A stretch of 64,000 bases of DNA, from the NCBI GenBank assembly GCA_946405625.1, contig CAMJHQ010000011.1:1-64000 (forward strand). The letters run 5' to 3'. This DNA is from an uncultured Lachnospiraceae bacterium (GTDB taxonomy: Bacteria > Bacillota > Clostridia > Lachnospirales > Lachnospiraceae). The notes under the pieces are model-generated. The model made no database searches, was not told the DNA's origin, and saw only the letters and a program-made list of their open reading frames with translations. Each line of letters starts with the position of its first letter. The first letter of the stretch is position 1. Below are positions 1 to 64,000 of this stretch, in pieces. Position numbers and translations under genes: made by a program.

Positions 1-130
1 CCGCCCATCTGGTTCATTCCCATCTGACCACCCATCTGGTTCATTCCCATCTGACCGCCCATTTGGTTCATTCCGCCCATCTGATTCATTCCGCCGGCCA
101 TAGGATTCATACCCATCTGGTTCATTCCCA
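1..130 (-). repeat. Tandem repeats coding Gln/Met/Gly-rich tail
   Basis: Near-identical units (core CATCTGGTTCATTCCCATCTG on the plus strand, read in parts) repeat from the window edge to about 130 and encode GGQMGMNQM-like units at the end of the DUF4428 protein. Length may vary between strains. Confidence 0.75.
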
Positions 131-737
131 TTCCGCCGCCGGCCATGGACATAAGTGCCTGCTGAATCTGATTTGCCTGCATCTGAAGGTTCTGATAGTT
201 TGCATCAAATGTATTCTTAGGTCTGTTGGAATAATCAGAAAGCTCAAACTTAATCTCATCAAAGTATGGCGAGTTTACATTGATCTCAACTTCAAACTCA
301 TATGAATACTCATACTGTTTAGGATTATAACTGATATTCTTACCCTGTGCATCCTTCTGATATAATTCCCTCTTGTTTTCCTTTACTTCGGTATGAACAT
401 TAGATACCTGATTTAAAGGAATAATATCAGGATTCTTTGAACGCCAGTCTCTGTCGCCCGAAACCGCAAAACATCCCATGTTCTGATCGATATAAACCTT
501 GGTTGAATTACCAAGTACCATACTTGGATTAAACTGAGAAACAGACTGCTTATTCTGCTCTCTGTATTCAAGATGTCTCTTTATATCTTCAAGCGTAGTA
601 TGACGTCTGCCTGACATGAAAGGTGACAGTTTTGACGCACAGTTCTTGCACACATTTCCGTCTTCAACCTTTCGATTTCCGAGAAGGCTTATCTTCTCAT
701 GACAGATATCACAATACTTTGTCTCAAAAAGTCCCAT
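1..737 (-). CDS. DUF4428 domain protein with Gly/Met/Asn/Gln-rich tail (3' end outside window)
   Basis: The frame opens with an ATG at 737 and runs off the left edge, so the C-terminus is missing. The N-terminus reads MGLFETKYCDICHEKISLLG and continues with VCKNC: two CxxC pairs that form the small zinc-ribbon-like DUF4428 domain known from many Clostridia. A middle region of about 150 residues is probably a soluble beta-rich domain. The visible tail is a repeat of GGQMGMNQM-type units, low in complexity, encoded by the tandem repeats at about 1-130. The ribosome site is AAGGGGGTACTT just upstream. Function is unknown; the domain is often found in regulatory or membrane-associated cytosolic proteins. 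The gene is preceded by the repeat region at 856-1080. Family call confident, role unassigned. Confidence 0.85.
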   Translation of the reverse strand, partial: MGLFETKYCDICHEKISLLGNRKVEDGNVCKNCASKLSPFMSGRRHTTLEDIKRHLEYREQNKQSVSQFNPSMVLGNSTKVYIDQNMGCFAVSGDRDWRSKNPDIIPLNQVSNVHTEVKENKRELYQKDAQGKNISYNPKQYEYSYEFEVEINVNSPYFDEIKFELSDYSNRPKNTFDANYQNLQMQANQIQQALMSMAGGGMGMNQMGMNPMAGGMNQMGGMNQMGGQMGMNQMGGQMGMNQMG

Positions 738-855
738 AATAAGTACCCCCTTATATGTAATAAAATTATGTCTTTGACAATCTTCATACATTATAAACTA
801 AAAACTCTAATCATTATATAATCCAAATGAATGATATTAAGACAAAAGTGTCAAA

Positions 856-897
856 AGTCAATATGCTTATCTCACTTGTGAGATAAGCATATTGACT
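856..897. repeat. Perfect 42-bp palindrome (20-bp arms, 2-base centre)
   Basis: Arms 856-875 and 878-897 are exact reverse complements around a TT centre. On the minus strand the stem is followed by TTTTGACACTTTTG, so it could end the response-regulator operon whose last stop is at 1112, although the run of U is interrupted. It abuts the structured element at 902-1006. Confidence 0.8.
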
Positions 898-901
898 TAC
901 T

Positions 902-1006
902 GACACACAGAAAAACTCAGAAATAGCATTTTTCGAAGAAAAATAGCGGTTTCTGAGTTTTTCTAGGATTGCGAGAATCGCGAAGCGATGCAGCAATCCG
1001 TGTGTC
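902..1006. repeat. Structured repeat element with three-way-junction fold
   Basis: An outer stem GACACAC (902-908) / GTGTGTC (1000-1006) encloses two hairpins. The first has arms AGAAAAACTCAGAAA (909-923) and its exact complement (950-964). The second has GGATTGC (966-972) / GCAATCC (993-999) with an inner ATCGC-GAA-GCGAT stem. A partial second copy of the right end lies at 1054-1080. No protein of known type is encoded. It resembles a non-autonomous dispersed element or a structured RNA; mobility is inferred. Confidence 0.65.
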
Positions 1007-1053
1007 TTAACATTTTTCTGATTGTTTTTTCTATCTGCGGTTCTTTCATAACT

Positions 1054-1080
1054 GCGAAGCAGCAATCCGTGTGTCTTAAT
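1054..1080. repeat. Partial copy of the right end of the 902-1006 element
   Basis: GCGAAGCAGCAATCCGTGTG and the following TCTTAAT repeat the right terminus of the neighbouring element (GCAGCAATCCGTGTGTCTTAA at 990-1010), offset by about 70 bases. This duplicated end supports a dispersed, recombining element. Confidence 0.65.
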
Positions 1081-1111
1081 ATTTTATGTCTGTTATTTAT
1101 CTATCTTCTAT

Positions 1112-1747
1112 TTATCTATCCGCAATAACGATGCCCCTGACTCTTGCTTCGATTGCAAGCTCCGTTCTATTTGCGAAGCCTGTCTTATCAAGCATATGCT
1201 GTATATGTGTTCTGATCGTATTTACCGAAACCATCAGCCTGTCGGCAATTTCCTGGTTACCGGCTCCCGTTGTAAGCTCTCTGAGAACCATCAGCTCCAT
1301 ATCCGTAAGATCGGTACTCTTAACAAATCCGAACTCAAGAACAGGTGTTGTATCAGGATAAATGCTTTCTCCCCGAAGTGTCCGTCTCAGAACACTGAGA
1401 AGCGGTTCACCTTCTACCTCCTTGTACCAGAAGCTTTCAACTCCTATCGCCTTTGCTCTTTCGATGTAACTAACCTCCGGCATCGAAGTAACAATGACTA
1501 TTTTGATTCCCGGATATGACTTCTTGATTCGTGCTGCCGCATCAAGTCCGCTTGTTCCGTCACCCATTACGACATCCATAATTATGATATCGATTCCGCC
1601 TCTTGCACAATAAGTATCCGCAACCTTTGCAGTATCCAGTGAATATACAAGTTCAAAATCTTCGGCTGACTGAATAAAGCTTTCAAAAAGCTGCCTGGAA
1701 ATATTCTGATCATCTACGATCATTACTCTGTTTTTCTTGTCCATCAT
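1112..1747 (-). CDS. LuxR/NarL-family response regulator
   Basis: 211 residues: an N-terminal receiver domain (acidic pair D12-D13, phospho-acceptor Asp58 in IIIMDVVMGDG, Lys near the end of the domain) and a C-terminal GerE-type helix-turn-helix (EIADRLMVSVNTIRTHIQHM). The usual length for the family. It is the last gene of a run that contains a YGPP lipoprotein and two membrane kinase-like proteins, and is separated by 34 bases from the kinase gene at 1782-3050, so it is very likely the partner regulator of these sensors. AAGGAGAG precedes tandem ATG ATG codons; either could start. Targets unknown. Confidence 0.95.
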   Translation of the reverse strand: MMDKKNRVMIVDDQNISRQLFESFIQSAEDFELVYSLDTAKVADTYCARGGIDIIIMDVVMGDGTSGLDAAARIKKSYPGIKIVIVTSMPEVSYIERAKAIGVESFWYKEVEGEPLLSVLRRTLRGESIYPDTTPVLEFGFVKSTDLTDMELMVLRELTTGAGNQEIADRLMVSVNTIRTHIQHMLDKTGFANRTELAIEARVRGIVIADR

Positions 1748-1781
1748 GGCATCTCTCCTTTTAACCTGATTCTTTAAAGCA

Positions 1782-3050
1782 CTACATTTTTATTATTAAT
1801 CTGAAGATCGGAGCTGACTCCACCTTCATAACCCCACCATAATCTTCTACCATACATCGGAGCATATCGAGTCCTCCGGAAAGACGAATTTTCTTTTCGG
1901 GCGGTTTTCCGTTGTTGGTAAACTCCGCAATAAGTGATCCCGTCATCTCACTGATCTTAATATATAACTCATCTCCACCCGCATGACGGATCGTATTAGT
2001 GATACATTCATGCATAGCGGTTGAAATGATTCTCTTACGCTCCTGATCCTGAGGAAGCAGACCGGTAACAATAATATTTACGCCTACATCCTTCGCTGTC
2101 TTAAACATGAGTTTGTAGTCATCATTATTCTGACTTTCGTTTCCGGTATCGATAAGATTGATATTATTCTTAAGATTATCAATTATCTCGGTAAGATTTC
2201 CGTCTCCTGTTTTCAAAAATCTTTTTGCTTCCAGAAGCGATTGTCCGAGATTATCATGAACCTTTATCTTCATATTGAGAACTTCCTTCTCGATAGTGAC
2301 ACGTGTTATGGTGTCATTCAGGTTTCTCATTCGATCGTTCATTCTCTCCAGACGTTCGTTTCCTTCCCTCAGTTCGATTGAAGCTTTATACATATTTGTA
2401 ATATCAGTTGCGAAATACTCAAATAGATTGACGTCGTCTACATTTATCCTTCTCTTATTAATCTTAAATATCTTTCCATTCGGAATTTTAAGAAGCAATG
2501 TATTTCCCTGATCTATTACCTCGCAGCCACTTCTGAGATTGTTAGTCCTGATGCTCTCCCAAAAGCTGTTTGCATCCAGCAGCGGCTTTCTTGTCACATA
2601 CTCACAAAGCTCCTCCATCTTCGGATTTACAAGTACCGGAACTCCATCCTCATTCGAACAAACGATTCCGGCCTCCATATCATCTACCGCTTCCTTTACG
2701 GATATCAACGTGATATTATGCCTGTCCCATTTTATAAAGTTAACGATCCACATAACTGTCAGGACCGTTATCAGAATTATACCCAGAACGATAAGTAAAA
2801 CCGGAGTGCCATCAAGGAAATCAAGGAAGAACTCTATCATTTCGGTTTCTATCTTATAATAGCTCCTGTATAGTAAAAAATACGCAGAAAAGACCGCTAA
2901 CAGAAGTGCTGTGTTCGCAACAATATATCTTTTCTTAGCCCTTTCGACAATGCTTTGTGACAAAAGAACAGATATAAGTATAACCAGAAAAAGCATGTAG
3001 GAAATTATGAGAGTAGCAAATGTTTTACTCAATTCTTCGAAGGTGATCAT
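1782..3050 (-). CDS. Membrane sensor histidine kinase
   Basis: 422 residues. About three membrane segments lie in the first 105 residues, followed by a PAS-like or linker region, a coiled coil (about 222-260), a phospho-acceptor motif KIKVHDNLGQ with His265, and a C-terminal HATPase_c domain with an N box (HECITNTIRHAGG, Asn352) and a G box (SGGLDML). The HDxLGQ motif is that of the HisKA_3/LuxR-partner class, matching the NarL-type regulator encoded 34 bases downstream. The start overlaps the end of the upstream kinase-like gene by four bases (ATGA), which suggests translational coupling and a joint complex. Ligand unknown. Family call confident. Confidence 0.9.
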   Translation of the reverse strand: MITFEELSKTFATLIISYMLFLVILISVLLSQSIVERAKKRYIVANTALLLAVFSAYFLLYRSYYKIETEMIEFFLDFLDGTPVLLIVLGIILITVLTVMWIVNFIKWDRHNITLISVKEAVDDMEAGIVCSNEDGVPVLVNPKMEELCEYVTRKPLLDANSFWESIRTNNLRSGCEVIDQGNTLLLKIPNGKIFKINKRRINVDDVNLFEYFATDITNMYKASIELREGNERLERMNDRMRNLNDTITRVTIEKEVLNMKIKVHDNLGQSLLEAKRFLKTGDGNLTEIIDNLKNNINLIDTGNESQNNDDYKLMFKTAKDVGVNIIVTGLLPQDQERKRIISTAMHECITNTIRHAGGDELYIKISEMTGSLIAEFTNNGKPPEKKIRLSGGLDMLRCMVEDYGGVMKVESAPIFRLIIKM

Positions 3051-4543
3051 ATCACTTCACCTCCTACCCCATAATTTCCGTTCACTTCTATAGTTACATC
3101 ATTTAAGTTCTCAATGTTACGCTCTACAAGCCTTTCAAACTCATCATACATTTTGACAAGCTGTTCGGAAGATACTTTTCCTGTCGCGTTAAAAAGCAAT
3201 TCACACTTTGCACCGTAGAGTTTTATATAATCACATGATTCTTTAAGTGCAAGCTCAAGCTCCCTTATATCGAGATCATCTCCCGATTCCGCCAAAATCA
3301 GCATATTGCTGACTCGCTTAATATATGCTGTCAGTATGCAGAGTGCAGCCAGCAGCCTTTTGTCAGGCTTAGATTCAAGGAAGCCTATAAGACTCTCTAT
3401 TCTGCAAAGCTGCGGATATACCTTTTCATGGATCATATCATATATTTTATTTCTGGTCACAAGCTTAAGTTCCTCTTCCTTAAGCTCCTTCTCCGCCACA
3501 AGAATCTCATGTTCTTCGGATAAATGTTCTCTCAGATCACGCAGCTCTTCTTCAATCTTAACTATATCGCTCAGATCCTCGATCCAGTAAATAAAACCAC
3601 CTTTTATCTTCGATGCCCTGACAATTCTTCCGTCTGATGTCAGGTTTCCTGTTGCACTCTCACCGGTTTTTGAAAAGCTCAGTCCTTCGACATTTCCGAC
3701 ACTGTATATCTTTCTTCCTCTTTCATCTGTAATCTCCGCAGGCGTGGAAGTTTTTTCGAATAATCGGTCATACTTATAATTACTCCTGATAAGCCCTGTC
3801 TGCAGACAAGTCTCCCAGAACCATATAACACATACACAGAATATATTTGGAATCGTAATAAATTTTCTGAGTGAAAGACGGAATCCCATTACCGCAAGCA
3901 ATACATATATAAGAAGGACAATCAATGGAACCAGAGTCAGAACTATATGATAAATCTTCTTAACATAAACATACTTGCTGATTACTTTGTAAAGGGTCAT
4001 AAAAAACAGAAAAACAACCCAGATGAGAATCAAATAATAAACAACATTGTAAGAATAATAGGATTCGTTGATTCCACCCCAGAATTCAAAAACCAGCTGA
4101 TGATAATTATTCGTAATTACAAAAAGAAAGAGCACCGCAGAAATAACAAACATACCGTAATTTCTTCGAACACGCTTTTCTTTACTCATTTCTCCAAGGC
4201 AGTCAGCTATAAGATATGATACAAGGGGAATGAACAAAAGAGGAATATAATACATATACCAGAGATATATTCTGATGATCAGACTATCATCCCCCAGAAA
4301 TACATTATACTTGATGTCTTTTATATACCAATGAAAAAGGAGCAGTGCAGAAAGGACCGTAAAAAGACGTTTGATCCTTGGAGCAACTACTCTTTTTCTC
4401 ACATTTATACACCACCACGTGATAAAAAACACATACACGAGTGCAGAAAAAGGCTGGCCTGTAACACCGTTAAATATAACAAGCGCCAGCCCTATCAAAA
4501 AACATATTGTCATCCATCTGATTATTTCAGAATCCGATTTCAT
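3047..4543 (-). CDS. Seven-TM histidine-kinase-like protein lacking an ATPase domain
   Basis: 498 residues. The first 245 residues hold about seven hydrophobic segments, as in the histidine kinase N-terminal 7TM module. A short PAS-like region (about 260-330) and a charged coiled coil (about 325-365) follow, then a degenerate dimerisation helix, KIYDMIHEKVYPQL, with His372. The rest is helical and ends without any visible N or G box, so it probably cannot bind ATP. It is coupled to the complete kinase at 1782-3050, so a sensing heterodimer in which this protein supplies the input domain is the simplest idea. Six bases separate it from the YGPP lipoprotein gene upstream. Confidence 0.7.
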   Translation of the reverse strand: MKSDSEIIRWMTICFLIGLALVIFNGVTGQPFSALVYVFFITWWCINVRKRVVAPRIKRLFTVLSALLLFHWYIKDIKYNVFLGDDSLIIRIYLWYMYYIPLLFIPLVSYLIADCLGEMSKEKRVRRNYGMFVISAVLFLFVITNNYHQLVFEFWGGINESYYSYNVVYYLILIWVVFLFFMTLYKVISKYVYVKKIYHIVLTLVPLIVLLIYVLLAVMGFRLSLRKFITIPNIFCVCVIWFWETCLQTGLIRSNYKYDRLFEKTSTPAEITDERGRKIYSVGNVEGLSFSKTGESATGNLTSDGRIVRASKIKGGFIYWIEDLSDIVKIEEELRDLREHLSEEHEILVAEKELKEEELKLVTRNKIYDMIHEKVYPQLCRIESLIGFLESKPDKRLLAALCILTAYIKRVSNMLILAESGDDLDIRELELALKESCDYIKLYGAKCELLFNATGKVSSEQLVKMYDEFERLVERNIENLNDVTIEVNGNYGVGGEVI

Positions 4544-4548
4544 ATATC

Positions 4549-4854
4549 TTACTGATCCTCAATAGGAGGACCGTAAACATCCTCCAGCTCATTTTCAAAT
4601 ACCGAAATCTCTTCGGTTGTTTCTGCCTCCGTATTTTCTCCTTCAGACTCTGTCGTAACAGATTCTTCTTCAGTCATATCTTCCGGAGGACCGTATACTG
4701 CTTCTATCTCATTAGATTCCGTTGTAATCTTGACCGGATCGGTAATAGGCGGACCGTAATCTGTCTCTCCTCTATTAACTCCACAGCTTGTCGTAGTAAA
4801 AAGCATGGAAGCGGCAAGTCCTATCATTGCCATCTTTCTTGGATTTTTCTTCAT
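4549..4854 (-). CDS. Small YGPP-repeat lipoprotein
   Basis: 101 residues. Lys-rich start, hydrophobic stretch and a likely lipobox TTTSC (Cys24) mark an exported lipoprotein. The mature part is very acidic and carries three YGPP motifs (TDYGPPI, AVYGPPE, DVYGPPIEDQ), the last at the C-terminus. Short lipoproteins with repeated YGPP motifs occur in many Firmicutes, function unknown. It sits 10 bases after citrate synthase and 6 bases before the 7TM kinase-like gene, so it is a candidate extracytoplasmic component of the signalling set. AAGGGGGATATT precedes the ATG. Lipoprotein call good, role inferred. Confidence 0.75.
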   Translation of the reverse strand: MKKNPRKMAMIGLAASMLFTTTSCGVNRGETDYGPPITDPVKITTESNEIEAVYGPPEDMTEEESVTTESEGENTEAETTEEISVFENELEDVYGPPIEDQ

Positions 4855-4864
4855 AATATCCCCC

Positions 4865-6235
4865 TTACTGTCTGTCCTTAAACGGAATATACTCTCTCTC
4901 TTCCATAATACTCTTATATGCAGGTCTTATGATCTTATCAACATTGATAAGCTCTTCTATTCTATGTGCCGACCAGCCTACTATTCTGGCAATCGCAAAT
5001 ATCGGTGTGTAAAGCTCTACCGGAATATCCAGCATGTTATATACAAAGCCACTGTAGAAATCCACATTTGCGCTTACACCCTTATAAATCTTACGTCTAC
5101 GTCCGATTACTTCCGGAGCAAGCTTCTCGATATTGGAATACAGCTTGAAGTCATCCTGTCTGTCCTTATCCTTTGCAAGTTTTTCAACAAACTTTTTGAA
5201 TACCCTTGCTCTCGGATCTGATATTGCATATACTGCATGACCGATACCGTAAATAAGTCCGGCTTTATCAAATGCTTTCTTATCTACTATCTGAGTAAGA
5301 TAATCATCCAGCTTTTCCAGATCATCATAGTCCGTAACATGCTCTCTGATATCATCCATCATCTGCATTACCTTCAGATTTGCTCCACCATGCTTAGGCC
5401 CCTTAAGAGACGAAAGTGCAGCAGCCATAACCGAATATGTATCTGAACCCGCACTCGAAACAACTCTCGTTGTAAAGGTTGAGTTATTTCCTCCGCCGTG
5501 CTCCATATGAAGTACAAGAGCAGCATCGAGAACCTGTGCCTCAAGCTTAGAATACTGCTTATCCGGTCTCAGCATTCTGAGAATATTCTCAGACGCAGAA
5601 AGCTCCGGATCCGGCCTATGTATATACATACTCTCATCGCATTCATAATGATTATATGCACAATAACCGTAAACAGCGAGCATAGGGAAAATGCTTATAA
5701 GAGACAGACACTGTCTCAGAACATTCGGAATGGAAAGATCCGATACATTTCCATCATATGCCGCAAGTGTCAGAACAGACTTAGTCATAGAATTCATAAT
5801 ATCCTGACTAGGTGCCTTCATGATTATATCTCTGGTAAAATTCTTCGGGAGTGTACGGAGTGATCCCAGAATGTCTTTAAACTCCGTAAGCTGATCCGCA
5901 TTAGGCAGATCACCGAAAAGCAGAAGATATGTTATCTCCTCAAATCCGAATCTCTTGAACCCGAAATCCTTCACGAGATCCATAACGTTGTAACCCCTGT
6001 ACCATAACTGGCCATCACAAGGAACTACAACTCCGTCAACTATATCAGATGCAATAATTTCTGAAATGTTTGTAACGCCTGTAAGAACGCCCTTTCCGTT
6101 CTTATCTCTGAGCCCTCTTTTAACCCCCAGCTCATCGTAGAGTCCTACCCGGACGGAATCCGCATGTCTGCAAATTGATTCATGTTCTTTAGTGTACTTG
6201 ATTATGTTTCTTCCGATCTTGATATTCTCTTCCAA
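4865..6235 (-). CDS. gltA: Citrate synthase
   Basis: 456 residues. Condenses acetyl-CoA and oxaloacetate to citrate in the cytosol. The catalytic residues of the family are visible: His246 in HMEHGGGNNSTF, His333 in GIGHAVY, and Asp392 in SANVDFYSGF. The N-terminal extension of about 50 residues is typical of the longer citrate synthase type seen in Clostridia. In such anaerobes the enzyme usually feeds 2-oxoglutarate and glutamate synthesis through an incomplete cycle. It is 20 bases downstream of mnmA and 10 bases upstream of the lipoprotein gene, so it may be co-transcribed with the two-component genes. Strong call. Confidence 0.96.
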   Translation of the reverse strand: MEENIKIGRNIIKYTKEHESICRHADSVRVGLYDELGVKRGLRDKNGKGVLTGVTNISEIIASDIVDGVVVPCDGQLWYRGYNVMDLVKDFGFKRFGFEEITYLLLFGDLPNADQLTEFKDILGSLRTLPKNFTRDIIMKAPSQDIMNSMTKSVLTLAAYDGNVSDLSIPNVLRQCLSLISIFPMLAVYGYCAYNHYECDESMYIHRPDPELSASENILRMLRPDKQYSKLEAQVLDAALVLHMEHGGGNNSTFTTRVVSSAGSDTYSVMAAALSSLKGPKHGGANLKVMQMMDDIREHVTDYDDLEKLDDYLTQIVDKKAFDKAGLIYGIGHAVYAISDPRARVFKKFVEKLAKDKDRQDDFKLYSNIEKLAPEVIGRRRKIYKGVSANVDFYSGFVYNMLDIPVELYTPIFAIARIVGWSAHRIEELINVDKIIRPAYKSIMEEREYIPFKDRQ

Positions 6236-6255
6236 TCCTCAACCTCCTGTTAAAA

Positions 6256-7338
6256 CTAAATAATTATGCCTCCACCTACTACACGTTCCCCATCATATGC
6301 AACCAGTGACTGCCCTCTCGTCACTGCTCTGACAGGTTCATCAAAATGTACCTTCACTCTGTCAGTTCCTTCTTCTCTGATAAGTATTCCCGAAGCCTCC
6401 TTCGCACGATATCTTATCTTTGCCGTAACTCTCATCTCACTTTTAGACGCATCACATGAATTTATTAAATTCCAGTCTGCTGCTGTTACCTCGTTTGTAA
6501 AAAGCTCATCATTACTTCCGAGAACAACAGTATTTGTCTCGGGAATTATCTCGGTTACATAGAGCGGTTCTGCGGCAGATATGCCAAGACCTTTTCTCTG
6601 ACCGATCGTATAATGATAATAGCCTTTATTCTTACCGAGTACTTTTCCCTCTTTATCTACGAAATTGCCTTCACCGATATGTCTGTCAAGGACCTCTTCG
6701 ATCACTCTTGCATAATTTCCATCAGGAACAAAACAGATATCCTGACTGTCCTGCTTATCAGCATTTATCAGACCCGCCTCAGCCGCAAGCTCTCTTGCTC
6801 TGTCCTTCGTCATATCTCCAAGCGGAAGATATAGATAGGCAAGCTGCTGCTGATTCAAAAAATAAAGCACATATGTCTGATCCTTTGAAGCATCAACTGA
6901 TTTCAAAAGGCAGTACTCGCCAAGTTCTTCGTTAAATTCAACCCTGGCATAGTGTCCTGTTACGATCTTCTCGCACCCATATTCCTCAGCTCTTTCTTTA
7001 AGAGCTCCGAATTTCATATACCTGTTGCAATCTATGCATGGATTCGGAGTTGCCCCGTCGAGATAGGTACTGACAAACTTATCTATTACCTTCTCTTTAA
7101 AGCCCTCCTTGAAATTTACCACATAATACGGAAAACCGAGTCTTACCGCCACCGCTCTGGCATCATCAACATCTCTGACCGAACAACAGGTCTTAGTTTC
7201 CTTCATTCCTGCCTGTTCGTTATCATACAGCTTCATTGTGATACCAACCGGTGAATATCCTTGTTTAATTACCATAAGAGCCGCAACCGAGCTGTCTACT
7301 CCACCGCTCATTGCGACAAGCATTTTTCTGTCACTCAT
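6256..7338 (-). CDS. mnmA: tRNA-specific 2-thiouridylase MnmA
   Basis: 360 residues, the usual length. Adds sulfur to uridine 34 of tRNA-Lys, -Glu and -Gln in an ATP-dependent reaction. Visible features: PP-loop SGGVDSS (11-17), catalytic Cys101 in TPNPCIDCN, second active-site Cys202 in DSQDICF, and the C-terminal barrel with GQRKGLGIS. An extra CCSVRD motif near 51 is common in the clostridial branch. AGGATT precedes the ATG. It starts the operon that continues to citrate synthase with a 20-base gap. Strong call. Confidence 0.97.
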   Translation of the reverse strand: MSDRKMLVAMSGGVDSSVAALMVIKQGYSPVGITMKLYDNEQAGMKETKTCCSVRDVDDARAVAVRLGFPYYVVNFKEGFKEKVIDKFVSTYLDGATPNPCIDCNRYMKFGALKERAEEYGCEKIVTGHYARVEFNEELGEYCLLKSVDASKDQTYVLYFLNQQQLAYLYLPLGDMTKDRARELAAEAGLINADKQDSQDICFVPDGNYARVIEEVLDRHIGEGNFVDKEGKVLGKNKGYYHYTIGQRKGLGISAAEPLYVTEIIPETNTVVLGSNDELFTNEVTAADWNLINSCDASKSEMRVTAKIRYRAKEASGILIREEGTDRVKVHFDEPVRAVTRGQSLVAYDGERVVGGGIII

Positions 7339-7476
7339 AATCCTGTCACTTATTTCTCATATAATTATCTGCGGATTGAGACCAGATCATGATCTTCGCA
7401 GATTATCCATATCTATATTGCCAAACACCGTCTCCGAATAAACCCCTATAGCCTTATTTCAGTCTGTATTCCATAT
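7339..7476. promoter_or_regulatory. Upstream region of mnmA with an ATCTGCG hairpin
   Basis: No gene seen. ATCTGCG (7367-7373) and CGCAGAT (7397-7403) form a stem around an inner AGATCATGATCT palindrome, in the untranslated leader of mnmA. No U run follows, so it is a leader hairpin or operator rather than a clear terminator. Low certainty. Confidence 0.3.
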
Positions 7477-9027
7477 TTACAGCAGCGGTGCGATCATCAC
7501 AAGCATTGAATCAAATACTCTTCCGACTATTGTCTTCTTCGTATCTTCGAGCGATATTTCTCGGCAAATCTTAAAGGTTTCTCTCATATCCTGCTCGAGC
7601 TTTGCAACCGCTCTGTTCTCGGCAAAGTAGAGACCATCCTCGAAATGAAGGAAGAGACTTCTGTAATCGAAATTAACCGTTCCGACCGTAGCCCTCTCGC
7701 CATCCACAAGAAGACACTTGGAATGGATAAAGCCCGGTGTATATTCATATATACGAACTCCGGCCGAAAGAAGATGTGCATAACTCGATCTCGTCGCTCT
7801 GTAAACCATCTTCTTATCAGGGATTCCCGGTGTAACTATTCTTACATCGATGCCCTTCTTAGCCGCAAGGCAGAAGGCTGTTGTAAGCTCATCACTGAGA
7901 ATAAGATACGGCGTGTATACAAAAACATATTTTTCCGCCTGCTCTATCATCTCAAGATAGATATTCTCTGAAAGAAGTATACTGTCAAAGGGTTCGTCAC
8001 CATACGGCTGGGCATATCCGTCACCGCCGATACTATAGACTTTATTGCCCATATATTTCTTGACCGAATCCTGTTCGAAGGTTTTCGGAACGATTGCTTC
8101 CCACATTTCCATATACATGAGAACAAAGGATCTTACCGCTTCTCCCTCGATTCTGACACCCGCATCCTTCCAATGTCCGTAAGGACTATTGATGTTTATA
8201 TATCTGTCACTCAGATTTATGCCGCCCGTAAAGGCAATATTTCCGTCAACCACAAGCATTTTTCTGTGATCTCGGTTATTCATGAAAGGCGAAAAGAACG
8301 GCACAACCCTGTTAAACTTAATCGCATGAATATTCGGACTTAAAGCCTCGAGTTCCTTCGGATATCTCTTCTGAAGATAAGCTATCGATCCGAAATCATC
8401 ATACATAATCCTGATTTCAACGCCTTTATCAGCCTTTTCCTTAAGTATATCAAGGATAGTATTCCAGACCACACCGATCTCAATTGTAAAATATTCTATA
8501 AAAATATACTTTTCCGCCTGCTTCAGTGCATTCACCATAGCATCGAAAAGCTCTTTTCCGTCCTTATAATATTCAACATCCGTATTCTTGAAAACCGGAT
8601 AATTACCATCATTTAAAATATACTTTGAAGTAAGAGACGATCTTTTCTTTTCTTTCTCCATTTCGGAAAGAATACTCTTATCCTGGAAATAATATTTTCT
8701 GAATTTGCTGTCAGCAGCATCCAGCCTTCTCTTAAACTTTCGTCCGGGACGCTTGTCACCATACAGCATATAGAAAGGAACTCCGAACACCGGAAATATC
8801 AGTACGATCACGATCCAAATGGTCTTATACTCCATCTTCTCGTTCTTACGATTTATGATATATACTATATAAACAACACTTAGAATACGGATAACTGAAT
8901 CAAATATTTTATTTGACTGGAATAACTGCAGATACAGTACGAATATCCAAGCAATCTGAATGATAATAAATATCAAACTCATGAATACACGGCTGAAAAA
9001 CAGCTTCTTATACTTCTTCTCCATCAT
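7477..9027 (-). CDS. cls: Cardiolipin synthase (PLD family)
   Basis: 516 residues. Joins two phosphatidylglycerols to cardiolipin at the inner membrane face. Two N-terminal membrane helices (about 12-36 and 43-60, plus 70-90) form the PLDc_N region. Two HKD motifs follow: H254-K256-D261 (HRKMLVVDGN) and H435-K437-D442 (HSKCLLVDGE), each continuing into the GG/NFDYRS elements expected. Length matches Bacillus ClsA. It stands alone with a 32-base gap to the cysteine-cluster gene upstream. Strong family call. Confidence 0.95.
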   Translation of the reverse strand: MMEKKYKKLFFSRVFMSLIFIIIQIAWIFVLYLQLFQSNKIFDSVIRILSVVYIVYIINRKNEKMEYKTIWIVIVLIFPVFGVPFYMLYGDKRPGRKFKRRLDAADSKFRKYYFQDKSILSEMEKEKKRSSLTSKYILNDGNYPVFKNTDVEYYKDGKELFDAMVNALKQAEKYIFIEYFTIEIGVVWNTILDILKEKADKGVEIRIMYDDFGSIAYLQKRYPKELEALSPNIHAIKFNRVVPFFSPFMNNRDHRKMLVVDGNIAFTGGINLSDRYININSPYGHWKDAGVRIEGEAVRSFVLMYMEMWEAIVPKTFEQDSVKKYMGNKVYSIGGDGYAQPYGDEPFDSILLSENIYLEMIEQAEKYVFVYTPYLILSDELTTAFCLAAKKGIDVRIVTPGIPDKKMVYRATRSSYAHLLSAGVRIYEYTPGFIHSKCLLVDGERATVGTVNFDYRSLFLHFEDGLYFAENRAVAKLEQDMRETFKICREISLEDTKKTIVGRVFDSMLVMIAPLL

Positions 9028-9059
9028 GTCTCCGTATTACTAAAACTCTGAAAAAACAA

Positions 9060-9878
9060 TTAGTTAATATGTCTCAGTTCACTCAGACAGCTCTTCATTC
9101 GGTTATCGAACTGCTCAAAGAAATCATGATTATGATCATAACCGTCCATATAGAATACTCTTAGAACTGTTTTCATGACCTCTTTCACATTATCCGAAGC
9201 ACTGCATCTGAATTCCTCAGCCTTGTTCTTACGATACTTTGCAATGCCGTCTCTTGCTATAAGTTCAGAATCTCCAACAATTCCGGCATATACAGTCAGA
9301 TCATCTTCACTTACAGTTTCAATCCTGTGTGCTTCGTTTTCCGCACGCTCGTTTATTTCACGAACCTTCTTCTGTTCGAATTTTATGAATCTGTGCCATT
9401 TCAAAATAAATGCAGAATGCTCTTCAAGATTATCAATCCCAAGCCATTCTCTGACCTTGATATCTTCCCTCTCTTTCTGACTGCATTCGTCAACCTGAAG
9501 GAAATAATCAAATCCTTTATCGTTATATATTCTTCCGAGAGGGAACAGCCTGCATATGGAAGGTCTGAATTTATGAATACTGCATCTTTTCTCTTCATTC
9601 AGAAATGTACAGCCCTTATCCATTTTCAGATGGGGAAGAATTATAGCGTCCTTCACTCCCAGCTCTACCTGAAAAGATGTCAGGAGCTCATCAAAGCTCT
9701 TTCCCGAAGCTTTCGTCATATTAAATATATCAAAAGGATCCAGTACTATGGTATCGGACATGTTGCTCTCACAACACTTGGCACAGCCGTTACAGCCTGC
9801 CGTATCCGCCTTAACCATATCATCCGGACCATAAAGTTTTCCGTCGGATATTTCATTTATATCATCATATCTAAGCAA
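9060..9878 (-). CDS. YkgJ-family cysteine-cluster protein
   Basis: 272 residues. A conserved cysteine cluster Cys29-x2-Cys32-x2-Cys35-Cys36 (GCNGCAKCCESN) is followed by GCTFL...RCSIHKFRPSICRLFP, the signature of the YkgJ/CxxCxxCC family thought to bind zinc or iron. The rest is charged and helical. Substrate unknown. The start is a TTG at 9878: GGAGG lies 10 bases before it, and a good promoter is present at 9915-9943. It is not obviously in an operon with the Bax-inhibitor gene, which has its own terminator at 10016-10043. Confidence 0.85.
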   Translation of the reverse strand: MLRYDDINEISDGKLYGPDDMVKADTAGCNGCAKCCESNMSDTIVLDPFDIFNMTKASGKSFDELLTSFQVELGVKDAIILPHLKMDKGCTFLNEEKRCSIHKFRPSICRLFPLGRIYNDKGFDYFLQVDECSQKEREDIKVREWLGIDNLEEHSAFILKWHRFIKFEQKKVREINERAENEAHRIETVSEDDLTVYAGIVGDSELIARDGIAKYRKNKAEEFRCSASDNVKEVMKTVLRVFYMDGYDHNHDFFEQFDNRMKSCLSELRHIN

Positions 9879-9914
9879 TCCGGATCAACCTCCAACTATA
9901 ATGCACCAATTTAT

Positions 9915-9943
9915 ATTATAGCAAACACACAGCTTTCAAACAA
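9915..9943 (-). promoter_or_regulatory. Sigma-A-type promoter for the YkgJ-family gene
   Basis: On the minus strand TTGTTT (9938-9943), a 17-base spacer and TATAAT (9915-9920) lie about 35 bases before the TTG start. Confidence 0.6.
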
Positions 9944-9985
9944 CTTTTAAAATTTGGCCTGTTTTATACATTGTATTCGAGCGGT

Positions 9986-10009
9986 GCTCATTCGCATTAC
10001 GCTTCGCAT
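9986..10009. repeat. Short dispersed motif GCGAAGCGTAATGCGAATG
   Basis: The minus strand reads GCGAAGCGTAATGCGAATGA; a near copy, GCGAAGCGGAATACGAATGT, occurs at 13257-13280. Both are intergenic. The GCGAAGC core also appears in the element at 902-1080. Confidence 0.5.
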
Positions 10010-10015
10010 ATAAAA

Positions 10016-10043
10016 AAGCCTCACATCCGAAAATGTGAGGCTT
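10016..10043 (-). terminator. Intrinsic terminator after the Bax-inhibitor-1 gene
   Basis: AAGCCTCACAT (10016-10026) pairs exactly with ATGTGAGGCTT (10033-10043); the minus transcript continues with TTTTTTA. It lies 29 bases past the stop of the gene at 10072-11022. Confidence 0.9.
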
Positions 10044-10071
10044 AAGATCAAAATATTCAATTGCCCTGCAA

Positions 10072-11022
10072 TTATCTTCTTGCTCTTCCCATGATTCTAA
10101 GTAATCTGAGGAACAGATTGATGAAATCAAGATAAAGCTCAAGAGCTCCGTAAAGACCGATTACCAGCGGATCAAGACCTGAATTGGTGCAAAGCTTCTT
10201 AATCTTCTGAATATCATATGCTGTAAGTGCCATGAAAAGAACAATTCCGAAGATAGTAAGCGCATAATCAAAACCACTTGACTTAAGGAACAGATTTACA
10301 AGGCTTCCCATCAGAAGGCCTGCAAGACCGATCATTAAAATGTTTCCGAGCTTTGTAAGGTCGAGCTTAGCAAAATATCCGATTGCTGCCATAAGACCGA
10401 ATACAGCTGCAGTAATAAAGAATACTCTTGTAATATCAGATCTTAAATAAGCATAGAAAATAACAGAAAGTGTAAGTCCGTTAACAATCGAATAAGCAAA
10501 GAACATGACCGCCGAAAGGGTTACATTATTCTTTTTCATAGCCTGTGTTGCAACTATAACCAAAACAACCTCAACGATTGCACATACGATAAACTTAACC
10601 ATAACTGTGTTAATATCTGCAAACAGGAAATTTGTATTATATGCAAACAGTGCTGAAATACCTGTTACAAGAAGAGCTAAAAACATAAAGAAAAAGCTCT
10701 TAACAAGTACATCATTTACATCAACGTTGCTTACAGGTACACTCATTGCAGCTCTTATACTTGCTGCATTCTGATAATATGCACCACCGTATGGGCTTCC
10801 GCCATAAGGATTCTGTCCGGCAGGTCCGCCGTATGGATTCTGTCCGGCAGGTCCGCCATAAGGATTCTGTCCACCGTATGGGCTTCCACTATACTGATTC
10901 TGAGCGACATTCTGGGTCTCACCCATTTCAGGAACATCGTTCTTCAAATTCAGACTGTACTTATTGGTACTTTCTGAACCACTACTCTGATAATAATCAT
11001 TGCTATTGTAATCATTATCCAT
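10072..11022 (-). CDS. Bax inhibitor-1/YccA family membrane protein
   Basis: 316 residues. The N-terminal 90 residues are cytosolic, polar and rich in Gly, Tyr, Gln and Pro, with repeated QNPYGGPAG units. Seven hydrophobic segments follow (about 105-310), ending in LYLDFINLFLRLLRIMGR, a hallmark of the BI-1 family; YgaP/YetJ relatives conduct Ca2+ in a pH-dependent way. The gene is monocistronic with its own promoter (11074-11102) and terminator (10016-10043). AGGAGG lies nine bases before the ATG. The repeated N-terminal extension is a common add-on in Firmicutes. Family call strong, physiological role uncertain. Confidence 0.92.
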   Translation of the reverse strand: MDNDYNSNDYYQSSGSESTNKYSLNLKNDVPEMGETQNVAQNQYSGSPYGGQNPYGGPAGQNPYGGPAGQNPYGGSPYGGAYYQNAASIRAAMSVPVSNVDVNDVLVKSFFFMFLALLVTGISALFAYNTNFLFADINTVMVKFIVCAIVEVVLVIVATQAMKKNNVTLSAVMFFAYSIVNGLTLSVIFYAYLRSDITRVFFITAAVFGLMAAIGYFAKLDLTKLGNILMIGLAGLLMGSLVNLFLKSSGFDYALTIFGIVLFMALTAYDIQKIKKLCTNSGLDPLVIGLYGALELYLDFINLFLRLLRIMGRARR

Positions 11023-11073
11023 GAATAAATACCTCCTAAATTTTCATAACTTCAAACCTTCAAATCAAAGGAC

Positions 11074-11102
11074 ATAATATCATGATATTGCAAAAATTTC
11101 AA
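11074..11102 (-). promoter_or_regulatory. Promoter of the Bax-inhibitor-1 gene
   Basis: Minus strand TTGAAA (11097-11102), 17-base spacer, TATTAT (11074-11079), about 50 bases before the start codon. Confidence 0.6.
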
Positions 11103-11147
11103 TATCTCCCGACAATAATTCAAAGATTTTTACGAAATATCTTTTTA

Positions 11148-12326
11148 TTAATGATGGAATAATCTGATTCCAGTAAATGCCATCGCGATTCCGTATTTAT
11201 TACATGTCTCGATAACATTATCATCTCTAATAGATCCACCCGGCTGAGCGATGTACTGAACACCGCTTCTCTTTGCTCTCTCGACATTATCTCCGAATGG
11301 GAAGAATGCATCGGAACCAACAGAAACACCTGTCATATTCTTAAGCCAAGCCTTACGTTCTTCGCGAGTAAATACTGCAGGCTGTTCAGTGAAATACTTC
11401 TGCCACTCGCCCTCACCGATTACATCCTCATAATCATCGCTGATATATACATCGATAGTGTTGTCTCTGTCCGCACGTCTGATATCAGCCTTGAAAGGAA
11501 GATTAAGTACCTGTGGAGCCTGACGAAGGAACCACTTATCTGCCTTATCACCTGCAAGTCTTGTACAGTGTACTCTTGACTGCTGTCCTGCACCGATACC
11601 GATTGCCTGTCCACCCTTTACATAGCATACTGAATTTGACTGTGTATACTTAAGAGTGATCATAGCAATTGCAAGATCGATCTTTGCAGACTCAGGAATT
11701 TCCTTATTTGCTGTAACTACATTATCAAAGAAATGCTCATCGATGTTAAGCTCATTTCTACCCTGCTCAAATGTAACACCGAATACATCCTTCTGCTCAA
11801 GCGGAGCCGGTACATAATCAGGATCAATCTGGATCACACAATAATTTCCGTTCTTCTTAGCCTTGAGAAGCTCAAGTGCTTCATCTGTATATCCCGGAGC
11901 AATAACACCGTCAGATACTTCTCTCTTAATGAGCTTAGCTGTATCTGCATCACAAACATCCGAAAGTGAAATAAAATCACCGAATGATGACATTCTGTCA
12001 GCACCTCTTGCTCTTGCATATGCACATGCAAGGTCAGAAAGGTCACCCATATCATCAACCCAATAAATCTTCTTCTCTATATCCGTAAGCTTTGTTCCTA
12101 CTGCAGCGCCTGCAGGTGAAACGTGCTTGAAGCTTGTTGCTGCTGGAAGACCTGTTGCCTTCTTAAGCTCCTTTACAAGCTGCCAGCCGTTGAAAGCATC
12201 CAGAAGGTTGATAAATCCCGGCTTTCCGTTAACTACTGTAAACGGCAGTTCGCCGTCTCCCTTCATGAAAACTCTTGAAGGCTTCTGATTCGGATTACAT
12301 CCGTACTTTAATTCCAACTCTTTCAT
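11148..12326 (-). CDS. purH: AICAR formyltransferase (stand-alone PurH-like)
   Basis: 392 residues from the ATG at 12326, which has GAGGAG seven bases upstream; the frame is open further but the earlier codons lack a ribosome site. It transfers a formyl group from 10-formyl-tetrahydrofolate to AICAR, the penultimate step of IMP synthesis. The sequence matches the short AICARFT-only family (KYGCNPNQKPSRVF, SFKHVSPAGAAVG, QAIGIGAGQQSRVHC, QPGGSIRDD) and has no N-terminal MGS-like IMP cyclohydrolase domain, unlike bifunctional PurH. The missing activity is supplied by the PurO-type gene just upstream (12481-13194). Strong call. Confidence 0.95.
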   Translation of the reverse strand: MKELELKYGCNPNQKPSRVFMKGDGELPFTVVNGKPGFINLLDAFNGWQLVKELKKATGLPAATSFKHVSPAGAAVGTKLTDIEKKIYWVDDMGDLSDLACAYARARGADRMSSFGDFISLSDVCDADTAKLIKREVSDGVIAPGYTDEALELLKAKKNGNYCVIQIDPDYVPAPLEQKDVFGVTFEQGRNELNIDEHFFDNVVTANKEIPESAKIDLAIAMITLKYTQSNSVCYVKGGQAIGIGAGQQSRVHCTRLAGDKADKWFLRQAPQVLNLPFKADIRRADRDNTIDVYISDDYEDVIGEGEWQKYFTEQPAVFTREERKAWLKNMTGVSVGSDAFFPFGDNVERAKRSGVQYIAQPGGSIRDDNVIETCNKYGIAMAFTGIRLFHH

Positions 12327-12426
12327 TTTTTTCTCCTCACTTGATTTTTTTCGCATCTTGTTCATATAATTTGATCTTTCACCGTAGTGACAGACCCTTC
12401 GTCAATCCCTGACAGATTTACCACCG

Positions 12427-12466
12427 GTATATTCCGGTTGTTAATATATATTCCGGTTGTTAATAT
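12427..12466. repeat. 19-bp direct repeat downstream of the IMP cyclohydrolase gene
   Basis: ATTCCGGTTGTTAATAT occurs at 12431 and again at 12450, a 19-base period, 15-55 bases after the stop of the gene at 12481. Confidence 0.6.
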
Positions 12467-12480
12467 CAGTTTCAGATGAA

Positions 12481-13194
12481 TTACTGGTTCTTGTTTACGA
12501 TCTTTGTCTCGTAACGTCCTGTTTCAATGTCGATAAAACGTGTAAAAAGTGAAACCTTATTATCCTCATTGATTGCCTTCCATACAATATCTGTAAACTC
12601 ATCAAGATCATTTGTAGGGATAGTTACAGGTGTAGGCTCACCCTCGTAGCTCGGAAGCGGATTTCCGTCTCCCATATATGTATGGATGAAATGTCCTTCT
12701 CCGGCAAGCGGATTGTCATAGCCGAAAGTAAATCTCAGACACTGATCCGGATCGCCGTTATTAGATTTAAGAATTGACATCTCATATGTATAGCCGCCTT
12801 CAATATGAAGTACGCCTGAAATTCTCGGAGTATAGTTAGGGCCATCCGGCTCAAACTCGCGATTTCTGAGTGATTCTTCAAATGTATCACCCTGCTCCAT
12901 ATTCTCGAATATTGTATCTGTCTGGTCACCGTTTGTAACTATTGTATCAGTACCACGAACTCTTACAGGTGCATAAATGATAAGACTCGGATCCTCAAGC
13001 TTTGCAGGATCGAACGCCTCTGTTCTGATTCCTTCGCCTTCTGTTACGAATACTCTGTTTCTGCTGTTCTCTGAACGGCCCATGATGAAGTAAGCAATAG
13101 CTGCCTTCTTTCCGTCCGGAGTCTTACCGATCACAATTCCTCTTCCCGGATAAGTAGTTGCTGAAAGTTCTGCTGCAAGATCAAGTCTTTTCAT
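12481..13194 (-). CDS. purO: IMP cyclohydrolase, PurO type
   Basis: 237 residues from the ATG at 13194, six bases after AGGAGG (an ATG at 13200 directly touches the AGGAGG and is less likely). Closes FAICAR to IMP. The protein resembles archaeal PurO and clostridial relatives: TYPGRGIVIGKT at the N-terminus, then TDTIVTNGDQTDTIFEN and NYTPRISGVL. It lies next to the AICAR transformylase gene, and together they replace bifunctional PurH. A gap of 154 bases between the two genes holds a short direct repeat, so co-transcription is possible but not proven. Good family call. Confidence 0.88.
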   Translation of the reverse strand: MKRLDLAAELSATTYPGRGIVIGKTPDGKKAAIAYFIMGRSENSRNRVFVTEGEGIRTEAFDPAKLEDPSLIIYAPVRVRGTDTIVTNGDQTDTIFENMEQGDTFEESLRNREFEPDGPNYTPRISGVLHIEGGYTYEMSILKSNNGDPDQCLRFTFGYDNPLAGEGHFIHTYMGDGNPLPSYEGEPTPVTIPTNDLDEFTDIVWKAINEDNKVSLFTRFIDIETGRYETKIVNKNQ

Positions 13195-13256
13195 GTTCAT
13201 CCTCCTATAAAATCATCAATGATATTGAGCTGCCAAAACAGCTCAGTAATATACTT

Positions 13257-13280
13257 CGCACATTCGTATTCCGCTTCGCT
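13257..13280. repeat. Second copy of the GCGAAGCG dispersed motif
   Basis: Minus strand AGCGAAGCGGAATACGAATG, matching the motif at 9986-10009. It lies in the leader of the purO gene, between a GAGCTG/CAGCTC hairpin (13228-13245) and the terminator at 13337-13364. Confidence 0.5.
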
Positions 13281-13336
13281 TCATACTCATAATGCAGCCT
13301 TGCCAAAGTCAACCCGGCTCAACCAAAATAAAGATA

Positions 13337-13364
13337 GCCGCCCGGGTTCTAAAACCCAGACGGC
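13337..13364 (-). terminator. Probable terminator of the LppM-like lipoprotein gene
   Basis: GCCG + GGGTT pair with AACCC + CGGC around a CTAA loop with a 3x3 internal loop; the minus transcript continues with TATCTTTATTTTGG. It is about 110 bases past the stop at 13476. Confidence 0.5.
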
Positions 13365-13475
13365 CGGTTAATCAATAGATCTGTCATGCTCCCCGTGGTA
13401 TACTCCACTCAAATCCGTCAGTCACATGACAATATTCAGTTTACAATCTGCCCCACTCAAAGTCAAGTAGGATTA

Positions 13476-14549
13476 TTACTGATTATTTGTTGGATCATAC
13501 TGCTGAGTCTGATCATATGCCTGCTGTGCATACTGCTGGCTTGCATCATATGCCTGCTGACCATACTGCTGTGCCTGATCTGCTGCCTGCTGGCCATACT
13601 GCTGTGCCTGATCATATCCCTGCTGTGCATACTGCTGACCTGCATCGTATGCCTGCTGACCATACTGCTGTGCCTGATCATATCCCTGCTGTGCATACTG
13701 CTGAGTCTGATCATATGCCTGCTGACCATACTGCTGTGCCTGATCTACTGCCTGCTGGCCATACTGCTGTGCCTGATCGAATCCCTGCTGACCATACTGC
13801 TGTGCCTGATCAAATCCCTGCTGACCTCCGAAGTCTCCGCCAGGACCCGGTGTATAAGGAGCATTAGCCTTCTTGTTTGCAAGCTTCTTAATAATAATGA
13901 TTACTGCTACTATAACTGCTATAGCTATAAGAGCGATAATAGCCCACTTGATTATAACGCCTACAATTGAAAGGCTGAACTCTACATGAATATTTTCTCC
14001 ACCTGCCATTGACAGAAGATCCCATGTAAGAGTCTTTCCACCATTAGATGTGCTTGTAGCATTATGATTCTTTGCACCGTTAGGAAGCTTAATAACTATC
14101 TGCATATAACCGCCATACTGACTGAAATATGACTTATACTGCTCCATCTCATTGGTATCCTCATCGCCAAGGACCTTCCAATCGATAATATAGTTATCTC
14201 CATCCTTTGTTACCTTAAGGCCGTCTTCTTCCATATCAACGGCACCTTCTGTACCCTGCATAGCCTCTGAAATCTTATCAAGATCTACGCCCTTCTTGGT
14301 ACACTTGAAACCTAAGTAGTTATCTTCATTATATAACTCGCATTCCCAGCCCTGTTCTCTCAGCTCATTCATCTGAGGATCCATCTCTGTAGGATCAACC
14401 TCTTCACCTTCCATGCTCATCACAGCATACAGCATGGAAATATCTGCCTTACCATCACTCTTGATGTCCAATGTGGTATCAAATCTCATACAGCCCGAAA
14501 GACCGATAATAAAAATAACACATAAGACTGTTAATAAAACTTTTTTCAT
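13476..14549 (-). CDS. LppM-like lipoprotein with Gln-rich repeat tail
   Basis: 357 residues from the ATG at 14549, preceded by AGGAGG. A signal peptide with lipobox GLSGC (Cys21) starts an extracellular domain of about 180 residues beginning RFDTTLDIKSDGKADI, which resembles the LppM/DUF3153 domain. A membrane helix (about 208-231) and a Lys-rich stop follow, so the C-terminal part should be cytosolic. That tail is ten 11-residue units of the type QQGFDQAQQYG. The arrangement (lipoprotein or signal-anchored domain, TM, Gln/Tyr repeat tail) recalls the Gly/Tyr-rich cytosolic tails of the Bax-inhibitor and DUF4428 proteins nearby. Function unknown. Confidence 0.7.
   Translation of the reverse strand: MKKVLLTVLCVIFIIGLSGCMRFDTTLDIKSDGKADISMLYAVMSMEGEEVDPTEMDPQMNELREQGWECELYNEDNYLGFKCTKKGVDLDKISEAMQGTEGAVDMEEDGLKVTKDGDNYIIDWKVLGDEDTNEMEQYKSYFSQYGGYMQIVIKLPNGAKNHNATSTSNGGKTLTWDLLSMAGGENIHVEFSLSIVGVIIKWAIIALIAIAVIVAVIIIIKKLANKKANAPYTPGPGGDFGGQQGFDQAQQYGQQGFDQAQQYGQQAVDQAQQYGQQAYDQTQQYAQQGYDQAQQYGQQAYDAGQQYAQQGYDQAQQYGQQAADQAQQYGQQAYDASQQYAQQAYDQTQQYDPTNNQ
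13494..13823 (-). repeat. Ten 33-bp coding repeats
   Basis: Exactly 330 bases encode ten 11-residue units (consensus QQAYDQAQQYG). Units differ by a few substitutions, so the array is likely selected in frame and may vary in length between strains. Confidence 0.85.
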
Positions 14550-14591
14550 CTTATCCTCCTGTTTCATATAAATAAATAACACGACGCTATA

Positions 14592-14620
14592 ATAATACTA
14601 TAATACGTTTAATTGAACAA
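14592..14620 (-). promoter_or_regulatory. Promoter of the LppM-like lipoprotein gene
   Basis: Minus strand TTGTTC (14615-14620), 17-base spacer, TATTAT (14592-14597), about 43 bases before the ATG. Confidence 0.5.
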
Positions 14621-14669
14621 CATCTTTTCGGATGATAGCTAACAACTTTTAAAAATCCTATAGCCACGC

Positions 14670-15650
14670 TTAAAGTCCCAGTTCTTTCTTAAGCTCTCCC
14701 TTCACTTTATCCGTAGTAAAAGCAGCCTCTATCGAATTCTTCAGAATATCTTTCTCTTGTTCATCTGTAAGTCCGAAGCTATCCTTAAGATATTCGAATT
14801 CATCAGCCAGAGTTATATTTTCAATGCCCATATCATCCGTATTGACGGTCACCTTAATTCCCTTTTTGAGATAATCCATCAGCGGATAACTGCTCATATC
14901 CGAGATTGCCTTGGTAATCCTGTTACTTGTAGGACACATTTCAAGAGGAATCTCCTTCAATCTGATCATTTCAACCACTTCGGGATCTTCAAAAATCCTG
15001 ACGCCATGTCCTATTCTCGAAGCACCATATTGAATTGCGCTTCTGACACTGTCAGCACTGCCAGCTTCACCTGCATGGATTGTAAAAGGAATTCCCATTT
15101 CCGAAGCTTTTCTGAAAAGGCCCTCATAAAGCGATGTCGGATAAACCCCTTCCGCTCCAGCAAGATCGACAGCTACCACTCCACCGTCCTTAACCAGATA
15201 CCGCTTCGCCACTTTCAGGGTTTCCTCGTTATCGGGTTCATTTCCTTCGCCTCTCATACAGCAAAGTATAAGATTCGACTTCAGTTCCGACCTCTTCATT
15301 CCTTCAAGAGCTGCAAGAACCACTTCCTCCTGTGTCAGTCCCTTTCTTGTATGCAGCTGCGGAGCAAACCGTATCTCAGCATAGATAACTCCCTGTGACT
15401 TGATATTCTCAGCCACAAGTCTTACCGCTTCACTGATACCCTTCCTTGTCTGCATAAGTGTGAGAGGAAGTCCGAAACAATCAAGGAAATCATTCAGACT
15501 GTTACAATCTTCAGGTACGGTAAGTACTTTCTCCAGTTCTTCATCTGTAGTCCCCGGCAGAACTATTTTCTGAAGTTCCGCAAGCTTCTTTGCAATATCA
15601 ACTGTTATTGCTCCATCCAGATGCAGATGCAGTTCAATAAACTTTCCCAT
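14670..15650 (-). CDS. add: Adenosine deaminase
   Basis: 326 residues from the ATG at 15650, with GAGGGG upstream; an in-frame GTG at 15668 lies inside that ribosome site and is unlikely. Hydrolyses adenosine to inosine and ammonia. Zinc ligands and catalytic motifs are visible: HLHLDG (His8, His10), FTIHAGEAG (His and catalytic Glu), RIGHGVRI, EMCPTSN and VNTDDMGI (metal Asp pair). It fits the purine theme of purO/purH nearby. The upstream neighbour is a membrane protein of unknown role 29 bases away. Strong family call; adenine or other 6-aminopurine specificity cannot be excluded by eye. Confidence 0.93.
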   Translation of the reverse strand: MGKFIELHLHLDGAITVDIAKKLAELQKIVLPGTTDEELEKVLTVPEDCNSLNDFLDCFGLPLTLMQTRKGISEAVRLVAENIKSQGVIYAEIRFAPQLHTRKGLTQEEVVLAALEGMKRSELKSNLILCCMRGEGNEPDNEETLKVAKRYLVKDGGVVAVDLAGAEGVYPTSLYEGLFRKASEMGIPFTIHAGEAGSADSVRSAIQYGASRIGHGVRIFEDPEVVEMIRLKEIPLEMCPTSNRITKAISDMSSYPLMDYLKKGIKVTVNTDDMGIENITLADEFEYLKDSFGLTDEQEKDILKNSIEAAFTTDKVKGELKKELGL

Positions 15651-15679
15651 CTTATAATCCCCTCTCACAAGTAACCATA

Positions 15680-16792
15680 TTAATTCTTATTTCTATTTCC
15701 TACCTTAGTAATTATTATGGATAAAACTATCGCAGCAATAATAGCCGCGCCAAGCTCTTCCAGATAAATCATGCCCCATACCTTATCCCCGATAATCTGA
15801 TTTTCCATATCAAACTCTGTCGGGTGAAAAAACAGGTTTTCATATCTGTAAGTAACTACATTATACTCTTCATCGATTTTCTCATCAGGCTTATGATTTG
15901 TAACATTTATAAGTTCTATCTCATAGAATTTATCCTGCTTCACGATGGTAAAGTTTTCCTCATCAGGATAACGGACCTTATGATCTTTTACCAATTCAAC
16001 TATTCTATCATTCAAATTATTATGATAATCAACATAAAAGACAACATTTTCATCAGGTAAAAGACTGACTACACTCGACTCATAACGAAATGAATAATCC
16101 TCGTCAAACAATTCAATTTCCGAATCATCCGGCTTCTTGCCACCGTCATCCGTAAATACATCCGTAGTATTCGTTACATTTATTTTTTTCTTTGAATCGG
16201 TGAATGATAACGGAACAAATTTCATATCATATGCAGCCAGACCTTCTATACGAAAACCCACATTATCCATATATCCATCGGGTGACTTTATTTTTTCAAT
16301 ATTTTCTGCGATACTTTCATCTGCACATTCATAAAATGCAACTGCCCTGCCATCTCCATCAGCCCTGACAAAGAATAATGCTCCTCCTCCGTTACGTTTT
16401 CCGAGCCTGTTCATATCCTTATCAAAATATAACCACTGATCGGCAGTGATCAAATCACCTTTCCAGCGCAGTACTGAATTGTTTATTCCTCCCGGATATG
16501 TGAGCAGGCGCAGCTCCATCTGACTCTTTAATTCATTCTCATTAAGTGTTTTTCCAAAAAGTTTATTTGCAGGTTCTCTATATTGCTGTTTTGTTTTATC
16601 AAAATACAGATTTTTAGTTCTTACAAAAACCTTATTACATCTGTCAACAAAATAACTGCTGAATTCTTTTTCGATTTCCTTCGATTCCGATTTCAACTGA
16701 ACTACAACAATAACAGTAAATATCATAAGTACTGCGACAAGAGTTATGGGAAAAACCACATACCATTTAAATCTTTTCTTTTTGAAATTCAT
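15680..16792 (-). CDS. Sensor-like membrane protein of unknown function
   Basis: 370 residues from the ATG at 16792, nine bases after GGAGG. Lys-rich N-terminus, one membrane helix (about 12-35), an extracytoplasmic domain of about 300 residues with many Asp, Tyr and Phe, and a second helix close to the C-terminus that ends eight residues later (VGNRNKN). This is the layout of the sensor half of a histidine kinase or chemoreceptor but no cytosolic output domain follows; the next gene is adenosine deaminase in its own frame. It may be a stand-alone sensor or a decayed kinase. No family recognised. Confidence 0.55.
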   Translation of the reverse strand: MNFKKKRFKWYVVFPITLVAVLMIFTVIVVVQLKSESKEIEKEFSSYFVDRCNKVFVRTKNLYFDKTKQQYREPANKLFGKTLNENELKSQMELRLLTYPGGINNSVLRWKGDLITADQWLYFDKDMNRLGKRNGGGALFFVRADGDGRAVAFYECADESIAENIEKIKSPDGYMDNVGFRIEGLAAYDMKFVPLSFTDSKKKINVTNTTDVFTDDGGKKPDDSEIELFDEDYSFRYESSVVSLLPDENVVFYVDYHNNLNDRIVELVKDHKVRYPDEENFTIVKQDKFYEIELINVTNHKPDEKIDEEYNVVTYRYENLFFHPTEFDMENQIIGDKVWGMIYLEELGAAIIAAIVLSIIITKVGNRNKN

Positions 16793-16814
16793 GTTTTTTA
16801 ACCTCCAAAATCGA

Positions 16815-16916
16815 GACATCAATCCCTGTGATATCTATCGACCTTATTTTGTCCGGACATCTCCCCGACGATATCTGTGGACCTTATTTTACAGACATCT
16901 CCCCGACGATATCTGC
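16815..16916. repeat. Three degenerate tandem repeats of about 40 bp
   Basis: GACATC starts units at 16815, 16856 and 16894. Copies 2 and 3 share GACATCTCCCCGACGATATC exactly; copies 1 and 2 share GACCTTATTTT. They lie downstream of rlmD and directly before the gene at 15680-16792, so they could be promoter-proximal operators or expanded 3' sequence. Confidence 0.6.
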
Positions 16917-16945
16917 AAAACTATATTTATACATATACTGTTCCG

Positions 16946-18352
16946 TCAACGTACCTCATTTCGAGACAGTAATGCAACCGTCTCGCAATGACCTGAATGA
17001 GAAAACATATCGCATACGGTATATTTTTTGAGCTTATAACCGCCTGACTCGGATAGTATTTTTATATCTCGCGCAAGTGTTGCAGGATCACAAGATACAT
17101 ATACTATTCTCTCAGGATTCATTTTGATAAGTGTATCCAGAAGTTTTCCGTCACATCCTTTTCTTGGCGGATCAACGACAACTACATCTGCATGACTTCC
17201 GTCTCCACCCGATGAGTAAATTTCCGTTACAACATCCTCCGCTTTTCCGACAAAAAACTCTGTATTCTTAATTCTGTTCAGCTCAGCATTTCCCCTTGCA
17301 TCTTCAATAGCCTGAGGAACGATCTCGACTCCGTAAACCTTCTTTGCCTGTTCCGACAGAAACAGACTGATAGTTCCTATTCCGCAGTACATATCCCATA
17401 CCGTTTCCTGTCCTGTAAGATCAGCATATTCCAATGCTCTTCGGTACAACCTTCCGGTCTGATACGGGTTCACCTGGAAGAAGCTTTCAACCGAAATTCT
17501 GAATCTGACATTTCCTATATAATCATAAATGTAATCTCTTCCGAAAACCCTCTTTGATTCAAAACCTATAATTCTATTGGTCTTTTCCTTGTTGATATTA
17601 ATCATGACCGAAGTAAGACATAGATTATCACTTCCATAGCCTCTCACTGCTTCTTCAAGCATCTTGACAAGAAGCTCCCTGTCAGGTATATCATCACCGT
17701 TTATTACAAGAGCCACCATAAGCTCCCCTGTTGTGAAGCCTGTCCTTGTAATAAGATGTCTGAGAAGTCCTGTTCCCGACTCCTCATCATAGATGCTTAC
17801 ACCTGTTTCATTTATATATTCTTTTACAGCTTCTATAATATATCTGTTAACTCCGTGACCGGTCATACAGTCTGCAACAGGAATAACGCAGTGGGTTCTT
17901 TGTGCATAGAATCCCAGAACCGGCCTGCCTTCCTTATCTCTGCCGATTGGGAACTGCATCTTATTTCTAAATCTAAAGGGATTATCTTCCATTCCGAGAA
18001 TCTCTTCGCAAAGATCAGATGCATTTTCTATTCCGCCTATCCTCCTGAGACAGTTCTCAACTTTATTTCTTTTAAGCCTAAGCTGTGCACCGTAATTAAC
18101 ATGCTGAAGAGTACATCCTCCGCACTGTCTTGCAACTTCGCAAGGCGGTTCAACCCTGTCCTTCGACGGTCTGATAAGGCTCATCAGTTTTCCGTATGCA
18201 TATCTTTTCATTACCTTGATGATCTTAATCTCTGCCACATCTCCCGGAGCTGTATCCTTAACAAAAACAGCCATCCCGTCAACATGGCCTATTCCCGAAC
18301 CATCCTCCGACATATCCTCTATTTCTATTTCATAAATATCATTCTTCTGCAT
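16946..18352 (-). CDS. rlmD: 23S rRNA (uracil-5-)-methyltransferase, RlmD/TrmA family
   Basis: 468 residues. Methylates C5 of a uridine in 23S rRNA (or tRNA, paralogue dependent) with S-adenosylmethionine. An N-terminal TRAM domain (about 1-60) is followed by a cysteine cluster PPCEVARQCGGCTLQH that binds an iron-sulfur cluster, the SAM site WDMYCGIGTISLFL, VVVDPPRKGC, and the catalytic Cys421 in YVSCDPATLARD. Length and order match the family. The ribosome site before the ATG is weak (GAAAGTGAACAG). Which of the several RlmCD-type paralogues this is cannot be told from sequence alone. Confidence 0.92.
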   Translation of the reverse strand: MQKNDIYEIEIEDMSEDGSGIGHVDGMAVFVKDTAPGDVAEIKIIKVMKRYAYGKLMSLIRPSKDRVEPPCEVARQCGGCTLQHVNYGAQLRLKRNKVENCLRRIGGIENASDLCEEILGMEDNPFRFRNKMQFPIGRDKEGRPVLGFYAQRTHCVIPVADCMTGHGVNRYIIEAVKEYINETGVSIYDEESGTGLLRHLITRTGFTTGELMVALVINGDDIPDRELLVKMLEEAVRGYGSDNLCLTSVMININKEKTNRIIGFESKRVFGRDYIYDYIGNVRFRISVESFFQVNPYQTGRLYRRALEYADLTGQETVWDMYCGIGTISLFLSEQAKKVYGVEIVPQAIEDARGNAELNRIKNTEFFVGKAEDVVTEIYSSGGDGSHADVVVVDPPRKGCDGKLLDTLIKMNPERIVYVSCDPATLARDIKILSESGGYKLKKYTVCDMFSHSGHCETVALLSRNEVR

Positions 18353-18458
18353 AATCTGTTCACTTTCAAATTATAGTTAAATATCCCAATACGCATACTT
18401 TGAATATTATACTACACATTATGTCCTACGTGTAGGCATAAAATCCCGGTAAAGCAAA

Positions 18459-18486
18459 AGGCCGATCACTTTTCAGTAATCGGCCT
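18459..18486 (-). terminator. Intrinsic terminator after the CarD-type gene
   Basis: AGGCCGAT (18459-18466) and ATCGGCCT (18479-18486) pair, with ACT/AGT extending the stem around TTTC. The minus transcript continues TTTTGCTTT. It is 36 bases past the stop of the gene at 18522. Confidence 0.85.
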
Positions 18487-18521
18487 CTCGCTTTAGTTGA
18501 TCATCTCTGATCGGTCACATC

Positions 18522-19022
18522 TTAACCATCAATACGTTCGTGAATATAACCCTTAACCTCTTCCTTCTCCATACCCAGACTAATGGCAAGCTCGCCGTAC
18601 AGGCTATCTTCTGCAATATGGAAATACTTGGAATCGGATGATGTAACCTTTTTGCCCTCTGCTATACGGGCGTTCATTCTTTCATAAATTGTTTTGATTA
18701 TACCTACGAGCACTTCGGGATCGCATGAAAGAATCGCTTCTTTATACTCCAATTCTCTACGTTTTTCTTCCTTGATGGTAAGTCCATCAATATCCTTAAT
18801 GCTATCAACGAAGTTTTCGGCTTCGTCTTTTGTCATTACAGGCCTGATAACAACTCTAGTATTATCGACCGGTGTATAAAGCGAACTATCTCTGATGTAG
18901 CAAGGTGTCATGGTATAAAAAAGCTTATCCTTAGATACTCCCGGAAGATCCATAGGTCCAATCTCAGTAACCTTGCAAACACCGTTACTGCCGTACACTA
19001 CGTAATCTCCTACCGAAAACAT
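18522..19022 (-). CDS. CarD-family transcription regulator
   Basis: 166 residues. The N-terminal CarD/CdnL/TRCF RNA-polymerase-interacting domain begins FSVGDYVVYGSNGVCKVTEI and includes YYTM-like and IRPVMTK segments; a helical C-terminal domain of about 100 residues would contact DNA at the promoter upstream fork. CarD proteins bind the polymerase beta subunit and modulate open-complex formation. AGGAG lies before the ATG. Monocistronic with a terminator at 18459-18486. Strong family call; regulon unknown. Confidence 0.93.
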   Translation of the reverse strand: MFSVGDYVVYGSNGVCKVTEIGPMDLPGVSKDKLFYTMTPCYIRDSSLYTPVDNTRVVIRPVMTKDEAENFVDSIKDIDGLTIKEEKRRELEYKEAILSCDPEVLVGIIKTIYERMNARIAEGKKVTSSDSKYFHIAEDSLYGELAISLGMEKEEVKGYIHERIDG

Positions 19023-19197
19023 TTCTCACACTCCTTACTCGTTCATCCTCATATCAAAAAGCCTGCCAACTATAATAATACCATTTTATCGGTTTTAAAG
19101 TAAGGACAAAAATTATTTTCGTAAAAAGCTCACAGATAATACTTAAATTTTTTGTACAATTTGTGAACGCTTTGTATATAAGGGATTTACATAACTC

Positions 19198-20640
19198 TTA
19201 CAGCTTAAGAATTCCCAAAGAAACAAGAAGCAGGAACAGAAGAAGTACAGGTGCAACCAGCTTAACCATGACCTTATAAAGCCTCTTTCTTCCCATCTTA
19301 TATCCGCCCTTTTCAGCCTCGTCGATAATGAACTGCGGCTTCAGGATCCATCCAATAAGAATACATGTTCCGATGGCAACTATAGGCATCATAACATTAT
19401 TACTCAGATAATCCATGATATCGAGCACCTGTGCCTCAGCTCCGTTCGGAAGAACAACATTGAAGAAGAAAATGTTCTTGTTATAACCGAAGCATACAAT
19501 AACTCCGATAGCAAGTGCAACCACCGATTCTATAATAGTCGCTGCCGCTCTGGACATTTTAAACTTATCTATAAAGCTTGATACTATCGCTTCGAGAATT
19601 GAAATACAGCTTGTAAGAGCTGCAAAGAATACCATCGCAAAGAAAAGTGTTCCGATCACATTTCCGACAGGTCCCATAGCTACGAATATCTTAGGAAGAG
19701 ATACGAACATGAGTGATGGTCCGGCGCTCATTCCTTCAGGTCCCATAAATACTATAACCGCAGGAATGATCATCACGCCTGCAAGAACAGCAACCATTGT
19801 ATCAAAGAACTCAATCTGATTTATTGACTTTACAAGATTAGCGTCATCCTTAACATATGATCCGTATGCAACCATGATACCCATTGCTACACTGAGACTG
19901 TAAAAAAGCTGACCCATTGCATCCATGACCGTTATGAAAAACGATTTTACGGATAATCCTTCCAAATTCGGAATAAGAAATACCTTAAGTCCGTCAATAC
20001 CGCTTCTCTCTACTCCATCAGGGGCTGTTCCCTTAAGTGTAAGTGCAAAGATTGCAATACCTATTACCAGTACAAAAAGAACCGGCATGAGTATCTTCGA
20101 GAATTTCTCAATACCACCGTTAACACCCATGAAAATGATTATCGCAGTAGCAAGCATGAAGATTGCCATATATACTATTGACTCATATTCTCCGAAGAAG
20201 CCTCCCGAGTATCCGTCAACCAGAGTTCCTCCGGAGATATATCCGAAGAAATATCCGTCTGATGCAGCATCAACTCCATGACCTGTGATAAATGCAACGA
20301 AATACTTAAGTACCCATCCACCGATGGCCGCATAATACGGAAGTATGATGAATGGTACAATGCAGGCAAGTACACCGAGAAAACTCCATTTCTTGTTAAG
20401 TTCCTTATATGCCGTAAGCGGACTCTGTTTAGTCTTTCTACCGATAGACACCTCCGAAGTCAGAAGTGTATATCCGAATGTGAGTGCAAGAACAAGATAT
20501 ACAACGAGGAATAATCCTCCTCCATCCTTTGCTGCAAGATACGGGAATCTCCATATATTGCCAAGACCTACCGCACTTCCTGCCGCTGCCAGAACAAATC
20601 CGATTGAACCCGCAAAGGAATTTCTCTTCTTCTCTTCCAT
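19198..20640 (-). CDS. Sodium-dependent transporter, NSS (SNF) family
   Basis: 480 residues, about eleven membrane segments. The first segment carries the family signature AAAGSAVGLGNIWRFPYLA (Na+ and substrate site region, unwound TM1) and GGLFLVVYL follows. Bacterial members import amino acids or related compounds with Na+, as LeuT and the tyrosine or tryptophan transporters do. Substrate cannot be read from the sequence. GGGAG lies nine bases before the ATG. It is downstream of the metal-transport group, separated by a weak terminator, and seems to be its own unit. Confidence 0.95.
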   Translation of the reverse strand: MEEKKRNSFAGSIGFVLAAAGSAVGLGNIWRFPYLAAKDGGGLFLVVYLVLALTFGYTLLTSEVSIGRKTKQSPLTAYKELNKKWSFLGVLACIVPFIILPYYAAIGGWVLKYFVAFITGHGVDAASDGYFFGYISGGTLVDGYSGGFFGEYESIVYMAIFMLATAIIIFMGVNGGIEKFSKILMPVLFVLVIGIAIFALTLKGTAPDGVERSGIDGLKVFLIPNLEGLSVKSFFITVMDAMGQLFYSLSVAMGIMVAYGSYVKDDANLVKSINQIEFFDTMVAVLAGVMIIPAVIVFMGPEGMSAGPSLMFVSLPKIFVAMGPVGNVIGTLFFAMVFFAALTSCISILEAIVSSFIDKFKMSRAAATIIESVVALAIGVIVCFGYNKNIFFFNVVLPNGAEAQVLDIMDYLSNNVMMPIVAIGTCILIGWILKPQFIIDEAEKGGYKMGRKRLYKVMVKLVAPVLLLFLLLVSLGILKL

Positions 20641-20725
20641 GAAACTATACTCCCTTTTGTGTTTATATTTTATTTCTTAATCAAATAGTATTATTCATGC
20701 CGTATAGTACGAATCCTGCTAAAAA

Positions 20726-20743
20726 ACTGTCACTTTGAACAGC
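20726..20743 (-). terminator. Weak terminator after the OB-like lipoprotein gene
   Basis: CTGT...ACAG arms (20727-20730 / 20739-20742) with a short loop, followed on the minus strand by TTTTTTAG. The stem is short, so the call is tentative. Confidence 0.35.
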
Positions 20744-20756
20744 ACCATCAATGCAA

Positions 20757-21464
20757 TTACTGCGCGACATTTTCATTAACAACTTCCAAACTTGCATCCG
20801 CTAGCTGGCAATAAGTATACACATCGTCCTCGTTATCCTTATATATTTCAAAGACTCCCGTAACTACAATCTCTGAACCGTCTGTCGGGAATTCATCAAG
20901 CTCATGACTTCCGTCATCCCAAGTAAACTCAAGTCCCTGCTGACAGCATGCCGCAGCATCGGAAATGAAACAATAATGATACCATTTGTCTGTTACATCA
21001 TAATAGCCGTTCGTATATACGCCTTCTATCTTGATTTTCTTTCCCACATAATTATCCGGATGAGCCATCATATCATAAACCGTGGCATATATCATATTAC
21101 TGCCCATTACAGAAAGATCGATATCAACATTCGGATCAGGTTCACCTTTATATTCCTCATTTGAATCATCTATAGGAGCTGTTGTATTATCCGCACTTAC
21201 CGGCTGCTCCGTAACATCCTGCTGAGTCGTCTGCTGTTCGGTGGTTGCCTGCTTAACTACCTGTTCCTGAGTTGCAGCCGCCTGTTCAGCATTCGGATTA
21301 TCATCCACTATAGCTTTCCCGTTTTCAATCTGAATCTGACTTTGTATTGCCGCATCTACAGCATTTGTACTCTCCTGTCGGCTGCTCGCTCTATCCAAAT
21401 TACCACATGCGGTCATAAGGCAAAGCATGCCTGCCGAAATTAAAGCAAATGTCTTTTTTTTCAA
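20757..21464 (-). CDS. Lipoprotein with OB-like CC-motif domain, linked to metal importer genes
   Basis: 235 residues. A TTG start (21464), five bases after the permease stop, has GGGGGTGA upstream. Signal peptide with lipobox LMTAC (Cys20), then a Gln/Thr-rich linker to about 115, then a folded domain with VYDMMAHPDNYVGKKIKIEGVY and CFISDAAACCQQGLEF. The strand pattern and the CC pair recall the DUF1980-like OB-fold of YcgQ-type proteins (MTCCVADA...G), and similar domains accompany metal transport or metallochaperone genes. Its place as third gene after ZnuCB homologues suggests an accessory role in metal uptake. Substrate and role are inferred. Confidence 0.65.
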   Translation of the reverse strand: MKKKTFALISAGMLCLMTACGNLDRASSRQESTNAVDAAIQSQIQIENGKAIVDDNPNAEQAAATQEQVVKQATTEQQTTQQDVTEQPVSADNTTAPIDDSNEEYKGEPDPNVDIDLSVMGSNMIYATVYDMMAHPDNYVGKKIKIEGVYTNGYYDVTDKWYHYCFISDAAACCQQGLEFTWDDGSHELDEFPTDGSEIVVTGVFEIYKDNEDDVYTYCQLADASLEVVNENVAQ

Positions 21465-21469
21465 TTAGG

Positions 21470-22303
21470 TCACCCCCTGATTTTACCTATTACTACACAT
21501 ACAAGGAAAACCGCCATATCAACCACTACGATTGTAGAGCCTACTGATGTAGATGTATAAATCGAAATGATCATTCCGAAAAATGAAGTAAGAACCGACG
21601 ATATAGCCGAGAAAACAACTACTCCTTTGAAAGTTTTCATTATCCTCATGGCCGAAAGGGTCGGAAGAATTACCAGCGCCGAAATAAGCAGTGAACCTAC
21701 CAGATTCATTCCAAGTACAATAATCAATGCAATAACAACTGCTATAAGTGTATTGTATCTGTCAGCCTTCATACCCGAAGCTCTGACAAAGTTTTCATCA
21801 AAAGTAACCGCAAAAAGCCTGTTATACATAAGTATATATATAATGATTACGATAACAGACAATATGAAGCTGATCAGTACATCCGTACCCGAAAGCGTAA
21901 GTATAGACATTGCTCCGAAGAGTGTACTGCATACATCGCCCGATACGTTGGCGGATGCCGAAAAAACATTCATTAAAATGTATCCTATGGCAAGGGAACT
22001 TACCGACAACATCGCTATTGCCGCATCTCCCTTAAGAGACGCCTTCTGTCCCGATCTGAGAAGAAGTATCGCCGTAATTACCGTTACCGGCAGAACAAGT
22101 ATCGTATTGCTTGTAAGCTTCATGATCGTTGCAATCGACATTGCCCCAAAGGCAACATGCGAAAGTCCGTCACCTATAAAGGAATATCTCTTAAGCACCA
22201 GAGTTACTCCAAGCAGAGATGAGCACAGTGCTATCATAACGCCAACGATCAGTGCATAACGGACGAACCTGAAACTGAGATAAAACATAAGCTGATCAAT
22301 CAT
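21470..22303 (-). CDS. znuB: ABC-3 family metal ABC transporter permease (ZnuB-like)
   Basis: 277 residues with about eight or nine hydrophobic segments. GDGLSHVAFG in the second segment and the GVVVFSAISSVLTSFFGMIISI region are typical of ABC-3 permeases (ZnuB, MntB, TroC/D). Start ATG at 22303 overlaps the end of the ATPase gene and is read from AGGAGGAATGATAG. Imports zinc, manganese or iron together with an ATPase and a binding protein; the usual ZnuA-type binding protein gene is not present in this window. Metal specificity cannot be read. Confidence 0.9.
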   Translation of the reverse strand: MIDQLMFYLSFRFVRYALIVGVMIALCSSLLGVTLVLKRYSFIGDGLSHVAFGAMSIATIMKLTSNTILVLPVTVITAILLLRSGQKASLKGDAAIAMLSVSSLAIGYILMNVFSASANVSGDVCSTLFGAMSILTLSGTDVLISFILSVIVIIIYILMYNRLFAVTFDENFVRASGMKADRYNTLIAVVIALIIVLGMNLVGSLLISALVILPTLSAMRIMKTFKGVVVFSAISSVLTSFFGMIISIYTSTSVGSTIVVVDMAVFLVCVVIGKIRG

Positions 22304-23009
22304 CTATCATTCCTCCTAAAAATGCACTGCTGTCACTATCAAGATACTCCCGGACTGTTCCGAAGAAATGTTTTTTCCTTCCTATATGAAGAATATGACT
22401 TGAATGCTCTATAGCACTTCTTATATCATGCGAGATCATGATTATAGTTATTCCTTCTTTGTTAAGCTTATCAATAAGCTCATACATCTGCATCGTTACT
22501 ATCGGATCAAGACCGCTCACAGGTTCATCGAGAAGAAGCATCTTCTCTGTAGAACAAAGTGCTCTCGCAAGCATTACTCTCTGCTGTTGACCACCCGAAA
22601 GATCACGATAACACTTGTTTGCCAGATCTGTTATCCCCATTCTCTCCATATTCTTTTTAGTTCTTTTCTTATCTTCTGAATTGTAAAAGAATCTTTTTCC
22701 GAGATGTGACAGATTTCCGGACATTACAACTTCTGTAACAGATGCAGGAAAATCCTTCTGTATCAGCGTTTGCTGCGGCAGATATCCGATATCCGACGCT
22801 TCAAGTCCATCACCGTATTCTAAAGAACCGCCAAGCGGCGGTGTGAGTCTGAGGAGCGTTTTCATAAGTGTACTCTTACCTGCGCCGTTTTCTCCGACGA
22901 TACACAGATAATCTCCCTTATGCACATGAAACGATACATTTTCAGTAACAATATTCGAACCGTATCCCAATTTAAGGTCGGTAACTTTTATATATTCTTC
23001 CTTACCCAA
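22296..23009 (-). CDS. znuC: Metal ABC transporter ATP-binding protein (ZnuC-like)
   Basis: 237 residues from a TTG at 23009, ten bases after GGAGG. The open frame continues upstream to an ATG at 23066, but that part lies inside a transcription terminator (23039-23076), so the TTG is preferred. Walker A is GENGAGKST, signature LSGGQQQRV, Walker B MLLLDEP, H-loop MISHD. Q-loop GYLPQQ. Closest in pattern to ZnuC/MntB-type ATPases of ABC-3 systems. It is followed by the permease (overlap) and an OB-like lipoprotein. No binding-protein gene nearby. Confidence 0.9.
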   Translation of the reverse strand: MGKEEYIKVTDLKLGYGSNIVTENVSFHVHKGDYLCIVGENGAGKSTLMKTLLRLTPPLGGSLEYGDGLEASDIGYLPQQTLIQKDFPASVTEVVMSGNLSHLGKRFFYNSEDKKRTKKNMERMGITDLANKCYRDLSGGQQQRVMLARALCSTEKMLLLDEPVSGLDPIVTMQMYELIDKLNKEGITIIMISHDIRSAIEHSSHILHIGRKKHFFGTVREYLDSDSSAFLGGMIDD

Positions 23010-23038
23010 TTGTATCGAACCTCCATTCAAAAATAAAA

Positions 23039-23076
23039 AAGGAGCATAATGACCTCTAAAAATCATTATACTCCTT
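23039..23076 (-). terminator. Intrinsic terminator between NatB-type permease and znuC
   Basis: Arms AAGGAGCATAATGA (23039-23052) and TCATTATACTCCTT (23063-23076) pair with one mismatch; the minus transcript continues TTTTTATTTTTG. It lies 23 bases past the stop of the permease gene at 23099 and 30 bases before the znuC start. The near-palindrome could also act as an operator. Confidence 0.85.
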
Positions 23077-23098
23077 ATGTCAAGTCTACAGCCTGTCT

Positions 23099-24466
23099 CT
23101 ATGCCTTTGAAAACAGCATTCCAATGGCCTTTGAAAGCTTAACCCTATTACCTTTATAAAGTGACATCATTTTATAAAGTTTACCGGCAAGTATTGTAAG
23201 TACAACCGCAAGTAATACTACAAACAGAACCGCAAGTAATCCGAGTCCCATAGAAATGTTTCCCATCAGAAGTGTTGCCGGCAGAACCATCGCTGCTACC
23301 GGTGGAATAAACATCATCCAAAGCGGCATAACTCCGCCTTCTGCACCAAGTCCGCAGAAAAGAACCACATAGAAGCTGGCAAGAAGAACCACAATGAAAA
23401 CAGAGTTATTCGTAGCCGCTTCTTCTCTGTTGTTAGAAATTGCGCCTGCAAGACACGAAAGTGATGCATAGAGAAGAACACCAAATAATATGGTAAGAAT
23501 CGCAAGAACTATATTCAGTGGAGTAAAAATACCCATTTCCGGCATTGATTTAATAAAGCTGATAATTCCGAGATTTCCACCCTTTGCTTCAACAATCTTG
23601 CATCCTACAATGAATCCGACAACAAGAGAAATAACCCATGTAAAAAGCTGGAGAAAACCTGCTGCCAGAATTCCGAGCATTTTACCGAATACAAGTGCCT
23701 GCGGCTTAACTGATACCAGCATCGTATCCATAAGCTTGGATTCTTTTTCCATAACTACATTCTGTGCAATGCTGTTTCCATACATCAGAATTACCATATA
23801 CATAACGAACATAGTTACATAAACTACAATATAATTAACCGTAGATTTAATTGAATTTGCAGCAACAGCTTCAGCCTCTTCCTTATTTTCCAGGAGGCTT
23901 TCACCCTTCATATATCCCGATGCATTATATACATCATTCTCGACCGACATTGACATCTGTCCCAGATTATTAAGCGATACACCTGATCCAAGAACTGTAA
24001 ACATCATCTGATTCTTGTCTATAAACTCATTAAAATTATCCGCATCTCCCTTACTGATAGTACATGATTCAGGAACTATCAATGTTGATTTAATCTCTCC
24101 TTCATCTTTATAAATACGAAGAACCAGAATATCCGTACCGCGATTTGCGACTTCCAATGCCTCATCAACAGAATCATAACTTATATACTTAATGTTATCA
24201 TAATTCTCAATTCCTGCATAATTCAGCAGATTAAAATCAGTATTCGGTGCTTCCTCATTTACAACATATATTGCTGATGCACCTGACGGCTTAATCTTTC
24301 CGTCATCCTTCTGCTGAACATTGTTTACAATTAGCATGATCACTATCGGGAGAGCCAGAAGTATGAGCGATACAATTACCATCATACTCTTATACGATTT
24401 TGTATCAGCCTGGTTTCTGAAGGTATACTTAAATACTTTATCAAAATTCTTAAACACGTCTGCCAC
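23099..24466 (-). CDS. ABC-2 type permease (NatB-like)
   Basis: 455 residues. One membrane helix near 27-47, a large extracytoplasmic domain (about 50-205), then five or six helices in the C-terminal half, including the DTMLVSVKPQALVFGKMLG segment typical of NatB/YhaP-type export permeases. It sits three bases after a paralogous permease gene (24470-25834) and after the ATPase, forming a three-gene exporter that may pump Na+ or an organic toxin out of the cell. A terminator follows. Family call good, substrate unknown. Confidence 0.85.
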   Translation of the reverse strand: MADVFKNFDKVFKYTFRNQADTKSYKSMMVIVSLILLALPIVIMLIVNNVQQKDDGKIKPSGASAIYVVNEEAPNTDFNLLNYAGIENYDNIKYISYDSVDEALEVANRGTDILVLRIYKDEGEIKSTLIVPESCTISKGDADNFNEFIDKNQMMFTVLGSGVSLNNLGQMSMSVENDVYNASGYMKGESLLENKEEAEAVAANSIKSTVNYIVVYVTMFVMYMVILMYGNSIAQNVVMEKESKLMDTMLVSVKPQALVFGKMLGILAAGFLQLFTWVISLVVGFIVGCKIVEAKGGNLGIISFIKSMPEMGIFTPLNIVLAILTILFGVLLYASLSCLAGAISNNREEAATNNSVFIVVLLASFYVVLFCGLGAEGGVMPLWMMFIPPVAAMVLPATLLMGNISMGLGLLAVLFVVLLAVVLTILAGKLYKMMSLYKGNRVKLSKAIGMLFSKA

Positions 24467-24469
24467 CTC

Positions 24470-25834
24470 CTAGTTCTTAAGTGCACGAAGTACGTTTATA
24501 AGCTTCGGCTTAGTGTTTCCGCTAAGAATAAGTCTTCTGTATGTCTTTGCGCAAAGCAACAGAATTGCAATTACTACAACAATCTGTATTGCAAATGATA
24601 ACAAGAACATTGGAAGATTAATTCTTCCTGCAAGATAATAAACCGTGCTGGTGTAGAAAGAAAAAGGAGGAATCAATGTTGCAAGCGTATTTACAATCGA
24701 TATATCCATTGACGCAGCCATTACCGCTCCCATATATCCGAACATTACCAATCCCATAACTGTACCGGTTGCACTCTGTACATCTTCTGTTTTTGTACAT
24801 GCACTTCCCATCATTCCGCTGAAACCACCAAAAGCGATATATGCTATCAGAATAGATATAAAGATAAGCAGAGTTCCGCCAACTCCGAATCTGAGCAGTG
24901 CTCCGAAATCCGTGCTGCCGAGTCCGGAAGACATATCTACACCGAAATAATTCTTTATTATGAACGATGAAACCTTAGATGAACCGAATCCGAGTACCAG
25001 GATTGTAATGATGTAAATAAGCATTCCACATATTTTTCCAAGAAGCAGTGCCATCGGCCTTACGCTTACGAGAAGGCTCTCAACAAGCTTCGAAGTCTTT
25101 TCTTCTGTTACAGAAGAAATAATATATGAAGATGACATTGTCGATACAATCATAATAAGTATGCAGTATATCATCGATAATCCCATAAGCTTTCCTCTTG
25201 AAAGCTCATTTGAAACTGTTTCTCTATAATCTGCTTCACTCATTACACTGTTCGTATAGACACCATTTTTAAGAAGATTAACCTCTTCTTCGCTCACACT
25301 GGATTTTTCTATCTTTATCTCTTCAACTCTTTCACTGATATAATCTGATACTACGTCCAGTTCTTCTACAGGAACATCTGATTCATTGCCCTGGATCACG
25401 CTCACATTATAGCCGGTCTGTTCAATTGATATTACTGTTACAATTTCATCCTTAGCTAAAGAGTTAAGCTTCTCGGAAAAATCAAAATCGATCTGAGCAG
25501 CACTGATAACAGTAGTATTAACATTTTCATATCCCAGATCATTAAGCTTCAGATCATCCACATTGAGCGAAAGTGCAGTAGCATCAATTACGGTCATATT
25601 TGCTGCAACAGGCTCATCAATCTTCTTTTTTGACATAGCCTCGGCACCGTTTTGACCGGTTCTGCTTGAGAAGTACTGAATCGGTCCCATAAGTGCCATC
25701 ATGATCACAAACATTATGAGGCTGACTACATAAGCTCTGTTCTTAAATGTCTGAGCAAGCGTAAACTTAAAGACCTTATCAAAGCCTTTAAGGCTATAAA
25801 TATTTTCCTTGTCTTTTTTTGCATTACTCTTCAT
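24470..25834 (-). CDS. ABC-2 type permease (NatB-like), paralogue
   Basis: 454 residues. The ATG at 25834 is preferred over an in-frame GTG at 25846; AGGTAGG lies upstream, and both overlap the end of the ATPase gene. One N-terminal helix (about 32-55), a large external domain with many Asp and Ser, then helices from about 220 on, with SKLVESLLVSVRPMALLLGK, the cytosolic motif shared with the neighbour. Two non-identical permease subunits suggest a heterodimer served by the ATPase at 25824-26846. Confidence 0.83.
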   Translation of the reverse strand: MKSNAKKDKENIYSLKGFDKVFKFTLAQTFKNRAYVVSLIMFVIMMALMGPIQYFSSRTGQNGAEAMSKKKIDEPVAANMTVIDATALSLNVDDLKLNDLGYENVNTTVISAAQIDFDFSEKLNSLAKDEIVTVISIEQTGYNVSVIQGNESDVPVEELDVVSDYISERVEEIKIEKSSVSEEEVNLLKNGVYTNSVMSEADYRETVSNELSRGKLMGLSMIYCILIMIVSTMSSSYIISSVTEEKTSKLVESLLVSVRPMALLLGKICGMLIYIITILVLGFGSSKVSSFIIKNYFGVDMSSGLGSTDFGALLRFGVGGTLLIFISILIAYIAFGGFSGMMGSACTKTEDVQSATGTVMGLVMFGYMGAVMAASMDISIVNTLATLIPPFSFYTSTVYYLAGRINLPMFLLSFAIQIVVVIAILLLCAKTYRRLILSGNTKPKLINVLRALKN

Positions 25835-26846
25835 GAGCTTCTTCACCTACCTCTCTTACAAAGATCTCATGAAGTGAAAGCTCAGAAAGATCGAATCTTA
25901 CTATATTGATGTCTGCATTAATGAGATCCTTGAGGAGCGCATTTGCCTGAGCATCTCCTGTTACTCTGAGCTTATATTCATTTTCCTTCTCTGAAAGAAT
26001 CTCGATGTTATTCTTTTTGATATACTCCGTAACATCCTGCTCAACCTTAAGTGTAAGGTTTACACGGCCATATGACTTCTTGATATCATTAAGATTTCCC
26101 TTAACTACAGCCTTGGATCTATGCATGATTGTTATATCGGTACAGAACTCTTCAACAACCTCCATCTGATGGCTGGACATAATTATGTACTTTCCTGCTG
26201 CAATCTGCTCTCTGACAACCTCCTTCAGGATGTCTGCATTTACAGGATCAAGACCCGAGAAAGGCTCATCAAGAACAAGAAGTTCAGGATCTGAAAGCAT
26301 CGCTATAAGGAACTGAATCTTCTGCTGATTACCCTTTGAAAGCTGATCAGGGCTCTTTGGCTTAAGCTTCTTCTTGCGAACAACCTTAGCAGGAGCCTCC
26401 TCAACTTCCGGCTCGCCTGCAGCAGCACGTCTCTTCTTTTCAAGTTCTTCCTGCTCCTTAGCAAACTTCTCAGGGAAGAGATATTCATTTACCTTAAGTC
26501 TGTCTGACCAATACTCAATTCTTTCATCTATAAGCTTCCTCGGAACTCCTCTGAGTTCTCCGAAATATCTGATCTGATCTATAAGTGAATACTTTGGATA
26601 AAGTCCTCTTTCCTCTGCAAGATATCCTATATTACAATTATCGAAGGTAAGCGGTTCGCCGTTCCAAAGAGCCTCTCCACCATCCTTATCAAGCATTCCA
26701 AGGATCATTCTGATTGAAGTCGACTTGCCTGCACCATTAGTTCCGAGCATTGCATATACGCCCGGCTTCGGCATTTCAAAACCGATATGATCTACAACCA
26801 CTTTCTCTCCGTACTTTTTAAATAAATCTTTGACAACCAGTCCCAT
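25824..26846 (-). CDS. ABC transporter ATP-binding protein (NatA-like) with charged insertion
   Basis: 340 residues. Walker A GTNGAGKST (35-43), signature LSKGNQQKI (about 169-177), Walker B LLVLDEP, H-loop SSHQM, and a C-terminal extension of about 110 residues as in NatA/YhaQ. An unusual stretch of about 40 residues rich in Lys, Glu, Ala and Pro (about 127-167) sits between the helical subdomain and the signature motif. Operon order ATPase, permease, permease. Inverted repeats lie in the upstream region (26907-26972). Confidence 0.92.
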   Translation of the reverse strand: MGLVVKDLFKKYGEKVVVDHIGFEMPKPGVYAMLGTNGAGKSTSIRMILGMLDKDGGEALWNGEPLTFDNCNIGYLAEERGLYPKYSLIDQIRYFGELRGVPRKLIDERIEYWSDRLKVNEYLFPEKFAKEQEELEKKRRAAAGEPEVEEAPAKVVRKKKLKPKSPDQLSKGNQQKIQFLIAMLSDPELLVLDEPFSGLDPVNADILKEVVREQIAAGKYIIMSSHQMEVVEEFCTDITIMHRSKAVVKGNLNDIKKSYGRVNLTLKVEQDVTEYIKKNNIEILSEKENEYKLRVTGDAQANALLKDLINADINIVRFDLSELSLHEIFVREVGEEAHEE

Positions 26847-26958
26847 TTCTTACCTCCATTAAACCTTACTTGGGATATCCCACATACTTTATATCTTACG
26901 AATGTATACAACATCTGAAGAAATATTTTAAAAAATATGTTGTAAAATGTATTTAATC

Positions 26959-26972
26959 TGTCGTAAACGACA
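26959..26972. promoter_or_regulatory. Candidate operator TGTCGTAAACGACA
   Basis: A perfect 14-base palindrome, 113 bases upstream of the NatA-type gene; a wider inverted repeat ACAACAT...ATGTTGT (about 26908-26948) and TGGGATATCCCA (26871-26882) lie between. They suggest regulated transcription; the binding protein is unknown (the XRE gene at 27138 is a candidate). Confidence 0.4.
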
Positions 26973-27038
26973 AATAGTATTTTCACATTTGAATAAAACA
27001 AATATTCATCATTCAAAGTTACACTCTTAGTTAAATTT

Positions 27039-27165
27039 TCTGTATCAAGACAGTTATTCTTTCATATCACAGATGCGGTTCTTCTGTATCAAGATAGTTA
27101 TTCTTCTTCCCAGAACAGTTCATCTGCTTGCAGACATCTATTCTTCTTCCCAGAACAGTTCATCC
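27039..27165. repeat. Tandem duplication of the 3' end of the XRE gene and its flank
   Basis: TTCTTCTTCCCAGAACAGTT at 27141 (end of the coding frame) recurs at 27101, a 40-base step, after the stop. A second pair, TCTGTATCAAGA-AGTTATTCTT, occurs at about 27039 and 27083. Confidence 0.7.
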
Positions 27166-27335
27166 AAACTCTTTCCCAAGACCTTGCATATATTGATGCA
27201 AAGCTTGATAGTCGGATTATAATCACCTTTCTCAATTGAATTTATAGTCTGTCTCGAAACACCAACGGCTTTTGCCAACTGATCCTGCGACATATCCAGA
27301 CCGGCCCGGGCAGCTTTAAGCTTCAGATTCTTCAT
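27138..27335 (-). CDS. XRE-family transcription regulator (short HTH)
   Basis: 65 residues from the ATG at 27335, nine bases after GGAGG; an earlier in-frame start at 27365 has no good site. Almost the whole protein is a Cro/C1 helix-turn-helix: SQDQLAKAVGVSRQTINSIEKG, and it ends LDELFWEEE, the usual ending of the short YozG-like regulators in Firmicutes. It overlaps the end of the membrane protein gene upstream by 20 bases, a common pairing of a small XRE repressor with a DERQ-motif membrane protein. Its 3' end has been duplicated after the stop. Confidence 0.95.
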   Translation of the reverse strand: MKNLKLKAARAGLDMSQDQLAKAVGVSRQTINSIEKGDYNPTIKLCINICKVLGKSLDELFWEEE

Positions 27336-27858
27336 CTTCCTCGTCCTCCTTTCTGTCAATCGCATTCTTTATTACCAGCTCTATAAGTACTATTATGAGG
27401 AGAATTCCGAGATATACATTTACCAGATTAAAATTCAGAGAACCATCCCTGATGAGCCCCTTTGAATGGATTGATGAAAAACCTACTAACATATTAAACA
27501 GTCCTGCAACTATCGCAAAGATAACCCATTTTTTATAATTTAAATTAAGCTCTATATATGCATTGTTCCATATACAATATGAAACATGTACCGGTATTCC
27601 GATTGCCATCGGAATAAAATAGACCAGATCCCCCAAAAGCTTTTTGGTCTCATCATTGATCAACACCGGCATAAAGCACATCACGATAAGTATTATGTAA
27701 AAAGCCAACATATAACCGCGTCCTCTTATCGCCATCTGTCTTTCATCATACTTTGGCTTCATTGAGGAATCTCCGTGAAAGCTCTTAGACAAAGCAATAA
27801 TGAGAACTAAACATATCACCACCATGATTGCGACTGCCATTATCAAATTTCCATTCAT
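27316..27858 (-). CDS. Small membrane protein paired with XRE regulator
   Basis: 180 residues with four or five membrane segments and a conserved cytosolic KYDERQMAIRGRGY motif after the first helix; the C-terminus is acidic. Proteins with the DERQ motif commonly precede short XRE regulators in Firmicutes and may act as a membrane anti-regulator or sensor. AGGTATAG lies before the ATG. A 26-base repeat (27913-27990) occupies the region upstream. Function inferred from the pairing only. Confidence 0.75.
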   Translation of the reverse strand: MNGNLIMAVAIMVVICLVLIIALSKSFHGDSSMKPKYDERQMAIRGRGYMLAFYIILIVMCFMPVLINDETKKLLGDLVYFIPMAIGIPVHVSYCIWNNAYIELNLNYKKWVIFAIVAGLFNMLVGFSSIHSKGLIRDGSLNFNLVNVYLGILLIIVLIELVIKNAIDRKEDEEDEESEA

Positions 27859-27912
27859 GACTATACCTCCAAAAACACAAACTAATTTTTATAATCACTT
27901 GATGTTAAAACA

Positions 27913-27990
27913 TGGCTGTTTACATCAGCCTTAAGTTTTGGCCGTTTACATCAGCCTTTAGTCTTGGCCGTTTACATCAATCTTAGATCA
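27913..27990. repeat. Three 26-bp tandem repeats
   Basis: TGGCCGTTTACATCAGCCTT-type units start at 27913, 27939 and 27965 (period 26), 55 bases before the membrane protein gene. Position between the leader and the long repeat field. Confidence 0.75.
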
Positions 27991-28144
27991 TAAAACAACA
28001 CATCTGATGTTGAGATAATACATCTTTGCAAACATTTTGTCAAGTATGTTTTACATTTATTTTATTCTTTTTTACATTTTTCTTGTTCTATTTTACATTT
28101 TGACTGTAATATTTGTATTTTCATTCTCCGTTTTTGTCTTTTAT
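27991..28144. other. AT-rich intergenic stretch
   Basis: No gene, hairpin or clear promoter seen. It is pyrimidine-rich on the plus strand with repeated TTTTACATTT words and leads into the 73-bp array. Confidence 0.4.
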
Positions 28145-28571
28145 GTTAGTAAATCACTTCTGCTACATGACTTTCTTATTTCTTATTTCTTACTTTACTA
28201 ACAATTCTTCACTTTTCCCTTTTCTGTTAGTATATTACTTCTTCCACTCGCCTTTCTTTTTCGGACGGTACTAACAATTCCTCTCGTTTTCCTTTTCTGT
28301 TAGTAAATTACTTCTTCCACTTGCCTTTCTTTTTCGGACGGTACTAACAATTCTTCTCGTTTTCCTTTTCTGTTAGTAAATTACTTCTTCAACTTGCCTT
28401 TCTTTTTCGGACAGTACTAACAATTCTTCTCGTTTTCCTTTTCTGTTAGTAAATCACTTCTTCAACTTGCCTTTCTTTTTCGGACGGTACTAACAATTCT
28501 TCCCGTTTGCCTTTTTTGTTAGTAAATTGCTTCTGCTGCTTGACTTTCTTTTTCTGGCGGTACCAAAAATT
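28145..28571. repeat. 73-bp tandem array with GTTAGTA/TACTAAC inverted heptamers
   Basis: GTTAGTA starts units at 28145, 28226, 28299, 28372, 28445 and 28518 (spacings 81 then exactly 73). Each unit carries GTTAGTA and, about 40 bases on, TACTAAC, so each can form a long hairpin. Unit length is not a multiple of three and no frame is kept open. Copies are 85-95 percent alike by eye; the last loses TACTAAC. Confidence 0.85.
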
Positions 28572-28588
28572 CTTCTATAGAGTAAAAA

Positions 28589-28622
28589 ACTGCCAAAAGC
28601 CATAAACCAGGCAATTGGCAGT
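28589..28622 (-). terminator. Intrinsic terminator after the antiporter transcript
   Basis: ACTGCCAA (28589-28596) pairs with TTGGCAGT (28615-28622); the minus transcript continues TTTTTTACT. It ends the transcript that runs through the 18-bp repeats from the antiporter gene. Confidence 0.75.
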
Positions 28623-28626
28623 CATC

Positions 28627-28798
28627 CAACTCAGTTTTTCATTCAACTCAGTTTTTTATTTCAACTCAATTTTATCATTCAACTCAGTTTTATCATTCAA
28701 CTTAGTTTTGTCATTCAACTTAGCTTTATAATTCAACTTAGTTTTATCATTCAACTTAGCTTTATCATTCAACTCAGCTTTATCAATCATCTCAACTT
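28627..28798 (-). repeat. 18-bp tandem repeats downstream of the antiporter
   Basis: About ten units of AATGATAAAACTAAGTTG (minus strand) with single substitutions. Most units are exactly 18 bases, so a reading frame of six-residue repeats is kept open through seven of them. Confidence 0.85.
28656..28790 (-). CDS. Possible 44-residue hexapeptide-repeat protein
   Basis: An ATG at 28790 opens a frame of 44 residues: MIDKAEL, then units NDKAKL, NDKTKL, NYKAKL, NDKTKL, NDKTEL, NDKIEL, Lys, stop. It lies wholly in the 18-bp array between the antiporter stop (28845) and the terminator (28589-28622), so it would be transcribed. The ribosome site is poor (GTTGAG). It may be an expressed small protein or only an open frame created by a repeat whose length happens to be a multiple of three. 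Low certainty. Confidence 0.2.
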   Translation of the reverse strand: MIDKAELNDKAKLNDKTKLNYKAKLNDKTKLNDKTELNDKIELK

Positions 28799-28844
28799 TA
28801 TTTTCCGGAAACTGAATTCATTCTATAATCACATTGACGCAACA

Positions 28845-29849
28845 TCATCGTATCGCCGCAAAAACAATATACGCAGAGTAGAGAAGTAACATCAGAACTC
28901 CTCCTGATCTTTCAAGCTTCTTCTTTTTGAATACCAAAAGTATTATAAGAATGCTCATAAGGATAAGTACTACCATATCGAAGATCGATGCTCTGTTAAC
29001 TGCTATCGGGTGAATGGTTGAAGATACTCCGAGTATCAGAAGATTATTGAAAATGTTTGAGCCCACGACATTGCCGATTGCAAGTCCGGTCTCACCCTTT
29101 TTAGCAGCAACTATAGACGTAACAAGCTCCGGAAGTGATGTTCCGAGTGCAACAACCGTAAGTCCGATCAGCGTTTCGGTCATTCCGAAAGAACGTGCTA
29201 TATACTGTGAGCTGTAAACAACTGCCTGTCCGCCTGCAACTATAAGCGCAAGTCCGACAAGGATAAGCATAACGCATTTGCCCGGGGTGATATCATTTAT
29301 CTCCTCCTCCGGTGTCGGATTTTTCTTTGCATCATATATGAGCAAGAAAATGTAAACTGCGAAAATCACAAGAAATGAAATCGAAAGTGTACGTGTAACC
29401 TTTCCGATATCTTCTGACATATCCAGTCCGAGTCTTCCTGCAGAGCTGCTTTCAAACAGTTTACCGCTTATAACTGCTCCGAATCCTGTTGCAAAAAAAG
29501 TCAGCACCATCGCACCGATTGAAAAAGGGAAATCTCTCTTAAGAATAATGGCATCTACCGGCACGCTATGAATAACAGCACACACACCCAGCACTACCAT
29601 AAGATTGAAAATGTTTGAGCCTACGACATTACTAAAAGCTATTTCATTAGAGCCCTTAAGTGCAGCCGTAGTACTAACAGCAAGTTCCGGAGCACTTGTT
29701 CCCATAGCAACTATAGTAAGACCGATTATAACCGAAGAAACATGCAGTTTTTTTGCAACAGCAGCGCTTCCGTCAACAAACCAGTCAGCACCCTTTACAA
29801 GTCCTACAAATCCGACTATCAATAGCATAAAGTTTAGAAATAGCAGCAA
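28845..29849 (-). CDS. Ca2+/cation antiporter, CaCA family (YrbG-like), Mn-riboswitch controlled
   Basis: 334 residues from a TTG at 29849, about eight bases after GGGAGGG; ATG codons upstream lack a site and lie nearer the terminator. About ten membrane segments in two homologous halves, each with the alpha-repeat motif: VAMGTSAPELAVS + NVVGSNIFN and VALGTSLPELVTS + NVVGSNIFN. Such proteins exchange Ca2+ or other cations against Na+ or H+. The leader holds a yybP-ykoY riboswitch (30001-30145) with a terminator, so manganese is likely to switch the gene on, and Mn2+ export is a reasonable function. Family strong, substrate inferred. Confidence 0.93.
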   Translation of the reverse strand: MLLFLNFMLLIVGFVGLVKGADWFVDGSAAVAKKLHVSSVIIGLTIVAMGTSAPELAVSTTAALKGSNEIAFSNVVGSNIFNLMVVLGVCAVIHSVPVDAIILKRDFPFSIGAMVLTFFATGFGAVISGKLFESSSAGRLGLDMSEDIGKVTRTLSISFLVIFAVYIFLLIYDAKKNPTPEEEINDITPGKCVMLILVGLALIVAGGQAVVYSSQYIARSFGMTETLIGLTVVALGTSLPELVTSIVAAKKGETGLAIGNVVGSNIFNNLLILGVSSTIHPIAVNRASIFDMVVLILMSILIILLVFKKKKLERSGGVLMLLLYSAYIVFAAIR

Positions 29850-29975
29850 AGTAAATCCCTCCCTGATCATTATCATTTTTATAAATTTCAGTGGGTTACA
29901 AATCAAAGTTATCGTCATACAGACACTAATCTTCAATTCATTCCTTTTGTTTCAGAAGCAGTTGTTATAAAAAAA

Positions 29976-30011
29976 GAGACTTTCACCGCGGTAATTCGCA
30001 GTGAAAGTCTC
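29976..30011 (-). terminator. Riboswitch-controlled terminator
   Basis: GAGACTTTCAC (29976-29986) pairs with GTGAAAGTCTC (30001-30011), and the minus transcript continues TTTTTTT. The 5' strand of this stem on the transcript (GAGACTTTCAC at 30011-30001) is also the 3' strand of the aptamer P1 stem, so ligand binding should prevent termination. Confidence 0.9.
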
Positions 30012-30145
30012 GCAATTTACAATATACTCCGGGGACACAAGTCCCGATCTGACGAAGTTATATAACATCATATACCCAACTTATAAGTCGTAAGGTATTA
30101 CACCACATATCTGTGGAATGATGCAAGCTACTCCCCTTCAACATG
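30001..30145 (-). ncRNA. yybP-ykoY (Mn2+) riboswitch
   Basis: The minus strand reads GTTGAAGGGGAGTAGC at the 5' end (30143-30127 region), contains TTCGTCAG before a GGGAC-TTGT-GTCCC hairpin, and ends GCGAGACTTTCAC. GGGGAGTAGC, the CGTCA element and GCGAGAC are the conserved parts of the yybP-ykoY aptamer. P1 pairs GTTGAAG with CTTTCAC; P2 includes CATCAT/ATGATG, CCACA/TGTGG and ATACC/GGTAT. The terminator overlaps P1. The downstream antiporter is a known gene type for this riboswitch. Confidence 0.92.
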
Positions 30146-30148
30146 ATG

Positions 30149-30177
30149 AGTATAACAAACATAAAACTATCAGTCAA
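30149..30177 (-). promoter_or_regulatory. Promoter of the antiporter riboswitch transcript
   Basis: Minus strand TTGACT (30172-30177), 17-base spacer, TATACT (30149-30154), just upstream of the aptamer start. Confidence 0.75.
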
Positions 30178-30219
30178 CAATATATATTTGATTTTCAGCA
30201 ATATATATTTGATTTTCAG
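30178..30219. repeat. 21-bp AT-rich direct repeat
   Basis: CAATATATATTTGATTTTCA repeats at 30178 and 30199. It lies directly behind the -35 element of the riboswitch promoter and downstream of gpmI, so it could act as an UP-like element or be an expanded 3' sequence. Confidence 0.6.
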
Positions 30220-30280
30220 CAAAAATGTATGCTGTTTCATTCTGACAAAATCGCAAATATATTCTGACTGGATTATATAC

Positions 30281-31873
30281 TTACTTTCTTACAAGAAGTG
30301 AATGACCTGTCATTTCAGCAGGCTGCTCAAGTCCCATAACCTCAAGAAGTGTAGGAACGATATCGCAGAGCTTTCCGCCTTCTGCAAGTGTGTATGCAGG
30401 ATCATAATTGTAAAGGATAAACGGAACAGGATTTGTTGTATGAGCTGTATGTGGCTCACCTGTTTCAGCATTGATCATCTGCTCACAATTACCGTGATCT
30501 GCACAGATGAAGAGAACTCCGTCCATTTCCTTAACTGCTTCAACTGCAGTTCCAACGCAGCTGTCCACTGTCTCAACTGCTGCGATTGCAGCTGAAAGAA
30601 CTCCTGTATGGCCAACCATGTCAGGGTTAGCAAAGTTGATGATGATCACATCATATTCACCGGATCTGATAGCTGCATTAAGCTTCTCGCTAACTTCAGG
30701 AGCACTCATCTCAGGCTGAAGATCATATGTTGCAACAGCAGGTGAGTTAACAAGGATTCTCTCCTCATCCTTGTTTGGCTCTTCAATACCGCCGTTGAAG
30801 AAGAATGTTACATGAGCATACTTCTCTGTCTCTGCAAGTCTGAGCTGCTTGAGTCCCTTCTTTGCAAGGTATTCGCCAAATGTATTCGTAATCTCCTGCT
30901 TCTTGAATGCTACAAACTTGTTAGGGATTGTCTCATCATAATCCTTGAAACATACATATGTAAGAGGCATATATCCGTTAGCACGCTTAAGGTACTTGAT
31001 ACATTTTGTATCTTCAGCATCACCTTCCTGTGCAGCGATATCTTCATCTGTAAAACAGAATGCCTTTGTAATCTCACGTGCTCTGTCAGGACGGAAGTTG
31101 AAGAAGATTACAGAATCTCCTGCCTTTACGAGTGAAAGCGGATTTCCAGCTTCATCTGTGATAACTGTAGGAAGCACGAACTCATCTGTTACTCCGTTAT
31201 CATAAGAATCCTGCATAGCCTGAACAGGATCTGTAGCCTTAACGCCCTCTCCTGTTACAAGTGAATCATACGCTTTCTGTACACGATCCCAGTTATTATC
31301 TCTGTCCATTGCATAATAACGTCCTGAAAGTGAAGCAACCTTACCAACGCCGATTTCCTTTGTCTTATCAACAAGCTCCTGAAGGTAATCCTTACCTGAT
31401 GCAGGAGGTGTATCTCTTCCGTCAAAGAAAGGATGAATGTAAACATTCTCAAAGCCTTCCTTCTTACAAAGCTCAAGGATAGCATAGAGATGTGTATTGT
31501 GGCTGTGAACACCACCATCTGAAAGAAGTCCCCAGAGATGAAGGTCACTGTTCTTTTCCTTACAATTGTTGATTGCACGGAGGAGCTCCTCGTTCTTGAA
31601 GAAATCTCCGTCCTCTATATACTTTGTAATAAGAGTAAGATCCTGGTAAATGATTCTTCCGGAACCTATGTTCATATGACCAACTTCTGAGTTACCCATC
31701 TGTCCGTCAGGAAGACCCACTGCAAGACCTGATGCATAACCCTTCTGGAAAGGGCATTCTGCCATCAGCTTATCGATATTAGGTGTCTTACCCATGTAAA
31801 CCGCATTTGCTTCATGATTATCTGAAAGTCCGAATCCATCAAGGACCATCAGTACTACAGGTTTTTTACTCAT
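30281..31873 (-). CDS. gpmI: 2,3-bisphosphoglycerate-independent phosphoglycerate mutase
   Basis: 530 residues. Interconverts 3- and 2-phosphoglycerate in glycolysis using two Mn2+ ions. Metal Asp12 in MVLDGFGLS, catalytic Ser62 in MGNSEVGHMNIG, further motifs HPFFDGRDTPP, SLSGRYYAMDRDNNWDR, NFANPDMVGHTG and CADHGNCEQM. Length slightly above the usual 510. AGGAGAAAG lies before the ATG. Monocistronic; no clear terminator seen downstream. The enzyme is Mn-dependent and sits beside an Mn-riboswitch controlled antiporter, perhaps by chance. Strong call. Confidence 0.97.
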   Translation of the reverse strand: MSKKPVVLMVLDGFGLSDNHEANAVYMGKTPNIDKLMAECPFQKGYASGLAVGLPDGQMGNSEVGHMNIGSGRIIYQDLTLITKYIEDGDFFKNEELLRAINNCKEKNSDLHLWGLLSDGGVHSHNTHLYAILELCKKEGFENVYIHPFFDGRDTPPASGKDYLQELVDKTKEIGVGKVASLSGRYYAMDRDNNWDRVQKAYDSLVTGEGVKATDPVQAMQDSYDNGVTDEFVLPTVITDEAGNPLSLVKAGDSVIFFNFRPDRAREITKAFCFTDEDIAAQEGDAEDTKCIKYLKRANGYMPLTYVCFKDYDETIPNKFVAFKKQEITNTFGEYLAKKGLKQLRLAETEKYAHVTFFFNGGIEEPNKDEERILVNSPAVATYDLQPEMSAPEVSEKLNAAIRSGEYDVIIINFANPDMVGHTGVLSAAIAAVETVDSCVGTAVEAVKEMDGVLFICADHGNCEQMINAETGEPHTAHTTNPVPFILYNYDPAYTLAEGGKLCDIVPTLLEVMGLEQPAEMTGHSLLVRK

Positions 31874-31973
31874 ATCTTTCTCCTCTTCTATAATCGACGC
31901 CTAAAGTGACGCATATATATAAGTTAAATTTATTTAACCCGCAACATTGTACTATAAAACATTTTTGTTCTCA

Positions 31974-32052
31974 ACTGTTTTATTAATTTATAATATTTCA
32001 CTGTTTTATTAATTTATAATATTTAACTGTTTTACTATTTATATAATATTTC
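31974..32052. repeat. Three 26-bp AT-rich repeats downstream of feoB
   Basis: ACTGTTTTATTAATTTATAA units start at 31974, 32000 and 32026 (period 26, the third diverged). They lie 65-145 bases after the feoB stop. No other feature is seen in 31874-32117. Confidence 0.65.
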
Positions 32053-32117
32053 ATTGTTGACCCGGCAAAGTTATTCTGAGTTTCATGCAATCCGGTTATT
32101 TATAGATTTTCTGATAC

Positions 32118-34643
32118 TCAAAGAATCATACCGAGTACCATATAAGCCACAAGAGATACTATCCACGCAACGATGCACTGAAGAAGTACTATCCTGATTG
32201 CCCAGAGTCTGCCGAGTTCTCTTTTAACCGATGCTATTGCTGCAACGCAAGGCGTATAAAGAAGACAGAATATAAGGAGTGCTCCGGCTGCAGCTGTACT
32301 AATAGCCGTAACAAGCGCATCTGTACTTCCGAAAAGGATAGATAATGTCGAAACTACACTTTCCTTTGCAATAAAACCAGTAATGAGTGCCGTTGCAATT
32401 CTCCAGTCGCCGAATCCCATAGGCTTAAAGATTGGCGCAATGATTCCCGCAAGCTTTGCTAAAATGCTGTCTCCCGCATCTGCGGCAAGTCCGAGTCCGG
32501 GTGTAAATGATCTGAGGAACCATATAGCAATGGTTGCACAGAAAATAATCGTAAAGGCTTTCATAAGGAAATCCTTTGCCTTCTCCCACAGGAGCTGGAG
32601 TACATTTTTCGCACCCGGCATACGGTAATTCGGAAGCTCCATAACGAAAGGAACTGCCTCACCCTTTAAAGCCGTTGCCTTTGATATAAGTGCTACTATG
32701 ATTCCCGTAAGGATTCCGAGCAGGTAAAGGCCGATCATAACAAGTGCTCCCTTTCCCGGGAAAAATGCAGCTATGAAGAATCCGTATATCGGAAGCTTCG
32801 CGGTACAGCTCATAAATGGAATGAGCATTACAGTCAGCTTACGATCTCGCTCCGACGGAAGCGTACGGCTCGCCATAACTCCCGGCACGGAACATCCGAA
32901 TCCGACAAGCATAGGAACTATACTTCTTCCCGACAGACCGATACGTCTGAGCGGTCTATCCATGACAAATGCAATACGAGCCATATATCCCGTATCTTCA
33001 AGCAGTGACAGGAAGAAGAAAAGTATTATGATGATCGGCAGGAAAGAAATAACACTTCCCACTCCGTTAAATATACCATCTATGATAAGTGAATGAATGA
33101 CATCGTTTACATTTGATGCGGTAAGCAGTGCATCAACTTTGCCGGCGAGAAAATCTATTCCGCTTTCCAGCAGTCCCTGAAGCCACGCTCCGACCACGTT
33201 GAAGGTAAGCCAGAAAACGAGTCCGATGATAAGAATAAATGCGGGAATAGCTGTAAACCTTCCTGTCAGAATCTTATCGATTTTTTCACTTCTCTCTCTT
33301 TCACGACTGACTTCCGGCTTTACGACAGTTTCCTTAACAAGTTTATCTATAAACGAGAAACGCATATCAGCCATAGCGGCCGATCTGTCAAGACCGCGCT
33401 CCTCTTCCATCTGAATTATGATATGCTCGATCATTTCTTTCTCATTCTGAGAAAGCTCAAGAATATCTATAACTCTCTGATCGCCCTCTATGATCTTGTT
33501 GGCAGCAAATCTTACCGGAATATCCGCTCTCTTCGCATGATCCTCGATAAGATGCATGATTCCGTGAAGGCATCTGTGAACCGCCCCGCCATGATCAGAC
33601 TCATCACAGAAATCCTTCTTGCCCGGACTCTCCTGATATTTTGCAACATGAAGCGCATGATTTATAAGCTCATCAACGCCCTCGTTTTTTGCAGCGGAAA
33701 TAGGAACAACCGGAATTCCGAGGAGTTCCTCCATCTCGTTAATTCTGACAGAGCCTCCGTTGCCACGCATTTCATCCATCATATTAAGTGCAAGGACCAT
33801 CGGAACATCAAGCTCGATAAGCTGCATCGTAAGATAAAGATTTCTCTCTATATTTGTTGCATCGACGATATTAATTATACCCTTCGGCTTCTCACCGATT
33901 ATATACTGACGCGACACTATCTCTTCATCCGTGTACGGTGATAGTGAATAAATGCCCGGCAGATCAACAACCTCAGTATTTGATTTTCCCTTGATAGAGC
34001 CGCTCTTTCTATCGACCGTAACTCCCGGAAAATTACCCACATGCTGATTTGAACCGGTCAGCTGATTGAAGAGCGTTGTCTTACCACTATTCTGATTTCC
34101 CGCAAGAGCAAATGTAAGCAACGTTCCCTCCGGAAGTTTCTTCTCGGTTGCCTTCTCATGAAATATACCACCTTCTCCGAGTCCCGGATGATGATGATGG
34201 TGATGATGAGAACCACTCTTTTTATCCGACTTCTGTTTCGATGACGAATTTATATCAGATGGATTATCTCTTTTATCCGAAGCATTCTTTCCGGAGGCTT
34301 TCTTCTCGGAAGCCTTCTTCCCCGAAGTTTTATTATCCGAGGATTGATTCTCCGACATATTCTTATCGGACTCCCGCGCCCTCAATTTGTCCGTTTCGGA
34401 ACGAATCACCTCAGATATTCCTTCTTTTCTGATATCTATCTGCTCCGCCTCTGAAAGTCTGAGTGTAAGCTCATAACCGTGAATTCTGAGTTCCATCGGG
34501 TCGCCCATCGGAGCAAACTTAATCAGAGTCACTTCCGCTCCCGGAATAACTCCCATATCAAGAAAATGCTGTCTGGTTGCGCCTTCGCCCCCTACAGCTT
34601 CAATAACAGCAGACTGCCCTGCCTTCAAGTCTCTAAGTGTCAT
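32118..34643 (-). CDS. feoB: FeoA-FeoB fusion ferrous iron transporter
   Basis: 841 residues from the ATG at 34643 (MTLRDLKAGQ), with GGGAG 11 bases upstream; an ATG six codons earlier has no site. Residues 1-75 are a complete FeoA SH3-like domain. A linker of about 90 residues, rich in Lys, Ser, Asp and Asn, includes seven consecutive His. Then the FeoB G domain (GNQNSGKTTLFNQLTG, DLPGIYS, LNMMDE), helical GDI region, and about eight membrane segments with Gate motifs. Imports Fe2+. DUF4250 precedes it in the same run. Strong call. Confidence 0.96.
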   Translation of the reverse strand: MTLRDLKAGQSAVIEAVGGEGATRQHFLDMGVIPGAEVTLIKFAPMGDPMELRIHGYELTLRLSEAEQIDIRKEGISEVIRSETDKLRARESDKNMSENQSSDNKTSGKKASEKKASGKNASDKRDNPSDINSSSKQKSDKKSGSHHHHHHHPGLGEGGIFHEKATEKKLPEGTLLTFALAGNQNSGKTTLFNQLTGSNQHVGNFPGVTVDRKSGSIKGKSNTEVVDLPGIYSLSPYTDEEIVSRQYIIGEKPKGIINIVDATNIERNLYLTMQLIELDVPMVLALNMMDEMRGNGGSVRINEMEELLGIPVVPISAAKNEGVDELINHALHVAKYQESPGKKDFCDESDHGGAVHRCLHGIMHLIEDHAKRADIPVRFAANKIIEGDQRVIDILELSQNEKEMIEHIIIQMEEERGLDRSAAMADMRFSFIDKLVKETVVKPEVSRERERSEKIDKILTGRFTAIPAFILIIGLVFWLTFNVVGAWLQGLLESGIDFLAGKVDALLTASNVNDVIHSLIIDGIFNGVGSVISFLPIIIILFFFLSLLEDTGYMARIAFVMDRPLRRIGLSGRSIVPMLVGFGCSVPGVMASRTLPSERDRKLTVMLIPFMSCTAKLPIYGFFIAAFFPGKGALVMIGLYLLGILTGIIVALISKATALKGEAVPFVMELPNYRMPGAKNVLQLLWEKAKDFLMKAFTIIFCATIAIWFLRSFTPGLGLAADAGDSILAKLAGIIAPIFKPMGFGDWRIATALITGFIAKESVVSTLSILFGSTDALVTAISTAAAGALLIFCLLYTPCVAAIASVKRELGRLWAIRIVLLQCIVAWIVSLVAYMVLGMIL

Positions 34644-34697
34644 TTTATGATAAACTCCCATGAATCATTTAAATAAACTACTTGATCGATTTATTTT

Positions 34698-34877
34698 TTA
34701 CGGTAAAAACCTGTTCTGCTTTTCATCATACTTCATCCCGATAGAAGCAAGCTTTTCGGTGATTTCTTTCTCATCCAGCCCCAGACTCTTAACCAGCTCT
34801 TCGAGCGACGGATAATTATCCCTGAGCTGTGTATTCAGATAGCTCATCAGCATCACAGGATCCTTTGGTATATTCAT
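34698..34877 (-). CDS. DUF4250 domain protein
   Basis: 59 residues, too short for usual cut-offs. ATG at 34877 follows AAGGAGACGAT. The sequence begins MNIPKDPVMLMSYLNTQLRD and continues NYPSLEELVKSLGL...EKLASIGMKYDEKQNRFLP, which matches the DUF4250 family found in many Clostridia. It is probably a small helical cytosolic protein. It lies 54 bases before the FeoAB start in the same orientation, so co-transcription with iron uptake is likely. Function unknown. Confidence 0.88.
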   Translation of the reverse strand: MNIPKDPVMLMSYLNTQLRDNYPSLEELVKSLGLDEKEITEKLASIGMKYDEKQNRFLP

Positions 34878-34889
34878 ATCGTCTCCTTA

Positions 34890-34920
34890 TTCACCGTAGG
34901 GGACAAGCCCCCACGATGAA
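34890..34920. other. Leader hairpin before DUF4250-feoAB
   Basis: TTCACCGTAGGGG (34890-34902) and CCCCACGATGAA (34909-34920) pair with a few mismatches. It is in the leader, just before the ribosome site. It has no U run, so it is a leader structure or part of a dispersed palindromic repeat. Confidence 0.4.
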
Positions 34921-34970
34921 ATGTTAGTCATATTTAACATAGATAATTTAAATCTATCTTGATATTTTGT

Positions 34971-35118
34971 CAATTACATTTACTCCACATTCTCCAGTGC
35001 CAATTACATTTACTCCACATTCTTCAGTGTCAACTACATTTACTCCACATTCTTCAGTGTCAACTACATTTACTCCACATTCTTCGTCGCAAATATTTAC
35101 TCCACATTCTTCAGTGCC
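34971..35118. repeat. 30-bp repeats copied from the 3' end of the FtsX-type gene
   Basis: Four units of exactly 30 bases (34971, 35001, 35031, 35061) follow the stop at 35097. Each holds TTTACTCCACATTCTTCAGT, which is the complement of the last codons and the stop of the gene (ACTGAAGAATGTGGAGTAAA). The array is a tandem duplication that started in the coding end. Confidence 0.85.
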
Positions 35119-37862
35119 ATGTCCATCGGTATCTTCTTTATCCTTCTGTAATCTAAGAGCATAATGATAAGATATGCCGCAAAAACGAAGACAAACATTT
35201 TAACAAAGCCCAAAGGTGAGATGACAAAATCAAACCATCCTTCCATGCTCATTATGTACTCACGGAAGACTGCGGCCATTCCGAAATAACTTGCCACAAT
35301 TCCGATGCCGCACGAGAGAATGACAACCAGAGTTGTCGATGTCATATAAAGCGAGCTGATCTCCCTGTTTTCATAACCGAGGATTTTTACCATCGATATT
35401 GAGTTCTCATTTTTCTCGATGATTATCTTTGTCAGAAGATATATAAGCACTGCAGAAAGGATAACACATACATACTGAAAGTAATTCATATATGACCCGA
35501 TCGAATGATCAAGCTGTCTTGTCACCTTCAGCATATCATCTTCTGTTATTGTAGTAGCTATATATTCATCATCGATATCGCTTAATGCTTCATCAGACAT
35601 ATATCCCGTAAAGTAGCTGCTGTCCTCATCAAAGATATCTCTGTAATTATCAATCGGCATGAATACCGTAAGACTTCCCGCATAATCATATATTCCGGCT
35701 ACCGTGAATTCATAATCCTGCTTTTCATATTTCTCATCAAGCTTAAATGTATCACCGATTGAAAGTCTGTATTTATCCGCAAACGTACTCGATATATATA
35801 CATTGTTTTCTTCGAGATCCGGAAGATTCTTTATATACTTACTGCTGTCCTCAATGCCGTAAACCGCAATTGTTTCTTTATAATTTTTTCCTTGATACTG
35901 AAGACTTCTCATTGCTATTTTTTCTGCCGATGGGTCCGCTGTCTCAATAGGATTTCCGTCCTCATCTTCGCAATCAATCAAAATTGTCTGATGCTTTGCA
36001 AACATAAAATCTTTAACTTTATCCTGATATTTTTTAAGTGATTCGGGAAATCCGACACACATCGCCATCATAAGCATTACAAATGTTATGCCCACGATAA
36101 GCACAAGATAATTCGGTATATTCTGAAGCAGTATCCTTGTGCGGAATCTTGTAAGGAACTTCCACTTTGGAAGTCTCAAAGCCTTCTTTCTCTTTTTCAT
36201 CTTCAGATCATGTCTGAGGAACTTGAGTGGTGAAAACTTCAACATTCTCGTAATAACAAACAGGTTAATGATAAACATCAGAACGACCGGAACCAACGTT
36301 GTCTTTATAAATGCATCCGGTGTCCAGTAGGTCTCGTAAGTCGGAAGGCTATAGGAATTATAATACATGTTGATAACAACCTGCTTAAACACCGTATAGC
36401 CGAGCACATTTCCTATGATCGCTCCGATAAGAGTAACCAGTACCGGCATTGTCATATAGTGTCTCAAGAGCTCAGATCTCGTATAGCCCGACGCACGGAG
36501 TGTTCCGATGACCGATGCCTCTTTCGTGATCGTATTGCTGATCGTTATCGCAAAGACAAATGCAAGAACCGCCACGATTATATAAAGCATAATTCCCGCA
36601 AGTACCTTATCTCTTCCCATATCATTTGTTGCAAAATGTATCGCTTCATTTACATAGTTAGGTAAGAAATTTTCTATATCGATTTCCTTAACCGCAGCCT
36701 GTGATATAAGAGCGGCCATTACATTTTCCGAAAGGTCCTTCTCCTCAATATCATCCGCAGGTTTTTCTTTATAAAACCAGGCATAGTTATAATGTATATT
36801 CTGATCTATCCTGTCCCATCCCTCTTTTGTAACCATCGCCACATCAAAGTTGATCGCATCGAACATACTGTCCGTCGGTTTCTCATAAAGCGTACTGTAA
36901 TTAACGAGAGCAATGAGCGCTGTAACCGTATACTCTTTACCGCTGACAGTAATCTTATCTCCGACCTTAACTCCTACATTTGCAGCATGCATTCTGTCGA
37001 TTGCAATCTCACTGTCGGTCTTTGGCATTTCGCCTTCATGGATGCTGTAAAGATTGATATCGGTTCTATCCATAAATACACGGATCTTTCCGGTTTTCTT
37101 TTCTGAATCTCTGTTTCCGACAGATTCCTCCGACGCATCCTTATAGAAATTCTCATATATTTTTATCGGTACAGGCTTGTAGTCCGGATTCTCCAGATCA
37201 TACTTATCCTTAACCTTGTCATATTCTTCATTGACCTTATCTTCAACCTCTTTATAAGCTTCCTCTTTTGCTTCATCCAGAATGTCCTGATATTCTTTGC
37301 TGTCTATGAAACTGTCATAAGCTTCTTTATAAGCCTCATCGTAATATTCATCAATTGTTGCTTCCAGATTCTCATCTACCAGCTCATCTATCATAGCCGT
37401 TTTCTCAGAATCCGGAACTTCCATTCCCATTGCTTTATAAGTCTCTATCTCAGCTTCGACATTTTTAGTAACCTCAGCACGGAGATTATCTTCTATTCCC
37501 TCTCGTACTGCCTTATCTATCTCATTAGGAAGCTCCTCGGCAACCGCCTTCTCCACTTCCTTATCAGCTTCACTTCTCCCCTTATCCAGGAAGTATTTTC
37601 TTATATCAGCCTTCTCTCCGGATTCCAACGCTTTAACAGTCTCTTCATCCAACGCTTCACTAACTTCAAAACAACCGTCTTCAAGATTATACTCAGTTAT
37701 CTTATTCTCTGCTGAAGTCAGCATACTGTTATTCGCTACAAACATTCCCGATATAAAACCGATCATAACCACCAGAAATACAGCAATAACAAGATACTTG
37801 CGCCAATCACCGAGAAGTTCTTTTATTACTCTTTTCCTTAAAGGATTTTTTACCTTTTTCAT
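35097..37862 (-). CDS. FtsX/MacB-type ABC transporter permease with long acidic external domain
   Basis: 921 residues. One N-terminal helix (about 23-45), then an external region of about 400 residues that begins with an acidic, Lys/Glu-rich coiled coil (about 90-235) and ends in an MacB-like folded domain. Helices at about 420-445, 470-490 and 520-545 form one FtsX unit, then a second MacB-like unit (about 590-780) and three more helices at the C-terminus. This double-FtsX layout is that of Firmicutes exporters of lipids, peptides or antimicrobials. Works with the ATPase 18 bases upstream. Its leader holds a Mn-type riboswitch. Substrate unknown. Confidence 0.9.
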   Translation of the reverse strand: MKKVKNPLRKRVIKELLGDWRKYLVIAVFLVVMIGFISGMFVANNSMLTSAENKITEYNLEDGCFEVSEALDEETVKALESGEKADIRKYFLDKGRSEADKEVEKAVAEELPNEIDKAVREGIEDNLRAEVTKNVEAEIETYKAMGMEVPDSEKTAMIDELVDENLEATIDEYYDEAYKEAYDSFIDSKEYQDILDEAKEEAYKEVEDKVNEEYDKVKDKYDLENPDYKPVPIKIYENFYKDASEESVGNRDSEKKTGKIRVFMDRTDINLYSIHEGEMPKTDSEIAIDRMHAANVGVKVGDKITVSGKEYTVTALIALVNYSTLYEKPTDSMFDAINFDVAMVTKEGWDRIDQNIHYNYAWFYKEKPADDIEEKDLSENVMAALISQAAVKEIDIENFLPNYVNEAIHFATNDMGRDKVLAGIMLYIIVAVLAFVFAITISNTITKEASVIGTLRASGYTRSELLRHYMTMPVLVTLIGAIIGNVLGYTVFKQVVINMYYNSYSLPTYETYWTPDAFIKTTLVPVVLMFIINLFVITRMLKFSPLKFLRHDLKMKKRKKALRLPKWKFLTRFRTRILLQNIPNYLVLIVGITFVMLMMAMCVGFPESLKKYQDKVKDFMFAKHQTILIDCEDEDGNPIETADPSAEKIAMRSLQYQGKNYKETIAVYGIEDSSKYIKNLPDLEENNVYISSTFADKYRLSIGDTFKLDEKYEKQDYEFTVAGIYDYAGSLTVFMPIDNYRDIFDEDSSYFTGYMSDEALSDIDDEYIATTITEDDMLKVTRQLDHSIGSYMNYFQYVCVILSAVLIYLLTKIIIEKNENSISMVKILGYENREISSLYMTSTTLVVILSCGIGIVASYFGMAAVFREYIMSMEGWFDFVISPLGFVKMFVFVFAAYLIIMLLDYRRIKKIPMDMALKNVE

Positions 37863-37880
37863 AATCGTCTCCTTTTTTGC

Positions 37881-38597
37881 CTACCAATCAAGTTCCTCAG
37901 CCGATACCTTGTTCTCATTGATATCGTTTTGTCTTACAACTCCGTCGCGGAGCTTTATGACATGGTCAGCCATATTCTTTATGGCTTCATTATGAGTAAC
38001 CATTATGATCGTATTTCCGTATTTTTGATTTACATCTTCTATAAGTTTTAGGATTTCCTTGGAAGTGTTATAGTCGAGCGCTCCGGTCGGCTCATCGCAG
38101 AGAAGGATGTCCGGATTCTTTACGATTGCTCTGCCGATGGACACTCTCTGCTGCTGTCCACCTGAAAGCTGATTAGGAAGTTTGTGACGATGCTTATAAA
38201 GACCGAGTGTTTCAAGCAGCTCATCTATTTCAAGCGGACTTTCGGATAAATATGCACCTACCTCTACATTTTCCTTAACATTCAGATTCGGTATAAGGTT
38301 ATACATCTGAAATACATATCCAAGATGCTTACGTCTGTACTGAGTGAGTCCCTTCTCTCCCATTTCTTCAAGCTTATCTCCGTTAATGGATATATATCCC
38401 GAATCCGGGCTGTCAATTCCTCCGATAATGTTCAGCAGTGTGGATTTACCGGAACCCGATGGTCCGAGCAGTACACAGAACTCACCTTTACTTACTGTAA
38501 AATCCATTCCCTTAAGAACTTCCTGCCTGGACTCTCCGCTTCCGAAGCCCTTCTTCAGATCAACGATTTCGAGAAACTTTCTTTCCTGCTGTGTCAT
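37881..38597 (-). CDS. ABC transporter ATP-binding protein (MacB/LolD type)
   Basis: 238 residues. Walker A GPSGSGKST, Q-loop YVFQMYNL, signature LSGGQQQRVSIGRA, Walker B ILLCDEPTGALD, H-loop MVTHN. This is the MacB/LolD/YknY class that partners FtsX-type permeases. GAAGGGAG lies before the ATG. First gene after the riboswitch-terminator leader at 38657-38898, so both ABC genes should be switched together. Strong family call. Confidence 0.96.
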   Translation of the reverse strand: MTQQERKFLEIVDLKKGFGSGESRQEVLKGMDFTVSKGEFCVLLGPSGSGKSTLLNIIGGIDSPDSGYISINGDKLEEMGEKGLTQYRRKHLGYVFQMYNLIPNLNVKENVEVGAYLSESPLEIDELLETLGLYKHRHKLPNQLSGGQQQRVSIGRAIVKNPDILLCDEPTGALDYNTSKEILKLIEDVNQKYGNTIIMVTHNEAIKNMADHVIKLRDGVVRQNDINENKVSAEELDW

Positions 38598-38656
38598 AAT
38601 AATTCTCCCTTCCTATTACAGATAATTAAAATGTAAAATCTCCTTACAAAACAAAA

Positions 38657-38728
38657 GAGACCTGCTTGCAGACTTATATCCGCTACAGAATATACCTGTA
38701 GTGGTCTATAAGTCTGCAAACAAGTCTC
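38657..38728 (-). terminator. Riboswitch-controlled terminator before the ABC operon
   Basis: A long stem: GAGAC...TTGCAGACTTATA (38657-38679) pairs with TATAAGTCTGCAA...GTCTC (38707-38728); the minus transcript continues TTTTGTTTTG. Its 5' half on the transcript (GAGACTTGTTTGCAGA) is also the 3' half of the aptamer P1 stem, so the two folds exclude one another. Confidence 0.85.
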
Positions 38729-38898
38729 ACTGATTATTCATAACCCGAATTGTTAACTACGATGCTTTCATCGTAACAATTGCGTTGACGAGTTTATGTA
38801 CAGACAGCTGTGCATTTTATAAATGTCATAATGCCAGTCACGCATTTACTTGTTTCATAAAGCTCTTCTGCCTGCCGGTTACTCCCCTGAATGCAGAT
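38712..38898 (-). ncRNA. yybP-ykoY-like (Mn2+) riboswitch before an ABC transporter
   Basis: The minus strand reads TCTGCATTCAGGGGAGTAAC at the 5' end (38897-38878), has CTCGTCAAC before a strong hairpin (AATTGTT + ACGATG paired with CATCGT + AACAATT), and ends GTGAGACTTGTTTGCAGA. These match the yybP-ykoY layout GGGGAGUAgC / CGUCA / GCGAGAC, with a G-to-A change in the first motif. P1 pairs TCTGCA with TGCAGA plus CAG with CTTG. P2 begins TTTATG/CATAAA. The aptamer and terminator overlap as in the copy at 30001. Good call by structure; the gene type downstream is unusual. Confidence 0.82.
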
Positions 38899-38900
38899 TT

Positions 38901-38929
38901 ATAATAACAAACATGTGAACATATGTCAA
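38901..38929 (-). promoter_or_regulatory. Promoter of the ABC riboswitch transcript
   Basis: Minus strand TTGACA (38924-38929), 17-base spacer, TATTAT (38901-38906). Start of transcription would fall at the first base of the aptamer, about 38894-38897. Confidence 0.8.
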
Positions 38930-39010
38930 TATGTGAATATGTATAAAAGTTGATTCATTTATGTTATTTTTTTGTGAGTAATCCTGTTATTTTTTCATTT
39001 TATATTATTT

Positions 39011-39445
39011 CTATCTTTGCTTTTCACCGATTGCCTTATTCATCTTCTCGGCAAGATTCTTATTATACTTCATGAAGCATATCCAGATGATGAGACCGAT
39101 TACTATTACACTTACAACTGTGATAACGCAAGCCGTGATCCCTCTCTCCACCGGAATCCATCCGACAAAAGATGCAGCTGCAAAATATATAGCAAAGCCG
39201 ATTCCAAGATGTACCAGAGATGCAAGCGTCGGAGATATCCTGTCCGAATTATAGAGAAGTGTCGGAACTCCAAATCCCAGACCTGTTACCACACAAGCAA
39301 GCGCCATCTTGGTAAAGCCATAATCAGTAAGAGTAAAGTTTCCTCCGTCCTTTATATCAAACATAATCCCGATAACTATAAATATAATAAAGCTCATCGC
39401 TATACTGATGAATACTCTTTTCATGATTTCTTTAAACATCTTCAT
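39011..39445 (-). CDS. DUF3021 family membrane protein
   Basis: 144 residues with four membrane segments and a Lys-rich C-terminus, matching DUF3021. AGGAGG lies six bases before the ATG. It follows a LytTR regulator gene by 14 bases; this pairing of LytTR and DUF3021 is common in Firmicutes, where the membrane protein is thought to restrain or sense for the regulator. It is not part of the riboswitch unit at 38712. Confidence 0.88.
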   Translation of the reverse strand: MKMFKEIMKRVFISIAMSFIIFIVIGIMFDIKDGGNFTLTDYGFTKMALACVVTGLGFGVPTLLYNSDRISPTLASLVHLGIGFAIYFAAASFVGWIPVERGITACVITVVSVIVIGLIIWICFMKYNKNLAEKMNKAIGEKQR

Positions 39446-39459
39446 GCCATTCCTCCTTT

Positions 39460-39903
39460 CTACAGCCCAAGATATTTCTTCAGCTGTGGCACAAACTTCC
39501 TTGATATATATTCCTTCTCGCCATTCTTCATATGGAGCAGCATAACTCCGTTGAAGGATGGCTCCACGCTTTCGAGATATTTCAGATTGATTGCAGCCGA
39601 CTTTGAAACCTGCATGAAGTCTTTTCCGAGGATATCCAAAAGCTCATACATTCTCTTTCCGATACGATAAGTATTCTCATCGGTAACTATATAAACCTTC
39701 TCGGATTCAACTCTGATAAGTACTATATGCTCCGGATCGATCACAACCATTCTCTCGTCCAGGCTTCCGATGATAACGCCCTTTCCATTTCCGAATTGTG
39801 ATATTTCCCGCGCCAACTCTGCAATCTCGGGCGTCAGTTCTCCCGCATGTATCACTGCAAATGGTTCTTTTATATTTTCAGAGATATTCATATCAACCCG
39901 CAT
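39460..39903 (-). CDS. LytTR-family transcription regulator
   Basis: 147 residues, no receiver domain. The N-terminal 50 residues are a small alpha/beta region; the C-terminal about 95 residues are the LytTR DNA-binding domain (IVLIRVESEKVYIVT, ILGKDFMQVSKSAAINLKYLESVEPSF, EYISRKFVPQLKKYLG). GGAGG lies seven bases before the ATG at 39903. Operon with DUF3021. Such pairs regulate their own operon and often a nearby transporter; the ABC operon downstream is a candidate target. Family call strong. Confidence 0.94.
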   Translation of the reverse strand: MRVDMNISENIKEPFAVIHAGELTPEIAELAREISQFGNGKGVIIGSLDERMVVIDPEHIVLIRVESEKVYIVTDENTYRIGKRMYELLDILGKDFMQVSKSAAINLKYLESVEPSFNGVMLLHMKNGEKEYISRKFVPQLKKYLGL

Positions 39904-40005
39904 ATCTATTCCTCCGGTTTTTGTTCAAAATCTTCTCTGCTTCTTTGTAAATGTATCACAGAACTATGTTAACATATTCAAGTTATGATTTCTATAAAGT
40001 GCTCA

Positions 40006-40055
40006 CACGTGTCGGCTTTGAATCCAATCACCTCCTTGCACGTGTCGGCTTTGAA
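40006..40055. repeat. Copy of the 3' end of the 40028-40603 gene after its stop
   Basis: CACGTGTCGGCTTTGAA at 40039-40055 (coding end) recurs at 40006-40022 after the stop, a 33-base step. Confidence 0.65.
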
Positions 40056-40603
40056 AAGAAGAGCATCCATATTCCGAAGCCAAGCTTGAGCAGGCCATCT
40101 GCTGTAAGGAATATTGCTGCCGGCACTGATGATACTGCATATCCACTTACAGCTATCGCTATGCATAATGCTCCGAGTACAGTCATCGAACGTCCATGTA
40201 CAAAATAGAAGATCAGAAAATGTACTCCAGTTGCAAGGCTTACTCCGAGCCAGATCATTCTCCAGTTCCAGCTTGGAATAAAAGGACCAGCGATAAAAAA
40301 CATCAGGATAAAGAGTGCTGCAATTCCAAAGTAGATCATCTTTATCTGGAATTGACTTGTGGGACCATCAGAAAGCTTTGCCCTTACCTTACGGTTCACA
40401 TTTGCAATAAAGAAACTCACATAATATCCCGCAAGAAAGATTATCGGATTAACTATGAAACGTCCTCCGAAAACAAGCGAAACAATTATTACCGCTCCCA
40501 CCAGTATAAGCCAGAGCCCACATGACCTTTTGTTATTAAACTCCAGCTCCGACACCATTTCCCTGAAAGTCTTCTTTTTCTCAACGCTGCTATATCTTTC
40601 CAT
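40028..40603 (-). CDS. Six-TM membrane protein of unknown function
   Basis: 191 residues. A charged N-terminus of about 28 residues is followed by about six membrane segments and a short basic end (SKPTRARR). No family recognised with confidence; size and layout are like small conserved membrane proteins of Lachnospiraceae. Its ribosome site GGAGGG lies seven bases before the ATG, inside the 3' arm of a hairpin (40610-40658), so translation may be controlled by that structure. The coding end has been duplicated after the stop. Confidence 0.6.
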   Translation of the reverse strand: MERYSSVEKKKTFREMVSELEFNNKRSCGLWLILVGAVIIVSLVFGGRFIVNPIIFLAGYYVSFFIANVNRKVRAKLSDGPTSQFQIKMIYFGIAALFILMFFIAGPFIPSWNWRMIWLGVSLATGVHFLIFYFVHGRSMTVLGALCIAIAVSGYAVSSVPAAIFLTADGLLKLGFGIWMLFFSKPTRARR

Positions 40604-40609
40604 TATAAA

Positions 40610-40658
40610 ACCCTCCGTTTCGTCTTTGGATGAACCAATAATAACGAAAACGGAGGGT
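40610..40658 (-). promoter_or_regulatory. Leader hairpin that holds the ribosome site
   Basis: ACCCTCCGTTT (on transcript, 40658-40648) pairs exactly with AAACGGAGGGT (40620-40610), extended by CG/CG past a bulge; an inner TTGG/CCAA stem sits in the loop. The 3' arm holds the GGAGGG site for the ATG at 40603. It may act as a translational switch; the T run after it is TTTTATAAT, so it could also weakly terminate. Confidence 0.55.
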
Positions 40659-40745
40659 ATAATGTTGTAAAAATCGGTAAGTGGCAGATTTCGGACGGTA
40701 AGATGCAGCTACTTCAGCCATTACTTCTTCTATCACAAAAGACTT

Positions 40746-41564
40746 TCAGTCCCAGATTGCTTCTTCATTTGTGGCCTTTTCTCCCCAGTAGGAAGCCCAT
40801 TTCTCACAGAACAGCCATGTATATGGGATTTTCTTTTCAGTTCTGATTCTCTGAAATAGCGGGATATTTCCCCAGCTAAGTGACGGTATACCGATAACAA
40901 ACGGATATAGTGGTCCGAGTAGAAGCGCCTGAAATGTGTGGCCGAACTCATGTACGGCAACCTTCTCGCAATATGACCGTCTGCCCTCGTCTCCTTCCGT
41001 TTCATACGGCGTAAAGATAAACATTCCCATGGAGATGCCGCTGTTCTTCGGCCATACAATTCTTAAAACACCATGATAGTATCTGTGAGGACAATGCCTG
41101 TACTTAAGATAGAGTAAGAATCCCGCAAAAGTCTGAAGATGTCCCCAGGTCCAGTGAATAAATATCCTGAGAGGATACCATCTTTCATTTCTTTCTTTTG
41201 ATAACACAGCAAGCATAAGCCCTGTCAGATATAAACCGATAAGATAAGCAAGCACATCACGCAGATCACAGCTTCCGCCGAGAATAATACCGATCAGCGA
41301 ACCCTTCTCAATTCCGAGAATACCCGTAATGTCGATCAACTGCAGAAGTTCCGCCATCCATCCGAACATATAACATATAAACGGAAGAACATATACAGAG
41401 AAGATGCTGTCTTTTGCAAACAGGGCCGCCCTTATCAGGAAATATAAAGTAGGTATAACAAATATATCTCCCACATATCCCCGGACAAATCCGGTCGCCC
41501 ATTTTCCGATTATGATTTCGATTATAAGAAGCACCGAAAATGATATTAAATGCCTAGCTCGCAC
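40746..41564 (-). CDS. DUF2809-HExxH membrane protein
   Basis: 272 residues from a GTG at 41564, about eight bases after AAAGGAG. The first 130 residues, with four membrane segments and the motif IIGKWATGFVRGYVGD...ELLQLIDI, match DUF2809. The C-terminal part is soluble and holds VAVHEFGHTFQALLLGPLY, an HExxH zinc-peptidase-like motif, then VIGIPSLSWG and FCEKWASYWGEKA. A second metal ligand is likely the Glu in CEKWA. The C-terminal region is also known as a stand-alone conserved protein, so this looks like a fusion. Substrate unknown; enzymatic activity unproven. Confidence 0.75.
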   Translation of the reverse strand: MRARHLISFSVLLIIEIIIGKWATGFVRGYVGDIFVIPTLYFLIRAALFAKDSIFSVYVLPFICYMFGWMAELLQLIDITGILGIEKGSLIGIILGGSCDLRDVLAYLIGLYLTGLMLAVLSKERNERWYPLRIFIHWTWGHLQTFAGFLLYLKYRHCPHRYYHGVLRIVWPKNSGISMGMFIFTPYETEGDEGRRSYCEKVAVHEFGHTFQALLLGPLYPFVIGIPSLSWGNIPLFQRIRTEKKIPYTWLFCEKWASYWGEKATNEEAIWD

Positions 41565-41649
41565 TTCTCTTCTCCTTTATTCTCTCATGCTATTTGGGAA
41601 TCGTCACAATGATCATAACCCATCACCTGTGTGATGACAAAATGTATTC

Positions 41650-42441
41650 TCACGATTTCCGTATCACGTAATTCTCTTTAGTCTTGACAAAGCCTGCCCG
41701 CTCAGCAGTTTTCCCGGAAGCTACATTCGCAGCCGCATGTGCCCATACAGGTTTCTTACCTAATTTGATTATCTCTTCGCACATTTTTACAGCAAGTCGT
41801 GCAGAGAGTCCTCTTCTTCTGTAATCCGGATCTGTTTCAACTCCGATATCCACTTCATCGGAGCTGACCGCACTTGAAAAAGCAACTGCGGCGATTTTCT
41901 CTCCTTCTACCGCAACATATCCGAGACCTTTTTCCAGGAAGGCTTCCTTCGTATCCCACGAAAAAGAAGGAATGATCCTTCCGTGAATACGATCAATATT
42001 TTTCTCGGATATACGTTCAATTCCGATTTTCGAATTATCTTCGGCAGTATTTCCGATTGAAGAATCTGTTTTATCTTCCGTATCATCGTCCACAGCACCA
42101 AATGCATACTCGAATCTCTTATCGATTATAACATCACTCTTCTTACTGAAGAAGTCTTTTATTGCTTCATCATCCGTAATGATAATGAATCTTCGCTCCC
42201 GTTCTTGTGACAGGTACTCCTCATATATTTCTTCCAGAAGGGCCTTCAACGGACTGCCTGAAAAGTAAACAAAACCACAGTAATGCCAAAACATCACGAA
42301 ATCCTCTTCCGAACTGACAAAGATATCCCCTTCCTGATAACCTTCGGCAATAGACATCGGATATACCTTGTTGGCCGAACATCTTTTCGCATACTCTATG
42401 AACCTGCTATATTCCGATTTTTCAATTTTCCTCAAACTCAC
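41650..42441 (-). CDS. GNAT-family acetyltransferase
   Basis: 263 residues from a GTG at 42441, seven bases after AAAGGAG. The C-terminal half has the GNAT core (DIGVETDPDYRRRGLSARLA, the acetyl-CoA loop RRRGL) and HAAANVASGKTAERAGFV. The N-terminal half of about 120 residues is a separate, degenerate domain, as in the GNAT_acetyltran family of Firmicutes. Substrate unknown. Adjacent to another, unrelated GNAT gene (42536-43027). Confidence 0.9.
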   Translation of the reverse strand: MSLRKIEKSEYSRFIEYAKRCSANKVYPMSIAEGYQEGDIFVSSEEDFVMFWHYCGFVYFSGSPLKALLEEIYEEYLSQERERRFIIITDDEAIKDFFSKKSDVIIDKRFEYAFGAVDDDTEDKTDSSIGNTAEDNSKIGIERISEKNIDRIHGRIIPSFSWDTKEAFLEKGLGYVAVEGEKIAAVAFSSAVSSDEVDIGVETDPDYRRRGLSARLAVKMCEEIIKLGKKPVWAHAAANVASGKTAERAGFVKTKENYVIRKS

Positions 42442-42535
42442 TGTATTTCTCCTTTATCAAACTTTTGTAATCGCTCGGCCATCTGTGGCGGATTTTTAAT
42501 CGGTCAAGTGCACCCACGACCGGCTTGTGATTTTC

Positions 42536-43027
42536 TTATATATCCCGCTCCATATATCCGCAGGTGAACGGGAAGAAATCGAACTTTACGGAACCCGTAT
42601 GTATAAATCCAAAGCTCTCATACCACTTACGGAGTCTCACATTTTCATCTACGATTCCGATCTTCAGTTTCTTAATGCCCGAAGCCTTAACTCTTTCGAA
42701 ACAGTCCTTCAAAAGTTTCTGTCCTATCCCTCTATGTCTCTCCTCCGGAAGGACCGCCAGATTGTTCAACTCAACTTCCGTCTCATTAAGTATCGCAAGA
42801 GAATAATATCCGACGATCTTATTTCCCTTCAGATATACAAACATTGGCTTATGTTCTTCAGAGAACTGATAATAAAGTCGCCTGTCATCAGTTGCAAATG
42901 CAGTAAATCTCGGAGCATTTTCTTCGGTAAAACCAAACTCATCCGTTACCGTTTTAAAAGAAGTTCTGATAACATTCACGCATTCCGGTATTTCCTCAAC
43001 TAACATATTTCTTATTATTTCATCCAT
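42536..43027 (-). CDS. GNAT-family N-acetyltransferase
   Basis: 163 residues. GNAT core: VELNNLAVLPEERHRGIGQKLL with the acetyl-CoA loop RHRGIG, then VDENVRLRKWYESFGFIHTGS. Typical single-domain acetyltransferase length. GGTGAGGAG precedes the ATG. It is 13 bases downstream of the methyltransferase gene, so the two may be co-transcribed. Substrate unknown. Confidence 0.94.
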   Translation of the reverse strand: MDEIIRNMLVEEIPECVNVIRTSFKTVTDEFGFTEENAPRFTAFATDDRRLYYQFSEEHKPMFVYLKGNKIVGYYSLAILNETEVELNNLAVLPEERHRGIGQKLLKDCFERVKASGIKKLKIGIVDENVRLRKWYESFGFIHTGSVKFDFFPFTCGYMERDI

Positions 43028-43040
43028 CTCCTCACCTTCT

Positions 43041-43868
43041 TTAGTCCTTCTTTCTCAGTATCCATATCAGATTGCTCTTATATTTTGCCGCGGAATCCGG
43101 ATCACTTAAATCTTCCTTATCTCCATTATATCCGCGGTATATATCAAGGACTTCAAAACCACAAAGCTCTGCAAGAAGGAATATCTCCGAACGATATGTC
43201 TGTCTCATCAGAAGCGGTCGGATTCTTTCACCGATCACATTTCCTGCTTCATCATATGTTTCAAACTTCCAGCTGCCAAACATCTGCTGTGTATATAGAT
43301 TATATGATACTGCTGTATATATTTTCTCCTTGTTCCCTTCGCTGTTAATATATTCCAGTCTGAAGGAATAGTCGTCAGGCCCTGTTGCCATCTGCTCCGC
43401 CTGCATTGCGGGCCACGGATCAAATGTATTAAGTGTGAGGATTCCGCCCGGCAGGAGCTGCTCTCTTATATTCTTAAGTGCATCTATCTGGAGCTTCTGA
43501 TCCGGCAGATGCATAAAGCCGCTTCTCGCAATAATGGCAAGTGAGTATTTTCTTCCCGAGTTAAATGTTGTCATATTCGCCGGATAGATATTCAGGTTCA
43601 GATTCATTGCTTCAGCCTTTGCTGCCGAGACCTTGCACATTTCTTCAGAAAGATCTGTGCCGTCAACCTCTATCCCTCTTTCCGCAAGATAGAGAAGCAC
43701 CGCACCTGTTCCGCATGCGATATCAACCACGCCGCCATCGCCATATTTTCGGGCAAGTTCCAGATAAAACTCCCGAAAATTCTCGTGATTATCCTGGTCA
43801 CCTGCATACATCACTTCCAGGTATCTGTCGTAATTTTCCGCAACATCTTTAAAATCATGTAAGTCCAT
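43041..43868 (-). CDS. Class I SAM-dependent methyltransferase
   Basis: 275 residues from the ATG at 43868, which has GGAGG eight bases upstream; the frame is open for 22 more codons without a site. SAM-binding motif I VVDIACGTGAVLLYLA (about 53-68) and motif II GTDLSEEM, then LPGGILTLNTFDPW. Rossmann-fold methyltransferase_25 type; the C-terminus resembles UbiE/ToxA-like small-molecule methyltransferases. Substrate unknown. It ends just before the GNAT gene at 42536-43027. Confidence 0.92.
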   Translation of the reverse strand: MDLHDFKDVAENYDRYLEVMYAGDQDNHENFREFYLELARKYGDGGVVDIACGTGAVLLYLAERGIEVDGTDLSEEMCKVSAAKAEAMNLNLNIYPANMTTFNSGRKYSLAIIARSGFMHLPDQKLQIDALKNIREQLLPGGILTLNTFDPWPAMQAEQMATGPDDYSFRLEYINSEGNKEKIYTAVSYNLYTQQMFGSWKFETYDEAGNVIGERIRPLLMRQTYRSEIFLLAELCGFEVLDIYRGYNGDKEDLSDPDSAAKYKSNLIWILRKKD

Positions 43869-43929
43869 TTTGTAATCCTCCGTTATATTAATTATACCTT
43901 CATTATCCGGGCCCTGGAAAATGAAAAAA

Positions 43930-43956
43930 GCCACCTATCCGGGATGGATAGATGGC
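43930..43956 (-). terminator. Terminator after the 33-residue peptide gene
   Basis: GCCACCTATCC (43930-43940) and GGATAGATGGC (43946-43956) pair with one mismatch; the minus transcript continues TTTTTTC. It is 38 bases after the stop of the small gene at 43994-44095. Confidence 0.85.
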
Positions 43957-43993
43957 AATGTTAACACTGAAAATATATTATTCCATTCTATTC

Positions 43994-44095
43994 TTATACA
44001 CTTCCCGAATACTTACATACAAAAAGAGGACCATTCCCATATGTATGAGTGGTCTTTGATGTAGTGTATGTAGTTTCGGTTACGAATCTACGCAT
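43994..44095 (-). CDS. Free-standing 33-residue peptide
   Basis: 33 residues, too short for usual cut-offs. It begins MRRFVTETTYTT, continues SKTTHTY, and ends GNGPLFVCKYSGSV: Thr-rich, one Cys, weakly basic, no signal peptide or membrane helix. AGGAG lies nine bases before the ATG, a clean promoter is at 44126-44154, and a terminator at 43930-43956. Thus it is a complete single-gene transcription unit between methyltransferase and envelope genes. No family recognised. Candidates include a small regulator, a modified peptide precursor, or a leader. Good support for expression, none for function. Confidence 0.55.
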   Translation of the reverse strand: MRRFVTETTYTTSKTTHTYGNGPLFVCKYSGSV

Positions 44096-44125
44096 AAGAA
44101 GAATCTCCTAAAAAATATTGTGTTT

Positions 44126-44154
44126 AGACTACTACTATCTCAGGTCTGTGTCAA
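44126..44154 (-). promoter_or_regulatory. Promoter of the 33-residue peptide gene
   Basis: Minus strand TTGACA (44149-44154), 17-base spacer, TAGTCT (44126-44131), about 30 bases before the ATG. Confidence 0.6.
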
Positions 44155-44155
44155 C

Positions 44156-44311
44156 CCCTGATTTATGTTTTTGCGTGACACATCTTTTTGAAAAACTTTT
44201 CAATCAAATTTTAATCTTTGTTTGTCTTCATACATTTCTTTATCGGCACGCTCAAATACATCCGATACAAAGTTGTCACTCTCATACCAGTATTCTGACA
44301 TTCCTTTTATC
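44156..44311. other. Intergenic stretch before the envelope protein group
   Basis: No gene or hairpin recognised. It is AT-rich and holds no clear terminator for the gene ending at 44312. Confidence 0.4.
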
Positions 44312-44734
44312 CTATGGTCCCACACTGATTTCTATACAATTCGATTCGCCGATCTTATGTTCTTCGGAAACTTCTGTCATTCCGTTTATTCCGACGGATA
44401 TAACAAACATACCGATTCCCGAATCTATAGCTTTTATTTTAATATCAACTGTATAATGCTCATAATTATTTGTCTTAAAAACAGAAATTTTAAAATTCTG
44501 ATTATCCGCAGTGAATTCATACTCATATCTTCCGTACATAGCCACATGAGAAAAATCAGTAGAATTCTTACTCAAAACCTTACCGCTTGTTTCTTCCGTC
44601 ACACTAACATGATTAATTCTAAAATCAGAATCAATCCTTACAGTCATATGAAAAAAGTATAATAACGACAGTCCGAAAACTGCCGCTATTATAAGAATTA
44701 TGATCCAGAATTTTATAAACTTCTTTGATATCAT
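44312..44734 (-). CDS. Single-TM envelope protein of unknown function
   Basis: 140 residues from the ATG at 44734, six bases after GAGGAG. Basic N-terminus, one membrane helix (about 9-28), then about 110 residues outside the cell with a beta-rich, Ile/Val/Asp pattern. The domain ends CIEISVGP. No family recognised. Third gene of a run with two other single-TM/lipoproteins (44773-46312) in the same orientation and gaps of 38 and 25 bases, so a shared envelope role is possible. Confidence 0.6.
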   Translation of the reverse strand: MISKKFIKFWIIILIIAAVFGLSLLYFFHMTVRIDSDFRINHVSVTEETSGKVLSKNSTDFSHVAMYGRYEYEFTADNQNFKISVFKTNNYEHYTVDIKIKAIDSGIGMFVISVGINGMTEVSEEHKIGESNCIEISVGP

Positions 44735-44772
44735 TTTCATCTCCTCAAACTGTTGTTTTGCCTTCACAACAA

Positions 44773-45183
44773 TTAATGATCAAGCTTTATATAATAATTA
44801 TCATTGCTGTACTTTTCCTTCCGAGGTGCTACAACGTAAAGCCTGATCTCATCTTCGGATATCCATTCCACATCCCATGCTACCGTTTCTGCAAATCCCG
44901 GCTTATCGGTCTGAAATATCATTTCTCCATCATAAAAAACATACGGACTGCTCACATAATCGCATTTAACCGTAACTTCCTTATTTCCTGAAGGCGATGT
45001 AAATACCTGCGTCGACTCGTACTCCAGGTCAGAACAAGCCCCGATAAAAGCCGCTGCAAAAACAACCAAAAATACAGATAATACAACAAACTTACTTCTT
45101 GTAAATTTACTGCCCTTAGTCTTAGCCTCTGATAATACATCGTTTTCCATACTTTTAACCTCTGATACGTCTTTGTTATTCAT
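44773..45183 (-). CDS. Single-TM envelope protein of unknown function
   Basis: 136 residues. Acidic N-terminal 30 residues, one membrane helix (about 32-50), then a domain of about 85 residues with FTSPSGNKEVTVKCDYVSSP and an acidic end. The motif S.SPDG/SPSGN is shared with small bacterial beta-sheet envelope domains. No family assigned. GGGGAATAGTTGAG precedes the ATG. Same run as the neighbours. Confidence 0.6.
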   Translation of the reverse strand: MNNKDVSEVKSMENDVLSEAKTKGSKFTRSKFVVLSVFLVVFAAAFIGACSDLEYESTQVFTSPSGNKEVTVKCDYVSSPYVFYDGEMIFQTDKPGFAETVAWDVEWISEDEIRLYVVAPRKEKYSNDNYYIKLDH

Positions 45184-45208
45184 ATCTCAACTATTCCCCT
45201 GTTGAAAA

Positions 45209-46312
45209 TCAATAATAAATATATTCATACTCCTCTGTTATATCATACGTTCCCGCATCTCTTGTCATATCATTGCAGACATTATGCATTTTTGTCAGAT
45301 AACCGTATTCGTTATATTCCGCTGTATATTCATATCCCCCTAATAACGAATCTCCCGATTTTCTGTGAATCAGATTTCCGGCATCATCATATTCGTAGAA
45401 AGATGTCTGTTTTTCCGTGCCGTCATCATTTACTGCATAGATGCCTGTCTCAAGTCCCTTGCTGTTATACTTCGTTCTTGTATGTCCTCTAACGGTTCCA
45501 TCCGAATCATACGATATTGATTCTTCCAATCCGTAATCATTATACTTATATTCGTACTTTGCCGATAATTCTCCGTTATAGTATAACTCTTCAAGTATCT
45601 TCCGTCCTGCAGCGTCATAATGTTCTACCGTAAGATGTTCATACATGCTGTCTCGCATCTCGGTCAGATTCCCCTCAGAATCATATTCATATTCCCAGGT
45701 TCTATATACATATCCATCATCTTCATTGATATGCTTCTTACAGATCAGCTGCCCCTTATCATTATACTCATATTCATTATAATCGGTATCCCCATCTACG
45801 AAATAATACCTGTCATAAACGAGTAGCCCGTCCTTATATGAATACATCTGCTTTATTGAAGCATCTTTATCATTATCCCCTTCAATTACCTGTATCTTGT
45901 TTCCGTCTTCGTCATAAATATATTTTTTAAAATTGGTTTGAATCCCGTCTTCATCTACGGAAATTTGAGTTATGAGATTTCCTCTATCATCATATTCGTA
46001 AGATATCGTATGTGTAGCAATATCTCCGCAGTAAAATGTATCCCTCATTATCTTTCCGTCCGGATCATATTCTTCAATGCTATATGTATCTTCGGACGTG
46101 ATTATCTTCTTCTCCTTAATTGCCGGTGCTGTGACAGTCTTTGCAGCATTTGTCGGACTTACAGTATTTTCAGGATTTGCCGAATTTGCAAGATTTGTCG
46201 TATTGGCGAGATTTGCCGTAGTGGCTACATCCTCCGTATTATCCTTCTTCTGTGAACATCCGGCGCAGAAGGAAAGCAGCGCGATCATAAATATATATTT
46301 TATTTTTCTCAA
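45209..46312 (-). CDS. YD/RHS-like repeat lipoprotein
   Basis: 367 residues from a TTG at 46312, eight bases after GGAGGG; an ATG at 46333 has no site. Short signal with lipobox FCAGC (Cys16), then a low-complexity NLANTTNLANS-type linker. From about 80 to the end are repeats of the YD type: YEYDDRGNLITQ, YEYDSEGNLTEM, YEYDDAGNLIHR and others, spaced 22-30 residues, ten or more in total. This is the core of Rhs and teneurin-like beta cages but far shorter. It could bind sugars or other surface ligands. Promoter and operator candidate at 46342-46385. Confidence 0.8.
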   Translation of the reverse strand: MRKIKYIFMIALLSFCAGCSQKKDNTEDVATTANLANTTNLANSANPENTVSPTNAAKTVTAPAIKEKKIITSEDTYSIEEYDPDGKIMRDTFYCGDIATHTISYEYDDRGNLITQISVDEDGIQTNFKKYIYDEDGNKIQVIEGDNDKDASIKQMYSYKDGLLVYDRYYFVDGDTDYNEYEYNDKGQLICKKHINEDDGYVYRTWEYEYDSEGNLTEMRDSMYEHLTVEHYDAAGRKILEELYYNGELSAKYEYKYNDYGLEESISYDSDGTVRGHTRTKYNSKGLETGIYAVNDDGTEKQTSFYEYDDAGNLIHRKSGDSLLGGYEYTAEYNEYGYLTKMHNVCNDMTRDAGTYDITEEYEYIYY

Positions 46313-46341
46313 TTCAGCACCCTCCTTCTCCATTTTTCTTA

Positions 46342-46385
46342 TTATCACTATGATAATATCATACCACATATAATTAAAATGTCAA
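46342..46385 (-). promoter_or_regulatory. Promoter with TTATCA-TAG-TGATAA palindrome
   Basis: Minus strand TTGACA (46380-46385), 16-base spacer, TATGAT (46358-46363), then a TTATCA...TGATAA inverted repeat (46342-46356) across the start site. It suggests a repressible promoter for the YD lipoprotein gene and possibly the two genes after it. Confidence 0.6.
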
Positions 46386-46472
46386 CATCTTTTTTAAGCT
46401 GTCTGCTATTTTTTTCTGCATTAGACAGTGGAAACATCCCATACTAAGCTTCATCGGTTTTGTCCAAAAAAA

Positions 46473-46503
46473 TAGACGTATTCCGCTGATTGAAATACGT
46501 CTA
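46473..46503 (-). terminator. Terminator after the Arg/Ser-repeat membrane protein gene
   Basis: TAGACGTATT (46473-46482) pairs exactly with AATACGTCTA (46494-46503); the minus transcript continues TTTTTTT. It is 105 bases after the stop at 46608. Confidence 0.8.
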
Positions 46504-46607
46504 TAAATCACAGTTGATCACATGTACCAAATCATCACATGTTACTTAATCAAACAAATTATAAAATTCATATGTCGTTCAAATCCATATGTAATTTAAT
46601 TCCTCAT

Positions 46608-47366
46608 CTAATCCTCATCCTTGATCTTCACATACTCATATGCAACGACCGGATACTTTACAAATAACCCGGAATTATCGGTTCTGTACCATCTGATCTC
46701 CAATACTCTGATCATCAGATCACATTCACCATTCACTATTTCCTCGGAAATATCTTCCTCCGAATCTATATAACATACACCCTGGAATCCATGGCCTATA
46801 TAATGATAATCATACTTTGCACCCTTGGAATCCGCATCAGGCTTGTAACCAACAAATTCTTCTACATCCGTAAAATGCTTTTCATGTGGCATAATAGTTC
46901 CGCAAAGAAGCAGCAGTACAATGATTGCAATAATGGAAACAACACCTGCAATAAGATTAAGAAGCAGCCTCATCTTAAGGCTCATCTTCTTTGCTTTACC
47001 TTTGGTTTGTTTCTTGGAATTATCGCTGTCCTGATCTACCGAAACTCTCTTTTGCTGTCCGTTCGGATTTCTTCTTGCCTCTTCACCTGAACTTCTCTTC
47101 GGCTGTCCATTTGAATTTCTTCTTGCCTCTTCACCCGAGCTTCTCCTCGGCTGTCCGTTCGGATTTCTTCTTGTCTCTTCACCCGGATTTTTCCTGGGCT
47201 GTCCATCTGACTTCTTTCTGCCGGACGCATCTGAAGAACTCCTCTGAGCCTGTTCTCCCGAGCTTTTCTTTCTTGTCTGTTCACTTGAACTATTCTTGGT
47301 TTTATCACCGGTCTGTTTTTTAATCTGATCCCCAGAATGTCCTGATGTATGCTCTTTGTCCTTCAT
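46608..47366 (-). CDS. Single-TM protein with basic 15-residue repeats
   Basis: 252 residues. The N-terminal 125 residues are cytosolic, very polar, rich in Lys, Arg, Ser, Gly, Gln and Asn, with 15-residue repeats such as GEEARRNPNGQPRRS. One membrane helix follows (about 132-155), then an external domain of about 95 residues ending YEYVKIKDED. The repeats could bind nucleic acid or acidic lipids. AAGGGTAGG precedes the ATG. A terminator follows. No family recognised. Next to ylmH with a 23-base gap, so they may share a transcript. Confidence 0.6.
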   Translation of the reverse strand: MKDKEHTSGHSGDQIKKQTGDKTKNSSSEQTRKKSSGEQAQRSSSDASGRKKSDGQPRKNPGEETRRNPNGQPRRSSGEEARRNSNGQPKRSSGEEARRNPNGQQKRVSVDQDSDNSKKQTKGKAKKMSLKMRLLLNLIAGVVSIIAIIVLLLLCGTIMPHEKHFTDVEEFVGYKPDADSKGAKYDYHYIGHGFQGVCYIDSEEDISEEIVNGECDLMIRVLEIRWYRTDNSGLFVKYPVVAYEYVKIKDED

Positions 47367-47389
47367 ATAAACAACCTACCCTTCACTAC

Positions 47390-48145
47390 CTAGATGTATC
47401 TTTTAATGTTTATATAAAGCTTATCCTTTCTGGTAGTACCACCTTCGCTACCAAAGATAAACTTTCCGCTTCCTCTCACTGAAACTATGTCTCCTGCTTT
47501 AAGACTCTTTGCGTTTCCGGTCATCTCTCGACCATTGATGAAAACTCTCCCTTCGGAAATGCACCGCACCGCAGTATCTCTCGACATATTATAAACCTTT
47601 GCAATAACCGCATCCAGCCTGTTACTGCTGACTATTATACTCTCCTCGACCGTCTTAGGTGAAATTTCTTCGGGGATATCCGTACATTTATCGACTCTGA
47701 CACTGGTATGCTTTACTCTGGTCATACTCTCGATAATATAATCACTGACCGAATCCGAAACGAAAACATATGCTTCATTATCTCTTACTACTATATCCCC
47801 GATCTTTGAACGCTCGAGTCCAAGCCCGATGATAGTTCCCAGAAAATCCCTATGCGTAAGTTTATCCGAAAACTTCTTCTGAAGCGGCCTTATATGGAGA
47901 AGTTCAATCGGAAAACTCTCTTCATATCCACAGCTTTCCGCCGAACCGAATCTTACCATACACCTCTCACAGCCCTCTGTACCTCCCGATACAGTCGTTC
48001 CCACATAAGAGAAATCCCTTTCAACTTCATAAAAAGAAGAGAGTCCGGACATATCAAGAAAATCGGTAAATACAAATCTGTTTTCACTATACGCTCTTTC
48101 AGCGAGTTCTTCAAATCTTTTATTAATCATCTCGCCTGAATTCAC
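47390..48145 (-). CDS. ylmH: RNA-binding S4-domain protein (YlmH-like)
   Basis: 251 residues from a GTG at 48145, eight bases after GGGAG; an in-frame ATG five codons later has a weaker site. The N-terminal 150 residues are the YlmH-type alpha/beta region (PLQKKFSDKLTHRDFLGTIIGLGLERSKIGDI), and the C-terminal about 75 residues are an S4 RNA-binding fold (SRDTAVRCISEGRVFINGR, SLKAGDIVSVRGSGKF). In Firmicutes YlmH is tied to division genes and ribosome quality control. Here it is away from the ftsZ-sepF region. Strong family call. Confidence 0.93.
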   Translation of the reverse strand: MNSGEMINKRFEELAERAYSENRFVFTDFLDMSGLSSFYEVERDFSYVGTTVSGGTEGCERCMVRFGSAESCGYEESFPIELLHIRPLQKKFSDKLTHRDFLGTIIGLGLERSKIGDIVVRDNEAYVFVSDSVSDYIIESMTRVKHTSVRVDKCTDIPEEISPKTVEESIIVSSNRLDAVIAKVYNMSRDTAVRCISEGRVFINGREMTGNAKSLKAGDIVSVRGSGKFIFGSEGGTTRKDKLYINIKRYI

Positions 48146-48231
48146 TTATCCGTCTCCCTGTTTTTCAGCTTCAAGTATTCATACAAGGTTTATTATATCA
48201 TAACTCACACATTTATATCCATCTAACAGTA

Positions 48232-48274
48232 AAAAGTATCGGAAATGCTGACGAGAGCATTTTCCGACACTTTT
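48232..48274 (-). terminator. Terminator after the Thr/Glu-rich lipoprotein gene
   Basis: A stem of about 18 pairs (48232-48249 with 48256-48274) around GACGAG, followed on both strands by T runs; it is 38 bases after the stop at 48312. It could serve both directions. Confidence 0.85.
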
Positions 48275-48311
48275 TTGAGAGAGTCATGTTGAATATATTA
48301 GATAAAACTCC

Positions 48312-48878
48312 TTACTTTTCTTCGGTAGTGGATTCTTCCTTTTGATTTTTTCCTGTTTCAATCCTGACATTTTTTTCTCCATCAGCTGCAGTCTTCGTAT
48401 CCAGATGGAATTCTACAACGCCTTCGTTATCCTCTGTTCCATTTAAATAAACACTATACACGCCACCTTCATCGTTTTTTTCAATCTTTGCATCACTTGT
48501 AAAGGACACTTTATCAGCGCCATCAGGAAATTCAACTTCAATCAGCTGAACCTCGTCCTCATCGTTCGATGTAATGTTAAATACAACTCTATCAGTATCA
48601 GAAATCTCAACACCTGTTTCAGTTTCACCGATCGTATTTGAAGCCACTTCTGTCGCTGTTTCTGTCTCTTTCTTTGCTTCTGTTGATGCTTCTGTTTCTA
48701 TCTCTGCTTCAGTTGCTGCTTCTGTCTCTATCTTTGCCTCTGTTGTTGCTTCTGTTAATTCCTCAGCTGTTGTCGTGGCTGCTGTCCCTGTTCTGTTCGG
48801 TGTATTAGAGCATGCTGCTCCTACAGCTCCGACTAATAGTAATGTAATTATCGATGCCATTATCTTTGTTCTTTTCAT
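48312..48878 (-). CDS. Thr/Glu-rich repeat lipoprotein
   Basis: 188 residues. Signal peptide with lipobox VGAAC (Cys23), then a linker of about 65 residues made of TEAATEAEIE-like repeats, then a domain of about 90 residues (VVFNITSNDEDEVQLIEVEFP) that looks beta-rich, and a polar end. The linker resembles that of the barnase lipoprotein at 50718-51437. Function unknown. GAAAGGACTATAATGAT precedes the ATG; a TATAAT lies upstream. Own terminator at 48232-48274. Confidence 0.7.
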   Translation of the reverse strand: MKRTKIMASIITLLLVGAVGAACSNTPNRTGTAATTTAEELTEATTEAKIETEAATEAEIETEASTEAKKETETATEVASNTIGETETGVEISDTDRVVFNITSNDEDEVQLIEVEFPDGADKVSFTSDAKIEKNDEGGVYSVYLNGTEDNEGVVEFHLDTKTAADGEKNVRIETGKNQKEESTTEEK

Positions 48879-48955
48879 ATCATTATAGTCCTTTCAAAAT
48901 ATTTGATTATAACCGGTTTATTTTTCGATTACTGATTCGTTTCTTTCGCGCAAAA

Positions 48956-49003
48956 TGGTCGAATACATTCAACCTTATAACTGAAGTCTAACACGTTCGA
49001 CCA
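48956..49003. promoter_or_regulatory. Spaced inverted repeat TGGTCGAA...TTCGACCA
   Basis: Eight-base exact arms (48956-48963, 48996-49003) between divergent genes (48878 minus and 49161 plus). Candidate operator for one or both; binding protein unknown. The rest of 48879-49160 is AT-rich with no gene seen. Confidence 0.35.
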
Positions 49004-49160
49004 AATTTGTCAAATACAAATTCTTATATCATATTCACGACTATAATTTCATATAATATTTTCACGACAATTTTAATACACTTTACAGCAAATTTTTTTA
49101 TCTACCGTATCATACAGCTTACAATGACATTATCAATTTAAAAGGAGAAAAAGTATTTAT

Positions 49161-49664
49161 ATGAATAATGAACAGGAAAAATTACAAATTGAAGCATTTA
49201 GACGCGTTGTTAAACGTCTCTATATGTATCTTTACATAGGACTGTTTTTAGCCGGAGCTGCTCTTATCCTTTCTGCCATTATCAGTATTCATCTGGACAA
49301 TCAGCAATCTGCTGAATACAGAGAAACAACTGCAACATATACCCATTATACACAGGAAGAATATTTCGATCACCTCAAAAACGATTATGTTACGAAATAT
49401 ACAAGTAACTATGAGTTTAAAGTAAATGGTGTAACATATAAAATAAAAGGTGAAACACATGAAGAGCTATCTCGGGAAATAAGATTAAACCCAAGCTTCG
49501 ATACGACAATTAAAATCAAGTACGATCCTGCAAATCCCAACAACTATCTTCTCGAAAAAAAACATTATGTAGAGATTATTCTCGGTCTTGGCGTATGGAT
49601 AATTCTCGCATTCGTTATTTGTAAGGGTCACATTACCGATAAAAAGTTACGCGAGCAATGTTAA
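49161..49664 (+). CDS. DUF3592-like membrane protein (copy 1)
   Basis: 167 residues, one of only two plus-strand genes here. Two membrane helices, at about 24-46 and 140-158, enclose an external domain of about 90 residues with YEFKVNGVTYKI and IKIKYDPANPNNYLLE, the DUF3592 pattern. AAAGGAG lies 13 bases before the ATG, a long spacing. A second copy follows at 49806-50285 with about half its residues identical by eye, so they arose by tandem duplication. Function unknown. Confidence 0.8.
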   Translation: MNNEQEKLQIEAFRRVVKRLYMYLYIGLFLAGAALILSAIISIHLDNQQSAEYRETTATYTHYTQEEYFDHLKNDYVTKYTSNYEFKVNGVTYKIKGETHEELSREIRLNPSFDTTIKIKYDPANPNNYLLEKKHYVEIILGLGVWIILAFVICKGHITDKKLREQC

Positions 49665-49805
49665 TCCATGATCTTGGATCAAACTCTGAAAAGCCTGATA
49701 CACCTGCACAGAATAGTTTTATGCCGAGCAGTTTCAGGATCAGCCACAGATTTCCAAGTGCAAATGATAATATCGTATCTAGTAATGAAAGAAGGTAGAC
49801 TCTAT

Positions 49806-50285
49806 ATGCGAAAAGAAATAATCAGAAGAATGATGAAAAGCTTTTATATGATTCTTTACATCACTTTGTTCTTATTTGGACTGGCTATTATCCTGGCAGC
49901 TCTGATAAATATGCATCTGGATAATAAAGAAGCTAAAGGGTACATAGAAACAACTGCATCATTTTCCGGTTATTCGAAAGATGAAACTTATGATCTTTCC
50001 AATGAAAAATATGTCACAGAATACACCGGTCATTATACATTTGAAGTGAATGGCCAAAAATATAAGACTGAAGCCAAAGAAAAAAGATCGAACTCAGACT
50101 CCTTTAAAAAGACAATTAAAGTCAAGTACGATCCTTCAAACCCCAATATAAATATCCCTGAGTATGCATACTATAAGGATATCTTAATCGGTCTCGGCGT
50201 CTGGGTAATACTCTTCTTCTTTCTCCGTAACGGATACATTACCGAGAAGAAAGCCATCGAATATTACGCAACGCATCCCAATTAA
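49806..50285 (+). CDS. DUF3592-like membrane protein (copy 2)
   Basis: 159 residues from the ATG at 49806 (MRKEIIRRM); the frame is open further upstream but the region has no domain match and the first copy begins at the same place. Two helices flank YTFEVNGQKYKTE and IKVKYDPSNPNINIPE. GAAGG lies ten bases before the ATG. It ends three bases from the barstar gene, which runs toward it on the other strand, so no room exists for a separate terminator. Function unknown. Confidence 0.8.
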   Translation: MRKEIIRRMMKSFYMILYITLFLFGLAIILAALINMHLDNKEAKGYIETTASFSGYSKDETYDLSNEKYVTEYTGHYTFEVNGQKYKTEAKEKRSNSDSFKKTIKVKYDPSNPNINIPEYAYYKDILIGLGVWVILFFFLRNGYITEKKAIEYYATHPN

Positions 50286-50288
50286 ATA

Positions 50289-50708
50289 TTATTCAAACAC
50301 AAACTGTATTGCTTCGTTTTCCTCTGCGACATCGTCACAAAGTCTGCGAAACTTCTTCATGTAATCCTTCATTTCATCTGAAGATTGCTCAATGCCTTTA
50401 ACGACAATAGTCTTCTCTTCAAAGTCTTCAGTCAGAACATCGTAAAGTGCATCCAGATTATTTCCGAAGTAATCCGGTACTTCTATAGCATCTCTTATTC
50501 TGGAATACAAATCTTCTTTATCCGATACACCCTCTAGATCCAGAATTATAGCATCTTGATCTGCATCAGTCTGACTGATCAAATCAAGCGAATCCTCCAT
50601 CACAGAATCCTCTTCCATAGCAGGAGCATCATCCATGTTTTCAGGCAATGTATAGAAACTCTCATCAAAAGGATTATCTCTTTTCATTTCATCATCATTT
50701 TTATTCAT
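50289..50708 (-). CDS. Barstar-family RNase inhibitor
   Basis: 139 residues. An acidic N-terminal extension of about 50 residues precedes the barstar fold: ILDLEGVSDKEDLYSRIRDA, then VPDYFGNNLDALYDVL (the YFGNNLDAL motif whose Tyr and Asp contact the RNase), and FVFE at the end. It neutralises barnase-type ribonucleases in the cytosol. The barnase lipoprotein gene is nine bases upstream, so they form an RNase-immunity pair. Length exceeds the typical 90 residues because of the acidic extension. Strong call. Confidence 0.94.
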   Translation of the reverse strand: MNKNDDEMKRDNPFDESFYTLPENMDDAPAMEEDSVMEDSLDLISQTDADQDAIILDLEGVSDKEDLYSRIRDAIEVPDYFGNNLDALYDVLTEDFEEKTIVVKGIEQSSDEMKDYMKKFRRLCDDVAEENEAIQFVFE

Positions 50709-50717
50709 AGCGCAGTC

Positions 50718-51437
50718 CTACCTTTCTTCTCCGTAGAGCAGTTCAAAGGTTTCATAATGATCATCTGTATAGTATACTCTTCCGTCATCGGAATATACTA
50801 TTCTCTTTGCGCCTCTCTTCTTCTTTCCTTTAGTATCTATATCGCATTCATGATAAGTTCCGTACTCGGGAAGAACGCCCTCACGATTACCGAATGTATC
50901 GCCTCCGATGGATTTACCCGGAGCATATTCTTCAAGTGAACCTCCGGACCATCCCAGCTTCTTTGCCTCTTTCTTAGTAATAAAGTTTGATGGCAGTTCA
51001 CCATATTGATGAATATATAAAGCCACATCTTCCTTTGACGTATATTCTCCATCTTTATCAAGAAGAGCTTCTTCGGAAGTCAGTTCGGTTTTTTCTTCTG
51101 AAGCTTCTTCTGTAACCTCTTCAGTGGCTTCTTCCGTCTTATTCTCAATAACGGCCTCAGTAGTCACCTCTGTAGTTTTCTCAGCAACCGCCTCGGTCGT
51201 CGACTCTGTCTTCTTCTCAGTGACTGCTTCAGTAGTCTTTCCCGAATTTTCCGCTGTTGTCGCTTCGGTTACCGAATCCGACGCAGCTTCAGAAACCGCT
51301 TCGGTTGTAACTACATTTATGGTTTCTGTCGAAGCTTCTGTCTTCTTCCCCTTCTTACCACATGCAGCTATTCCGAGAAGCATAACACCTATGAGAAGTA
51401 TTCCCAGTATTCTTTTCAAAATGTATTTATTATTCAT
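50718..51437 (-). CDS. Barnase-family ribonuclease as a lipoprotein
   Basis: 239 residues from the ATG at 51437, with AAAGGAACAGAGAG upstream. Signal peptide with lipobox GIAAC (Cys26), a linker of about 90 residues built of TEAVTEKKTE-like repeats, then a barnase fold of about 110 residues. Catalytic residues of barnase align: Glu197 (HECDID), Arg208 and Arg212 (RGAKRIVYSDDG) and His227 (TDDHYETF). The enzyme would sit on the outer face of the membrane and cut RNA. The barstar gene follows. An anchored barnase suggests a nuclease for extracellular RNA or a contact effector. Enzyme call strong, use inferred. Confidence 0.92.
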   Translation of the reverse strand: MNNKYILKRILGILLIGVMLLGIAACGKKGKKTEASTETINVVTTEAVSEAASDSVTEATTAENSGKTTEAVTEKKTESTTEAVAEKTTEVTTEAVIENKTEEATEEVTEEASEEKTELTSEEALLDKDGEYTSKEDVALYIHQYGELPSNFITKKEAKKLGWSGGSLEEYAPGKSIGGDTFGNREGVLPEYGTYHECDIDTKGKKKRGAKRIVYSDDGRVYYTDDHYETFELLYGEER

Positions 51438-51531
51438 CTCTCTGTTCCTTTGCGGCACCTACTCAGTTTAATCATCTTCAGGAATTATACCTGAACATCA
51501 TTCTCAGCTCCCTCAGAAGCATCGCTCCATC

Positions 51532-52323
51532 CTAATTGCTTTCAATATGCCAGAGCTTTGACCTATCATATGGATCCGGAAGTTTAATCCAGCTTGATCT
51601 GCTCTCCTCTATATACCATCCGTCAGATTCATATTCCATCCAGCCATTATCTCCGAAATCCGAGGAAATGCCTTCATACCAGTACTGCCATATATTCGGC
51701 TCAACGTCGGTATTATACCACAGATAGCAGTCAGATTCCTGATCATAATAGCTTTTATACTCTTCGTTCCATCTAAGCTTCTTTTCAAAATCATCGGACT
51801 CAGTCACAATCCTGTAGCTGCTGTCTCCGGTTTTATCAAGAAATATTTCCCTGCCAAATATATCAACATTTGAAGGTCCGGGATCTCCGTTTTCAGATAC
51901 TCTTACCCGATCATCTACGTATCCTCTATTGGAATTATCTTTTAATGAACGGAAAAAGAAAACTCCACCCCAGAGAACCAATATACCAATGATGATAACA
52001 ACAAATGCGATCACGCCGGTAAAATCCCCGCCTGATCCCGGTGAATTCCAATCATCGGAATCATTATATGAACGATCCGAATTGAAAAAGAAGCCTTCCG
52101 AATCAGAATTATCCGATGAATTCCAGTCATCGGAATTCCTATATGATCGATTCGAGCTTGAAAACAAGCCTCCTGAATCCGAATAACGATCTGATCTCCA
52201 GCTTGAGCGATTCGAACTTGAATATGATCTGCTTGAGCTCGAACGCGAAAAAGAACGGCTCGAACCCGAGTGCGTACGACTTGAACTTGAATGTGAACTT
52301 GAACTATGACCACGCGGCGGCAT
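51532..52323 (-). CDS. Ser-rich single-TM protein
   Basis: 263 residues from the ATG at 52323 (MPPRGHSSSSH), preceded by AAAGGGGTGAAGAAT. The N-terminal 100 residues are cytosolic, with Ser making up over a third, mixed with Arg, Asn, Asp and Tyr, in loose repeats (SSSRSYSSSNRS, RSYNDSDDW). One membrane helix (about 102-125), then an external domain of about 135 residues rich in Trp and Tyr. The start overlaps the end of the MutS-like gene by 20 bases, so they are coupled. Proteins with the same MPPRxxxSSS start occur in Firmicutes, function unknown. Confidence 0.7.
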   Translation of the reverse strand: MPPRGHSSSSHSSSSRTHSGSSRSFSRSSSSRSYSSSNRSSWRSDRYSDSGGLFSSSNRSYRNSDDWNSSDNSDSEGFFFNSDRSYNDSDDWNSPGSGGDFTGVIAFVVIIIGILVLWGGVFFFRSLKDNSNRGYVDDRVRVSENGDPGPSNVDIFGREIFLDKTGDSSYRIVTESDDFEKKLRWNEEYKSYYDQESDCYLWYNTDVEPNIWQYWYEGISSDFGDNGWMEYESDGWYIEESRSSWIKLPDPYDRSKLWHIESN

Positions 52324-53890
52324 ATTCTTCACCCCTTTCTGTTATACTATCCGGAAATCCCATTCCTTTCATAAGCTGTATAGCATTTGTTTTTACATTC
52401 TTACCTTCCAGAAGCTTATAATCAAACTTCACTTCTCCGTCTTCTATCTGACAGTCGAAATGATATGAATCATACAGATTTTCCATGAACTCCACAAGTT
52501 CCATATCATGTGTTGCAGTGATCACAACTGCATTTCTTTCCGAAAGATATTCCAGAACCGAGCGTGATGCTGCGATTCTCTCCTTTGTATTTGTTCCTTT
52601 AAGTATCTCATCAATAACAATAAGTGTACGGATTCCCGAATCTGTTGTTTCCAGCATTCTTTTAAGATACTTTATCTCTCGAACATAGTAGCTTTCACCT
52701 TCCTGCACATCGTCCCTGAGTGCCATGGAAGTCATTACATACATTTCCGGAAATGCCATACTGTCGGCAGCACATGTATTTATCGTCTCTCCGAGGATAA
52801 CATTTATTGCAAGCGCCTTCATGAAGGTTGATTTACCCGTGGCATTTGCCCCCGTAAAGAAGCAGTTCTTTTTCATGATAAGATCGTTCTTTACCGGATT
52901 ATTAAGAAGCGGATGATATACTGCTTTACATTCTATATATCCGTCAGATCTGATCTCAGGCTGACAGCTGTCAAGGCTGTTCCTGAAAGATGCCACCGAT
53001 ATTGCAGCATCAAGCCATCCTATAAATTCATACAGCTTCATCAAATCAGCATTTCGGCTTTTCAATTTGTTTATTACCATGGAACAGCATATAACATCGA
53101 TCAGTGTCACTCCAAGAATATACGAACCGATAACGCTCATAGGTTCTCCTGAATTCTGCATATTCTTTCTGGCAGTATAGAAGTTGATTACTTCTGTCAG
53201 CTTTGACAGTTCCTTAATATTCTTTTTGATTCCCTCTGACTCATATCTCGATGCAAGCTTCTCTGATTTCATCAGAAATTCTCCGAACTGTATAATCCCT
53301 CTGATTGAAGCCAGTGCCTCGAGTTCATTTTCATATTTCAGTTTTACAACCGCATACACAATGATATTGATAGTTGCAACCATGACAATAAGCCCACCGA
53401 ACTGCGGCTTAAATATCGCCAGGATAATAGAAAAAATCAACAGACATAAAAGCAGCGGATAGATAAATGCATGCTTTATCCTGATATCCTGAAATGTATC
53501 TAAAGTATCCGGCACATAATAATCAATATACCTTTTTCCTACCCTTATGAGTCCGCGCTCCACATAAATCCTGTCTTCCTCGTTTTCATCAAAAAAGCGT
53601 GCCTCTTTGTCAAGTTTATTTCTTTCGTCTACTGTATTTCCGTGAAGTATATGATAAAGCACCTGCTCTCCCGCATAACTTCTGGTATGATTTACTCGGT
53701 AGAATACTTCATCCATTTCAAGATCATTCCAGGTTATCGGATCTATGGCTCTCTCCTGCTTATCCTTTACCAGATCATGATAAATGTTTACCTTTTCAAT
53801 CATATCGCGGGATTCTTTTAAACTTCCGAGTTCTCGCGGATCGACTCCATATTCCTTCTTTATTCTGCTGATACTCTGCTGTCTTTTCAT
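52304..53890 (-). CDS. Membrane MutS-like ATPase
   Basis: 528 residues. The C-terminal about 200 residues are a MutS domain V: Walker A TGANATGKSTF (about 347-357), DDVQEGESYYVREI, Walker B LIVIDEILKGTNTKER and TATHDMELVE. The mismatch-binding and connector domains are missing. Instead there are two hydrophobic segments at about 141-183, then a lever-like helical region. These DNA-independent, membrane-linked MutS relatives are common in Firmicutes but poorly studied. Coupled to the Ser-rich membrane protein. Mismatch repair is unlikely. Confidence 0.9.
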   Translation of the reverse strand: MKRQQSISRIKKEYGVDPRELGSLKESRDMIEKVNIYHDLVKDKQERAIDPITWNDLEMDEVFYRVNHTRSYAGEQVLYHILHGNTVDERNKLDKEARFFDENEEDRIYVERGLIRVGKRYIDYYVPDTLDTFQDIRIKHAFIYPLLLCLLIFSIILAIFKPQFGGLIVMVATINIIVYAVVKLKYENELEALASIRGIIQFGEFLMKSEKLASRYESEGIKKNIKELSKLTEVINFYTARKNMQNSGEPMSVIGSYILGVTLIDVICCSMVINKLKSRNADLMKLYEFIGWLDAAISVASFRNSLDSCQPEIRSDGYIECKAVYHPLLNNPVKNDLIMKKNCFFTGANATGKSTFMKALAINVILGETINTCAADSMAFPEMYVMTSMALRDDVQEGESYYVREIKYLKRMLETTDSGIRTLIVIDEILKGTNTKERIAASRSVLEYLSERNAVVITATHDMELVEFMENLYDSYHFDCQIEDGEVKFDYKLLEGKNVKTNAIQLMKGMGFPDSITERGEEYAAAWS

Positions 53891-53951
53891 TTAAGTATTA
53901 CATTTTCCTTTCGCTGATTTTCAAATATTCAAACCCTATTATAACACAAAA

Positions 53952-53974
53952 GGGAAACTCGTAAAGAGTTCCCC
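53952..53974 (-). terminator. Terminator after the MATE gene
   Basis: GGGAAACTC (53952-53960) pairs with GAGTTCCCC (53966-53974); the minus transcript continues TTTTGTG. It is 38 bases after the stop at 54012. Confidence 0.75.
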
Positions 53975-54011
53975 TGTCATTACTCTTCCCGATAATTTCA
54001 TACCGAACCTT

Positions 54012-55382
54012 TTATGCACTTAATGTATCATCATCAAGATTTCTGCTGAAGCGTCTGAAGGTTGCAATAAAAAGAATCACTGATAATGCTGCGGCCATAT
54101 AGTCTGTTACAGGCTGTGCCATAGCAGCCATTCTCGCTGTATTGAATAAATGTGTAAATACATAAAGTGTAGGCAGATACAGAATTCCCTGTCTCGATAT
54201 GGAGAGGATCAGCGACGGAAGCATAGCACCCGTGGACTGGATCGCATTTATCATAACGAAGAGGATTCCGATAACCGGACCTGCCAGAATGTATGTTCTC
54301 GAGAATTCCATACCATATCCGAAGGCATCCGCATTATCCAGAAATGTTGTAACAAGCGGGCCTGCAAAGGTATAACAGACAAATGTCATAATAAGACTCA
54401 GGATGAATGCGAAGGCAAGTGAAAACTTCAGCACATCCATATATCTTTTCTTCATCCTTGCTCCGAAGCAGTATCCGAGAAGCGGCTGAACTCCGGAACC
54501 CAGACCGATAAGGAGCATTACCGCGATCATGTTAACCTTCATCGCAACACCGAGTCCCGCAACTGCCATGTCACCGTAATCCTTCATGACATTGTTTATG
54601 ATTATGTTTGAAGTACTCATCAAAATACTGTTAAGAGATGCCGGAACACCTATAGCGAAAACTCCCGATGCTATTCCCTGGCCTGCTCTGTAATCCTTCA
54701 GTTTAATTGACAGCATAGTCTTAGGTGACAGCAGATGCACGAGATAAAATGCAGCCGAAACGAGATTTCCGAGCACTGTTGCTATAGCCGCTCCCGCAAC
54801 GTTCCATCTGAGTCCGAGGATCATGATCGGGTCAAATACGATATTAACCATATTACCGATGATAACACCGGCCATTGCAATCTTAGCATGACCTTCCGCA
54901 CGGAGTACATTACTGAAGATATTACTCATAATGAGGAACGGAATTCCGAGTGCAACTATTCCGAGATACTGCTTTGTATATCCGATACTTTCAGCACTTG
55001 CACCTACTCCCCATGAGATAGGTTCTGCAAGGAGTACGATAGATACAGTTGATACGATACCTACCACAAGTCCTGTCCAGAAACAGAAGCTTGATATCTT
55101 CTTTGCCTTATCATAATCTCCCTGTCCGAGACTTCTCGATATGAAGGATGTTCCTCCGATACCGAACAGCATTCCGACTGCCATGAAGATAAGGAATACA
55201 GGTGTTGCAAGTGATACCGCAGCGAACATAAGTGCATCCTTTGTCTGACCGATGAAGAAAGCATCCGCCAGATTATATACAAGCACCATTATCATACTGA
55301 TTATCGAAGGGATAACATTACTGATTACCGCCTTCGGCACAGGTGCATTTCTGAAAATTTCAATATTCTTTTCGTTATTCAT
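54012..55382 (-). CDS. MATE-family efflux transporter
   Basis: 456 residues with twelve membrane segments. Signature pieces of the DinF/MepA branch: ADAFFIGQTKDALMFAAVSLATP near residue 40, RAEGHAKIAMAGVIIGNMVNIVFDPIMI, and QPLLGYCFGARMKKR. Exports drugs or metabolites against Na+ or H+. Own terminator at 53952-53974. The separate gene at 55476 is 93 bases upstream. Substrate unknown; family call strong. Confidence 0.95.
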   Translation of the reverse strand: MNNEKNIEIFRNAPVPKAVISNVIPSIISMIMVLVYNLADAFFIGQTKDALMFAAVSLATPVFLIFMAVGMLFGIGGTSFISRSLGQGDYDKAKKISSFCFWTGLVVGIVSTVSIVLLAEPISWGVGASAESIGYTKQYLGIVALGIPFLIMSNIFSNVLRAEGHAKIAMAGVIIGNMVNIVFDPIMILGLRWNVAGAAIATVLGNLVSAAFYLVHLLSPKTMLSIKLKDYRAGQGIASGVFAIGVPASLNSILMSTSNIIINNVMKDYGDMAVAGLGVAMKVNMIAVMLLIGLGSGVQPLLGYCFGARMKKRYMDVLKFSLAFAFILSLIMTFVCYTFAGPLVTTFLDNADAFGYGMEFSRTYILAGPVIGILFVMINAIQSTGAMLPSLILSISRQGILYLPTLYVFTHLFNTARMAAMAQPVTDYMAAALSVILFIATFRRFSRNLDDDTLSA

Positions 55383-55475
55383 TTAACAGACAAATCCTTT
55401 TCATTTATTCCCCCATTTATACCTCATTATAATTCCCTTTGAAATATAGCCTTAGTGTATGTTCCTGCCGCTAAT

Positions 55476-56273
55476 CTACCATCCATATGATAATAACATC
55501 GGCCAGAAAACTATGATACTCATCATTGCCATATAGCATATCGACTTTGGCATCATCAGCATACCGAGCTTAGGATTTTTCTTTCCGTTTATCGCAACAG
55601 GAAGATAAAAAACAAAGCTTAGAATAGTCAGCAATATAAGACTCATATAGAATTCACCGGGCATCATATATGCATTTCTTATAACAGTGCAGAGCCCGAA
55701 AACCGTCAAAATTCCGATAAGTGAAAATACACTGTTACGGATTATCGCCCAGGTTCTGCTTCCTTCCTCGGAAAACCATTTATTCATCGGAAGCAGCACA
55801 ATGATGACTCTTATGATCGTGAGTATTTTGATAGCCGTTTCAAGCACCAGGTTAAATTCGGCTCCGCTATATTCTATTGAATCGCCCATCATAAGCAGCA
55901 GATTGTAGAAAAATGTCATCGTTATCGACGACAGGATATTCCCTATCCCAAAGAAAACATTTTTCTTCCACATTTTTCCGCGAAATGCCACAATTATCCT
56001 CGGAACAAGATGAAAACCGTCTCCTATAAGAAGCAGCATTCCCATAAAAAAAGCAAAAGAGAATTTCAACCTAAGCTTACTATGTCGCAAGCCTGTCGGA
56101 GTGATGCTGTATTTCCAAAAAGCAGTCACTACTATAGCAGCAATAAAGATCAGATATACTATGCAGAATATCCCCTCTGCATATCTCGCAGCTTTGGGTT
56201 TAGTGTTTCTCTCATCTTGATCATCATCTGTCAGCGTCTTATCAGTATTTTCCGGATCATCCATTTTTCCCAT
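55476..56273 (-). CDS. Seven-TM protein of unknown function
   Basis: 265 residues. A polar, acidic N-terminus of about 30 residues and then about seven membrane segments, with short loops and a GDGFHLVPRII motif after the second. AGGGGATTGAAGT precedes the ATG. No family assigned with confidence. It is not tightly linked to its neighbours (93 and over 200 bases). Confidence 0.6.
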   Translation of the reverse strand: MGKMDDPENTDKTLTDDDQDERNTKPKAARYAEGIFCIVYLIFIAAIVVTAFWKYSITPTGLRHSKLRLKFSFAFFMGMLLLIGDGFHLVPRIIVAFRGKMWKKNVFFGIGNILSSITMTFFYNLLLMMGDSIEYSGAEFNLVLETAIKILTIIRVIIVLLPMNKWFSEEGSRTWAIIRNSVFSLIGILTVFGLCTVIRNAYMMPGEFYMSLILLTILSFVFYLPVAINGKKNPKLGMLMMPKSICYMAMMSIIVFWPMLLSYGW

Positions 56274-56400
56274 ACTTCAATCCCCTCATACGGTAATAAT
56301 GCCATCATATGACTCTTAGCGCTAATTATCCACACCTTCACATAGCTCTTAATGCCTCATAAGACCATTAAATACCTTCACATTTCATATGGTAAATTGT

Positions 56401-56437
56401 GCCCCTGAGAAACCGTGTCTTGTGTCATCTCAGGGGC
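56401..56437. other. Perfect 10-bp hairpin GCCCCTGAGA/TCTCAGGGGC
   Basis: Arms 56401-56410 and 56428-56437, 45 bases after the purB stop. No run of T follows on either strand, so it is a weak terminator or a 3' stabilising hairpin. Confidence 0.5.
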
Positions 56438-56481
56438 TAAATTATTTAGACCATCATATATTTATAACATTAATACTTTTC

Positions 56482-57936
56482 TTATACATTGATCACTGCT
56501 GTAAGTCCGAGTTCATCCTTGTTTGCCTCAAGAAGCGGCTTGATGATCTCATTTATATATTCCTCTGTCTGCTGAGGAGCACGGCCTACATAGAGCGAAG
56601 GCTCCATCAGGCTTTCAAGCTCTTCAAGTGTTCTTCCGAATGCAGGATCAGCTGCGATTCTCTGAAGGAGATCATTCTCCTTACCCTCACGCTTAACGAC
56701 TGCACCTGCTTCCATTGAATACTGTCTGATCTTCTCATGAAGCTCCTGACGGTCACCGCCTGCCTTTGTAGCATCCATCATGATATTCTCTGTTGCCATG
56801 AAAGGAATCTCTTCCATGAACTTCTTATAGATAACCTTGTCATATACAACAAGTCCGTCAACGATATTGAGATAGAGGTCGAGAATTCCGTCAACTGCAA
56901 GGAATGCTTCCGGTACTGAGATTCTCTTGTTTGCCGAATCATCCAGAGTTCTCTCGAACCACTGTGTAGCTGCGGTTATAGCCGGATTAACGGCATCGCA
57001 GATAACATAGTTTGCAAGAGATGCGATACGCTCGCTTCTCATAGGATTTCTCTTATATGCCATAGCAGATGAACCGATCTGATTCTTCTCGAAAGGCTCC
57101 TCAATCTGCTTCAGGTGCTGAAGAAGTCTGATATCGTTTGAGAACTTATGAGCACTCTGAGCAATTCCTGCGAGTACATTCAGAACTCTTGAATCAACCT
57201 TACGTGAATATGTCTGACCTGATACAGGATATACATCATCAAATCCCATCTTCTCAGCAATTATCTTATCAAGCTTCTTAACCTTCTCATGATCTCCGTT
57301 GAAGAGCTCAAGGAATGAAGCTTGAGTTCCTGTTGTCCCCTTTGATCCGAGCAGCTTCTGCTGTGAGATCATATATTCAACATCCGAAAGATCCATGTAG
57401 AGCTCATTCAGCCAGAGAGTTGCTCTCTTACCTACTGTAGTAGGCTGTGCAGGCTGGAAATGTGTGAATGCTATAGTCGGAAGATCCTTATATTCCATAG
57501 CAAACTTTGAAAGCTCGTTGATTACATTTAAAAGCTTCTTTCTTACAAGCTTAAGTCCTTCAGTCATAATGATAACATCTGTGTTATCACCTACATAGCA
57601 GCTTGTAGCTCCGAGGTGGATGATACCTGCTGCCTTCGGGCACTGGAAGCCATAAGTATGTACATGAGCCATAACATCATGACGAACCTTTGCCTCTTCG
57701 GCCTTTGCCATATCATAATCGATTTCTTCGCTGTGAGCCTTGAGCTCATCGATCATTTCCTGAGTAATTCTAGGCTGTCCGTCCTCACCGAGCAGATTCA
57801 GTTCCTTCTCTGCTTCTGCAAGAGCGATCCACAGCTTGCGCCATGTCTTAAACTTCTTGTCCGGTGAAAAGATATACTGCATTTCTTTGCTCGCATATCT
57901 TTCTGAAAGCGGGCTTACATACTTATCCTGTGTCAT
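56482..57936 (-). CDS. purB: Adenylosuccinate lyase
   Basis: 484 residues from the ATG at 57936, nine bases after GGAGG; the frame is open for 11 more codons. Cleaves SAICAR and adenylosuccinate in purine synthesis. Signature loop QIGSSAMAYKRNPMRSER, catalytic His regions HLGATSCYVGDN and TAFTHFQPAQPTTVGKR. The long form of about 480 residues is the eukaryote-like type seen in Clostridia. It belongs to the same pathway as purO/purH at 11-13 kb but is separate. A palindrome in its leader (57985-58010) may be an operator. Strong call. Confidence 0.97.
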   Translation of the reverse strand: MTQDKYVSPLSERYASKEMQYIFSPDKKFKTWRKLWIALAEAEKELNLLGEDGQPRITQEMIDELKAHSEEIDYDMAKAEEAKVRHDVMAHVHTYGFQCPKAAGIIHLGATSCYVGDNTDVIIMTEGLKLVRKKLLNVINELSKFAMEYKDLPTIAFTHFQPAQPTTVGKRATLWLNELYMDLSDVEYMISQQKLLGSKGTTGTQASFLELFNGDHEKVKKLDKIIAEKMGFDDVYPVSGQTYSRKVDSRVLNVLAGIAQSAHKFSNDIRLLQHLKQIEEPFEKNQIGSSAMAYKRNPMRSERIASLANYVICDAVNPAITAATQWFERTLDDSANKRISVPEAFLAVDGILDLYLNIVDGLVVYDKVIYKKFMEEIPFMATENIMMDATKAGGDRQELHEKIRQYSMEAGAVVKREGKENDLLQRIAADPAFGRTLEELESLMEPSLYVGRAPQQTEEYINEIIKPLLEANKDELGLTAVINV

Positions 57937-57984
57937 GTTCCTGTTCCTCCATATATACTTATTGTACATTATTAACTATCGGAC

Positions 57985-58010
57985 GGTATATGATCTGCAG
58001 GTCATATACC
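57985..58010. promoter_or_regulatory. Palindrome GGTATATGA-N8-TCATATACC before purB
   Basis: Exact nine-base arms (57985-57993 and 58002-58010) in the leader of purB, 49 bases before its start and 36 bases after the rfbD stop. No T run follows, so an operator or leader hairpin is more likely than a terminator. Confidence 0.45.
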
Positions 58011-58045
58011 TGTTTGATTTATATAATACCAATATTCATTATAAT

Positions 58046-58903
58046 TTATTTCAGATATTCCTCGATTGCAGTTTTCCAATCTGCGAACTCGTAGCCGAGG
58101 CGATCACGGAATGCCTTGTTATCGAGTACTGAATATGCCGGTCTCTCGGCCGGAGTCGGATACATATCTGTAGTGATATGATTAACCTTTGTATTCTTCT
58201 TTGCAATCAGGAAGATTGCCTCTGTGAAGTCTGCCCATGAGCACTTTCCTTCACATGTTCCGTGATAGATACCATATTCCTCTGTCGGAACAAGTACCTT
58301 GATAGCACGTGCAAGCTCGATTGTGCTTGTCGGTGAACCGATCTGATCGCATACTACAGAAACTTCATCATGCGTTTCTGCAAGGCTGAGCATTGTCTTT
58401 ACAAAATTCTTTCCGTCACCGTAAAGCCATGCAGTTCTGACAATGAAATACTTGTCTGCATTCTGCATTACGAATTCCTCTCCTGCATACTTGGTTCTGC
58501 CGTATGCGCCGAGCGGCTTCGGTGTATCTGTTTCTACATAAGGAACGGTATTGGTTCCGTCAAATACATAATCTGTTGAGACATGTACAAGCTTAATATC
58601 CGCTTCCTTGGAAACAATTGCCAGATTCTTTGGGCCGATTGCATTTATACGATATGCTGTATCCTCATCAGACTCTGCTGCATTTACATTTGTATAAGCA
58701 GCGCAGTTGATAATTACATCCGGTTTCTCATCGGCTACTATCTTACGAACTGCGTCCAGATCAGTAATATCTATACTTATTGCACCCTCTACTCCAAAAT
58801 CGGAGTTTATGAGCTGAATCTCTCCTGATGCAATTTCATCCTTATATACCTCATTTATCGCACGACCAAGCTGTCCATTACAACCCGTTACAAGTATCTT
58901 CAT
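58046..58903 (-). CDS. rfbD: dTDP-4-dehydrorhamnose reductase
   Basis: 285 residues from the ATG at 58903, ten bases after GGAGG. Reduces dTDP-4-keto-rhamnose, the last step to dTDP-rhamnose. NAD(P) motif VTGCNGQLGRAI, catalytic STDYVFDG (Thr) and YGRTKYAGE (Tyr-x3-Lys). Follows the sugar-phosphate transferase gene by 19 bases, which fits rhamnose-containing polysaccharide synthesis. The other rfbABC genes are not in the window. Strong call. Confidence 0.96.
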   Translation of the reverse strand: MKILVTGCNGQLGRAINEVYKDEIASGEIQLINSDFGVEGAISIDITDLDAVRKIVADEKPDVIINCAAYTNVNAAESDEDTAYRINAIGPKNLAIVSKEADIKLVHVSTDYVFDGTNTVPYVETDTPKPLGAYGRTKYAGEEFVMQNADKYFIVRTAWLYGDGKNFVKTMLSLAETHDEVSVVCDQIGSPTSTIELARAIKVLVPTEEYGIYHGTCEGKCSWADFTEAIFLIAKKNTKVNHITTDMYPTPAERPAYSVLDNKAFRDRLGYEFADWKTAIEEYLK

Positions 58904-58922
58904 ACGGTTGCTTCCTCCCTCT

Positions 58923-60317
58923 CTATTTATCATATCTTAATCCGAGTGAATCATAATATTTATCCAACTTCTCTTCCGTCTCATCACTGAAGGCTTCTGT
59001 AGAATCCTTCTTGAAAAGAACTATGAGAGTCTGGAAAATAAGCTTGAAGTCCATCCACGGACTGTATTCCTCTATATACATAAGGTCAAGCACCAGCTTA
59101 TCCCTCGGAGATGTATTATACTTTCCGGCAATCTGGGCATAACCCGTAATTCCGGCCTTAACACGAAGTCTGTACTCAAACTCCGGAAGCTCATTTGTAT
59201 AATTAAATACATTAGCAAGCATTTCAGGACGAGGTCCTACAACAGACATATCGCCCTTAATAACATTTATGAACTGCGGAATCTCATCAACTCTGAATCT
59301 TCTCAGAATCTTTCCGACAGGTGTAATTCTGTCATCGTCAACCACCTGAAGGTAATTATCTACATTTTCCTTCATGGTTCTCAGCTTATAAACCGTAAAG
59401 ATCTTTCCTCCACGAGTTGCTCTATTCTGCTTAAAGAAAATATCTCCTCCGTCATAAACCTTTACGGCGATTGCGGAAATAAGCAGTATCGGCGAAGTAA
59501 TGATCAGCGCAAGACTTGCTATAAAAAGATCGATTATTCTCTTGAAGAATCTCTGCTCAGTCTTAAGACCTATAGATGAAAGCTGAAGCAGCGACATATC
59601 ATCAAGAAGAACATGATTTGAATGAAGCTCAACCACATCAGCCATCATAGGATTGATGTATACATTTTTCATATTCTGATAGCAGTACTCAACTATCTCG
59701 GTACGTTCCTTTACAGGAACATCATAGATAAATATCGTATCATACTTAGGAATAACTTCCTTCAGCTTCTCATTCTGATAAGACATATTACAGCAGATTT
59801 TATACTGAAGTCTGTACTTCTTGATGCTTCTTGTAATCTCTCTGAGAGACTGCCTTGAAGACGTAACGATAAGAACCCTTTCGGGATCGCATATCTTAAA
59901 GTACAGCCAGTTTCCGAAATATGTCATAAATGCAATGATTATAATCTGCAATACAACAATGATCGGAATCAGCCACGGCTGCTCTACTATAAAATGGTCA
60001 TTCAGTTTTTCGTTTGTGTTCATGATGGAAAGCATCAAAAGACCTACCAGGTCAGTAAAGACCGCGGCAAGCGAAAGTGAAATTATGATAGGTTTACTCT
60101 TTCTCTTTCCGATGTCATATCCTCCGTAAATCTTTAAAAACAGGTAACCCGAAATAAAGTAACTGACCATAGTTACCATAGATGTACGGCTGAGTCCCAA
60201 CAGCTGCCAGTTCTTAATGGCATATATGCGGTAGAACACCCAGAAAACGAGTAAATATACAATTATCTTAAAAAGAAAAACGATAATGCCTTCGCATTGT
60301 CGTAATATTTTTTTCAT
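58923..60317 (-). CDS. Polyprenyl-phosphate sugar phosphotransferase (initiating glycosyltransferase)
   Basis: 464 residues. Four N-terminal membrane helices, a Rossmann-like central domain (about 150-250), a fifth helix, then the C-terminal catalytic domain with FFKQNRATRGGKIFTVYKLR, RRFRVDEIPQFINVI and GDMSVVGPRPEM. This is the WbaP/CpsE/EpsL class that moves a sugar phosphate onto undecaprenyl phosphate to start capsule or exopolysaccharide repeats. It heads the operon with rfbD, from a strong promoter at 60354-60382. Sugar specificity unknown. Strong family call. Confidence 0.95.
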   Translation of the reverse strand: MKKILRQCEGIIVFLFKIIVYLLVFWVFYRIYAIKNWQLLGLSRTSMVTMVSYFISGYLFLKIYGGYDIGKRKSKPIIISLSLAAVFTDLVGLLMLSIMNTNEKLNDHFIVEQPWLIPIIVVLQIIIIAFMTYFGNWLYFKICDPERVLIVTSSRQSLREITRSIKKYRLQYKICCNMSYQNEKLKEVIPKYDTIFIYDVPVKERTEIVEYCYQNMKNVYINPMMADVVELHSNHVLLDDMSLLQLSSIGLKTEQRFFKRIIDLFIASLALIITSPILLISAIAVKVYDGGDIFFKQNRATRGGKIFTVYKLRTMKENVDNYLQVVDDDRITPVGKILRRFRVDEIPQFINVIKGDMSVVGPRPEMLANVFNYTNELPEFEYRLRVKAGITGYAQIAGKYNTSPRDKLVLDLMYIEEYSPWMDFKLIFQTLIVLFKKDSTEAFSDETEEKLDKYYDSLGLRYDK

Positions 60318-60353
60318 TTAAAATGCCCTCTCAGACAACGCATAGATACTGGA

Positions 60354-60382
60354 ATTATATTAAAAAACAAAATATTTTTCAA
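60354..60382 (-). promoter_or_regulatory. Promoter of the sugar-phosphate transferase operon
   Basis: Minus strand TTGAAA (60377-60382), 17-base spacer, TATAAT (60354-60359), 37 bases before the ATG. Confidence 0.75.
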
Positions 60383-60431
60383 GTACGGCTGATTCAGGGC
60401 TATTTTACGGCATATCCGGCAGTTACATATG

Positions 60432-61607
60432 TTACTGTTCACCATCAACCTCACTATATACGCCTCTCATGATCTCGTTGGCGATATGATAATCATAATC
60501 TGCGGCACGCCTGATATTCTCTTCGCCGACCTTACGGCTCCATTCAGGATTATCAGCCAGATATGCTATTCCTTCCGCAAATCCGGAAACATCATTCGGA
60601 CGGTAGCTGAAACCGGTCTCTCCATTTATCGAATAATCATTTATTCCGTTTATGTTGGATGTCAGGATCGGTAGTCCCGCTGCCATCGCCTCAATTCCGG
60701 CAAGCCCGAGACCTTCCCTGTTGGAAGGAAATGCAACCGCATCCGCCGCTGCATAAAGATCCGGAGCATCCTCCCTGAATCCGAGAAGTGAAACTCTGTC
60801 CTCAAGACCAAGTTCCTCTATCAGCTTTTTCAGATGTTCTTCTTCATTATCCTTGCCCTTTCCCTTACCGGCAATGAAATATTTAATATCAGGTCTGCCC
60901 AGCTCATTAACAGCCTTAACAATAACCTCATGGTTCTTTCTTCCCGAAAGCTCACCGACGGAAAGCAGCATAAAGTCTTTATCACTGAGTCCGAGAGTCT
61001 CTCTCATCTTCTGTCTGTTACTTCTGTGTTTCTTGAATTCCTCTGTATCGATACCGATTCCCGGAACATATACAACCTTCTTTGCACGGAATTTCTTCAG
61101 AACCCTGTTATAATCCTCATGATTTATAAGGATCATGACATCGGTATATCTGCTCAGGAACTTTTCAACCGGATAATACAGAATCCAGTTAATAAGCGGT
61201 GCACCTTTAAAGAAATGCAGCCCATGTGCAGTATAAAGAACTCTTGTTCCCGTTTTCCTGCCTGCAAGTCTGCCGATCACCGAGCCGATAGGAGTATGGC
61301 AATGTATAAATTCATAATTCTCTTCTCTGATAAGTTTGATGACCTTTTTCAGAGCAACGAAATTATTTATGATATCATACACTTTTCTGGTGGACGGGAT
61401 CTGAAAACATCGTCCGCCATGATCCTTGGTCCAATGATAGAACTCCCTTACAGCCTCATCAGAGATAGGATTTCCCTTTCGGAAATTTCCGGCAACATGA
61501 ACCTCATATCCCATTTCTTCAAGGATGAGAATATTATTTCTGTTAAACTGCGCTGACATAGCTGCCGTCGTGGCAAGCATCAGCACCTTTTTCTTCTTCT
61601 CCATCAT
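60432..61607 (-). CDS. Glycosyltransferase family 4 (EpsD-like)
   Basis: 391 residues, two Rossmann lobes (GT-B). LATTAAMSAQFNRNN near the N-terminus, HCHTPIGSVIGRLAG in the acceptor lobe, then VGELSGRKNHEVIVKA and the nucleotide-sugar motif AFPSNREGLGLAGIEAMAAG. Adds a sugar to a lipid-linked polysaccharide intermediate at the inner membrane face. Its start overlaps the end of the GT2 gene by four bases, so they are coupled. Sugar unknown. Confidence 0.94.
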   Translation of the reverse strand: MMEKKKKVLMLATTAAMSAQFNRNNILILEEMGYEVHVAGNFRKGNPISDEAVREFYHWTKDHGGRCFQIPSTRKVYDIINNFVALKKVIKLIREENYEFIHCHTPIGSVIGRLAGRKTGTRVLYTAHGLHFFKGAPLINWILYYPVEKFLSRYTDVMILINHEDYNRVLKKFRAKKVVYVPGIGIDTEEFKKHRSNRQKMRETLGLSDKDFMLLSVGELSGRKNHEVIVKAVNELGRPDIKYFIAGKGKGKDNEEEHLKKLIEELGLEDRVSLLGFREDAPDLYAAADAVAFPSNREGLGLAGIEAMAAGLPILTSNINGINDYSINGETGFSYRPNDVSGFAEGIAYLADNPEWSRKVGEENIRRAADYDYHIANEIMRGVYSEVDGEQ

Positions 61608-62485
61608 CTTCCTCGTACAGTTAATTTCTTTCCGTCCTTCTTGCCGTCACGAACGCCCTTAAGAACAGCCTTCACCTTTGCCGCCTTATCATCCTCGAAA
61701 CATATGATAAGGATAAGTGCTTTTACGACTCCCGCTGCATTTCTGAGTCCGAATCTTCCATTATATTTATATTCACAATAAATTCTGTTTCTTGTTATAT
61801 AATACTTTCTGTCAGCATTATGATTCATGACCTCGGTCTTCTTCACCAGAAGCCTTCTCATCTCAGTCTTTCCGAGCTCGTGCTCCATAACAAGATTATT
61901 CTTCTGAATGATCCTGTAATGTTCCTTCCTGAGTCTAATACAGAAATCAAAATCCACGAAATCCATAAAAAGATATTCATCATATCCGCCGACAGCAAAC
62001 CACGCATCCACACTTACGAGACTTCCCGATGTTATACAGCTTTCCAGAAGCTGAAAGCGCTTCTTCAGCTTATCGCGTCTTTCTCCTTTGTTGGAAATGT
62101 ACCGTCCCGTATTGATATCTTTTATTCTCGGACATACTATTCCGATATCTTTATATCCGGTTCCTTCATAGAGTTCATCAACCATTTTTCCGGAAACCAT
62201 TGAATCATCATCAAGGAGCAGCACCCAGTTAAAGTCATCTTCATCGGCCGCAGACATTATCTGGTTAAGCGCCGCTGCTATACCCTTATTGCTGTCATTC
62301 TCTATCAGGGCAACGCTTCTTCTTCCGATTTCTTCACACAGATCCTGTATTTCAGATATATTATCTGATGCATTATCAACGATATAGATACGCCCTACTC
62401 TGTCTTCCAGCTGTTCAATCTTATCTTTTATCTTTTCCAAATCGGGATTATATGTGACAATCCCTGCTGCAATCTCTGAAATCAT
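61604..62485 (-). CDS. Glycosyltransferase family 2 (rhamnosyltransferase-like)
   Basis: 293 residues. GT-A fold: AAGIVTYNPDLEKIKDKIEQ and YIVDNASDN at the N-terminus, DXD-type LLLDDDSMV, then WFAVGGYDEYLFMDFVDFDFC, a pattern usual in rhamnosyl or galactosyltransferases of the WbbL type. The end is basic. Transfers a sugar in the same polysaccharide path. GGAGG lies 11 bases before the ATG. Confidence 0.92.
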   Translation of the reverse strand: MISEIAAGIVTYNPDLEKIKDKIEQLEDRVGRIYIVDNASDNISEIQDLCEEIGRRSVALIENDSNKGIAAALNQIMSAADEDDFNWVLLLDDDSMVSGKMVDELYEGTGYKDIGIVCPRIKDINTGRYISNKGERRDKLKKRFQLLESCITSGSLVSVDAWFAVGGYDEYLFMDFVDFDFCIRLRKEHYRIIQKNNLVMEHELGKTEMRRLLVKKTEVMNHNADRKYYITRNRIYCEYKYNGRFGLRNAAGVVKALILIICFEDDKAAKVKAVLKGVRDGKKDGKKLTVRGR

Positions 62486-62502
62486 TAATACAGCATCCTC
62501 CG

Positions 62503-63420
62503 CTAATAATTCCCAAGAATTATCTTGATCTTAGTTTCTAAATCTCCGAGTCTGACTCCTGACCTCATACGTTTGTCGGTAAGCAGTTTCATGCGTCCTC
62601 CCTTCTTATATCCGGCAACCGTCGTCAGAAACTCTTTCGCTTCGGGATTCATTTCCTCATCAAGCAGCTTAAGTGAAGCACGCGCAACACTGCTTTGAAC
62701 GCCTCTTCTTCCGAACACGAGATCTGCTTCAACACGTACTCTCTGCATTACGCCGTTACCGCCGCTCGTCGCACTCCTGCTGGTCCTTCTATGATAAATG
62801 TAAGCATTACCGTCCACAAGCAGTTTTCCGCAGCTGAGCGCCACACTTCCCAAAATAAAATCATGATCGGGAACCGCTCCCTCCGGAAATCTAATACCGG
62901 CAAATCTGCTTGAAAGTTCAAGACACTTAGGTGTAAAGCAATAAGTACATCCGGCTATCCTTGCACGCGAATAGAAACCTTCTATACTTACCGGCATATC
63001 AGACACATCATGGATACCCGTCTGATTCAGATTTTCATCCGTAACTATATCACTCGAAGCATATAATACGACTTCGTCAGCCGAACCCGATTCTTCGATC
63101 ATTTCAACTGCTTTGGCAAGCTTTTCCGGCATCCAGTGATCATCCTGATCGGAAAAGGCATAGAAATCCGCAGGCTCCGCATAACTTAAGAGTTTTGTAA
63201 AGCTCCTCTTGTAGCCCACATTTTTTCCTCTGCAGAGTCTGATCCTATCGGGATATTCCCTCATCAATTCTTTAATTATCCTTATTGTTCCGTCCTCGGA
63301 ACCGTCATCCCTTATGGTAAGTGTTGTAAAAACATTTTCCTGAAGCATGATTGAAACAATCTGCTCACGAAGATATTTCTCGCCATTATAGGTTGACATA
63401 AGTACATTTATCTTATACAT
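62503..63420 (-). CDS. Glycosyltransferase family 2
   Basis: 305 residues. GT-A fold with VLMSTYNGEKYLREQIVSI, RDDGSEDGT, AFSDQDDHWMPEKL (the DQDD metal motif), and a C-terminal half rich in Arg. It resembles the alpha-rhamnosyl/galactosyl GT2 enzymes of capsule clusters. AGAGGATGGATT precedes the ATG. Part of the same gene run as the two other glycosyltransferases, 17 bases from each neighbour. Confidence 0.95.
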   Translation of the reverse strand: MYKINVLMSTYNGEKYLREQIVSIMLQENVFTTLTIRDDGSEDGTIRIIKELMREYPDRIRLCRGKNVGYKRSFTKLLSYAEPADFYAFSDQDDHWMPEKLAKAVEMIEESGSADEVVLYASSDIVTDENLNQTGIHDVSDMPVSIEGFYSRARIAGCTYCFTPKCLELSSRFAGIRFPEGAVPDHDFILGSVALSCGKLLVDGNAYIYHRRTSRSATSGGNGVMQRVRVEADLVFGRRGVQSSVARASLKLLDEEMNPEAKEFLTTVAGYKKGGRMKLLTDKRMRSGVRLGDLETKIKIILGNY

Positions 63421-63436
63421 AATCCATCCTCTTGGA

Positions 63437-64000
63437 TTAATTCTTCAGCGCACTTTTATCCTTTAGCATAATGGATATCGCCTTGCGGATGTTATATACT
63501 CTGGTAGTCTTATAGCTTCCGCCGTATTCTCCGTCAAGAGTCCAAGGCACTTCTTCCTTACATTTAATAGCAACCTTGGCCGCCTTTCTGAAGACGATCA
63601 GCTCATCATCCAGCTTTTCAGTAAGCAGGCAGTTTACTATCCTCTGAAGCTGAAGTGGATTTTGCGGAGTCCTTATCAGCACTGTCTCAAAGAGTCCGTC
63701 TGCAAATTTCATATGTCTGGATACGAAATTCTTAAAGCCGCCAACCGAAAGTGAATTCGTGATCTGTCCGTAAATGAAATCACCTTCAACTATCTCTCCG
63801 TCAAACCACGCTCTCATATGATAAGGACGAAGCTTTGCGAGAGCTCCGAGTCCTTCTATTATATATGCGGCATGTCCGAGTGCATTTTTCAGATTCTGTG
63901 GAGTCGAATATGTTATATCTGTAAACGCTCCGAACGCAGCTACATAAATGAAGAATTCCTTCTCAAGCTTTCCGACATCTACGTGACAGATAGTTCCGTT
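63437..64000 (-). CDS. Diacylglycerol/lipid kinase family protein (5' end outside window)
   Basis: At least 187 residues are visible, with the frame open at the right edge, so the start is missing. The visible piece begins NGTICHVDVGKLEKEFFIYV and continues VAAFGAFTDITYSTPQNLKN, then VPWTLDGEYGG near the end: the YegS/DagK beta-sandwich domain with the conserved DGE. These kinases phosphorylate diacylglycerol or related lipids. A glycosyltransferase gene follows by 16 bases. Family call good. Confidence 0.88.
   Translation of the reverse strand, partial: NGTICHVDVGKLEKEFFIYVAAFGAFTDITYSTPQNLKNALGHAAYIIEGLGALAKLRPYHMRAWFDGEIVEGDFIYGQITNSLSVGGFKNFVSRHMKFADGLFETVLIRTPQNPLQLQRIVNCLLTEKLDDELIVFRKAAKVAIKCKEEVPWTLDGEYGGSYKTTRVYNIRKAISIMLKDKSALKN

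Follow-up and report, generated by a model that had tools for sequence, protein, structure and literature searches.

Riboswitches of the yybP-ykoY class are sensors of Mn2+. CaCA and MntP genes are known kinds of target for Mn riboswitches. In E. coli K-12, alx and mntP are both annotated as Mn2+ exporters, and alx is described as riboswitch-controlled in the title of a reference of PMC10550928 (available part). Loop L3 of the aptamer reads UCA41AU43UC in L. lactis and ACA48U49ACU52 in X. oryzae. The L3 adenosine contacts Mn2+ through its N7, and an A48U change abolishes the stable docked state (PMC6754395, available part). Mn2+ stabilises helix P1.1 of the L. lactis member and prevents formation of the terminator (PMC11087558, available part). 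According to the accessible portion of one review, Mn riboswitches commonly precede Mn2+ efflux genes (PMC11477304). The same portion labels the class as OFF switches, a label at odds with both the L. lactis work and the review's own statement on efflux genes.

Two further systems are relevant here. For the B. subtilis TerC proteins MeeY and MeeF, the former encoded by a gene with a Mn-responsive riboswitch, the listed interaction partners include flotillins, FtsH, YknW, and MgtE (PMC10550928, available part). YbbAP is an FtsX-type ABC system of E. coli, and YbbAP-TesA has been proposed to pull hydrophobic compounds out of the inner membrane (PMC12646458, available part).

The window analyzed here is a stretch of 64,000 nucleotides from an uncultured Lachnospiraceae bacterium, and the features described below lie on its minus strand unless stated otherwise. 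It contains a one-strand block composed of riboswitch A, an ABC ATPase, an ABC permease, a FeoA-FeoB fusion, gpmI, riboswitch B, and a CaCA exchanger. The ATPase (37881..38597, 238 aa) matches PF00005 at E 3.1e-37, and the permease (35097..37862, 921 aa) has two FtsX (PF02687) stretches and one MacB_PCD (PF12704) stretch. The FeoA-FeoB fusion (32118..34661; TIGR00437, 584.7 bits) is the next minus-strand open reading frame of at least 80 aa downstream. The open reading frame at 30281..31873 (530 aa) is one that we take to be gpmI, a phosphoglycerate mutase, from a presumably Mn-dependent enzyme family. Riboswitch B, a predicted Mn2+ riboswitch of the same family as A, is located at 29993..30147 with its terminator at 30011-29969. 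It precedes a CaCA-type Na+/Ca2+ exchanger (28845..29936). Across 333 residues, this exchanger shares 77% identity with the region that follows the element of relative L189, where the protein matches PF01699 at E 5e-67.

The relative L074 has the same gene order as the window block. In genome G232, a single contig carries two such riboswitches, one before an ABC gene and one before a CaCA gene, with about 10 kb between them. Five copies of a 30-base tandem repeat (34971-35119) cover the end of the permease gene and the region upstream of FeoAB. By eye, four of the five copies hold TTGACA or TTGGCA, so the array may multiply -35 elements. Elsewhere, the window contains a ZMP-ZTP riboswitch (13347-13435, minus strand, 59.3 bits) and a Clostridiales-1 RNA (838-1009, plus strand, 109.2 bits).

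Leader anatomy and the proposed switch

The leader of the ABC genes begins with a promoter-like site, TTGACA-17-TATTAT with TG before the -10 element (38901..38929), which agrees with the sigma-70-type consensus at 11 of 12 positions. It is the best of 12 such sites in 32000-40800. Shuffled versions of that region have a mean of 22.4 such sites, so the region holds fewer than chance, and the site is therefore given as a consensus match and not as a mapped start. Next in minus-strand order are GGGGAGTAAC, which begins at 38887, CTCGTCAACGC, a strong hairpin, GTGAGAC (38730-38724), and a long hairpin followed by a T tract. CGTCA occupies 38790-38786. The initial annotation had listed the promoter, CGTCA, the strong hairpin, GTGAGAC, and a terminator, and each was found in its place when the minus strand was re-read.

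The predicted Mn2+ aptamer A, of a form referred to here as window-type yybP-ykoY, spans 38714..38902 and is supported by covariation among 13 leaders and by R3, a model built without the window. It is composed of helices P1.1 (38896-38888/38723-38714), P1.2 (38879-38876/38732-38729), P2 (38875-38868/38807-38800), and P3.1 (38798-38789/38747-38739), with P3.2 at 38781-38748. The L1 strand GGGAGTA (38886-38880) faces GAGAC (38728-38724). L3 reads TCAACGC (38788-38782), and a linker, AATAAT, is located at 38738-38733. The third nucleotide of L3, at 38786, aligns with the invariable Mn2+-coordinating adenosine that is A41 in L. lactis and A48 in X. oryzae (PMC6754395, available part).

The intrinsic terminator (38648..38728) is made up of a hairpin at 38728-38657 and a T tract at 38656-38648. 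A generic terminator scan did not list this hairpin, though folding gives -48.5 kcal/mol. Its 5' arm contains the 3' strands of both L1 and P1.1 (38723-38714), which bears out the earlier reading that the arm is the 3' strand of P1. About 50 bases separate the end of the terminator from the ATPase start. Folding of the leader beats 200 of 200 shuffles (z -8.5), with the terminator accounting for part of the effect.

This overlap suggests a switch. Without Mn2+, the strong terminator hairpin would capture the 3' strand of P1.1, and transcription would end before the ABC genes. With Mn2+, the metal would dock L1 to L3 and keep P1.1 closed. Closed P1.1 would block the terminator, and the ATPase and permease would be made. 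The ON direction is drawn by analogy from the L. lactis member, where Mn2+ stabilises P1.1. The L. lactis and X. oryzae members are the basis both for taking Mn2+ to be the ligand and for the direction of the switch.

A LytTR regulator and a DUF3021 membrane protein (39011-39903, minus strand) are encoded directly upstream of the riboswitch promoter, as they are in L074. These may regulate the promoter.

Covariance models, conserved loops, and the ligand

An alignment of 13 leaders, the window's included (A2), contains P1.1, P1.2, P2, P3.1, and P3.2; these helices make up 32 pairs, in which 90.1% of cells are paired. Thirteen of the 32 pairs have changed on both sides, and P1.2 occurs as ACCG/CGGT, ATCG/CGAT, and GCTG/CAGC. 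The covariation score of 0.358 was reached by none of 500 shuffles, and slid versions of the structure score at most 0.104.

R1 is a covariance model made from these 13 window-type leaders. It gives 61 matches in 60 sources, most of which were picked for already holding a match or candidate. In the 61-member alignment (A4), 31 of 32 pairs have changed on both sides, a count that leans towards the structure because the alignment was fitted to R1 and the structure was derived from the same sequences. Among these rows, which were chosen by the model, the L1 strand GGGAGUA is present in all 61, and its partner is GAGAC in 56 and AAGAC in 5. The third base of L3 is A in 61 of 61 rows, likewise chosen by the model, with L3 starting as UCA (53), ACA (7), or CCA (1). 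A hairpin and T tract that begin in the L1 3' strand are found in 57 of the 61 members, both window copies included.

R3 is a covariance model of 11 homologs from which the window and its nearest relative, L074, were left out to avoid circularity. On the 64-kb window it finds leader A at 96.3 bits (E 6.6e-26), riboswitch B at 38.2 bits (E 8.4e-9), and no third element up to E 10. R3 also matches the leaders of CaCA genes (L172, L189), MntP genes (L173, L174), and, with the genes read by eye, an MntP-ZIP gene (L003) and a TMEM165/Gdt1-type gene (L001). The E. coli alx leader is matched by R3 (24.1 bits, E 1.3e-4) and by R1 with filters off (23.4 bits, E 1.4e-5). The E. coli mntP leader is not found by R3 and is weak in R1 with filters off (9.2 bits, E 0.25). 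Leader A thus belongs to one covariance family with the CaCA, MntP, and E. coli alx leaders.

The Rfam model behaves differently. RF00080 had been proposed as the check on leader A, and it does not find the leader in the 64-kb window at the gathering score of 45 bits, nor is there a match over 38600-39010 up to E 10. Riboswitch B reaches 21.6 bits against the same gathering score. The negative on leader A is not decisive because the positive control fails as well: RF00080 finds nothing up to E 5 for the alx leader of E. coli K-12, and the mntP leader scores 41.6 bits against the gathering 45. Across 31 genomes, those of the window and 30 relatives, RF00080 gives three matches at E 0.001 and none above its cut-off. 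The genome of the window has no match at E 0.001, and no copy there reaches the threshold. Among 14 control genomes, 5 have matches, 2 of them above cut-off. RF00080 proves insensitive to the window-type form.

A plain terminator or attenuator hairpin, carrying the motifs by chance and no aptamer, would explain the strength of the terminator, which is very strong by itself. This explanation is already contradicted by the covarying aptamer helices, by loops conserved in 61 of 61 model-chosen rows, and by the match of the independent model R3 to leader A, and its probability is negligible. Anatomy, covariation, the R3 match, and intact loops instead argue for the initial reading of a yybP-ykoY-type Mn2+ riboswitch with terminator control. 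By anatomy and homology, leader A would be a divergent member of that class, and it is very probably a transcriptional ON riboswitch for Mn2+ ahead of the ABC genes.

An aptamer of yybP-ykoY shape could also have its ligand shifted to another divalent ion, such as Fe2+. Such a shift would fit the iron-type palindromes before most examined ABC orthologs, the adjacent FeoAB gene, and the absence of an RF00080 match to leader A even at E 10. The window's L3, UCAACGC, is not of the ACAUACU type. The Mn-binding A of L3 is nevertheless preserved, in the same register as in L. lactis (UCAAUUC; PMC6754395, available part), and the alx loop, UCAUUAC, aligns in that register too. Because the L. lactis and alx loops share the window's pattern, and because members of the family precede CaCA and MntP genes, including one member within this very window, a shifted ligand is highly unlikely. 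The CaCA and MntP genes behind the matches support Mn2+ as the ligand.

Recurrence before ABC genes and the wider set of targets

The ABC locus was followed in two samples. The first is composed of the best 80 of at least 565 permease relatives, the nearest being Lachnospiraceae bacterium UBA2864 (94%). The ATPase gene start is present in 73 of these best 80, and in 71 the upstream sequence extends for 350 bases or more. A predicted riboswitch stands upstream of the ABC genes in 19 of the 71 usable loci, a fraction that overstates the general frequency because this set of 80 was drawn from the nearest relatives. In the second, a family sample of 200 genomes, a riboswitch was found in 3 of 43 ortholog loci, one of them (L055) only at E 0.012. 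Four of these 43 loci have a cut or short upstream region, and some genomes occur in both sets. Twelve of the 19 leaders (best 80 of at least 565 loci) are of the window type, and 7 are intermediate or nearer the textbook form. In the same set of 19, 12 of the R1 matches are the model's own training rows, and the other 7 have E values from 1.4e-8 to 2.2e-4.

The proposal that an FtsX-type ABC pair is a yybP-ykoY target thus holds as a recurrent association, and the pair is apparently an unlisted target. In a literature search covering few subscription papers, no work was found that joins yybP-ykoY with FtsX, although a prior listing in the 2015 papers on the class is possible. The same search found none that joins it with Lachnospiraceae, and with flotillin only a work on TerC.

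By eye, a second promoter-like site is present between the terminator and the ABC start in several relatives (L076, L077, L078, L079, L082, L101, L110, and L155), so the riboswitch need not be the sole input to the ABC genes there. This site carries an inverted repeat of the kind ATATGAA-N6-TTCATAT, which was not seen in the window. The repeat suggests a further repressor acting on the ABC genes in these relatives.

The genome of the window has six R1 matches at E 1. Two are those described above, before the ABC operon and the CaCA exchanger. The others precede a flotillin gene (Band_7 and Flot), a DUF3137 gene, a DUF3137-LemA pair that is followed after about 300 bases by an MgtE gene, and a gene for a membrane protein without a Pfam family, which is followed by a Transgly_assoc protein. 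The gene behind one copy was at one stage called a CPBP protease. This call was withdrawn, as Pfam finds no family.

A scan of 61 genomes with stricter R1 filters gave 42 matches in 24 genomes. The first recognised gene after the match is ABC in 13, DUF3137(-LemA) in 10, flotillin in 9, CaCA in 6, MntP in 2, and another gene in 2. These tallies may lean towards ABC, as R1 was trained on ABC leaders. The stricter scan of relatives missed riboswitch B, which the own-genome scan found. Two single loci were read in addition. In L194 (5108-5216, minus strand), the part of the aptamer from P3 to GAGAC is, by eye, seemingly tandem-duplicated before a DUF3137-LemA operon. In L197, an operon-like run under a window-type riboswitch is made up of DUF3137, LemA, and an MntP-ZIP fusion protein, an arrangement that would tie LemA to Mn efflux.

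The ABC machine and its possible place between manganese and iron

By type, the ABC pair belongs with the Type VII (FtsX/YbbP-like) transporters. The permease has FtsX domains and a MacB_PCD-type extracellular domain, and the ABC ATPase is separate. An AlphaFold2 model of the permease from 12 sequences has a mean pLDDT of 77.7 and a pTM of 0.60. Its top Foldseek match is E. coli YbbAP at an rmsd of 12.5, a value that means the domains are placed differently in the two proteins. BceAB-S, YbbAP, and HrtBA lead the VIA-align comparison, and the fold also matches LolCDE and MacB. A sequence profile of the permease found no solved structure at E 0.01, and the YbbP equivalog NF041854 (NCBIfam) gave 26.4 bits against a cut-off of 999.

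An acidic helical insertion covers about residues 87-218 of the permease and is absent in several orthologs. Presence of the riboswitch does not strictly track this insertion in an alignment of 12 permeases, the window's included (A1). The permease L029 lacks the insertion, yet its upstream region (L055) has a riboswitch; L008 has the insertion, yet its upstream region (L036) has none.

The upstream regions of the orthologs hold a second kind of signal, a palindrome of the form GTTAG-N6-CTAAC. With at most one mismatch and within 350 bases upstream of the ABC genes, it was found in 48 of 71 loci, exactly in 28 (best 80 of at least 565 loci). Judged by the rest of the same loci, these upstream regions should hold 1.6 boxes, and they contain 66 (best 80 of at least 565). 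Shuffled upstream regions of that set (best 80 of at least 565 loci) had the palindrome in a mean of 1.5 loci and a maximum of 6 over 200 runs. In the family sample it precedes the ABC genes in 26 of 39 upstream regions, exactly in 19. Within the 71 upstream regions (best 80 of at least 565 loci), 11 have the riboswitch only, 8 have both signals, 40 have the box only, and 12 have neither, so that 59 have the riboswitch, the palindrome, or both. The upstream region of the window's own ABC genes has no palindrome even at two mismatches.

The iron reading of the palindrome comes from its other occurrences. Elsewhere in the best 80 of at least 565 loci there are 31 exact boxes, one of which still belongs to an ABC gene (L099). 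By eye, many of the 31 precede FeoA, FeoB, DtxR-family, flavodoxin, DUF3793, or Cys-rich small proteins, and others precede unrelated-looking genes. The genome of the window has the exact palindrome at four places against two for a reversed control pattern; they lie near a FeoA-like gene, a DUF3793-like gene, a small Cys-rich protein, and a peptidase-like gene. One DtxR-family gene was found in this genome. The fetched flanks of the best 80 of at least 565 loci contain FeoB homologs in 10 of 80 and DtxR-family genes in 5 of 80. Within the window, a palindrome with one mismatch (34923..34938) lies upstream of FeoAB. Taken alone it is weak because 1.34 are expected by chance per window; L074 has a similar sequence at the same place.

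What the ABC pair moves can be weighed against this background. To our knowledge, Type VII systems (YbbAP, BceAB, HrtBA, LolCDE) do not pump bare ions. Direct efflux of Mn2+ (or Fe2+) would place the pair with other Mn-riboswitch targets, which are commonly Mn2+ efflux genes (PMC11477304, available part), and would suit its genomic company, the CaCA exchanger and FeoAB. The fold match to YbbAP, BceAB, HrtBA, LolCDE, and MacB argues against a pump, though a metal cargo is compatible with it, as does the proposal that YbbAP extracts hydrophobic molecules from the membrane (PMC12646458, available part). A pump of this kind is accordingly unlikely. The initial suggestion that the pair exports Mn2+ or a Mn-linked compound is not established, given the likeness to Type VII systems and the iron-type palindrome in 48 of 71 loci (best 80 of at least 565).

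The pair could instead handle a small metal-binding molecule, such as a metallophore or a porphyrin-like compound. The fold match says nothing about cargo, no enzyme for such a compound is among the six window proteins scanned, and queries from L105 found an NRPS neighbor within the fetched flanks in only 1 of 80 loci (best 80 of at least 565), L105 itself. This role is possible but somewhat improbable. In L105 (4537-14725, Ruminococcus flavefaciens Y1), the ABC pair lies, by eye, between a TetR-like gene and large NRPS-like genes, and the latter are preceded by an iron-type palindrome, also by eye. The L105 region is a possible metallophore cluster.

The favored reading gives the pair an envelope cargo or an organic, metal-linked one, with Mn and Fe jointly in control. 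The pair is probably part of a response to a high Mn:Fe ratio because most examined orthologs have a palindrome that also precedes iron-uptake genes. For the full statement, that it acts in this response on an envelope or organic metal-linked cargo and is not a bare Mn2+ pump, the chances are roughly even. A broader scheme is put forward tentatively. In Lachnospiraceae like that of the window, the Mn2+ riboswitch would run an envelope program (YbbP/FtsX-type ABC, flotillin, and DUF3137-LemA) together with efflux. Two unrelated sensors would wire the ABC genes to Mn:Fe: an RNA switch that activates them when Mn2+ is high and, in the majority of the orthologs examined, an iron-type palindrome that would activate them when Fe is low.

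The first interpretation of this locus therefore stands for the Mn2+-type riboswitch, as far as sequence can tell, for terminator control, and for a recurrent FtsX ABC target; its proposal of Mn2+ export, or of export of a Mn-linked compound, by the ABC pair goes beyond what is established. In one genome, six copies of the switch were found by a homology-built model and none by RF00080 at E 0.001, which is a blind spot; Mn regulons in such bacteria are thus probably under-annotated. The copies give testable regulatory clues for three poorly understood systems, namely this ABC family, bacterial flotillin operons, and DUF3137-LemA. The ABC machine sits where Mn and Fe control may meet, so the effect of Mn excess on the envelope becomes directly testable.

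Compared with the described systems, the window permease is about 10% identical to E. coli YbbAP (PDB 9ge6) and scores far below the NCBIfam YbbP cut-off, and unlike YbbAP it has the acidic helical insertion in its first extracellular domain. Its domain layout also differs from those of BceAB and HrtBA, which are Type VII exporters. The MeeY and MeeF partners of B. subtilis (PMC10550928, available part) resemble the set of membrane proteins behind the riboswitches of the window's genome. The leader shares with yybP-ykoY (RF00080; L. lactis, X. oryzae, and E. coli alx and mntP) the L1 pair GGGAGUA/GAGAC, the invariable A as third base of L3, a P1.1 switch helix that overlaps an intrinsic terminator, and the association with CaCA and MntP genes. 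Its L3 follows the UCANNNC pattern that L. lactis and alx also show. The window type differs in a sequence divergent enough for RF00080 to miss it, in a long variable P2, and perhaps in its junction: besides P1.2, P2, and P3.1 it shows an unpaired six-base linker of the ARUAAU type, which may or may not form a short fourth helix, at the place of the four-way junction of solved yybP-ykoY members. It differs as well in its further target genes, the FtsX ABC pair, flotillin, and DUF3137-LemA.
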